Below, one piece after another: positions 1-34,033 of a stretch of 34,033 bases of DNA; the first letter of the stretch is position 1, and each line of letters begins with the position of its first letter. Made by a program: the position numbers and the translations under genes. Below the pieces are notes generated by a model that did no database searches, was not told the DNA's origin, and saw nothing but the letters and a program-made list of their open reading frames with translations. Source of the stretch: Rubrobacter sp. (lineage in GTDB: Bacteria > Actinomycetota > Rubrobacteria > Rubrobacterales > Rubrobacteraceae); contig JACCWD010000118.1 of NCBI GenBank assembly GCA_013697825.1, positions 1-34,033 on the forward strand, in the 5' to 3' direction.

Positions 1-584
1 GGCTCGGGGGCGGGTTCGGGCTGGCTTTGCTGGTTCGGCTGGTCGTCCGCGTTGTCCCGGTTTCCGTCCCCGCCGCCTGTGTTTCCTTCCGGCGCTTCTT
101 CCTTCGGTTCCGTTTGTTCGATATCCACTTCGACTATGTCTCCGCGGGGACGGATCTCGACGAAGACCTCCCGCTCGTCCTTGACGATGAAGAAGACCCA
201 GGCGTTCTGGGCGAAGCCCACGTCGTTGACGGACCAGTCTTCGCTCCTGAAGGAGTCCCGGTAGAATTCCCTGACTTGACTCAGGCCCGCGTCGGTGAGG
301 TACTCGGTCTCGGTCCAGATCATGCTCCCCTGATCTTCCCTTATGTACTCGATCCTGACCGAACCCGGATAACGGCTGAGGCCCGATATGTCGGATCCCG
401 CAACGTCCTCTCTCGGTATGGAGGGGCTTTGAGCCAGAGGCGTTTCTTCGGGCGTGGCGTCGTCGACCTGTTCTCGGGATGCGAGCAACTGCCCATCGTC
501 GCCCGCCAGAATCACGCCGACTATGAATCCGGCGAGAGAGAGCATCAAAGCTACTACCGCCACCGCGAGAAGTGGAACCCTCAG
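1..584 (-). CDS. Membrane-anchored hypothetical protein, 3' end cut by window edge
   Basis: About 194 residues are visible and the frame runs off the left edge. The N-terminus is a hydrophobic segment (residues about 3-27, ending GFIVGVILAG) that would act as an uncleaved anchor or signal. It is followed by a soluble region (about 60-160) with alternating polar and aromatic stretches such as IEYIREDQ and WVFFIVKDER, then a Pro/Gln/Asn/Asp/Gly-rich tail typical of a linker or disordered extracellular end. I do not recognise the family. Start choice is unusual: a perfect AGGAGG lies at 595-590 and the only codon at proper spacing (5 nt) is CTG at 584; the next in-frame GTG and TTG are 15 or more bases further. 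The frame is closed upstream by TGA. Function unknown. Confidence 0.6.
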   Translation of the reverse strand, partial: MRVPLLAVAVVALMLSLAGFIVGVILAGDDGQLLASREQVDDATPEETPLAQSPSIPREDVAGSDISGLSRYPGSVRIEYIREDQGSMIWTETEYLTDAGLSQVREFYRDSFRSEDWSVNDVGFAQNAWVFFIVKDEREVFVEIRPRGDIVEVDIEQTEPKEEAPEGNTGGGDGNRDNADDQPNQQSQPEPAPE

Positions 585-672
585 AGCTGCCTCCTGACAA
601 TTGCCGATGTCGAGCGGCTTTCAGCCACTTTCGATGATATTCGTCCATCGCTGTTAAAAAGAGGTTATGGAA

Positions 673-692
673 AGATTAGAAAACTCTAATCT
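673..692. terminator. Small AT-rich hairpin
   Basis: AGATTAG (673-679) and CTAATCT (686-692) form a perfect 7-bp stem with a 6-nt loop. It lies just upstream of the truncated membrane protein gene. It could be a weak terminator or a regulator site; there is no long T tract. Confidence 0.3.
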
Positions 693-1103
693 GCCATCCG
701 GTTTCGTACGAACTTCCAGCCGAACATCGGATCGAAGATGCTTCGAGCGAAGAAGAGGCCGGGCCTCTGCCTTGTGAACCCCATGGTAAACGGGGTCAGG
801 CGTAGAGGAGTGAAGAAAGGGAAGGAGGCACCGGCGCTCGAAATGAATGTGGGGCATGGACGGCGAGACGGGCAGGCAGGGCAAGGAGCGGAGTGTGGGT
901 GCCCAGTGAAGCGGCGGGGGAAGTCCCGAAACCGATGCGGCGGTGGGTGATCCACGCCGTCGGAGAACGGGGTTCCGCGCGCCTCAAGCAGTCCGCGCCT
1001 CTTGTCCATTTCTGCCCCACGCCACATAATGTACAGGCGAAAGATTAAAAAGTGCTGAGGAAAAGATTAAAAACTTCTGAAGATTCGGAGCGCCACCCCG
1101 CGC
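693..1103. other. Gene-poor stretch with paired AT-rich repeats at its right end
   Basis: No convincing gene is seen. Open frames on both strands here lack ribosome binding sites and have Pro/Arg/Cys-heavy composition unlike the neighbouring proteins. At the right end, AAAGATTAAAAA occurs twice (1040-1051 and 1062-1073), 22 bp apart, and AAAGATTAGAAAA occurs once more at 671-683. Read on the minus strand, these form T-rich runs directly after the stop of the LLM oxidoreductase gene, so they may help end its transcript. The middle could hold an RNA gene, but I match it to no known RNA family. Confidence 0.35.
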
Positions 1104-2093
1104 TCACCGGAAGTTCGGCATGACCCCCTCGGCGAACATTTCGAGCTGCGAGTGGTCGTAGGCGATGCGCGGAAGGTACGTTATGAAGTAGTCAACCCCC
1201 GCCTCCTCGCGAGCTTTGAGAAGTTCCGTTATCTCCTCCGCCGTCCCGACCTTGTTCGAGTTCGCGTACTCCTCGAACGAATGATCGCCCCTCGACTCCC
1301 TCGCTTCCCTCGTCGCCTCCTCCGGGTCGGCGCCGTCCTCGATGAGGTGGATGTTCACGAGGTTCGAGCGTGTGATCTCATCATAGTCGCGCCCCACGTC
1401 GTCGCAATGCTTCTTCAAAACGTCGAACTTGTGGCGGAGCATGTCCGGCTCGCCGAAGACATTGCATGCGTCCCCCCACTGGGCGACGAGTTTGAGCGTA
1501 ACTTTCTCTCCGCCGCCCCCGATCCAGAACGGGGCGTGCGGATGCTTCGCGCTCCCCGAACTCGCCGCCGCCTTCGGCTCGTTGATCGGCTTGTCCACCC
1601 CATAGTATTTCCCGTCGAAGACGACATCGTCCTCGGTGAACATGCGGTGAATGATCTCGCACGCCTCCTTGAACGACTGTATCCTCTCCCCCGTCTCCGG
1701 GAACCCGTACCCGTAAGCGAGCCATTCATGCTCGTACCATCCCGCGCCAAGCCCGAAAAGGAGCCGCCCGTCACTCATCACATCCACCGTCGAAGCCATC
1801 TTCGCGAGAAGCGCCGGATTCCGGTACCCGTTGCACGAGACCATTTGCCCGACCTTCGCCTTCTTCAAATCGCGCACAAGCCCGGCGGTTATGGACCAAC
1901 ATTCGAAGACCGTATTCTTCGTCGGCTCCGGAACCGTGTGGAAGTGGTCGAAGACCCACACCGAATCGAAGCCGAGATCCTCGGCCTTTTTGCCGGAGTC
2001 CGTCATCGCCTCGTATTGCTCGACGGGATCTTTTATCTCCGTCAAATCCATCTTCCATCCTTGCGGAACGAAAACCCCGAAATCCGTCGCCAC
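1104..2093 (-). CDS. LLM-class F420-dependent oxidoreductase (Rv1855c-like)
   Basis: The 329-residue protein has the TIM-barrel fold of the bacterial luciferase-like superfamily. Visible family features are the N-terminal FGVFVPQGWKMDL, the FDHFHTVPEPT segment at about 49-59, YRNPALLAKMASTVDVMSDGR, GLGAGWYEHEWLAYGY and the WIGGGGEKVTLKLVAQWGD block. This combination matches the Rv1855c-type subfamily, whose members are predicted to use F420 (or FMN) for hydride transfer to an unknown substrate. The start is GTG at 2093 with AGGAGG about 8 nt upstream. It is a cytosolic enzyme, possibly transcribed with the upstream adenosyltransferase gene (gap about 100 bp). Subfamily assignment is by recall of motifs; substrate is unknown. 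Confidence 0.88.
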   Translation of the reverse strand: MATDFGVFVPQGWKMDLTEIKDPVEQYEAMTDSGKKAEDLGFDSVWVFDHFHTVPEPTKNTVFECWSITAGLVRDLKKAKVGQMVSCNGYRNPALLAKMASTVDVMSDGRLLFGLGAGWYEHEWLAYGYGFPETGERIQSFKEACEIIHRMFTEDDVVFDGKYYGVDKPINEPKAAASSGSAKHPHAPFWIGGGGEKVTLKLVAQWGDACNVFGEPDMLRHKFDVLKKHCDDVGRDYDEITRSNLVNIHLIEDGADPEEATREARESRGDHSFEEYANSNKVGTAEEITELLKAREEAGVDYFITYLPRIAYDHSQLEMFAEGVMPNFR

Positions 2094-2190
2094 GAAAACC
2101 CTCCTCCTTTGCGTACGATACTCGCTTTATCTTATATGAATTCCGGGGAGAATCGTCCGAGCACCGCCGAAAGCGTCCCCGTTCGGCGGC

Positions 2191-2718
2191 TCACGAGCCT
2201 CGGGAGAAGGTTCTCTTCTTGTCGGCGTTTCGGGCCACGATAAAAAGGAGGTCGGAGAGGCGGTTCACGGCCCGGATCGTATCGGGATGCCCTTTGGCGT
2301 ATCCGGCGGCGACGAGCGTCCTCTCGGCGCGGCGAACCACCGAACGGGACACGTCGAGGAGCGAGCCGAGCCGCGTCTCCCCCGGAATGACGAACTCCTT
2401 CGGAAGCTCGGTCTTCGCCCGCCATTTCTCGAGTTCGTCCTCGACGAACTTCACGTCGTCCTCGCCGACGAAGTTGTCCTCCTTCGGCATGGCGACATCG
2501 CCCATGATCCGGTAAAGGAGCCTTTGGGAGGCGATGAGAAGCTCGGCAAGCTCGCCGTCGGCCTCGGCCCTCGCCACCCCGATGAACGATGTGGCCTCGT
2601 CGATGTCGCCGAGAACCCCGATCTCCGGGCCGTCCTTCCCGAGGCGGCCCGCCCCGAGGAGCGTCGTGGTTCCATCGTCGCCGCGCCTCGTCGAGACCGG
2701 GGGGTTGTCATTCGCCAT
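2191..2718 (-). CDS. pduO: PduO-type ATP:cob(I)alamin adenosyltransferase
   Basis: This enzyme transfers the adenosyl group of ATP to cob(I)alamin to make adenosylcobalamin. Diagnostic features are the N-terminal ATP-binding stretch TRRGDDGTTTLLGAGR (about residues 10-25), GDIDEATSFIGVAR, and the C-terminal helices VSRSVVRRAERTL and NRLSDLLFIVARNAD. At 175 residues it has normal family length. The start chosen is ATG at 2718, preceded by AAAGGAGG with 6-nt spacing; ten further in-frame residues upstream lack a ribosome site. No cobalamin riboswitch is apparent in the 205-bp divergent gap to the AAA gene, which is largely filled by a palindromic element. No B12-dependent mutase is encoded in the window. 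Confidence 0.92.
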   Translation of the reverse strand: MANDNPPVSTRRGDDGTTTLLGAGRLGKDGPEIGVLGDIDEATSFIGVARAEADGELAELLIASQRLLYRIMGDVAMPKEDNFVGEDDVKFVEDELEKWRAKTELPKEFVIPGETRLGSLLDVSRSVVRRAERTLVAAGYAKGHPDTIRAVNRLSDLLFIVARNADKKRTFSRGS

Positions 2719-2767
2719 GAAGTGCCTCCTTTTCGCCGGAGCTTTCATGGTACGACAAGCTCCCTCC

Positions 2768-2847
2768 GGTCGCCGTTCTCGGTTCTTAGTTTTCAGTCTT
2801 TAGCCAAGAACCAAAACCAAAGAACCAAAAACCGGAGCGAAGCGACC
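2768..2847. repeat. Heptad-built intergenic palindrome, copy 1
   Basis: The ends GGTCGC (2768-2773) and GCGACC (2842-2847) are inverted. The inside is a run of 7-nt units: left half TTCTTAG/TTTTCAG-like, right half CCAAGAA/CCAAAAA-like. The halves pair imperfectly. It sits between the divergent adenosyltransferase and AAA genes, so this copy cannot be a transcript end for either. Related copies are at 10821, 16971, 28544 and 32012. Confidence 0.7.
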
Positions 2848-2911
2848 ATGAAACATGCCGGGCTTCGATCCGTATCGAGGGGGCGTGTGCGTCAATGAAA
2901 ATTTCGTGGGT

Positions 2912-2917
2912 TAGAAT
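2912..2917 (+). promoter_or_regulatory. -10-like TAGAAT directly upstream of the AAA gene (leaderless)
   Basis: TAGAAT ends 6 nt before the ATG at 2924, which would place the transcription start at or next to the start codon. No Shine-Dalgarno sequence is present. No good -35 hexamer is seen. Confidence 0.45.
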
Positions 2918-2923
2918 CTGGCG

Positions 2924-4474
2924 ATGAATTTGCAGTTGAGTTTCCCCCTCGCCTCGAATGGCCCGCTCGGACGGGCGGCGTCGGTCGCTTCGAGCCATCC
3001 TTCTTATGAGGTGGATGGTTCGGGCGGGAATGTGAGCGTCTCCCTCGAACTTCCGAAGGATTGGCGCTCGGCGGACGAGCTTTCCTCGCTCCTCCGATCC
3101 GAGAGGCTGGCGAGCTTCGTCGTGAACGGCGAGGAGGTTCCGCATGGCGAACTCGCCGGGGGGATTCGGTGCTTTTTCAGGAAGCAGCGTTCCGGGAAGG
3201 CGGCCAAAGATTGGTGCACGCCGAGGAACATCGAGGATCGCCAGCTTTTCCCGTGCCGACAGATTCGGGTCTACGACAACGACCATCTCACCGAGAACTC
3301 GTGGTACTCGTTCGGGGAGATGGGCGAGGGCGGCGTCTTCGAGGTGGACAAGGAAGCCATAACCGAGCGCGTCCTCTCCGACCTCGGGCCGTGCGTCCGG
3401 TGTCCGATCCTCGACCTTGATGCGAACGCCGAACTCGTCGTGCGCCTCCCGGAGAAGATCGACCCCGGACGCGACGATGCGTGGAGGTACCGCGAGAACG
3501 GCTCCGAGCTTGGAAATTGGAAGGTTACGCGGGCGAGGCCGGGAGAGAGGGAGAGGGAGAAGTCGCCTCGGGAGGAGAAGGAAACTCTCATCGAGAGGTT
3601 GGCGAAGAGCGTGAGGAGTGGTGGCGCGGGTGTGGCGGCTGTGAGCGGGACGGCGGCGGGGAGCCGGAACGTCCCGGCGACGAAGTACGAGGACGTCGGC
3701 GGAATGCGCGAGACGATCGCCATGATCCGCGAGGCGGTGGAGCTCCCGATCACGCACGCGGAAATCTTCCAGAAATTGAACATCCGGCCCCATAAGGGCA
3801 TCCTTTTCTACGGGCCTCCGGGAACCGGGAAGACGCTCCTCGCCCGTGCGGTCGCGCATGAAAGCGGGGCGCATTTCATCGCGGTATCGGGGCCGGAGAT
3901 CCTCAATAAATACTGGGGGCAGAGCGAGGCGAAGCTCCGGAGCATCTTCACCGAGGCGAGGGCGAAGGCTCCGTCGGTGATCCTCTTCGACGAGATCGAC
4001 TCCTTCGCCTCCTCGCGCGACTCGATGAGCGAGAGCTTCGAGGCGACGCTCGTCTCGCAGCTTCTTTCTCTCATGGATGGGATGAACAACGTCGGGCAAG
4101 TTTGCGTCATCGCGACGACGAACCGACCGTCGGCGCTCGACTCCGCGCTCCGGCGACCGGGCCGCTTCGACCATGAGATCGAGATCGGGCTGCCGGACGC
4201 CGAGGCCCGCCTCCACATCCTCGGCATCCACACGAAGGAGATGCCGACGGACGACGCTTTGAATCTGGAGCAAATCGCGCAAATAACGGGCGGGTATTCG
4301 GGCGCGGATCTCGAATCCCTCTGCCGCGAGGCCGCCCTCGTGTGCATGCGGCGCACCATAAACCTCCGCGACTTCGACAAACGGATCTCACCCCATCAAC
4401 TTTCCACCCTCTCGGTGACGACGTACGACTTCCGCACGGCGATGAAGCGGGTGGGGGCGAGCATACGGCGGTGA
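2924..4474 (+). CDS. AAA family ATPase, single CDC48-like domain with unusual N-terminal region
   Basis: The 516-residue protein has one AAA module in its C-terminal half: Walker A GPPGTGKT at 297-304, pore-loop-like KYWGQSE at about 329-335, Walker B VILFDEID at 352-359, and the second region of homology TTNRPSALDSALRRPGRFD. The GGYSGADLESLCREAAL helix is typical of the CDC48/p97/VAT group, which form hexameric rings that unfold or extract proteins. The first 240 residues do not match an N-domain I know; they carry five cysteines (83, 98, 111, 157, 160), the last two as CVRC, which could bind a metal. A charged linker (204-225) precedes the AAA domain. There is no partner protease next door. 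ATG 2924 follows a -10-like element with no ribosome site. A putative remodelling ATPase of unknown substrate. Confidence 0.85.
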   Translation: MNLQLSFPLASNGPLGRAASVASSHPSYEVDGSGGNVSVSLELPKDWRSADELSSLLRSERLASFVVNGEEVPHGELAGGIRCFFRKQRSGKAAKDWCTPRNIEDRQLFPCRQIRVYDNDHLTENSWYSFGEMGEGGVFEVDKEAITERVLSDLGPCVRCPILDLDANAELVVRLPEKIDPGRDDAWRYRENGSELGNWKVTRARPGEREREKSPREEKETLIERLAKSVRSGGAGVAAVSGTAAGSRNVPATKYEDVGGMRETIAMIREAVELPITHAEIFQKLNIRPHKGILFYGPPGTGKTLLARAVAHESGAHFIAVSGPEILNKYWGQSEAKLRSIFTEARAKAPSVILFDEIDSFASSRDSMSESFEATLVSQLLSLMDGMNNVGQVCVIATTNRPSALDSALRRPGRFDHEIEIGLPDAEARLHILGIHTKEMPTDDALNLEQIAQITGGYSGADLESLCREAALVCMRRTINLRDFDKRISPHQLSTLSVTTYDFRTAMKRVGASIRR

Positions 4475-4487
4475 AGACGGCTCGGGA

Positions 4488-4493
4488 TAGAAT
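4488..4493 (+). promoter_or_regulatory. -10-like TAGAAT of the vapBC-like pair
   Basis: TAGAAT 14 bp after the AAA stop codon would start a transcript near 4500, giving a leader of about 28 nt to the antitoxin ATG. The same hexamer precedes the AAA gene and trxB. A matching -35 is not evident. Confidence 0.35.
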
Positions 4494-4528
4494 GTCTTTG
4501 TGTTTCGCTGGAAGACGGAGGTGAAATG

Positions 4529-4693
4529 ATGGCGGAGAGGAAGACGAAGTTGAGGCCAACGAGGGTACCGAAGCTGGAGGACATTCGGGAGGCGAGTCGC
4601 CGTGCGAAGGAGATTTCGGAGAAATTGGCCGCCGGTGGGCGGGCTTTCTCGGACTCGACCGAGATAGTCCGGGCCGACCGCGACTCCCGGTGA
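4529..4693 (+). CDS. Small VapB-like antitoxin
   Basis: A 54-residue charged protein starting MAERKTKLRP. It has a helical, Arg/Glu-rich middle (EDIREASRRAKEISEKL) and an acidic C-terminus. Its stop overlaps the start of the PIN-domain gene (GTGA at 4690-4693), the usual arrangement of antitoxin before toxin. No clear AbrB, MetJ or Phd DNA-binding motif is recognisable, so the class is open. GGAGG at 4517-4521 is 7 nt from this ATG and 4 nt from an in-frame ATG at 4526; the former is chosen. It is expected to bind and block the VapC-like protein and perhaps repress the pair. Confidence 0.65.
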   Translation: MAERKTKLRPTRVPKLEDIREASRRAKEISEKLAAGGRAFSDSTEIVRADRDSR

Positions 4694-5151
4694 CAGAGGG
4701 GGGCGCGGGTCGCTCGCTTGTGTTCGACACGAGCGTCGCGGTCAAGTTTTACGTGCCGGAGGAAGGCAAGGAAAGGGCCGAAAAGCTCCTTGCCTCGGCC
4801 ACCGCTGGGGAGGTCGAATTGCTTGCCCCCGCCACGCTCATGCCCAAGGGATACAATGCGGTCTGGCAACAACATCGTCGTGGCGAGATGTCGCTCGGGG
4901 AGGTGCGCGAGACATGGGCGAGATTCGACGGGGTTCCCGCCGCTCTGTACGCGACCGAAGATCTCATCTCGCGGTGGGGAGAGATCACCGCCGATACCGG
5001 CGTTATCGTTTACGATGCTCTGTTTCTGGCTCTCGCGGAAGACGAGAACATCGTCATGGTCACGGCGGACGGCAAACTCCTCCAAAGGCTCGAAGGAACG
5101 GACTTCGCGAGCCTCGCCGTGCATCTGACCTCCGTCGAGAGCTTACTGTAA
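4690..5151 (+). CDS. vapC: VapC-like PIN-domain protein with a substituted active-site Glu
   Basis: The 153-residue PIN domain has the first acidic residue in LVFDTSVAVKFY (D13), the third in VYDALFLALAE (D109) and the fourth in VTADGKLL (D127). VapC toxins are Mg2+-dependent RNases that use four such acids. The second, normally Glu in a motif like AEVANALW, is Lys here (K53 in MPKGYNAVW). The protein may therefore have lost or altered its nuclease activity. The GTG start overlaps the antitoxin stop and has no ribosome site of its own, implying translational coupling. The gene is full length and converges on the isomerase-like gene, with 14 bp between stops. Confidence 0.85.
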   Translation: MTEGGAGRSLVFDTSVAVKFYVPEEGKERAEKLLASATAGEVELLAPATLMPKGYNAVWQQHRRGEMSLGEVRETWARFDGVPAALYATEDLISRWGEITADTGVIVYDALFLALAEDENIVMVTADGKLLQRLEGTDFASLAVHLTSVESLL

Positions 5152-5165
5152 TGTTCGAAGCGTAG

Positions 5166-6095
5166 CTACGAAGCGAGAGCCTCGCGGGTCTCTTCCCGCA
5201 CAACGCCCCGCGCCCCCGCCAACGCCTCCCCGGCGAGATGTGGAAACTCCTCGGAAAGCTCCGCGCAGTATGAAGGATCATGCGGGAAGTCCATCCTCTC
5301 GAAGAGTTTTACGAGCGGTATGGTTCCGCTTCCCGGCGGAAGGTGGAGGTCGCCGAGTCCGAAGGCGCGGTGTTCGGAGACGGGCGGGTCGTCGGTGAAG
5401 TTCACCCGCTGGAAATTGTCTTGAATGTGGACGTGGTGGACGAGCGGGGCCGCAATTTCGCACTCCTCGAAGAGATCGAAGCCGAACGCCGCCGCCGAGA
5501 GCGCGGCGTGTCCGGTGTCGAGGCACACCCCGACGGAGGGATGGTTCACTTCGGAGACCATCTCGGCGAGTTCCGAGGGGCGCGTCGAGGTATCGTATAC
5601 TTCCCCGCCCACGATCCTCGCGTCGGGATAATAATTTTCGACGGCGATGGTGACGCCAAGTTCTTCGGCGAGGTCTCCGGCTTCGCGGAGGGCTTCGCGT
5701 TGCGAGGCGATTTGCTCTTTGAAACTTACGAGTGCGTCGCGCCTCGCGAGGCGTTGCCCGGAGTGGCATACGACGGTCGGGGCTTCGATCTCCGCCGCGA
5801 AGCGTATGCTCGCGGCGAGCATCCCCCGGTGCGGAAGCCCGGAGGTCGTGTCCATCAAATTTATATCGAACGGCGCATGGACGGTGTATGAATGTCCGGT
5901 GTCGAGGAGGATGTCCTTCACGCGGTTCGTCCGGTTTCGGTCGAGTCCTCCGGCGGCTATGATGCCGAGGAACTCCGGCCACACTTCGACGAAGTCCGGG
6001 GCGAGAGTTTCGAGGTGAGCGAGTTCAGGCGGGAGGCCGTCGAGGCCGTTTTGGTACACGCCCGTGAGGTTCGTGCCGACGCTTGTGGCGAGCAT
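5166..6095 (-). CDS. Sugar phosphate isomerase/epimerase-like TIM-barrel protein
   Basis: The 309-residue protein belongs to the xylose-isomerase-like TIM-barrel superfamily (AP endonuclease family 2 fold). Strand-end motifs with likely metal ligands are visible: YTVHAPFDINL (about 69-79), VVCHSGQ, IAVENYYP, VGVCLDTGHAAL (about 187-198), VHHVHIQDNF and a late YCAELSEEF. These supply the Glu/Asp/His set typical of the family's divalent metal site. Members include sugar epimerases, hydroxypyruvate isomerases and endonuclease IV, so the substrate cannot be told from sequence alone. The ATG at 6095 has AAAGGAG only 3 nt upstream. It is divergent from the methyltransferase gene. Confidence 0.8.
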   Translation of the reverse strand: MLATSVGTNLTGVYQNGLDGLPPELAHLETLAPDFVEVWPEFLGIIAAGGLDRNRTNRVKDILLDTGHSYTVHAPFDINLMDTTSGLPHRGMLAASIRFAAEIEAPTVVCHSGQRLARRDALVSFKEQIASQREALREAGDLAEELGVTIAVENYYPDARIVGGEVYDTSTRPSELAEMVSEVNHPSVGVCLDTGHAALSAAAFGFDLFEECEIAAPLVHHVHIQDNFQRVNFTDDPPVSEHRAFGLGDLHLPPGSGTIPLVKLFERMDFPHDPSYCAELSEEFPHLAGEALAGARGVVREETREALAS

Positions 6096-6141
6096 ACGCT
6101 CCTTTTGCGAACGGTTGCATAAAACGGGGGCAGTATATGCG

Positions 6142-6157
6142 CGAAGCTCCGGCTTCG
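6142..6157. other. Hairpin in the divergent 6096-6218 gap
   Basis: CGAAGC (6142-6147) and GCTTCG (6152-6157) form a 6-bp stem with a TCCG tetraloop, in the 123-bp gap between the divergent isomerase-like and methyltransferase genes. It could be a leader structure of the minus-strand gene or a regulator site. Confidence 0.3.
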
Positions 6158-6218
6158 AGTAAAAAGATCGTTAACGGCGGGTAAAAGTTTCACTAAATCG
6201 GGAGGACGGAGGCGGAGC

Positions 6219-7067
6219 GTGAGCAGTTATGAGGATTATGGGCGGGCGTCGAGGAACTACGACAAGACCCGAAGGCCGGTCGGCTCGGAGATCATCGCCG
6301 GGTGCATGGCGATGGGGGGCACTTCGCTCTCGGAGATGGTCGTCCTCGACGCCGGGTGCGGGACGGGGAACTATTCGGTCGCGCTCCTTCCGCGCGTCGG
6401 GCGCATCGAGGCCGTGGATATGAACCCGGCCATGATCTCGGTCGCGTCCGAGAAGCTCTCCGGCGAAAACGTCTCCTTCCATGAGGCCCCGATCGACGCC
6501 CTCCCCTTCGACGACTTTTCCTTTGACGGCGTGATGGTCAACCAGGTTCTCCACCACCTCCCCGAAAACGGCGGCGACTTCTCCGCCCATCGCCGCGTCA
6601 TCGGGGAACTCGCGAGGGTCATAAAGCCCGGCGGAGTACTTACCATAAACACATGCTCGCAGACACAACTCGAACATGGCTATTGGTACTATTCGCTCAT
6701 CCCCGAAGCCATCCGCTCACTCCGAAGCCGATACGCCCCGCCCGAGATGCTCGCCGAGTTCATGGAGGATGCCGGACTCGAATACCGGGGCCGAATCGCT
6801 CCGGTCGACGCGATCGTTCAGGGAGACGCATACTTCGACCTTCGCGGCCCCCTCGATGAAGAATGGCGCGACGGGGACTCGATATGGTCGCTCGCGTCGG
6901 GTGAGGAGAGATCCAAAGCCATCTCGAAGATCGAGGAGATGGACGAAAGCGGAAAGCTCGAAGAATACGTCGCCGCCCGCGACTCCCGCCGGACGGAGAT
7001 CGGGCAGATTTCGATACTTTACGGGGTGAAGTCGCTTGGCGATCCGAGCGAAGCGGCCCCTTTTTAA
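6219..7067 (+). CDS. Class I SAM-dependent methyltransferase
   Basis: The 282-residue protein has SAM-binding motif I VLDAGCGTGNYS (about 42-53), an acidic motif II end in IEAVDMNPAM, APIDALPFDDFSFDGVMVNQVLHHLP for motifs III/IV, and IKPGGVLTINTCS after it. This is the Methyltransf_11/25 arrangement used by small-molecule methyltransferases. The C-terminal 100 residues are charged and helical and may form the substrate lid. The start is GTG 6219 behind a GGAGG-containing purine run. The kinase-like gene follows after about 60 bp. The substrate is unknown. Confidence 0.87.
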   Translation: MSSYEDYGRASRNYDKTRRPVGSEIIAGCMAMGGTSLSEMVVLDAGCGTGNYSVALLPRVGRIEAVDMNPAMISVASEKLSGENVSFHEAPIDALPFDDFSFDGVMVNQVLHHLPENGGDFSAHRRVIGELARVIKPGGVLTINTCSQTQLEHGYWYYSLIPEAIRSLRSRYAPPEMLAEFMEDAGLEYRGRIAPVDAIVQGDAYFDLRGPLDEEWRDGDSIWSLASGEERSKAISKIEEMDESGKLEEYVAARDSRRTEIGQISILYGVKSLGDPSEAAPF

Positions 7068-7128
7068 CGCGAATTTCACATTTCGTTTACAATACGGGCC
7101 GTTACCCCGAGGTTGTGGAAAAGGAATC

Positions 7129-8091
7129 ATGCTTTCGGATCGGTCGTGCGCCAGAGGTGTGGGCGGAGCCTTCGCGGCTCTCGGAAGCATACCCATGTTC
7201 CGCGGCGCGTCCCGGAGGGATGTCCGGATCGAAGCCCTCTCGAACTCTTTCACGAACTCGAGCTTCCGCGTGGACTTCGGCGGCGACTCGTTCCTCCTCC
7301 GCCTCTCGGGCATGGGGACGTCGGGCTATATTGACCGGGCCGCCGAGGAGCATAACGCGAGGATCGCCGCGAGATCCGGCGTGAACGCCGAGATTTTGTT
7401 CTCCGACGCGAAGAGCGGCACGATGGTCTGCCGCTTCATCGAGGGTGTCGGAATGGATGTGGAGGGTTTCGCCTCCGACCCGACTTCTCCGGCGAGGGCC
7501 GCCGCCGCGCTTCGGCGGGTGCATCGGTGCGGGGAGGGTTTCGCTTCCCGCTTCGACCCCTTCGCGAGGATCGAGGCTTATGCGCGGACACTCCGCCGCT
7601 CGCGTGTCCCGCTTCCCGGGGATCTCGATCGCACCCTCGAAGCGGCTCGTCTTATGAGACGGAGGCTCCCCCCGCCGCCTCTCGCCCCGTGCCACAACGA
7701 TCCGTGGCCGGGGAACTTCGTGGACGGCGGGCTTCGGATGTATCTCGTTGACTGGGAATACTCCGGGATGAACGACCCGATGTGGGATCTCGCCGACCTC
7801 TCGGTGGAGGCGGACTTCGACGTATCGAAAGACCGGACATTCCTCGAAGCGTACTTCGGAGGCCCGATACCGCACGATGCCCGCCGCCGCTTCGAGATGC
7901 AAAAACCGGTGTGCGACCTCTTTTGGTCGCTGTGGGGCTTCCTGCAAACCGTCAACGGCAATGCGAGGCCGGGCGAGGACTTCCTCGCATACGCTAATGA
8001 TCGGCACGAGCGATGCAAAGCCCGCCTCTCCGCCCCCGAATTCTCCGCGCTCTTCGCAGGCTCGGAGAACTCGAAGATCACGGTCGGTTAG
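7129..8091 (+). CDS. Choline/ethanolamine or aminoglycoside kinase-like phosphotransferase
   Basis: The 320-residue protein has the protein-kinase-like fold of the APH/choline kinase family. The catalytic loop CHNDPWPGNFV (HxDxxxxN with the usual catalytic Asp) is followed by the metal-binding MYLVDWEYSGMNDPMWDLADL. An N-terminal ATP-binding half includes NSSFRVDFGGDSFLLRL, and FIEGVGMD resembles the hinge. The WEYSGMNDPMWDLA wording is closest to choline or ethanolamine kinases such as LicA. The start is ATG 7129 with AAAAGGA upstream. The 3' end overlaps the convergent DUF4188 gene by 4 nt (8088-8091). Confidence 0.85.
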   Translation: MLSDRSCARGVGGAFAALGSIPMFRGASRRDVRIEALSNSFTNSSFRVDFGGDSFLLRLSGMGTSGYIDRAAEEHNARIAARSGVNAEILFSDAKSGTMVCRFIEGVGMDVEGFASDPTSPARAAAALRRVHRCGEGFASRFDPFARIEAYARTLRRSRVPLPGDLDRTLEAARLMRRRLPPPPLAPCHNDPWPGNFVDGGLRMYLVDWEYSGMNDPMWDLADLSVEADFDVSKDRTFLEAYFGGPIPHDARRRFEMQKPVCDLFWSLWGFLQTVNGNARPGEDFLAYANDRHERCKARLSAPEFSALFAGSENSKITVG

Positions 8092-8636
8092 CCGACCTCC
8101 CCGACAGATTCGGGGACGAGCGTTTCGGAGCCGGGTTCCCCACCCGCCTCGACCGTCCCGCTCCGAATTCTTCGGCGGCGACGCGTCTCTTTTCCGCCGA
8201 AGGCCGGGATGTGCTTCGTCGCCCTCGCAAGCCCGGAGACGGGAACGTCTGCGTACACGGCCTCATAACACCCCGGCCCGACGAGGTACGCCTCGTGCCA
8301 CAGCCCGACCGCGCCGCCCTTCCTCACCCTCCGGTTGAATTTCTGCCATCCGGGCATGTGCGCCTCGTTCGGGTTCCTCGAATAATTTTCGAGGTCTTCA
8401 TAAGATCTCCAATATTGAAAGAGCGTGACACCCCGCCAGCAAAAGTGCGTATGTCCGCCGAGGAAGCCCGTCCCCGGCCTCTCGCGAAGCTCCCGAAGCA
8501 TCGAGCGCAGCGACGACATCACCCCGACCCACTCCCGGAAGGCGAACACCCGATTTACCCTCACCCCCATCACGAACACCGCGAAAGACTCGTCCGTCCG
8601 GGCCGTGAACCTCCCGCCCATAACCTCCTCCGCCAC
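8088..8636 (-). CDS. DUF4188 / af470-like monooxygenase family protein, paralogue 2
   Basis: The 182-residue protein matches its upstream neighbour through MGGRFTARTDESFAVFVMGVRVN, a WRGVTLFQYWRSYEDLENYSRNP block and VGLWHEAYLVGPGCYEAVYADVP. The family (PF13826, formerly DUF4188) is annotated monooxygenase-like after a fungal enzyme of fumagillin synthesis; bacterial roles are untested. GTG 8636 is chosen because it aligns with the paralogue's start and has GGGGAGG 5 nt upstream; an upstream TTG at 8669 would add 11 residues. The C-terminus beyond about 140 is an Arg-rich tail absent from the paralogue. A -10-like TACAAT (8688-8683) suggests an extra promoter. Last gene of the PadR-divergent operon. 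Confidence 0.8.
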   Translation of the reverse strand: MAEEVMGGRFTARTDESFAVFVMGVRVNRVFAFREWVGVMSSLRSMLRELRERPGTGFLGGHTHFCWRGVTLFQYWRSYEDLENYSRNPNEAHMPGWQKFNRRVRKGGAVGLWHEAYLVGPGCYEAVYADVPVSGLARATKHIPAFGGKETRRRRRIRSGTVEAGGEPGSETLVPESVGEVG

Positions 8637-8730
8637 CGAAACCTCCCCGCCCGCCGACAACGCCTCCAAACTTCCACACGGAATTGTAGCGGTTTATTGG
8701 GAATGTTTCTCAGTTCGGTCGCGAAGCGGC

Positions 8731-9207
8731 CTATTCGCGCATGAGTCTCTTTCGGGCGGTCTTTTGCCGCCCGACTGCCGGGACGTGTTCGGTGGCTTTG
8801 GCGAGGCCGAGGGGGGGCATGTTCACGTATATGGCTTCGAATGTTCCGGGTTTAATGGTGTATGTCTCGTGCCATACGCCGACGGAACCGTCGGAGCCGA
8901 CTTTCTGGTTGAAGCGCCGCCACGCTGGAAGATGCGGATCGTCGGGGTTTTTGGCGAAGCGTTCGAGGTCTTCGAAGGAGTGCCAGTATTGGACGAGCAT
9001 CGGGCCTCGGAGGTGGAGGAAGAAGTCCGCGCCGAGGAAGCCTTTTTCGGGGTGCTTGTAAAGCTCGCGGAGCATCGGCCCCATCGCTCGGACGGTGGGG
9101 AGCCATTTGCCGACGGCGAGGAAGTTGTTTATTCGCATCCCGATCATGAAGACCGCGAACGGCTCGTCCATGTTCGCGGTGAAGCGTCCGTTCATCACTT
9201 TCGCCAT
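8731..9207 (-). CDS. DUF4188 / af470-like monooxygenase family protein, paralogue 1
   Basis: The 158-residue protein has the family blocks MNGRFTANMDEPFAVFMIGMRIN, LVQYWHSFEDLERFAKNPDDPHLPAW, VGVWHETY and FEAIYVNMPPLGLAKAT. The fold is predicted to be a dimeric ferredoxin-like alpha+beta barrel, as in antibiotic-synthesis monooxygenases. The start ATG 9207 follows AAAGGTG at 6-nt spacing, and the upstream membrane protein gene ends only 6 nt before. Placement in a PadR-divergent operon suggests a role in handling a phenolic or otherwise toxic small molecule; that is inference. Confidence 0.82.
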   Translation of the reverse strand: MAKVMNGRFTANMDEPFAVFMIGMRINNFLAVGKWLPTVRAMGPMLRELYKHPEKGFLGADFFLHLRGPMLVQYWHSFEDLERFAKNPDDPHLPAWRRFNQKVGSDGSVGVWHETYTIKPGTFEAIYVNMPPLGLAKATEHVPAVGRQKTARKRLMRE

Positions 9208-9213
9208 GTTCGT

Positions 9214-9600
9214 TCACCTTTCCCTTTGTATGAGGTTTCCCCGGATTAGTCCGACACCGAGGATGAAAAGTCCGACTCCCAACGAGATCGCCCCGATGTA
9301 CGCGAGGTTTATGAGCGCGTTCGGCTCGGTCGCGTCGGGGGAGAAGAGTACCGAGAGGAAGAACGCCGCCGGGAGGAGGATCGCCGTCGCGGGGATCGAA
9401 TGCCGGACCACTTTTTCGAGCGTTTCCGGGAGGTTCGCATCGTCCACGTAGCGGAGCGTCACGAGCGAGAGGATGAGAAGCGATCCGGCGTGGGCGTGTC
9501 CGGCTCGCCATAAATCCTGGCGGAGCGCGTTCTCCGAATATGCCGGGTCTCCGACGAGGAGCGAGGGTATTCCCGCCGTCGTTCTCGACTCGCGGCTCAT
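9214..9600 (-). CDS. Small integral membrane protein, three predicted helices
   Basis: The 128-residue protein begins with a polar stretch (1-30) containing RQDLWRAGHAHAG. It then has hydrophobic segments at about 38-52, 69-88 and 98-120 separated by short charged loops, and ends NLIQRER. I do not recognise a named family. Its ATG overlaps the preceding gene's stop (ATGA at 9600-9597), so the two membrane proteins are translationally coupled, and it lies 6 nt before the DUF4188 gene. It may act with the adjacent membrane protein. Confidence 0.7.
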   Translation of the reverse strand: MSRESRTTAGIPSLLVGDPAYSENALRQDLWRAGHAHAGSLLILSLVTLRYVDDANLPETLEKVVRHSIPATAILLPAAFFLSVLFSPDATEPNALINLAYIGAISLGVGLFILGVGLIRGNLIQRER

Positions 9601-10094
9601 CGCGGCTCCGAACTCCACAGCGCGTAGAAAACGCCGCCGTCCTTCACCCGGACTTCGAGATGCCCGTCCCGGACGAGCTCCCCGAGCATTTTGTCCGCCT
9701 CGTCGACCGAGAGCGAAGTCTCCATCGCCGCCCGCGCCGGGGTGAGTTCGCCGTGGGCGCGAAGCGCTTCGAGAAGCTCCCTCTCCGGGGAGATGGCGGG
9801 AACCGACGAAGGCCGCGAACCCCGCCCGGTAGAGCCGGAAACCTCCGAAACTCCCCTCATAAACAAGCCGAGGGCCGGAAAGACGACCCACCCGTATATG
9901 GTGAGGAGCCACCACATATTCGGAAGGAACGCGAAGAGGAACACCCCCGACAATGCCACCGGAACGATGACCGAGAGAGACGCCCCGATCCTCGCCCCAC
10001 GGCTCATGCCCTCGACGTCCGCCCCGAAAAACTCGCCCCGCCGACCACACCCCCCGGATCGAAGCCCCCGCGCCGCCAAATGCCCGCCGCCCAT
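9597..10094 (-). CDS. Membrane protein with C-terminal winged-helix-like domain
   Basis: The 165-residue protein has two predicted membrane helices (about 39-58 and 61-80, including VALSGVFLFAFLPNMWW). After a Ser/Gly/Arg linker, a C-terminal segment of about 60 residues reads like a winged helix: ERELLEALRAHGELTPARAA, then a second helix (SVDEADKMLGELVRDGHLEV) and a final YALW strand. Such proteins can link a membrane signal to DNA binding, or the domain may only mediate contacts. ATG 10094 is chosen for the AAGGAGG just upstream; an in-frame ATG at 10118 lacks one. First gene of the operon divergent from padR. Confidence 0.7.
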   Translation of the reverse strand: MGGGHLAARGLRSGGCGRRGEFFGADVEGMSRGARIGASLSVIVPVALSGVFLFAFLPNMWWLLTIYGWVVFPALGLFMRGVSEVSGSTGRGSRPSSVPAISPERELLEALRAHGELTPARAAMETSLSVDEADKMLGELVRDGHLEVRVKDGGVFYALWSSEPR

Positions 10095-10122
10095 GCCGCC
10101 TCCTTCCCAATGAACCATCGTT

Positions 10123-10138
10123 ATGTAAATACTGACAT
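10123..10138. promoter_or_regulatory. PadR-type operator 1 (ATGT-N8-ACAT)
   Basis: A perfect ATGT-N8-ACAT dyad, the known binding consensus of PadR (for example B. subtilis PadR). It lies at the expected transcription start of the minus-strand operon and between that operon and the padR-like gene. Confidence 0.7.
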
Positions 10139-10142
10139 ATGA

Positions 10143-10171
10143 AGTGTACGGTCGGGCGGTTTATATGTCAA
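10143..10171 (-). promoter_or_regulatory. Promoter of the membrane protein/DUF4188 operon
   Basis: On the minus strand, TTGACA (10171-10166, perfect -35) is followed after 17 bp by TACACT (10148-10143, 4 of 6 to the -10 consensus). The -35 overlaps PadR operator 2, and the predicted start near 10136 falls inside operator 1, so bound regulator should block it. Confidence 0.6.
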
Positions 10172-10180
10172 GATATACAT
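10165..10180. promoter_or_regulatory. PadR-type operator 2 (ATGT-N8-ACAT)
   Basis: A second perfect ATGT-N8-ACAT dyad, 42 bp (four helical turns) from operator 1, extended to ATATGT/ACATAT arms with a few more matches. It covers the -35 of the minus-strand promoter and lies 42 bp before the padR-like start, consistent with repression of the operon and autoregulation. Confidence 0.7.
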
Positions 10181-10221
10181 ATGAAAATTTCGAGACGCGG
10201 CGTGGATCGGGTGTGAGGCGT

Positions 10222-10785
10222 ATGGGACGGGCGGGGGATTCGGTTTTGGGGTTTGCGATCCTCGGTTTGCTGGCGGAGGCTTCGCTTTCAGGGTATGACG
10301 TGAAATTGCGGATGGCGGAGCCGGTTGGGTTTTTCTGGCGGGCGAGCCACAGCCAGATTTATCCGGAGCTCGCGAAATTGGAGGCGGGGGGGATGGTCGT
10401 CCATAAAGCGGTTCCTCAGAGTGGGAAGCCGGACAAGAAAGTGTATGAGATCACGGCGGACGGGCTATTGGCGGTGAGGGAGTGGGTTTCGCTTCCGGCG
10501 AGGCTCGGGCCGACGCGTGACGAGGCGACTTTGAAAGCGTACCTCTCGTGGCTCGGGGAGCGGGGCGAGATGGCGGAGATGTTCCGGGAACTCGGGCGGA
10601 AGCATGAGGGGCAATTGGAAAAGTACGAAGAAACCGAACGGTGGATGCTTCGGGAGTGGGGCGAGCCGGAGGAGTTCGGTGCGAGGAGGTTCGCGAATTA
10701 TGCCGCGCTGAGGCGAGGCATCGGCTTCGAGCGCGAGTATGCCGAATGGTGTCGATGGGTCGCCGAAAAGCTCGAAGGGCGATAA
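10222..10785 (+). CDS. PadR family transcriptional regulator
   Basis: The 187-residue protein has the PadR winged helix: ILGLLAEASLSGYDVKLRM (helices 1-2), then a recognition helix in ASHSQIYPELAKLEAGGMV and a wing ending KKVYEITADG. A C-terminal helical domain (about 90-187, PadR-C/Vir-like, with KYEETERWMLREW) mediates dimer formation. PadR proteins usually repress detoxification genes until a phenolic or other ligand binds. Two perfect PadR-type dyads upstream support control of the divergent operon and of itself. The frame is open further upstream to 10144, but the domain begins just after ATG 10222; a GTG at 10213 is the alternative. Confidence 0.88.
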   Translation: MGRAGDSVLGFAILGLLAEASLSGYDVKLRMAEPVGFFWRASHSQIYPELAKLEAGGMVVHKAVPQSGKPDKKVYEITADGLLAVREWVSLPARLGPTRDEATLKAYLSWLGERGEMAEMFRELGRKHEGQLEKYEETERWMLREWGEPEEFGARRFANYAALRRGIGFEREYAEWCRWVAEKLEGR

Positions 10786-10820
10786 AAACCGGGAGTGGGG
10801 GGCGCTCGCTGTCGCTCGCC

Positions 10821-10890
10821 GTTCTCAGTTCTCAGTTCTCAGTTTTCAGCCGAGAACCGAGAACTAAAGACTGGGAACCGGGGGGCGCGT
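10821..10890. repeat. Heptad-built intergenic palindrome, copy 2
   Basis: The left half is TTCTCAG three times then TTTTCAG; the right half is CCGAGAA, CCGAGAA, CTAAAGA, CTGGGAA. GCTCGC-like sequence flanks both sides. It lies 35 bp after the padR-like stop on the same strand as the next gene, where it could fold as a long hairpin ending the padR transcript. Confidence 0.75.
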
Positions 10891-11037
10891 CGCTCGCTTC
10901 GGGAGTCGGGAAGGCGGCGAAGCGCATCCCCGCCGACGCATCGTTCGAGTCCGTCGGGCGGAGAGGCGAGGGTGTCTCGGAAAAGTCAGTCGAGAACCAC
11001 CCGACTCCCGGCGTTTCAGAGGGAAGCGGGGATGGAC

Positions 11038-11043
11038 TAAAAT
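11038..11043 (+). promoter_or_regulatory. -10-like TAAAAT upstream of the GNAT gene
   Basis: TAAAAT 34 bp before the GTG of the acetyltransferase gene would start transcription near 11050. No good -35 at the standard distance. The rest of 10786-11077 holds the palindromic repeat and nothing else recognisable. Confidence 0.3.
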
Positions 11044-11077
11044 TCCGCCCGGCGAAGGTTCGAGACGGGGAGGGAAA

Positions 11078-12247
11078 GTGGAAACGCGAAAGTACGAAGA
11101 CCGGGACATCGAGGCGCTTTCGCGGGCGGCTTCGCTCGCCTTCGGGGGGAGCGTGGAGGATTGGAAGGAATACTACGACCCCGGCAAAAGCCCGAGCATG
11201 AACCTCGAAGGAGTATTCGTCATCGAGGACGACGGCGAGGCTCGGGCGAGCGCGACCGTGCTTCCCCTCGAAGCCTTCGTGGACGGGGAGGCGTTTCCGA
11301 TGGACGGCGTGGCGGCGGTCTTCGCCCATCCGGCGTACCGTAGGCGCGGATATGCCGGGGAACTCATGCGGACGCTCCTTTCGGATATGCGCGGGCGGGG
11401 CGTGCATCTCTCGATGTTGTGGCCGTTCAACCACTCGTTTTACCGGGCGCACGGATACGAACTCGCCGGGGAGTCCATACGGTACAAACTCAACCCGAGG
11501 GAACTCGAAACGTCCGACGAGCAAAGAAACGTGAGGGCGTTTCGGGACGGGGATCTTCCCGGCCTCATCTCCGTTTTCGAAGAGGGGGCGGCGTGGCATC
11601 AATTGTGCGTGAAGCGGAAGCGGAAGGTGTGGGAGAAAATCCCCGAAAGGAAGGAATGGAACCTCGCCGTCCACGAGCGGGAGGGGAGCGTCGAGGGGTA
11701 CATCCTCTTTCGGATGGTGGATGGGGACGAAGAGAAACGTTCCGTCAAAATCCTCAATCTCGTCGCCGCGACGAATGAGGCGCGGGCCGGGATTCTCTCG
11801 TTCCTCGCGGCTTATGACCCGATGGACTATGTCATAACGTATGACGCGCCGCGGGGAGCTCCGCTCCACCCGTACCTTGCGAGTTCGCACGTCGAGATGA
11901 AGATCGAGACCGAGTTCATGCTCCGCCTCGTGGACGTGGAGGGCGCGCTCGGACACCTCCGGCGCGAGGCGAAGTCCCCGCTCGTCCTCGAAGTCTCCGA
12001 CTACGGAATCCCGGAAAACAATGGCGAATACACCGTCGGGAGCGGGAAAGCGTATCGGGGAAATGGAGCGAAGCATCGGGTGCGGCTCGACGTTCGGCGG
12101 CTCGCGCAGCTTTACGCCGGGTATCTCCCGGCCCGGAAGCTCGCCGAGCATGGGATGATACGGCCCGATTCGGAGAAAGCCCTCGAACTCCTCGAAGAGT
12201 ATTTTCCCGTCGGCGACCCGTGGGTGTATCCGACGGATCACTTTTAG
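11078..12247 (+). CDS. Eis-like GNAT N-acetyltransferase
   Basis: The 389-residue protein matches the Eis group in length and layout: an N-terminal GNAT domain with VAAVFAHPAYRRRGYAGELM carrying the acetyl-CoA loop RRRGYAG (about 88-94), LWPFNHSFYRAHGYELAG with the candidate general-acid Tyr, a second degenerate GNAT domain in the middle, and a C-terminal SCP2-like region. It ends in Phe, fitting the Eis mechanism in which the C-terminal carboxylate acts as base. Eis proteins acetylate amines including aminoglycosides and lysines; the substrate here is unknown. GTG 11078 has GGGGAGGG upstream. Confidence 0.85.
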   Translation: METRKYEDRDIEALSRAASLAFGGSVEDWKEYYDPGKSPSMNLEGVFVIEDDGEARASATVLPLEAFVDGEAFPMDGVAAVFAHPAYRRRGYAGELMRTLLSDMRGRGVHLSMLWPFNHSFYRAHGYELAGESIRYKLNPRELETSDEQRNVRAFRDGDLPGLISVFEEGAAWHQLCVKRKRKVWEKIPERKEWNLAVHEREGSVEGYILFRMVDGDEEKRSVKILNLVAATNEARAGILSFLAAYDPMDYVITYDAPRGAPLHPYLASSHVEMKIETEFMLRLVDVEGALGHLRREAKSPLVLEVSDYGIPENNGEYTVGSGKAYRGNGAKHRVRLDVRRLAQLYAGYLPARKLAEHGMIRPDSEKALELLEEYFPVGDPWVYPTDHF

Positions 12248-12281
12248 GGAGGGGGCGTGTCGCCCGCGGGTCCGCTGGCTG

Positions 12282-12287
12282 TATAAT
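12282..12287 (+). promoter_or_regulatory. Perfect -10 TATAAT for the small-protein/TIR-like pair
   Basis: TATAAT starts 35 bp after the GNAT stop and 36 bp before the small ORF's ATG. Predicted start near 12294. A -35 match is not visible at 16-18 bp. Confidence 0.5.
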
Positions 12288-12317
12288 TAGGTGATTCGAA
12301 GAAAATAAGGCGGAGAA

Positions 12318-12470
12318 ATGGCTACGAAAAAGCGGGACATTGTTCAGACGAAAAATCCGAAGACGGGTCGGTACGTGAAGATAGACCGCTCCGTCGGAAG
12401 GATCCTCGACACGAAGAAAAGCCCCGGAAAATACAAGGGTATCCCGGTGGCACGCAAACGCGATAAATGA
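12318..12470 (+). CDS. Small basic protein paired with a TIR/deoxyribosyltransferase-like gene
   Basis: A 50-residue, Lys/Arg-rich protein (starts MATKKRDIVQTKNPKTG; contains GRYVKIDRSVGRI and ends KGIPVARKRDK). The middle resembles short strands around KNPKTGRYVKID followed by a basic tail. Its stop overlaps the next ATG (ATGA at 12467-12470), and it is preceded by GGCGGAG and a perfect TATAAT, so it is very likely translated. By position and size it could be an antitoxin or immunity partner of the downstream protein; this is inference, and I cannot name its family. Confidence 0.72.
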   Translation: MATKKRDIVQTKNPKTGRYVKIDRSVGRILDTKKSPGKYKGIPVARKRDK

Positions 12471-13114
12471 TTCTGTACAGGCTCAATGAAGGGCTTGCCT
12501 ACCAAGAAAAGATTCTTTATCGTCCCCGAACATGCTTCCTCATGACCCAGTTGGGGGATCCCGTCCCCCCGGAAGTCGATTCTATTCGGGAGAAGCTGAA
12601 GAGCGCTTTGGAAGAGCATGATGTCGCGCTTATCGACGCCGACAGCGAAGTTACGGGCGGAGACTTTCTGTTCAAGATTTGGCAAATGATCGTGGCCGTC
12701 CCGCTTGCGGTGGCGGTAGTCCATGAAGAAATGCCCACCACAACGCAGTGCAATGTTTTCTATGAGGTCGGATTGGCTCACGCGCTCGGCAAGGAATCCA
12801 TCGTGATAAAAACGCCGAAAGCACGAATCCCCTCCGATTTCGTACGCACCGAGTACATAAAGTACGATCCAAACTTCGAACAAAGGATGAAGAAGTACCT
12901 CGACAACTTTTTTAAGCAAGGGGAATGGTATGAACTCGTAGCCGAGCAAGTGGAGCGAAATCCGCTGCTCGCCATAGATTATTTGCGAAGAGCTTTTTTG
13001 ATCTCTGGAGACACCCGGATCAAGGCCGAGGTCGCGAATATCCGGGGGGACTTTGTCCCTCCACGAAAGAGCGAAAAACAGCGTCGAGATCCTTTTGGCC
13101 GAGTTCTAAATTAA
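12467..13114 (+). CDS. TIR / nucleoside 2-deoxyribosyltransferase-like protein
   Basis: The 215-residue protein has the Rossmann-like flavodoxin fold shared by nucleoside deoxyribosyltransferases and bacterial TIR/STIR domains. Visible are a first strand CFLMTQLG (23-30), helix PEVDSIREKLKSALEEH, strand VALIDAD, and the signature CNVFYEVGLAHALGK (95-109) in which E100 aligns with the catalytic Glu of both families; IVIKT follows as the next strand. TIR proteins of this kind cleave NAD or bind nucleotides in defence systems, while NDTs cleave nucleosides. The C-terminal 80 residues are helical. Base composition is lower in GC than neighbours (51% in 12721-12840 against 65% in 13441-13500, counted by hand), suggesting transfer. 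Coupled to the small basic protein by a 4-nt overlap. Confidence 0.7.
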   Translation: MILYRLNEGLAYQEKILYRPRTCFLMTQLGDPVPPEVDSIREKLKSALEEHDVALIDADSEVTGGDFLFKIWQMIVAVPLAVAVVHEEMPTTTQCNVFYEVGLAHALGKESIVIKTPKARIPSDFVRTEYIKYDPNFEQRMKKYLDNFFKQGEWYELVAEQVERNPLLAIDYLRRAFLISGDTRIKAEVANIRGDFVPPRKSEKQRRDPFGRVLN

Positions 13115-13123
13115 GGAGCGTTT

Positions 13124-14128
13124 ATGAAAACCACCGGAACCGTCGGATACGCCGCGATGTTCGAGCAATTCCATCCCACCGATCTCTTGAAATGGTCGAA
13201 GGTCGCCGAAGACTCGGGCTTCACCTCGGTGATGGCCTCCGACCACTTCCATCCGTGGACGCCCGAGCAAGGCGAGAGCGCGTTCGTGTGGGCGTGGCTC
13301 GGCGCTTTGGGTGCGACCACGAACATGCGTTTCGGGACGGGTGTCACGCCGCCGGGATTCCGGTACCATCCGGCGATCATCGCTCAAGCCGCCGCGACCC
13401 TCGAAGCGATGTATCCGGGGCGTTTCTGGCTCGGCCTCGGAGCCGGGGAAGCCCTCAATGAACACGTCGTCGGGGAATATTGGCCGGAGGCTCCGACCCG
13501 GCTCCGCATCCTCATGGAGTCCATCGAGGTCATACGGAAGCTGTTTTCCGGGAAGAAAGTGAAGTACGCCGGGGATCACATAAAGCTCGAGAGCGCGCAG
13601 CTTTATACGATGCCCGACGCGCCGCCCCCGATATACGTGGCGACGGCGGGGCCGATCATGAGCAAAAGGACGGGTCGCCTGTGCGACGGCATCATCACCG
13701 TCGGAGCGCCGGACGAAAAGATAAACATGCTCATGAAGAAGTTCGAGGAGGGCGCGAAGGAGGAGGATAAAGACCCCTCGCAAATGCCGCGCATGATTCA
13801 GCTTCACGTCTCGTGGGCCGAGAGTCAAAGCGAGGCCGAGGAAAACGCCGTCAAAGAATGGCCGAACGGCGGGATGCCCTTCCCGAAGGCCGACATTCGA
13901 AACCCCGAGGACTTTCAGGCGATGGCGAAACAAGTGAGTATCGAGAACTTCGCGAACCGGGTTCTCACGTCGGCGGATCTCGACGAGCATCTCGAACATA
14001 TCCAGAAATACGTGGATCTCGGCTTCGATGAAGTGTACGTCCACAATTGCGGACGAAATCAGGAGGAGTTCATAAAGGCGTACGGCGAGCGGGTCATCCC
14101 GAAGCTCCGGTGGCGGAAGGAAAGTTAA
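13124..14128 (+). CDS. LLM-class F420-dependent oxidoreductase related to F420 glucose-6-phosphate dehydrogenase
   Basis: The 334-residue protein aligns with Fgd1 across its length. The Fgd1 catalytic residues E13, H40, W44 and E109 correspond to E14, H41 (in SDHFHPW), W45 and E109 (in GLGAGEALNE), so F420 hydride chemistry is likely. The Fgd1 phosphate-binding Lys198 falls in a stretch reading TVGAPDEK here and seems not to be conserved in place, so glucose-6-phosphate is probably not the substrate. The family corresponds to the 'G6PDH-related' LLM group. ATG 13124 has AAGGAG 6 nt upstream. It follows the TIR-like gene by 9 bp and precedes the FAD oxidoreductase by 9 bp, so it may be expressed from the same promoter. 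Confidence 0.9.
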   Translation: MKTTGTVGYAAMFEQFHPTDLLKWSKVAEDSGFTSVMASDHFHPWTPEQGESAFVWAWLGALGATTNMRFGTGVTPPGFRYHPAIIAQAAATLEAMYPGRFWLGLGAGEALNEHVVGEYWPEAPTRLRILMESIEVIRKLFSGKKVKYAGDHIKLESAQLYTMPDAPPPIYVATAGPIMSKRTGRLCDGIITVGAPDEKINMLMKKFEEGAKEEDKDPSQMPRMIQLHVSWAESQSEAEENAVKEWPNGGMPFPKADIRNPEDFQAMAKQVSIENFANRVLTSADLDEHLEHIQKYVDLGFDEVYVHNCGRNQEEFIKAYGERVIPKLRWRKES

Positions 14129-14137
14129 ATCACGGCT

Positions 14138-15241
14138 GTGGGAGGCACATCGCGAGTCGCAGTCATAGGCGCGGGCATCGTCGGCGCCTCGGTTGCTTAT
14201 TCCCTCTCGAAACGCGGTGCGGAGGTCGTCCTCCTCGACGCTTCGGAACCCGCCTCCGGGACGACCTCGGCGAGCTTCGCGTGGGTGAACGCGAATAACA
14301 AAACGCCGAAGCCATACTTCGATCTTAATCTCGCCGGGACGGAGGAACATCGCCGACTCTCCGGCGAACTCGGAGGAGGATGGCTCCACGAAACGGGGAA
14401 CATCATCCTTGCCCCCGAAAGCGAGAGCGGACACCGAACCCTCGCCGAGCGCGTGGAACGCCTCCGCTCGTGGGGATACGCCGCCGAGATGAAGACCGCC
14501 GCCGAAGCATCCGCCGAACTCGAACCCGAAACGGTGTTTCCGAACCCCGACGATCCGGTCGCCCACTTCCCCGAAGAAACATGGGCTGACGCCCCGACCC
14601 TCGCGCGAATTCTCGTAAAGTCGGCGCGGGAAAACGGGGCGGACGCTCGGTTCGGGATCGCCGTGAAGGGTATCGAGCCGGAGGACGGGAAGCTCGCCGT
14701 CCGGCTCGAAGGCGGCGAAACCATCGAAACGGAAGCCGTCGTGAACGCGGCGGGGCCGGATGCCGCCTCCGTCGCCGCGATGGTCGGAAGGAGATTGCCG
14801 CTCGACGTGTTTCGCGGTCTTCTCGTTCGAGTGTCCTCGCCGGAAAACCCCATACGCTGTCTCATCCACACCCCGACGGTGAACCTCCGCCCGGACGGCG
14901 AAGGTTTCATCCTTCTCCACCACGACTCCGTAGACGAACGTCTCACGGACGATTTCTCCGGCATCGAAGACCCGCTTTGCGCCGAGCTTCTCGAACGGGC
15001 GCGGCGGCTCGTCCCGGCCTTCGAAAACTCCTCCGTCGTCGAGGCCCGGTTCGGGTGGCGGCCCGTGCCGGGCGACGGGTATTCGTGCGTCGGGGCGGTT
15101 CCGAATGTCCCCGGATACTTCGAGGCCGTCACGCACAGCGGCGTTACGCTCGGGCCGCTCATCGGGAGGCTCCTCGCCGATGAAATACTCGATGGGAAAG
15201 TGGATTCGCTCCTCGCCCCGTACCGTCCGGGGCGTTTTTGA
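14138..15241 (+). CDS. FAD-dependent oxidoreductase, D-amino-acid oxidase/glycine oxidase family
   Basis: The 367-residue protein starts with the FAD-binding Rossmann motif VAVIGAGIVGASVAYSLSKR and the ribose-binding acid in VVLLDA (about 6-34). SGTTSASFAWVNANNK is typical of the DAO family, VVNAAGPDA is the second FAD motif, and the C-terminal RFGWRPVPGDGYSCVGAVPN and THSGVTLGPLIGRLLADEI complete the FAD site. Such enzymes oxidise amino acids or N-methyl amines. The substrate is not evident. GTG 14138 has no upstream ribosome site but lies 9 bp from the LLM stop, consistent with coupling. Confidence 0.87.
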   Translation: MGGTSRVAVIGAGIVGASVAYSLSKRGAEVVLLDASEPASGTTSASFAWVNANNKTPKPYFDLNLAGTEEHRRLSGELGGGWLHETGNIILAPESESGHRTLAERVERLRSWGYAAEMKTAAEASAELEPETVFPNPDDPVAHFPEETWADAPTLARILVKSARENGADARFGIAVKGIEPEDGKLAVRLEGGETIETEAVVNAAGPDAASVAAMVGRRLPLDVFRGLLVRVSSPENPIRCLIHTPTVNLRPDGEGFILLHHDSVDERLTDDFSGIEDPLCAELLERARRLVPAFENSSVVEARFGWRPVPGDGYSCVGAVPNVPGYFEAVTHSGVTLGPLIGRLLADEILDGKVDSLLAPYRPGRF

Positions 15242-15250
15242 GGGCGGCTT

Positions 15251-15279
15251 CGCCTTCGTCGGCTTTTCGCCGGAAGGCG
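15251..15279. terminator. Strong hairpin after the FAD oxidoreductase gene
   Basis: CGCCTTC/GAAGGCG and an inner CGGC/GCCG stack across a 2-nt bulge with a 5-nt loop, 10 bp after the stop codon. No T run follows, so intrinsic termination is only suggested. Confidence 0.5.
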
Positions 15280-15355
15280 GACTTCGCGGAGAATGCGTGC
15301 GCGGCTTTCGGAAGTGGCATCGGTTTCCGGCTCTCGCCGTCCCGGAAAGCCGACG

Positions 15356-15388
15356 GGCTGAGAAGCTGATCGGCTGACAGGCTAAAAT
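15356..15388. repeat. Four 8-nt repeat units ending in a -10-like TAAAAT
   Basis: GGCTGAGA, AGCTGATC, GGCTGACA, GGCTAAAA run without gaps from 15356 to 15387. The last unit supplies TAAAAT (15383-15388), which could be the -10 of the AbgT-family gene 28 bp further on. A similar array is at 30217-30238. Confidence 0.5.
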
Positions 15389-15415
15389 GCCCCGAAGCTA
15401 CCGGGGGAGATGAAT

Positions 15416-16957
15416 ATGTCCGAGGACGGAGCGGCGCGGCGGGGGTTTCTCGAAAGGTTCCTCGACTTTGTGGAGAGGGCCGGGAACCGGCTTCCGCATC
15501 CGTTCATGATCTTCGTGTACCTCGCCCTCATCACCGTCCTTCTCTCGTGGATCGTGAGCCTCTTCGGAGTGTCCTTCACCGACCCGGCCTCCGGCGACAC
15601 CCTCGAAATACAAAGCCTCGTCTCCGGCGCCGGGGTCGAGTACATACTCACTTCGACGGTCACGAACTTCGTCGAGTTTCCGCCGCTCGGGACGGTTTTG
15701 ATCATCATCCTCGGCATCGGGGTCGCGCAAAGGGTCGGCCTCATCGAAGCCGTGATGAAGAAGACCATTATGAACGCCCCGCCGTCGCTCATAACGTACG
15801 CGGTCGTCCTCTCGGGCATCCTCGGCAACCTCGCCTCGGACGCGGCGTTCATCGTGATTCCGCCCCTCGCCGCGCTCGTATTCCTCGGCGTGGGACGCCA
15901 TCCGCTCGCCGGACTCGCAGCCGGGTTCGCCGCCGCCGGGGCCGGGTTCTCGGCGAACTTTTTTATAACGAGCACGGACGCGCTTTTGTCCGGGATCTCG
16001 ACAAGCGTCGTTCAGTCGGTGGCGGAGGATGTCGTCGTGACTCCGGTGAGCAACTGGTTTTTCATGATCGCCTCGGTCCCCGTCCTCGTCATCGCCGGGG
16101 TCTTCATAACCGAGCGCATCGTCGAGCCTCGCCTCGGAGCATACGATCCCGAGGCGGGTGACGGGAGCGAGATCGAGACGATGGAGGAACTCTCCCCCGC
16201 CGAGAACCGCGGCCTCCGAAACACCCTCATCGCCACCGTGGTTTACGTAGTCCTCCTCGCGGCGGCGGTCTTCCCGTCCGGCTCGCCGTTCCGGAACGAG
16301 GACGGCGGACTCGTCCCCTCGCCGCTCCTCGACGGGGTCGTGCCGATCATATTCGTCTTCTTCATCGCCGTCGCGCTCGCGTACGGCGTCACGGTCGGGG
16401 AAATAGAAACTCCGGCGGATATTCCGAGGCTCATGGGGGAGACGATCGCCTCGATGGCGGGGTTCATCGTGCTCATCTTCGCGGCGGCGCAGTTCCTCGC
16501 GTACTTCGAGTACTCGAACCTCTCGACGTGGATCGCCGTGAGCGGCGCGGGCTTCCTCGAAAGCATAAACCTCACCGGGCTGCCGATTCTCTTCGGCTTC
16601 ATCTTCGTCACCGCGATTTTGAGCTTCGTGATATACAGCGGCTCGGCGTTGTGGGCGATACTCGCCCCGATCTTCATCCCGCTCTTCTTCCTCCTCGACT
16701 ACAACCCGGCATACGTGCAGGCCGCATACCGAATCGCCGACTCCTCGACGAACGTTCTCACGCCACTCAATCCATACGTCCCGCTCGTCCTCGCCTTCAT
16801 CCAGCAATACGACCGACGCGCGGGCTTCGGAACCCTCTTCTCGATGATGCTCCCATACACGGTGGTTTTCCTCGTTTTGTGGACGCTCCTCTTCGCCATA
16901 TGGGCCATCCTCGGCCTCCCCGTCGGGCCGGGCGAAGGACTCCGCGTGGAGGGATGA
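15416..16957 (+). CDS. AbgT family transporter (p-aminobenzoyl-glutamate/antimetabolite exporter family)
   Basis: The 513-residue membrane protein has the AbgT fold: RAGNRLPHPFMIFVYLALI at the first helix, VEFPPLGTVLIIILGIGVAQRVGL, LGNLASDAAFIVIPPLAALVF and AGAGFSANFFITSTDALL, then IADSSTNVLTPLNPYVPL near the C-terminus. About 11-13 hydrophobic segments are visible. Members import p-aminobenzoyl-glutamate (AbgT) or export sulfonamides (MtrF, YdaH) using ion gradients. ATG 15416 is preferred over the in-frame ATG at 15410 because GGGGGAG ends directly before the latter. It lies behind the FAD oxidoreductase after a hairpin, so it is probably transcribed separately. Confidence 0.9.
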   Translation: MSEDGAARRGFLERFLDFVERAGNRLPHPFMIFVYLALITVLLSWIVSLFGVSFTDPASGDTLEIQSLVSGAGVEYILTSTVTNFVEFPPLGTVLIIILGIGVAQRVGLIEAVMKKTIMNAPPSLITYAVVLSGILGNLASDAAFIVIPPLAALVFLGVGRHPLAGLAAGFAAAGAGFSANFFITSTDALLSGISTSVVQSVAEDVVVTPVSNWFFMIASVPVLVIAGVFITERIVEPRLGAYDPEAGDGSEIETMEELSPAENRGLRNTLIATVVYVVLLAAAVFPSGSPFRNEDGGLVPSPLLDGVVPIIFVFFIAVALAYGVTVGEIETPADIPRLMGETIASMAGFIVLIFAAAQFLAYFEYSNLSTWIAVSGAGFLESINLTGLPILFGFIFVTAILSFVIYSGSALWAILAPIFIPLFFLLDYNPAYVQAAYRIADSSTNVLTPLNPYVPLVLAFIQQYDRRAGFGTLFSMMLPYTVVFLVLWTLLFAIWAILGLPVGPGEGLRVEG

Positions 16958-16970
16958 GGCCGCTTCGCTC

Positions 16971-17026
16971 TTTTTAGTTCTCGGTTCTCGGCTAAAAACT
17001 AAAAACCGAGAACCGAGAACTAAAAA
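16971..17026. repeat. Heptad-built palindrome, copy 3, with a perfect 21-bp stem
   Basis: Arms 16971-16991 and 17006-17026 are perfectly complementary around a 14-nt A-rich loop made of two CTAAAAA units. The arms are TTCTCGG units on the left and CCGAGAA units on the right. GCTTCGCTC-like and GCGAGCGAAGCG-like sequence flanks it. It lies between two convergent genes (AbgT-family and fumarase beta) and carries TTTTT and AAAAA at its base, so it should terminate transcription from both sides. Confidence 0.85.
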
Positions 17027-17056
17027 CTGAGAACGGCGAGCGAAGCGAGCTCCTCG

Positions 17057-17626
17057 CTATTTTCGAGCCTTCCGCCGCCACTTCTCCCGTCCTTCCACAT
17101 AAAGGTCTCCGCCGTATAAATCGTTCACCACGACGGCGGGGAAGTCCTCGACGGCGAGCTTTCTTATGGCCTCGGAGCCGAGGTCTTCGTATGCGATTAT
17201 TTCCACTTCCTTGACGCATCGGGCGAGGAGGGCGGCGGTGCCTTCGACGGCTCCGAAGTATACGCATCCGTGTTCCTTCATGGAGTTTTTTACTTCATCG
17301 GAGCGGAGTCCTTTCCCGATCATGGCCCGAAGGCCGCGCTCTATGAGGAGCGGCGAATACGCATCCATGCGCGAGGAGGTCGTCGGCCCCGCCGGACCGA
17401 GGACGTGTCCGGGACTCGCCGGGGCCGGCCCCGTGAAGTATATGGTCTGCCCCTCCACGTCGAAGGGGAGGGGGTCGCCGTTCTCGATGGACTCCTTCAT
17501 CCTCGCGTGGGCGGCGTCGCGGGCGGTGAAGATGGCGCCGGATATGCGGACGATGTCCCCGGTTCGGAGGGCTTCGACGTCCTCGGAGGTGAACGGGGTC
17601 TCGAGTCGTTTCGGTTCCTCGGCCAT
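17057..17626 (-). CDS. Class I fumarate hydratase, beta subunit (C-terminal catalytic domain)
   Basis: The 189-residue protein corresponds to the C-terminal part of class I fumarases and to TtdB. Visible motifs are TSEDVEALRTGDIVRISGAIFTARDAAH, FTGPAPASPGHVLGPAGPTTSSRMDAY and MIGKG (about 57-96), HGCVYFGAVEGTAALL and VEDFPAVVVNDLYGGDLY. With the alpha subunit it converts fumarate and malate in the TCA cycle, or a related hydroxyacid such as tartrate or mesaconate. ATG 17626 lies 2 nt after the alpha stop, so the two are coupled. Confidence 0.9.
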   Translation of the reverse strand: MAEEPKRLETPFTSEDVEALRTGDIVRISGAIFTARDAAHARMKESIENGDPLPFDVEGQTIYFTGPAPASPGHVLGPAGPTTSSRMDAYSPLLIERGLRAMIGKGLRSDEVKNSMKEHGCVYFGAVEGTAALLARCVKEVEIIAYEDLGSEAIRKLAVEDFPAVVVNDLYGGDLYVEGREKWRRKARK

Positions 17627-17628
17627 CG

Positions 17629-18471
17629 TTAAAGCACCGCCTTGCGGGTGCGGTGGGAGTGGCAGTCGAGGTTCACGGCGACGGGGAAGGCGGCTATGTG
17701 GGTCGGGAAGCTCTCGATGTGGACGCACAAAGCGGTCTCGGTTCCGCCGTACCCCGCCGGGCCGATGCCGGTGGCGTTTATCTCTTCGAGGAGTTCGCGT
17801 TCGAGGGCGGCGATCCCCGGTTCGTGGCTCGGCTCGCCGGACGTGCGCGTGAGCGCCTTCTTCGCGAGCATCGCCGCCTTCTCGAACGGCCCGCCCATCC
17901 CGATGCCGACGGTGAGCGGCGGGCTCGCGTTCGGCCCGGCCTTCTCGATTGTTTCGACTATGAACTTCTTCATCCCCTCGACGCCCTCGGCGGGGGTGAG
18001 CATTTTTAGCGCGCTCATGTTGTCGCATCCCGCCCCCTTCACGAGGGCCGTTATTTCGAGGCTTTCGCCCGGCACGATGTCGTAATACACGATGGCCGGG
18101 GTATTGTCGCCGGTGTTCGTCCGCTCGACGGGGCTTTTTATTATGGACTTCCGTAAATAGCCTTCGTCGTATCCGCGGCGGACGCCCTCGTTTATGGCCT
18201 CTCCGATCTCGCCTCCGGTGAAGCGGACTTCCTGTCCGAGTTCGACGAAGAAGACGGCGTATCCGGTGTCCTGGCAGAAGGCGACGCCCTCGGCGCACGA
18301 GACGTCGGCGTTCTCCAAAAGGCGTTCGAGGACTTCGCGCCCCAAAGGGGATTCCTCGGACTCTCGGGCTTTACGGAGAGCGGATAAATGGTCGTCACGG
18401 AGGCATGTGTTTGTTTCGATGCAAAGGTCGCGGATGGTTTGCGCGACTTCGGATACCGGGATCTCCCTCAT
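17629..18471 (-). CDS. Class I fumarate hydratase, alpha subunit ([4Fe-4S])
   Basis: The 280-residue protein is the N-terminal half of a split class I fumarase or TtdA. Three conserved cysteines that hold the [4Fe-4S] cluster appear in AFCQDTGYAVFF (about 65), GAGCDNMSALKML and NLDCHSHRTRK. SPVERTNTGDNTPAIVYYDIV and PLTVGIGMGGPFEKAAMLAKKAL are family hallmarks. The cluster is oxygen-sensitive in known members. ATG 18471 follows AAAGGA with 4-nt spacing. It forms a two-gene unit with the beta subunit. Confidence 0.93.
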   Translation of the reverse strand: MREIPVSEVAQTIRDLCIETNTCLRDDHLSALRKARESEESPLGREVLERLLENADVSCAEGVAFCQDTGYAVFFVELGQEVRFTGGEIGEAINEGVRRGYDEGYLRKSIIKSPVERTNTGDNTPAIVYYDIVPGESLEITALVKGAGCDNMSALKMLTPAEGVEGMKKFIVETIEKAGPNASPPLTVGIGMGGPFEKAAMLAKKALTRTSGEPSHEPGIAALERELLEEINATGIGPAGYGGTETALCVHIESFPTHIAAFPVAVNLDCHSHRTRKAVL

Positions 18472-18602
18472 GTCGTCCTTTCTCGGTGTGCGGCGGCGAT
18501 CTTCGAATCCCCAGTTTATAGCCGATCGGGTGGAGCGGAGGTCGTGCGTTATGTCATAATGGCCGAGGTCGCGGAGTTTTATGTGAAGGAGAGGGACGGA
18601 TT

Positions 18603-19268
18603 ATGGGTCGCATGTTTCGTTTGCTGGCGCTGGCGGCGGCATTGACTTTCGCCGCATCCTCGACGGCTCTCGCGCAGGCGACGGCGACGGGCGGCACCGT
18701 GAACTTCAACGCGCAAATCTGTCCGCAAGTCACAAACCAGGCGGCCGCGGCGGATCAATACAACGGCGGCGACCTCGCCGCGGCCATCGCGCAAAACCTC
18801 GATATCTCCCAGAGCGCGGTGAACCACTGCCTTCAAGGCGACGGCGGAGGCTCCGAGATTTCCGGGGCGACCGCTTCGGCGGGGGGCGAGGACGGCGCGA
18901 CGGCGACGGGCGGGAACGTCACGATAAACGTCCAGATTTGCCCGCAAGTCATAAATCAGTACGCGAACGCCGTACAGTCGAACTCCGGGGGCGGCGTCGC
19001 GGCGGGGATCGCACAGGATCTCGGCATATCGCAATCGGCGGTCAACGAGTGCATTCAAGACGACGGGGAAACCTCCGGCGGCCCCGCCGCGACGCAATAT
19101 GACACGGGTGGCTCCGACGACCTCGCGAGGTTCCGCACCGGCGTCCTTTCCGAGACCGTCCCGAACAAAGTCCTCGCCGCGACGGGCGGCCCCTCCTTCC
19201 TTCTCCCGCTCTCCGCGCTCATGCTCGCCGCCGGGCTGACGGGCTTCGCGGTACTCCGAAGGAGATAA
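18603..19268 (+). CDS. Secreted two-repeat protein with LAxTG sortase signal (long-chaplin-like architecture)
   Basis: The 221-residue protein has a signal peptide (1-25, cleavage near ALAQ-A). Two homologous repeats follow (about 26-78 and 99-152), each beginning ATATGG, containing QICPQVxNQ and ending ISQSAVNxC(L/I)Q. Each repeat has one Cys pair (C40/C76 and C113/C150). A C-terminal sorting signal has LAATG (191-195), a hydrophobic helix and the basic end LRRR. LAxTG is the class E sortase motif of actinobacteria. Two Cys-pair repeats plus LAxTG is the plan of Streptomyces long chaplins, but the repeat sequence itself is not a chaplin domain I recognise. It probably becomes wall-anchored and may assemble at the surface (inference). 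No sortase gene is nearby. Confidence 0.82.
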   Translation: MGRMFRLLALAAALTFAASSTALAQATATGGTVNFNAQICPQVTNQAAAADQYNGGDLAAAIAQNLDISQSAVNHCLQGDGGGSEISGATASAGGEDGATATGGNVTINVQICPQVINQYANAVQSNSGGGVAAGIAQDLGISQSAVNECIQDDGETSGGPAATQYDTGGSDDLARFRTGVLSETVPNKVLAATGGPSFLLPLSALMLAAGLTGFAVLRRR

Positions 19269-19500
19269 GCGGCGGCCCGGTTCGCCGAAGTCGGTGATGT
19301 CGGCGTGGGGAATTCGCCCCGTCCGTCGTGCTTCGTGAACAACGAGCCGAGAAAGAAAGATCGTGTTCGGCGCCCCGCCTCTCACGGATCACGCCGGACT
19401 CGAAAGACGTGAAGGCGGATATGGCCTTCGCCTTCGCGCCTTTCCCGACTCCCGGTATTCGAGGAGTCTCGCGAACAACCCGGGTCGACCAAGTTTTGTA

Positions 19501-20040
19501 TCAGCCGCCTCGTATGGAAGGCTTCCCGGCGAACCTCGCCTCGTGGACGAGGAGTCTTTCTTTCAAGTGGACGCCCCCGGCGAAGCCCGTGAGGGAGCCG
19601 TCCGAGCCGACGAGGCGGTGGCACGGCACGACGAGCGGAAGCCGATTCGCCGCGTTCGCGTTCCCGACCGCCCTCGCCGCCGAGGTTCCGCGTCCGCACG
19701 CCGCCGCGACTTCGGAGTATGTGCGCGTCTCCCCGAAGGGGATGCGCGTGAGGGCGATCCACACCTCCCTTTGCCACGCCGATCCGGTCGTCGCGAGCGG
19801 CGTGTCGAACTTCTTTCGCTCTCCGACGGCGTATTCGAGGAGTTCCGCGCGGGCTTTCGCGGTTTTGTCCGGGTCTTTCGCGAGTATGTACCCCGTGCTT
19901 TCGAGGGACTCTTCCATCCCCGTCTCGTAATCGCCTTCCTCGAATCGGAGACGTATGAAGGCTCCCGCTTCGTCCACGGCGAAGGCGACCTTCCCGGCGG
20001 GGGAGTCGGCGGTGTCGAGGTATGCTCGGCGGGCTTTCAT
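19501..20040 (-). CDS. ogt: Methylated-DNA--protein-cysteine methyltransferase
   Basis: The 179-residue suicide enzyme moves the alkyl group from O6-alkylguanine (and O4-alkylthymine) onto its own cysteine. The active site reads VVPCHRLVGSDGSLTGFAGG, with the DNA-binding helix-turn-helix before it (FGETRTYSEVAAACGRGTSAARAVGNANAANRLP region) including the arginine finger. The N-terminal 80 residues form the usual non-catalytic domain with unremarkable sequence. ATG 20040 has no clear ribosome site. It is divergent from the hydantoinase operon; about 230 bp to its right-hand neighbour on the other side (19269-19500) hold nothing recognisable. Confidence 0.93.
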   Translation of the reverse strand: MKARRAYLDTADSPAGKVAFAVDEAGAFIRLRFEEGDYETGMEESLESTGYILAKDPDKTAKARAELLEYAVGERKKFDTPLATTGSAWQREVWIALTRIPFGETRTYSEVAAACGRGTSAARAVGNANAANRLPLVVPCHRLVGSDGSLTGFAGGVHLKERLLVHEARFAGKPSIRGG

Positions 20041-20088
20041 GGTTCGATTATCCCACGTTCGGTCGGGTCGCTCCGCTTCGCCGCGGTG

Positions 20089-20118
20089 TTTACAATTCGC
20101 TTTGCCACGCCTTATACT
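20089..20118 (+). promoter_or_regulatory. Promoter of the hydantoinase operon
   Basis: TTTACA (20089-20094, 5 of 6) and TATACT (20113-20118, 5 of 6) are separated by 18 bp. Transcription would start near 20125, leaving a GC-rich leader of about 180 nt before the hydantoinase TTG. Confidence 0.6.
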
Positions 20119-20138
20119 GACACGCGGAAAGGGAGGAA

Positions 20139-20309
20139 ATGCCGGAGAGGAGTGTTCGTGGAGGCGGGTGGTCCATGCATCGCCCGTTCGCGCCCGATGG
20201 ACAAAACGCGGGCGCTTCGCGTCCCGGACTTCTCTCCGCGAGGCCGATGCGAGGCCGGGCATTTCGGTTCATAGTGAGAAGCGCGGAGCGAAGAGGGGAG
20301 AAACTTTGA
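20139..20309 (+). other. Possible leader ORF in the hydantoinase 5' region
   Basis: An ATG at 20139 directly behind GGGAGG opens a 56-codon frame that stops at TGA 20307-20309, overlapping the hydantoinase TTG start (TTGA). The predicted peptide is Arg/Gly/Ser-rich and looks random in composition, and the spacing of 2 nt is short. Hairpins are possible at GTCCAT/ATGGAC (about 20169-20200) and CGGGCGC/GCGTCCCG just after. It may be a translated leader, or simply a structured untranslated region. Confidence 0.3.
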
Positions 20310-21697
20310 GCAGGAAGATCATCACCGGGGGAACGGTCGTGACCGCCGACGGAAGCTACGAGGCCGACATCCTCATAGAGGACGAGAAGGTCGTCGCCGT
20401 CGGGAGAAATTTGCCCCACGACGACGCCGAGACGGTGGACGCTTCGGGCAAGCTCGTCATGCCCGGCTTCATCGACGGACACACCCACATGGACATGCCC
20501 TTCGGCGGAACCATGACCGCCGACGACTGGGCGACCGGGACGGCGGCGGCTCTCGCGGGAGGAACCACGACCATCGTTGACTTTTCTTTGCAGGACGTGG
20601 AGGGAACCCTCGCCGGGGCCATCGAGACGTGGCACGGTAAGGCGGCGGGGAAGGCGCTCATAGACTACGGCTTCCACGTCGCCATCACGAATTTGACCGA
20701 GGAGATAAAGGCGGAGATCCCGAGCCTCGCCGAGCGCGGCGTCTCGTCCATAAAAATCTTCATGGCGTATAAAGGCACCCCGCTTTATACCGAGGACGAC
20801 GACCTCTTCGAGGCGATGCAAATCGCGAAGGAGGCCGGGGTCCTCGTCATGGTCCACGCCGAGAACGGGGACGTCATCGCGAAATTGCAGGAACAAGCCC
20901 TCGCCCGAGGCGACACCGCCCCGAAGTTCCACGCATTGACGAGGCCGGAAGAAGTCGAGGCCGAGGCGACGAACCGGGCGATTCAGTTGGCGGAGGTCGC
21001 CGAGGCTCCGCTCCTCGTCGTCCACGTCTCGTGCGCCGCCGCCCTCGAACCCATCCACCGCGCCCACGAACTCGGGCAAACGGTTTATGCTGAGACGTGC
21101 CCGCAATATTTCGTGTTCTCCGTTGCCGACCTCGCAAAGGACGGCTTCGAAGGGGCGAAGTACGTATGTTCGCCGCCGCTTCGCGAGAAGTGGAATCGGG
21201 AGCCGTTGTGGCGAGGTTTGCAAATCGGGGATCTCCACATCTTCGGCTCGGATCATTGCTCGTTCAATTACGAGGGGCAAAAGGAACTCGGCGCGGACGA
21301 CTTCACGAAGATCCCGAACGGATGCCCCGGAGCCGAGGAGCGGGCGATGACGTTGTGGACGCACGGTGTCGGTCGAGGAAAAGTTTCGGAAAACCAATTC
21401 GTCGCGCTCCTCTCGACGAATCAGGCGAAGGTGCATGGAGTGTACCCGAGGAAGGGCGCGCTCATCCCCGGAGCCGACGCCGATATCGTTTTGTGGGATC
21501 CCGCGCTGGAGACGACCGCCTCCGTCGCGAACCGCCACGGCAACGTGGACTATACGCCGTACGAGGGCATGAGCTTCACGGGCGGGCCGTCGGAGGTGTA
21601 CGTCCGGGGGAACCTCGCGTACAAAAACGGCGAAATAATCGCCGAGCATGGTTCGGGGCGTTTCATCGAGAGGAAGTTCGACCATCCGACAATATGA
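20306..21697 (+). CDS. hydA: Dihydropyrimidinase / D-hydantoinase
   Basis: The 463-residue amidohydrolase opens the ring of 5,6-dihydropyrimidines or 5-substituted hydantoins to N-carbamoyl amino acids. The complete binuclear metal site is present: H59 and H61 in GFIDGHTHMDM, carboxylated K150 in SSIKIFMAYKG, H184 in VMVHAENGD, H240 in LLVVHVSC and D316 in IFGSDHCSFN, all at positions standard for the family. Length is normal. The start is TTG 20306, with GGGGAG 5 nt upstream, and it fits the family N-terminus KIITGGTVVTADG. First gene of the operon; the aminotransferase begins 13 bp after it. Confidence 0.94.
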   Translation: MSRKIITGGTVVTADGSYEADILIEDEKVVAVGRNLPHDDAETVDASGKLVMPGFIDGHTHMDMPFGGTMTADDWATGTAAALAGGTTTIVDFSLQDVEGTLAGAIETWHGKAAGKALIDYGFHVAITNLTEEIKAEIPSLAERGVSSIKIFMAYKGTPLYTEDDDLFEAMQIAKEAGVLVMVHAENGDVIAKLQEQALARGDTAPKFHALTRPEEVEAEATNRAIQLAEVAEAPLLVVHVSCAAALEPIHRAHELGQTVYAETCPQYFVFSVADLAKDGFEGAKYVCSPPLREKWNREPLWRGLQIGDLHIFGSDHCSFNYEGQKELGADDFTKIPNGCPGAEERAMTLWTHGVGRGKVSENQFVALLSTNQAKVHGVYPRKGALIPGADADIVLWDPALETTASVANRHGNVDYTPYEGMSFTGGPSEVYVRGNLAYKNGEIIAEHGSGRFIERKFDHPTI

Positions 21698-21710
21698 GGG
21701 GGATGAGCAT

Positions 21711-23012
21711 ATGAACCCCGAGGAATTGCGCGAGCGGCAAAGAGTGGTTCTCCCGGCTTGGATCTCACTAAATTACGAGCGTCCGATGGAACTCGTCGGC
21801 GGCGAGGGATTCAAAGTGTGGGATTCCGAAGGAAACGAATATTTGGATCTCTTCGGGGGCATCGTGACGACTATATCGGGACACAACGTGCCGGAGATCG
21901 TGGAGGCCGTTCAAAAACAGGCGTCGAAGATAATGCACTCCTCGACGCTTTATATGATCGAAAAACAGGTGAAGCTCGCGGAGAAACTCGTTTCCCTCTC
22001 CCCGATCTCCGGCGATCAAAAAGTGTTCTTCGTCGGGAGCGGGTCGGAGGCGAACGAGGCCGCGCTTCTCTTCGCCACGAACTTCCGCGCTTCGAGCGAG
22101 ATCATCGCTTTGCGAGGCTCGTACCATGGCGGGTCTTTCGGGACGATGAGCGTCACGGGGCAGTCTTCGTGGCGTTCGACGTCGCGCTCCGCGCTCGACG
22201 TGTCGTACGCGATGAACCCGCACCGGAGTTATAGCCCGCTTAACCGGGGCGGGGATTTCGCAACCGCCGCCGCCGAGGATGTGCGCGACGTGATCGAGAC
22301 GACGACCACCGGACACGTCGCGGCGTTCATCGCCGAGCCGATTCAAGGAGTCGGGGGCTTCATCGAACCCCCGAAGGGATACTTCGAGCGGGTGAAGAAC
22401 ATTCTCGACGAGTCGGGAATCCTCTTCATCTCCGACGAGGTTCAAACCGCGTTCGGGAGGACGGGATCGCATTTCTGGGGCATCGAGGCGCACGGGGTCG
22501 TGCCGGATCTCATAACGATGGCGAAGGGGCTCGGGAACGGACTCGCCATCGGGGCGGTGATGGGACGCTCGGAGATCATCGACTCGATCTCTCCGAAGCT
22601 CCATATTTCGACGTTCGGCGGAAACCATGTCTCCTCGGCGGGAGCATTGGCGAACATCGAGTTCATCCTCGAAAACGGCCTCCAGAAAAACGCCGACGAG
22701 GTCGGAGGGTATTTGAAAGACCGCCTCGCCAAGATGGCGGAGAACCACGCCATTGTCGGGGAGATCCGGGGCCGGGGTCTCATGCTCGGCATCGAGATGA
22801 TCGAAGCGGACGGGGAGCCGAACCCGAAGGCCGCCGCCGCTTTCCTCGAAGCGTGCCGCGAGCGCGGCGTACTCGTCGGGAAGGGTGGGCTCCGGAGCAA
22901 CGCCATCCGCATATCCCCGCCGCTCACGCTCACTAAAGAGGCCGCGAAAGAGGCCGCCGACATCTTCGAGGACGTTCTCTCGAAGGTCGGGGCGGGGGAG
23001 AAGGTGGTGTGA
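21711..23012 (+). CDS. Class III PLP-dependent aminotransferase (beta-alanine/alanine-glyoxylate type)
   Basis: The 433-residue fold-type I aminotransferase has GSGSEANEAALLFA (110-123), the SDEVQTAFGRTG motif with D242 for the PLP ring nitrogen, and AKGLGNG with the Schiff-base K272. Its overall wording (NYERPMELVGGEGFKVWDSEG, FGGNHVSSAGALA) is close to alanine-glyoxylate aminotransferase 2 and beta-alanine transaminases. In this operon it would remove the amino group from beta-alanine or beta-aminoisobutyrate formed from the carbamoyl amino acid. ATG 21711 follows a GAGGGGGA run. Its stop overlaps the next ATG (TGATG). Confidence 0.92.
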   Translation: MNPEELRERQRVVLPAWISLNYERPMELVGGEGFKVWDSEGNEYLDLFGGIVTTISGHNVPEIVEAVQKQASKIMHSSTLYMIEKQVKLAEKLVSLSPISGDQKVFFVGSGSEANEAALLFATNFRASSEIIALRGSYHGGSFGTMSVTGQSSWRSTSRSALDVSYAMNPHRSYSPLNRGGDFATAAAEDVRDVIETTTTGHVAAFIAEPIQGVGGFIEPPKGYFERVKNILDESGILFISDEVQTAFGRTGSHFWGIEAHGVVPDLITMAKGLGNGLAIGAVMGRSEIIDSISPKLHISTFGGNHVSSAGALANIEFILENGLQKNADEVGGYLKDRLAKMAENHAIVGEIRGRGLMLGIEMIEADGEPNPKAAAAFLEACRERGVLVGKGGLRSNAIRISPPLTLTKEAAKEAADIFEDVLSKVGAGEKVV

Positions 23013-24262
23013 TGCCGAACGGCGGAGTGGACGCGAAACGAGCCGTCGAGGAACTCAAGGAACTCGCCGAACTCACGGGCGGGAAGGACGACGGCGGTTC
23101 TCGCCGCGTCGCGTGGACGGACGAGTGGGTGAAGGCGAGGGAGTGGCTCGAAGGCAAACTCTCCGAAATAGAGAACGTCGAGGTCGAGCGCGACGAGGCC
23201 GGGAACTTGTGGGCGACGCTCCGGGGAGCATCGGAGAAAGCCGTCCTCCTCGGGGGGCATATCGACTCCGTACCGAACGGGGGATGGCTCGACGGGTGTT
23301 TGAACACCATCGCCGCGATGGAGACGATTCGGGCTTTGTCGGGGCGGGATCTCCCCGTCACCGTCCGGCTCGTGGATTGGGCGGACGAGGAGGGGGCGCG
23401 CTTCGGGCGGAGCCTCCTCGGTTCGTCGGCGTGCGCGAACGCGCTCGACCCGGAGGAAGTTCGCGGCCTCACGGATAAAGACGGCATTTCGCTCCCGGAC
23501 GCATTGCGCGAGCATAGCGTGGATCTCGACCGGATGAACGAGTCGCATAAACAACTCGAAAACGCGGCGGCGTACCTCGAACTCCACATCGAACAAGGCC
23601 CGGTTCTCGAACGGATGAATCTCCCGCTCGGGGTCGTCCTCGGGACGTTCGGAGTCGAGCGGCACGTCGTGAAGTTCATCGGACAACACGCCCATTCCGG
23701 CTCGACGCCGATGGATGTGAGGCGCGACGCCTTCATCGCGGCGGCTCGTTCGGCCATCGCGTTCCGGGACGACGCGGCGGCCCGCGACGACGTGCGGGCG
23801 ACGACGGGGTTTGTGAACGTGAGTCCGGCCATTGTCACGGCATTCAATGGGGTGTGCGAGATGTCCCTCGATCAACGCGCCCTCGACGCCGACGTTCTCG
23901 CGGACATGCTTCGGGGAGCGAAGGAGAACGGCGAGTTGATCTCCGATGAAGAAAATGTCTCCGTCGAATGGGAAAAGGTGTGGGAAATAGAGCCTCGGCC
24001 CTTCGACGAAAAGCTCGTCGAGCTCGCCGACGAGGCGATATCGGAGGTCGCCGGAACATCGCACCGCCTCCCGAGCGGGCCATTGCATGACGCGGCGGAG
24101 ATGGCCCCGCTCATGCCGACGGTGATGCTCTTCGTGAAGAGCCTTCGCGGCCTCAGCCACACGAAAGAGGAGGACACGCCGGAGAAGGACATCGAGGCGA
24201 GCGTGGCGGCGTTTCATCGTCTCGCGGAGAAGACGGTGGGATGGATGTCGGGCCGGGCGTAA
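23012..24262 (+). CDS. Zn-dependent N-carbamoyl-amino-acid hydrolase (beta-ureidopropionase / allantoate amidohydrolase family)
   Basis: The 416-residue M20-family enzyme releases CO2 and NH3 from an N-carbamoyl amino acid. The binuclear metal ligands are all visible: H83 in LLGGHIDSVPNGG, D94 in LDGCLNT, E127 in WADEEGARFG, H192 in LELHIEQGPVLE and H359 in GPLHDAAEMAP. Length and order match HyuC/AmaB and bacterial beta-ureidopropionase. The substrate is probably N-carbamoyl-beta-alanine or a hydantoin-derived carbamoyl amino acid, given the neighbours. Start ATG 23012 overlaps the aminotransferase stop; GTG 23009 is possible. Confidence 0.92.
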   Translation: MPNGGVDAKRAVEELKELAELTGGKDDGGSRRVAWTDEWVKAREWLEGKLSEIENVEVERDEAGNLWATLRGASEKAVLLGGHIDSVPNGGWLDGCLNTIAAMETIRALSGRDLPVTVRLVDWADEEGARFGRSLLGSSACANALDPEEVRGLTDKDGISLPDALREHSVDLDRMNESHKQLENAAAYLELHIEQGPVLERMNLPLGVVLGTFGVERHVVKFIGQHAHSGSTPMDVRRDAFIAAARSAIAFRDDAAARDDVRATTGFVNVSPAIVTAFNGVCEMSLDQRALDADVLADMLRGAKENGELISDEENVSVEWEKVWEIEPRPFDEKLVELADEAISEVAGTSHRLPSGPLHDAAEMAPLMPTVMLFVKSLRGLSHTKEEDTPEKDIEASVAAFHRLAEKTVGWMSGRA

Positions 24263-24291
24263 ACGAGAGAGGTCGAGAGGAGGTTTTCGGG

Positions 24292-24795
24292 ATGGAGGAT
24301 GAGAGGCGGAGTTTTATCGGGGCGGGTGAGGGGGCGTCGGTATACGTGGGTGGTCTGTGGGCCGTTCACAAGCTCTTCGGAGAGGACACGAACGGGGCTT
24401 TCTCGGTAGTCGAGCATCCGGTGGAGCCGGGGGTTTTGGCGGCACCTCCGCACACGCACGAGAGGGAGGACGAGTTCTCGATCGTGGTGGAGGGTGAGAT
24501 CGGGGTGTGGATGGACGGTGAGGAGTTCGCGGCGGGGCCGGGAGATTACGTCATAAAACCTTGCGGCGCGCCTCACGCTTTCTGGAATGCGGGGCCGGGA
24601 AAGGCGAGGCTCATCGAAATAATTTCACCTCCCGGCTTCGAGAAATACTTCGACGAGATGGCCGATCTCGTATACTCCACCGACGGGGAGCCGGATTTCG
24701 AGGAGGCCGTGGAACTCGGGGAGAAATACGGCCTGACTTTCCACATGGAGGTCGTGCCGGAACTTTTGGAACGTCACGGCCTGACTTTCGAATGA
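24292..24795 (+). CDS. Cupin-domain protein
   Basis: The 167-residue protein has cupin motif 1 in PPHTHEREDEFSIVVEGEIGVWMDGE (HxH with the downstream E, about 58-83) and motif 2 in PCGAPHAFWNAGP. The metal set His, His, Glu, His is complete, so it may be an enzyme rather than a binding protein; it resembles quercetin dioxygenase-like small cupins. Its role in the operon is unknown. ATG 24292 has AGGAGG 8 nt upstream; more residues in frame upstream lack a ribosome site and overlap nothing. The NCS1 gene follows after 19 bp. Confidence 0.82.
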   Translation: MEDERRSFIGAGEGASVYVGGLWAVHKLFGEDTNGAFSVVEHPVEPGVLAAPPHTHEREDEFSIVVEGEIGVWMDGEEFAAGPGDYVIKPCGAPHAFWNAGPGKARLIEIISPPGFEKYFDEMADLVYSTDGEPDFEEAVELGEKYGLTFHMEVVPELLERHGLTFE

Positions 24796-24814
24796 AGTCC
24801 GAAGGGAGAACCGG

Positions 24815-26362
<1,548 letters not shown>

Positions 26363-26364
26363 TT

Positions 26365-26991
26365 ATGCCCGAGCTTTCGACTTTCGGGCTTTTCGTCGTG
26401 GCGGCGCTGGCGCTTTTGATCGTGCCGGGACCGGCGGTCGTGTACATTGTGGCCCGAAGCGTGGATCAGGGGCGGTCGGCGGGGCTTGCGTCTGTGTTCG
26501 GAATCGAGGTCGGCACCCTGGCGCACGTCGCGTTCGCGGCGGTCGGACTCTCGGCGATAGTGGCCTCGTCGGCGACGGCCTTCTCGGTCGTGAAGTGGCT
26601 CGGGGTGGTGTACCTTCTCTGGCTGGGGATTTCTCGCCTGTTGTCCCGCGAGGATAAAGAGGAAGAGGTTTCCGTGGAACCGGCGCGGCTCTCGCGGGTG
26701 TTCTGGCAGGGCGCGCTGGTACAGGTTTTGAACCCGAAGGTCGCGCTGTTCTTCCTCGCGTTCTTGCCGCAGTTCGTGGATCCGTCGCGGGGTTCGGCGT
26801 GGTTGCAGATCGTGATCCTCGGCGCGACGCTCGCCGTGATCGGACTCCTCACCGACGGCCTCTACGCCCTCCTCGGCGGCGCGGCGAGGGGACTGCTCGG
26901 AAAGAGCCGCCGCGCCGGACGGTACTTCACTGGCGGCGTCTATCTCGCCCTCGGCGCCGCTGCCGCCGAGTCCGGCTCGGGAAAGGAATGA
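26365..26991 (+). CDS. LysE/RhtB family amino acid exporter
   Basis: The 208-residue membrane protein has the LysE/RhtB start FGLFVVAALALLIVPGPAVVYI with the conserved PGP motif, ARSVDQGRSAGLASVFGIEVG, and the QGALVQVLNPKVALFFLAFLPQF block; about six hydrophobic segments. Members export amino acids or their analogues. In this operon it may relieve build-up of the product amino acid. ATG 26365 lies 2 nt after the NCS1 stop, and the next gene follows after 4 nt. Confidence 0.9.
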   Translation: MPELSTFGLFVVAALALLIVPGPAVVYIVARSVDQGRSAGLASVFGIEVGTLAHVAFAAVGLSAIVASSATAFSVVKWLGVVYLLWLGISRLLSREDKEEEVSVEPARLSRVFWQGALVQVLNPKVALFFLAFLPQFVDPSRGSAWLQIVILGATLAVIGLLTDGLYALLGGAARGLLGKSRRAGRYFTGGVYLALGAAAAESGSGKE

Positions 26992-26995
26992 CCTC

Positions 26996-28021
26996 ATGGA
27001 CTTCGGCGTGACTTTTCAAACGAACCCGCCCGCAAAGCGCGTCATCGAACTCACGAAGATGGCGGAATCGCTCGGCTTTTCCCATGCGTGGACCTTCGAC
27101 TCGCACATTTTGTGGCAGGAGCCGTACGTCATATATTCGCAAATGCTCGCCGCGACGGAGAGGATCACCGTCGGCCCTTTTGTGACGAACCCGGCCACCC
27201 GAGACCCTTCGGTGACGGCTTCGACGTTCGCCACATTGAACGAGATGTACGGCAACCGGACGATATGCGGCATCGGGCGCGGCGACTCCGCTCAAAGAGT
27301 CCTCGGCAAGAAGCCGACGACTTTGAAACAGGTCGAGGAGGCGATGTTCGTCATAAAAGAACTCGCCGAAGGAAGAAGCATCGAGGTGAACGGAAACGAA
27401 GTCCATATACCGTGGATAGAAAACGGGAAGCTCGACGTGTGGCTCGCGGGGTACGGGCCGAAGGCTCTCTCGCTCGTTGGGCGGAAGGCGGACGGGTTTA
27501 TCCTCCAGCTCGCCGATCCGGTCATACTCGAATGGACGATGAAGCACGTACACGACGCCGCTGTGGGGGCGGGACGCGACCCGAGGGATGTGAAAGTATG
27601 CGTCGCGGCTCCGGCTTACGTGGGGGACGACCTCGCCCACCAGCGGGATCAATGCCGATGGTTCGGCGGCATGGTCGGCAACCACGTCGCCGACCTCGTG
27701 AAACGATACGGCGAAGGCGGCGATGTCCCGCTCGCATTGACGGAATACATAAAGGCGCGCGAAGGTTATGACTATTCGCATCATGGGAAGGCGGGGAATC
27801 CCTCGACGGACTTCGTGCCGGACGAGATCGTGGATCGGTTTTGCGTCCTCGGGACGGTCGAGGATCACGTCTCGAAACTACGCGCCCTCAAAGACCTCGG
27901 CGTGGATCAATTCAATATCTATCTCATGCACGACGCGATGGAGGAGACGTTGCGGGCTTATGGGGAGGAGATTATGGCGGGGGTGGGTGAGAGGAGGCCC
28001 GCCGATTTCGCGCCGGAGTGA
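26996..28021 (+). CDS. LLM-class oxidoreductase, CPS_4043-like (hydantoin/pyrimidine cluster type)
   Basis: The 341-residue luciferase-like TIM barrel begins MDFGVTFQTNPPAKRVIEL and has FSHAWTFDSHILWQEPY, TVGPFVTNPATRDPSVTAS, NRTICGIGRGDSAQRVLG and VWLAGYGPKALSLVGRKADG. This set recalls the CPS_4043 subfamily, often predicted as F420-dependent and, as I recall, found beside hydantoinase and NCS1 genes. No dihydropyrimidine dehydrogenase is encoded here, so it may perform the redox step, or act like the LLM-fold pyrimidine monooxygenase RutA; both are inference. ATG 26996 has AAAGGA upstream. Last gene of the operon, converging on the lipoprotein gene. Confidence 0.88.
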   Translation: MDFGVTFQTNPPAKRVIELTKMAESLGFSHAWTFDSHILWQEPYVIYSQMLAATERITVGPFVTNPATRDPSVTASTFATLNEMYGNRTICGIGRGDSAQRVLGKKPTTLKQVEEAMFVIKELAEGRSIEVNGNEVHIPWIENGKLDVWLAGYGPKALSLVGRKADGFILQLADPVILEWTMKHVHDAAVGAGRDPRDVKVCVAAPAYVGDDLAHQRDQCRWFGGMVGNHVADLVKRYGEGGDVPLALTEYIKAREGYDYSHHGKAGNPSTDFVPDEIVDRFCVLGTVEDHVSKLRALKDLGVDQFNIYLMHDAMEETLRAYGEEIMAGVGERRPADFAPE

Positions 28022-28027
28022 AAGGGT

Positions 28028-28513
28028 TTATTCGGCCACGTCCACGACGTATCCGAGGTTGCTCGGGGGACTGTATAGAAAGCCCATGTAGTACGAGCCT
28101 TCGGGAGTGTTGAAAATCAGGATGGCTCCGTTGTAGTCGAAGCCTCGGGAGGTGTCGGTGACTTCGGCGGAGACGGCGTCGTATGAGGCGTATTCGGCTT
28201 TTATGTCCCGTGCTATGAGTTCGTATTCGGCTTCGCTTTCGGCCTTCGTGTCTATGAGGAGCCTCGATGCCTTCACGCCGTCGCGGCGGATCTCCCGCCG
28301 CTCGATGATGGAGTATTCCGGCGCTCTCTCCGGCCTCTCGAAGCCGCCTATTTTCATGCCCTCGGGGGCGGATGGATCTCCGGCGCGAACGGTTATAACC
28401 TCCGGCGCGGCGCGAATCTCGGGCCGCTCGACCGTCGCGACCGTTCCTCCACCGCACGACACTGCGGCGAGGAGGACACCCACAAGCAATGCGAATCCCG
28501 AAGCTCGGCGCAT
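28028..28513 (-). CDS. Putative lipoprotein
   Basis: The 161-residue protein begins with a lipoprotein signal: MRR, hydrophobic core FALLVGVLLAA and lipobox AVSC (Cys about 20), followed by GGG. The mature part has a basic-acidic stretch and an alpha+beta region ending SYYMGFLYSPPSNLGYVVDVAE. I recognise no family. It would be lipidated and held on the outer face of the membrane. Its stop is 6 bp from the stop of the convergent LLM gene. Confidence 0.72.
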   Translation of the reverse strand: MRRASGFALLVGVLLAAVSCGGGTVATVERPEIRAAPEVITVRAGDPSAPEGMKIGGFERPERAPEYSIIERREIRRDGVKASRLLIDTKAESEAEYELIARDIKAEYASYDAVSAEVTDTSRGFDYNGAILIFNTPEGSYYMGFLYSPPSNLGYVVDVAE

Positions 28514-28543
28514 GGTGGGAGTTTACTCGCTTTGCTGGTTTGA

Positions 28544-28607
28544 TTATTGGCAGAAACTAAAAACCAATAACCGGAGCGACCGAAGGGAGCGACCCGAGCG
28601 AAGCGGC
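28544..28607. repeat. Heptad-type palindrome, copy 4 (reduced)
   Basis: TTATTGG (28544-28550) pairs with CCAATAA (28564-28570) around an A-rich loop with a CTAAAAA unit. It is followed by repeated GGAGCGACC / GGGAGCGACC / GAGCGAAGCGG sequence like the flanks of the other copies. It lies between the divergent lipoprotein and trxB genes. Confidence 0.6.
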
Positions 28608-28617
28608 ACACAAAAGA

Positions 28618-28635
28618 GAGCCTTTCGTAAGGCTC
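28618..28635 (+). other. Hairpin upstream of the trxB promoter
   Basis: GAGCCTT/AAGGCTC forms a perfect 7-bp stem with a TCGT loop. It ends 6 bp before the -35-like sequence of trxB, so it may insulate that promoter or mark an operator. Confidence 0.35.
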
Positions 28636-28641
28636 GTGTAA

Positions 28642-28669
28642 TTGAGCGGCTCGCCAGACGTAATAGAAT
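28642..28669 (+). promoter_or_regulatory. Promoter of trxB
   Basis: TTGAGC (28642-28647) and TAGAAT (28664-28669) are 16 bp apart; the start would be near 28676, giving a 40-nt leader. Confidence 0.5.
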
Positions 28670-28715
28670 AGACGGGTTGGAAATATCGTATGGGATACGC
28701 GAGAGGAGAATTCGG

Positions 28716-29708
28716 ATGTCGGATACGTATGATGTCGTGATCGTCGGGAGCGGCCCTTCGGGGTATACGGCGGCCCTTTACGCTTCGCGGGCCAATTTGA
28801 AGACGCTTCTTTTCAAGGGGTTCGAGTCGGGCGGGCAGCTTATGCTCACCACGGACGTCGAAAACTATCCCGGCTATCGCGACGGCGTGATGGGGCCGGA
28901 CATGATGGACGACTTCGAGGCGCAGGCTTCACGCTTCGGGGCGGAGATGCGGCCCGATGAAATAGAGCGCGTGGACTTCTCCGAGCGGCCCTTCAAGCTG
29001 TGGCCCGAAGGCGAGGACGACCCGGTTCTCGCGAAATCCGTCGTCATCTCGACGGGGGCGAAGGCGAAGTGGCTCGGCCTCGAAGGCGAGAAGCGCCTCA
29101 TGGGCCGCGGCGTGAGCGGGTGCGCCACATGCGACGGCTTCTTCTTCAAAGACCGGAAGGTCGCCGTCGTCGGCGGCGGGGACACGGCGATGGAGGAGGC
29201 CCTCTTCCTCACTAAGTTCGCTTCGGAGGTGAACATCATCCACCGCCGCGACGAGTTCCGCGCCTCCAAAATAATGCTCGACCGGGCGAAGAACAACGAG
29301 AAGACGAACTTCCTCACGAACACGACCGTCGAAGACATCCTCGGCGAGGACGCGGTGACGGGGGCGCGTCTGAAAGACGTTCAGACGGGCGAGGTTCGCG
29401 ACATCGAGCTCGGCGGTTTCTTCACGGCCATCGGGCATGAGCCGGCGACGAGGCTGTTCAGCGGGCAGGTCGAGATGGACGGGGGCGGATACATCCTCCA
29501 GAAAGAGCATACGATGACGAGCGTTCCGGGCGTGTTCGCCGCCGGGGACGTTTCGGATACGCGGTATCGCCAGGCGGTCACTGCGGCGGGCGACGGATGT
29601 CGGGCGGCGATAGACGCGGAGCGTTGGCTCGAGGATCAAGGCGAGGCCGAGGACGCCGAAGACCCCGGAGTATGGGTCGCCGAGAAGGACGAGAGCGCCG
29701 TGAATTAG
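28716..29708 (+). CDS. trxB: Thioredoxin-disulfide reductase
   Basis: The 330-residue flavoenzyme passes electrons from NADPH through FAD to thioredoxin. It has the FAD motif VVIVGSGPSGYTAALYA (7-23), the redox pair CATC at 136-139, the NADPH motif VAVVGGGDTAMEEALFL and the C-terminal FAD motif VFAAGDVSDTRYRQAVTAAG. NADPH use is supported by the IIHRRDEFRAS stretch. A short acidic tail follows the domain. ATG 28716 has GAGAGGAG 7 nt upstream. No thioredoxin gene is adjacent. Confidence 0.96.
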   Translation: MSDTYDVVIVGSGPSGYTAALYASRANLKTLLFKGFESGGQLMLTTDVENYPGYRDGVMGPDMMDDFEAQASRFGAEMRPDEIERVDFSERPFKLWPEGEDDPVLAKSVVISTGAKAKWLGLEGEKRLMGRGVSGCATCDGFFFKDRKVAVVGGGDTAMEEALFLTKFASEVNIIHRRDEFRASKIMLDRAKNNEKTNFLTNTTVEDILGEDAVTGARLKDVQTGEVRDIELGGFFTAIGHEPATRLFSGQVEMDGGGYILQKEHTMTSVPGVFAAGDVSDTRYRQAVTAAGDGCRAAIDAERWLEDQGEAEDAEDPGVWVAEKDESAVN

Positions 29709-29758
29709 GGGGTCGGGGGGAAGGCGACTCTCGTTCGTGTGAATGGCATCGGTTCAAA

Positions 29759-29790
29759 AAGGAGGCTCTGGAGAGATTCGGAGCCTCCTT
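29759..29790. terminator. Hairpin after trxB
   Basis: A perfect 10-bp stem (29759-29768 with 29781-29790) and 12-nt loop, 51 bp after the trxB stop. It is bracketed by AAAAA and CTTCGTT, so it resembles an imperfect intrinsic terminator. Confidence 0.55.
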
Positions 29791-29928
29791 CGTTGCGTGC
29801 TTCGCATGGGGATGCCTATCCGTTGCTATTTACTGCTTGACCGCGCCGACGCGCAGCCCTAAAACCAACAAGAGGGCGAGAACGGCGAGGATGCCTCCGA
29901 AGAAGCACCGTTCTCGGCGGCTCTCGTC

Positions 29929-30129
29929 GTGGAGGACAACGACCTCCGGGGAACCATGCGCCTCGACGAGCAGCGGGCCATAATCGGGCTGCCCGCCGCC
30001 GCGTTCGAGTCCGCAGAGGAGCAAAGACGACAGTTCGAAGAGGATACAGAGGCTTTCGAGGAAGAGCTTCGGGAACTCAAAGAGCAAGAAGGCGAAGCCC
30101 CAGAGGGCGAAGCCGCACCCGAGCAATAA
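29929..30129 (+). CDS. Doubtful small acidic coiled-coil-like ORF
   Basis: A possible 66-residue protein from GTG 29929, rich in Glu, with a helical run RRQFEEDTEAFEEELRELKEQ and a Glu/Pro/Ala tail. It lacks a ribosome site. The same frame is protein-like further upstream to a TAA at 29860, and before that stop an ATG-led stretch (MGMPIRCYLLLDRADAQP) is in the same frame, so it could be the remnant of a longer gene broken by a stop. It ends inside the 5' arm of a strong terminator hairpin, which supports a transcribed unit ending here. The region 29709-29928 otherwise holds only the hairpin after trxB. Confidence 0.4.
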   Translation: MEDNDLRGTMRLDEQRAIIGLPAAAFESAEEQRRQFEEDTEAFEEELRELKEQEGEAPEGEAAPEQ

Positions 30130-30175
30130 AGCGAAGCGTCGGGGCGGAAATTTCTCTGGCCCGACGCTTCGCTTT
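30128..30175 (+). terminator. Terminator with a perfect 16-bp stem
   Basis: Arms 30128-30143 and 30160-30175 are perfectly complementary around a 16-nt loop. A second small CCGC/GCGG hairpin ends in CTTTTTGTTTT at 30200-30210, so a tandem terminator reading rightwards is likely. Confidence 0.75.
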
Positions 30176-30216
30176 GAAAACCGCGCAGTTAGCGGGCGGC
30201 TTTTTGTTTTGCCAAT

Positions 30217-30238
30217 CGCTAAAAGCTAATGGCTGAGA
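30217..30238. repeat. Short 7-8-nt repeat array
   Basis: CGCTAAA, AGCTAAT, GGCTGAGA in a row, similar to the array at 15356-15387, placed directly after the polX stop codon on the minus strand. Confidence 0.4.
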
Positions 30239-30243
30239 GTTCT

Positions 30244-31971
30244 CTATTTCCCGCTCTTCAAATACTCCTCGAACTCTTCCCGCGGAAGGCAGTTTATGAC
30301 GCTCCCCTTCCCGGCCCACGCCCGCTGCGCCTGCGTCACGCCGAACTTCATGAACGAGAGCGCGCTCTCGTCGTGGGCATCGGTGTCTATGGTGATCTTC
30401 ACGCCCGCTTTTATGGCCTCCCGCACGTATGGCACCGATAAATCGAGGCGGTCGGGGTACGAATTCAATTCGAGGGCCGTGTTCGTCGCGGCGGCTTCTT
30501 TTATGAGGCGCGAGACGTCCACTTCATACGGCTCGCGGCGATTTAGGACGCGCCCCGTCGGATGGGCGATGGTTCGGACGTGCGGATGGTTTATGGCACG
30601 GAGCATCCGGTCGGTCATCGCCTTCTCGCCTATTTGGAACGAGGTGTGTATGGAGGCGACGACGAAGTCGAGGTCGGCGAGGAGCGAGTCCTCATAATCG
30701 AGGGCGCCGTCCTTGAGAATATCCACCTCCGACCCGCAAAGAAGGCGTATCCCGCCGTATTTCTCGTCCGCCTTTCGGACGGCTTCGTTCTTCTCGACGA
30801 GCTTCTTTGGCGAAAGCCCGTTCGCCACGCGGAGGCTTTGCGAGTGGTCGCAAAACACGAGGTACTCGTATCCGAGTTCGATGGCGGCTTCGGCCATGCT
30901 CTCGATGGTTCCCTTCCCGTCCGAATAGTTCGTGTGGACGTGGAGGTCGCCCCGAATATCCCTGACCTCGACGAGATCCGGCAATTCGCCCTTCTCCGCC
31001 GCTTCGAGTTCCCCGGAGTCCTCCCGGAGTTCGGGCGGGATGTACGCGAGGCCGAGCTTTTCGTATATCTCATTTTCCGTCTCGGCGGGGATGTAATTTC
31101 TCTCGGGTTCGTCCGCCTTTGCGAGGCCGTATTCGGAGATGTTTATGTCCATCTTCACGGCTCGTTCGCGGAGGACGATATTGTGCGCCTGGCTTCCCGT
31201 GAAGTGGTGGAGGAGCGAGCCGTATGCGTCGGGAGCGACGATGCGGAGATCCACATCCACACCCCCGTCCGACCCCACGACGACCACCGAAACCTTCGTC
31301 TCCCCGTGCGCCACGACCTCGGTGACGAACTCCGCCTCGGCGAAGTCGGCGGCGAGGGACTTCGCGTCCGAACTCGCCGCCACGATGTCGAGGTCGCCGA
31401 TGGTCTCCTTCCCGCGCCGGAGCGAACCCGCGAGGTCGGCCTTTTCGGTCGCCGGATGGTTTCGGACGAAATCGAGGAGGCGATCGCCGAGGGCGGTCGC
31501 GGTGTGGAGGAGCATGCGCCGCTCCTCCGAGTTGTATTTCTCCGCCGAGGCCACGATCTTCTCCGCGCTCTTCTTCCCGAACCCTTTCAAAGAAGAAATT
31601 TGCGACGCTTCGAGATTCGCCACCTCCTCCACGCTCGTCGCGTCGAGTTCCTTCCAAAGCCGCCCGGCGGTCCGAGGCCCGACGCCGGGGAGCCGCGTCA
31701 CTTCCACGAGTCCCTTCGGAACCTCCGCCATAAGCTCGTCGAGAACTTCGGGCATCTCGTCCGCGACGAGGTTCCGGATGACCTCCGCCGTCGTATCGCC
31801 GACGTGCGGAAGCTCCTTCGGGTCGTCGAGGGAGGACACCGGGCTTCCGGCGGCGGCGACCGACTCGGCGGCTCTTTGGTACGCGAGGACGCGGTAATGC
31901 TCGTCGCCCCGGATCTCCATGAGCGTCACGATGGTTTCCAGCGCGCGAGAAATCTCCTCGTTCGATGGCAA
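30244..31971 (-). CDS. polX: Family X DNA polymerase with PHP domain
   Basis: The 575-residue repair enzyme has an N-terminal 8-kDa-like region with helix-hairpin-helix motifs (LPHVGDTTAEVI and LPGVGPRTAGRLW, about 54-106, then LKGFGKKSAEKIV). The polymerase palm follows with GSLRRG (182-187) and catalytic Asp pair D193/D195 in GDLDIV, third Asp in VDVDLRI (239-241). The C-terminal PHP domain has GDLHVHTNYSDG (H344, H346), FCDHS, GSEVDIL, SIHTSF, AHPTGR and DTDAH, the metal set of a 3'-5' exonuclease or AP nuclease. It fills short gaps in base excision repair. TTG 31971 is well supported by GAGGAGG 8 nt upstream. Confidence 0.95.
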   Translation of the reverse strand: MPSNEEISRALETIVTLMEIRGDEHYRVLAYQRAAESVAAAGSPVSSLDDPKELPHVGDTTAEVIRNLVADEMPEVLDELMAEVPKGLVEVTRLPGVGPRTAGRLWKELDATSVEEVANLEASQISSLKGFGKKSAEKIVASAEKYNSEERRMLLHTATALGDRLLDFVRNHPATEKADLAGSLRRGKETIGDLDIVAASSDAKSLAADFAEAEFVTEVVAHGETKVSVVVVGSDGGVDVDLRIVAPDAYGSLLHHFTGSQAHNIVLRERAVKMDINISEYGLAKADEPERNYIPAETENEIYEKLGLAYIPPELREDSGELEAAEKGELPDLVEVRDIRGDLHVHTNYSDGKGTIESMAEAAIELGYEYLVFCDHSQSLRVANGLSPKKLVEKNEAVRKADEKYGGIRLLCGSEVDILKDGALDYEDSLLADLDFVVASIHTSFQIGEKAMTDRMLRAINHPHVRTIAHPTGRVLNRREPYEVDVSRLIKEAAATNTALELNSYPDRLDLSVPYVREAIKAGVKITIDTDAHDESALSFMKFGVTQAQRAWAGKGSVINCLPREEFEEYLKSGK

Positions 31972-32011
31972 GTCTGTGGCCTCCTCGTATGGCGTACCCG
32001 GAGGATTATAC

Positions 32012-32100
32012 GTGAGGTCGCTCCGCTCGCGGTTCTTAGTTCTTGGCTAAAAACTAAGAACTAAGAACCGCGAGCGGAGCCGAAGGCGAAGCGACCTCAC
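32012..32100. repeat. Heptad-built palindrome, copy 5, with a perfect 25-bp stem
   Basis: Arms 32020-32044 and 32056-32080 are perfect inverted repeats around an 11-nt loop with a CTAAAAA unit. An outer 10-bp pair, 32012-32021 and 32091-32100, adds a second nested inversion with a 10-bp asymmetric insert. TTCTTAG units make the left arm and CTAAGAA units the right. The right end includes the stop codon of the BCCT gene (32097-32099), and the left end lies 40 bp upstream of the polX start, so it could end the BCCT transcript before polX. Confidence 0.85.
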
Positions 32101-33789
32101 TTCCCCCTTCTCGGGGCGGCCGCCGTCGGCTGGCTCGCGCCCCCGACCGGGGCTTCCTCGGCGGCTTCGCTCGTCTCCGGCCCGCTCGGTTCGGCGGGGG
32201 TTTCATCGAACTCGGCTCGGAGGGATTTCATGAGGGATACGCATATGCACATCATGACTATGGAGAACGGGACGGCGGCGGTGATCGTGGCGGTTTGGAG
32301 GGCGTTGAGCCCCCCCGCGTAGAGTAGCACCGAGGCGAAGAGGGCGATTATGAGACCCCATGTGAGCTTCACCGCCGGGGCCGGGTTCTCCGAGCCGTCG
32401 GTGGACATGCTCCCGAGGACGAACGTCGCCGAGTCGGCGGACGTAACGAAGAAGATGCTCACGAGCACGATCGCCACTATGGAAACCACCGCCCCAAGCG
32501 GGAGCGAGGAGAGCGTGTCGAAGAGAGCGGTCGGGAGGTCGGTGGCGGCGGTCTCGGCGATGTTCCCGCCCTCGAAGAGGTCGAGGTATATGGCCGTGCC
32601 GCCGAAGATCGTGAACCATATGAAACTGAGGATGGTCGGGGCGAAGATCACACCGAGGACGAACTCTTTTATGGTGCGCCCTTTGGAAATCCGGGCTATG
32701 AACGTCCCGACGAACGGCGCCCACGAGACCCACCACGCCCAGTAAAAGAGCGTCCATCCTTCCGCCCACGCGCCGTTCGCCTCGAAGACGGGGGTTTGGA
32801 AGCTCATCGGGACTATGTTCCCGAGGTACGTCCCGATCGTCTTCGTGAACGTCTCGACGAGGAAGACCGTCGGCCCCGCGAAAAGCACGAAAAGCATGAG
32901 GCACAATGCGATCACCATGTTTATGAGGCTGAGTATGAGTATGCCTTTGTCCACCCCGGTTGCCGCCGATATGAGATACGCGACCGTGAGGACGGAGATG
33001 ATGATGAGTTGCGTGGTGAATCCGCTCGGCGCGTCGAAGACGTATGTGAGGCCACCATTCAATTGCAAAGCGCCGAGGCCGAGCGCGGTCGCCACTCCCG
33101 CCGAGGCCGAGCGCGGTCGCCACTCCGAAGAGGACGGCGACGATCGCGAGTATGTCCACCGTCTTCCCGAGCGGCCCGTCCACGCGGTTTCCGAAGAGCG
33201 GACGAAGTGTCGCGCTCACGAGGTTTCCGCCGCCTTTTCGGAAGCCGAAGTACGCGATCGCCATGGCGACGACGGCGTACACGGCCCACGGGTGGAGTCC
33301 CCAGTGGAAGAAGGTGTATTGCAAACTCGTTTCCGCCGCTTGCGGAGTATTCGGTTCGGCCATGCCGTATGGGGTCGTGCCTAGGTGGGAGGCGGGTTCG
33401 CCGACGCCCCAGAAAAGGAAGCTAAGGCCGACTCCGGCGGCGAAGAGCATCGAGATCCAGCTAATCGTGGAGAATTCCGGGCGGTCGGAGTCCCGCCCGA
33501 GGCGTATCTTCCCGTACTTCGAGAAAGCCAAATATCCGACGAAGAGGAGGAAGCCGGTGACTGCGAGGAGGTACACCCATCCGAAGCTCGAAATGACGTA
33601 GTCGAGGACAGTGTCGAAGGTGGTTCCGAGGCTCGACGGGGAGCTTGCGCCCCAAACGACGAAAGCCGCCGAAAGCACGACGGAGATCCAGAAAACCGGC
33701 CCGATCTGGCGCCTCAAATTCCGTACCACGAACATCTCCCTTCCCGATCTATGCTCGAACGCGAGACGGGACTTTTCGAGTCGTTTCAT
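32097..33789 (-). pseudogene. BCCT family (betaine/choline/carnitine) transporter, frameshifted by a 28-bp duplication
   Basis: Both halves of a BCCT transporter are present in different frames. The first part (from ATG 33789, about 220 residues) has LFWGVGEPASHLG, FFHWGLHPWAVYAVVAM and LFGVATALGLG. The second, from about 33095, has WAWWVSWAPFVGTFIARISKGRTIKEFV, the family core, and VTSADSATFVLGSMS. A perfect 28-bp tandem duplication (33071-33126) shifts the frame by one; deleting one copy joins the halves into a 554-residue protein reading ATALGLGALQLNGGL. The gene would take up compatible solutes under osmotic stress. As given it encodes a chimeric product that stays open in the wrong frame. 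It could be a recent mutation, slippage-prone switch or assembly error. A shorter start at the ATG of MFVVRNLRRQ is possible. Confidence 0.88.
33071..33126. repeat. Perfect 28-bp tandem duplication inside the BCCT gene
   Basis: 33071-33098 is repeated exactly as 33099-33126. The length is not a multiple of three, so it is the cause of the frameshift. Confidence 0.95.
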
Positions 33790-33834
33790 CGCGCCGTCTC
33801 ACGAGAAGCATGCCTTTTGGCTTGTGGTTGCTCG

Positions 33835-33863
33835 TTACATTACTCGACTTCCCCGGAATGTAA
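33835..33863. promoter_or_regulatory. Inverted repeat upstream of the BCCT gene
   Basis: TTACATT (33835-33841) and AATGTAA (33857-33863) are perfect 7-bp inverted arms with a 15-bp spacer, 45 bp before the BCCT start. On the minus strand a TTTACA -35-like sequence overlaps one arm. It may be the operator of an osmotic-stress regulator; the regulator is unknown. Confidence 0.45.
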
Positions 33864-33935
33864 AGCCGGGGCCGAAGCCATGCGGTGATCGAATCGCCTC
33901 CATACATAACCTGAGTTGCCCCCTACAGGCATTGG

Positions 33936-34033
33936 ATGGAAAAAGCCAGAAGGAAGCAGACTATCTTTAGCTCGAAGCCCCTCGCCGTCACCGCGTGGAT
34001 CTTTCTTGAGAACATGCGGCTCAATTCGCCGAA
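33936..34033 (+). CDS. Possible start of a gene running off the right edge
   Basis: An open frame from ATG 33936 (MEKARRKQTIFSSKPLAV) continues to the end of the window, 32 codons. It has no clear ribosome site and is too short to identify. Its composition is less GC-biased than neighbouring spacer. Apart from this and the inverted repeat, 33790-34033 shows nothing recognisable. Confidence 0.25.
   Translation, partial: MEKARRKQTIFSSKPLAVTAWIFLENMRLNSP

Follow-up and report, generated by a model that had tools for sequence, protein, structure and literature searches.

Within a 34,033-nucleotide stretch of Rubrobacter sp. DNA (hereafter the window), a gene for a 50-amino acid basic protein (positions 12318-12470, + strand) is followed by, and overlaps with, a gene for a 215-amino acid protein that resembles enzymes of the TIR/DrHyd superfamily (12467-13114, + strand), referred to below as the effector. 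The two genes are best read as a mobile toxin-antitoxin-like defence module, made up of a glycohydrolase and a small protein that controls it, and we consider the chances of this reading as a whole to be about even.

Both ORFs are as described in the first-pass annotation of this DNA, and so is the ATGA tetranucleotide (12467-12470, + strand), read from the sequence, in which the stop codon of the small gene overlaps with the start codon of the effector gene. The overlap suggests that the two genes may be translationally coupled. The pair has the layout of a type II toxin-antitoxin system, that is, two adjacent, co-directional and overlapping genes of which the small one comes first; antitoxin and toxin genes usually follow this order, with such a 4-nt overlap. 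A perfect TATAAT, pointed out previously, is present on the + strand at 12282-12287 and is the sole copy on that strand within the window, but it is a tentative -10 element since it has no -35-like partner hexamer and a sigma-70 promoter scan was negative. Upstream of the cassette, no repeat or palindrome of the operator type stands out, and an Rfam search of the cassette region gave zero matches, indicating that it contains no known RNA component. The GC content of the cassette (12318-13114) is 51.1%, which is below that of every other 797-bp segment sampled (mean 61.9%, sd 2.5%). An earlier hand count of 51% for positions 12721-12840 agrees with the calculated value of 50.8%, but the gene that follows the cassette (13124-14128) has a GC content of 59.8% and not the 65% given at the time.

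An AlphaFold model of the effector (pLDDT 84.3, pTM 0.80) shows a five-stranded alpha/beta Rossmannoid, and a Foldseek comparison returned the TIR domain of SARM1 (1.9e-5), NDT (5.2e-5) and DNPH1 (1.2e-4), with CMP N-glycosidase and SfSTING as other structural matches, as well as viral CAP12/Pycsar-TIR and NDT-like models. The predicted structure thus supports a TIR/deoxyribosyltransferase fold, in agreement with the first-pass annotation. The FYEVG sequence noted before (the FYEVGLAHALGK stretch) was confirmed, with Glu as residue 100, and this residue lies in a predicted helix spanning residues 91-106, so that the effector combines the fold of the TIR/NDT (TIR-DrHyd-SLOG) superfamily with a conserved Glu in the third main helix. 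It is part of a predicted catalytic motif, N96-V-F-Y-E100-V-G...G108-K109 (codons 12752-12793, + strand), which was delineated from conservation in the alignment. Among 18 family sequences, E100 is invariant, together with D66, K70, W72, N96, F98, Y99, G102, G108 and K109, and, C-terminal of the motif, S123, D124, R127, E129, N165, P166, L168 and Y172. The C-terminal part of the protein (residues 137-195; 12875-13051, + strand) is helical in the AlphaFold model, with helices at 137-161, 166-180 and 184-195, and contains a conserved NP(L/V)L..Y..RA motif.

By profile comparison, the effector belongs with DrHyd-like and CAP12-type TIR-like domains and not with classical NDTs. Alignment of the effector family with DrHyd-like proteins encoded by plasmids, phages and genomes gave an hhalign probability of 99.4% (E 9e-22); we named this set ourselves, based on the motif and on the presence of TPR-S and TRAF-binding domains in one of the proteins. 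The comparison with CAP12-type TIRs, which comprised three sequences, was moderate (60%, E 8.6e-5). E100 aligns with the conserved Glu of both groups, and the PSD motif of the effector aligns with the PSD of the CAP12-type TIRs. The effector also matches phrog_3634 at 6.8e-9. The CAP12/Pycsar TIR family PF10137 is matched below its cut-off by 14 of the 18 family members (best E 1e-3), and the window effector, with 15.4 bits against a gathering cut-off of 24.7 bits, is related to this family but not filed as a member of it. Membership of the classical NDTs (PF05014) was rejected, based on an hhalign probability of 0.1% against three NDTs in a thin alignment; a PF05014 match was found in one of the 18 members, at E 0.2. 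Sequence searches of the PDB with the effector yielded either chance matches or none. The original designation as TIR/deoxyribosyltransferase-like therefore holds for the fold, but the profiles replace its NDT half by DrHyd/CAP12-type TIR-like domains. TIR and DrHyd domains of conflict and immunity systems act as NADases or ADP-ribosyl cyclases (PMC9503650), and members of the TIR-like DUF4062 family deplete NAD+ in abortive infection (PMC13174449). Because of this activity in conflict systems, NAD+ is the likeliest substrate of the effector, and by this analogy we consider it fairly likely that NAD+ is what it cleaves.

Several known systems resemble parts of the cassette. The DrHyd-like domains (phrog_3634, and the N-terminal domain of TRAFs-binding/TPR-S proteins) have the fold and the N-x-F-Y-E-x-G core motif in common with the effector, but the latter is a stand-alone protein of 215 amino acids without TPR-S and TRAF-binding domains, has conserved motifs of its own (TG.D.L.KIW and PSDF.R.E) as well as the C-terminal helices, and carries a near-obligate small partner. 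The CAP12/Pycsar-type TIR NADases (PF10137), which include bacterial TIR-STING, share the aligned Glu and PSD, and SfSTING is one of the structural matches, whereas the effector has neither a STING nor a cyclic-nucleotide sensor domain, and a cyclase gene was not seen beside it. Swarozyc (DUF4062), likened here by description, has a similar TIR-like NADase logic, a conserved catalytic Glu and a relation to NDTs, but is a single protein with its own portal-binding domain and without a separate small partner (PMC13174449). In Sofic and its anti-Sofic AS1 a defence toxin is likewise controlled by a short protein encoded by a neighbouring gene, yet Sofic is a FIC AMPylase, the small gene lies downstream, and the proteins are unrelated to those of the cassette (PMC12249575).

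To establish how often the two genes occur together, 84,980 species genomes were scanned for effector relatives using a profile-guided, alignment-based search. This yielded 18 loci in at least nine phyla including archaea, with sources in the Actinomycetota, Thermodesulfobacteriota, Bacillota, Nitrospirota, Pseudomonadota, Methanosarcinaceae (archaea), Chloroflexota, Balneolota, Kiritimatiellales and Spirochaetota; among them are L028 and L036, in genomes G019 and G152, respectively, and the cassette of Seongchinamella unica GH4-78 (L033). The small gene is located directly upstream with an exact 4-nt overlap (ATGA, GTGA or TTGA) in 16 of the 18 relatives. At one of the other two loci (L039) the small gene is upstream of the effector gene with a gap of 98 nt, and at the other (L042) a truncated effector follows what remains of the small gene, a stretch of 14 residues, so that the sole locus without a full small gene also lacks an intact effector. 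Whole-genome searches found one small-protein match and one effector match per genome, adjacent to each other, in 17 of the 18, the genome with the truncated pair being the exception. The gene-neighbourhood survey proposed earlier thus found the genes nearly always, and not rarely, adjacent. Comparison of close relatives shows purifying selection on both genes, with dN/dS values of 0.03-0.16 (small gene) and 0.06-0.50 (effector gene). The recurrence of the 4-nt overlap across these phyla, the purifying selection and the absence of the pair from the corresponding site in the same genus (see below) argue that the pairing is more than chance. Pairwise identities of the two proteins are correlated (Mantel r 0.63, p 2e-4), which could also result from common descent alone. 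Compared to the window proteins, paired copies of the small protein are 57-76% identical and those of the effector 41-63%. Single-sequence effector scans of genome contigs and viral contigs gave zero matches, and in viral contigs the alignment-based pattern, too, failed to detect the subfamily.

The small protein (net charge +13) matches the PADLOC family PDC-S38 (model PDLC05010) at E 9.7e-12 and the uncharacterized phage family phrog_12550 at E 8.2e-12. PDC-S38 is a phage defence candidate label in PADLOC, and our literature search found no paper on PDC-S38 in phage defence. All 24 aligned members of the small-protein family match it, and their charge ranges from +6 to +15. AlphaFold predicts a three-stranded beta meander (pLDDT 85), for which Foldseek found nothing significant in the PDB. 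The sequence NPKTGRYVKI resembles the arm of HU-family proteins weakly (PDB 2np2, E 0.32), and homology to HU/IHF (PF00216) was rejected in a profile comparison (hhalign 0.7%).

Based on sequence and gene context, the family divides into a short form (IVQ.KNP..), to which the window protein belongs and which is coupled to the TIR-like effector, and a long form (RSQ.KNP..), which is found in Streptococcus and Staphylococcus prophages beside a gene for an ImmA/IrrE-like peptidase and in some genomes adjoins KAP NTPase or ImmA/XRE genes. The PADLOC model covers one gene and is most like the long form with its different neighbours, whereas here the gene is one of a pair. An example of the long form is found at positions 2944-3391 of L022, where the gene is convergent with or adjacent to the peptidase gene, as it is at similar loci (L023-L025, L051-L076), many of them Streptococcus and Staphylococcus prophages. 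Another is found in a genome of the same family as the window (L007, 1495-3165), where a long-form gene precedes the gene for a KAP P-loop NTPase by 4 nt, and XRE and ImmA/IrrE genes are oriented divergently to this pair. The short form occurs without the effector in a few viral contigs (L046, L047, which is 67% identical, and L048-L050). In L048 (4995-5222), L049 and L050 it has a basic C-terminal extension and is encoded between genes for an SPP1-type portal and a possible minor capsid protein. In L046 (4686-5168) a NadM-like (CTP_transf_like) nucleotidyltransferase domain is followed in frame by a C-terminal PDC-S38-like domain. This is the one example of such a fusion that was found, and it possibly links the small protein to NAD metabolism.

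The cassette lies in an inserted segment (12248-13117, + strand), which is preceded by the gene for a GNAT acetyltransferase (11078-12247) and followed by that for a luciferase-like monooxygenase (13124-14128). In a genome of the same genus (G001, locus L088) the two flanking genes, whose products are 81% (GNAT) and 94% (monooxygenase) identical to those of the window, are adjacent across a 181-bp spacer and the cassette is absent; in four further genomes (G003, G004, G005 and G007) a monooxygenase gene is also found close beyond the GNAT gene. The cassette is therefore an insertion, its site being unoccupied in this other member of the genus, which supports mobility. No terminal repeats were found around the inserted segment. 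At the search threshold used, matches occurred in four of 397 genomes of the phylum, one of them weak. The GC content of the cassette is lower than that of its own locus in 16 of the 18 loci, and by at least 6 points in 14. Since the effector tree is star-like and without resolution, horizontal transfer is argued from the patchy distribution and the empty site. The neighbours, as read by eye, place the cassettes singly among apparently housekeeping genes and outside defence islands. Related genomes share a site in two cases (L031/L037 and L035/L038/L039), so that the cassette may be kept over long periods. The latter three are Methanosarcinaceae, which have the cassette at the same place inside a cluster resembling tetrapyrrole biosynthesis genes, suggesting long retention, although this would also fit a housekeeping role.

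Elsewhere, the window contains a dispersed palindromic repeat of the GGTTCTTAGTTCT...AGAACTAAGAACC type at 2775-2832, 10821-10878, 16963-17034 and 32018-32080, with a perfect 25-bp inverted repeat at 32020-32080. Two adjacent and similar Monooxy_af470-like genes on the - strand (8088-8669 and 8731-9207) were apparently produced by tandem duplication; the second was assigned by Pfam, the first by similarity only.

If the cassette is a toxin-antitoxin-like module, the small protein would be made first, coupled to the effector through the ATGA overlap, and would bind the effector and hold it inactive. Infection would disturb this complex and release the effector, a TIR/DrHyd-superfamily glycohydrolase that would cleave the N-glycosidic bond of NAD+, or of a related nucleotide, by means of Glu100, and thereby halt the cell. 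That the effector is toxic and has a role in defence seems to us probable, and the defence reading is supported by the PDC-S38 match, the low GC content and the presence of the insertion where a sister species has none. The toxin-antitoxin or defence cassette of the first-pass annotation thus remains the best description, with a role that is deduced from sequence. The gene order, the overlap, the one-to-one pairing and the decay of both genes in L042 favor an antitoxin-like inhibitor, although this role of the small protein, as opposed to that of a sensor or activator, is a tentative assignment, to which we give somewhat less than an even chance. Several observations speak against the module: the small protein shows higher conservation than a toxin-specific antitoxin would be expected to, the PF10137 match is sub-threshold and the match to the CAP12-type TIR profile moderate, and the cassettes are placed singly among apparently housekeeping genes.

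The higher conservation of the small protein, and the occurrence of its family in phages without the effector, imply that it may have its own target, and make a sensor or activator a serious rival to the inhibitor. The small protein might sense infection, perhaps through its binding to a phage component or nucleic acid, and activate the TIR-like enzyme, in which case the phage members of its family would be related ligands or decoys. We regard this as unlikely overall, since the small-first order with its 4-nt overlap is that of antitoxin and toxin and Foldseek recognized no ligand-binding fold in the small protein. It would fit, however, with a very basic protein that is strongly conserved across phyla, with the short-form genes in viral contigs L047 and L048-L050, the latter next to an SPP1-type portal gene, and with the fact that phage proteins can activate TIR-like defence enzymes, as the portal does for DUF4062 (PMC13174449). 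The same positive charge, together with the predicted small beta sheet and the weak likeness to an HU arm, could mean that the small protein chiefly serves to autoregulate the operon by binding DNA or RNA, the effector being a stand-alone enzyme. The HU likeness fails in profile comparison, no operator-typical repeat or palindrome is found upstream, and the presence of the family in phage structural-gene and lysogeny regions does not suggest an operator-specific regulator, so that we consider autoregulation quite improbable.

If the effector were a housekeeping N-glycosidase of nucleotides or nucleosides, assisted by a small accessory protein and acting outside conflict, this would agree with DNPH1, NDT and CMP N-glycosidase among the structural matches, and with the singleton placement among apparently metabolic genes and the shared position in the three Methanosarcinaceae genomes. 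The distribution is very patchy for such an enzyme, as judged from the few matches within the phylum, and the low GC content, the empty site in the same genus, the spread over distant phyla including archaea and the failed homology to classical NDTs all point away from it, making it the kind of explanation we find highly improbable.

Returning to the toxin-antitoxin-like defence module, the kind of effector (TIR/DrHyd) and the candidate label of the small protein were known already, but the pair itself is probably undescribed: no description of it was found in the family libraries and the mostly open-access literature searched. Within this scope the previous remark that no named system contains the pair stands, except that the small protein already carries the label PDC-S38. 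It is possible, though rather doubtful, that the cassette represents a new immune system extending across phyla, with a tiny beta-sheet protein governing a TIR/DrHyd-like NADase, and that the phage-borne copies of this protein, including the NadM-like fusion, would either trigger the system or serve as decoys to disarm it. If true, this would be a minimal two-gene NAD-targeting system common to bacteria and archaea, which defence-finding tools would pick up, at most, as a lone small candidate gene, and the PDC-S38 family would gain a specific partner. With relatives of the small protein in phages, how a TIR-like enzyme and a family of phage proteins regulate each other would become testable.
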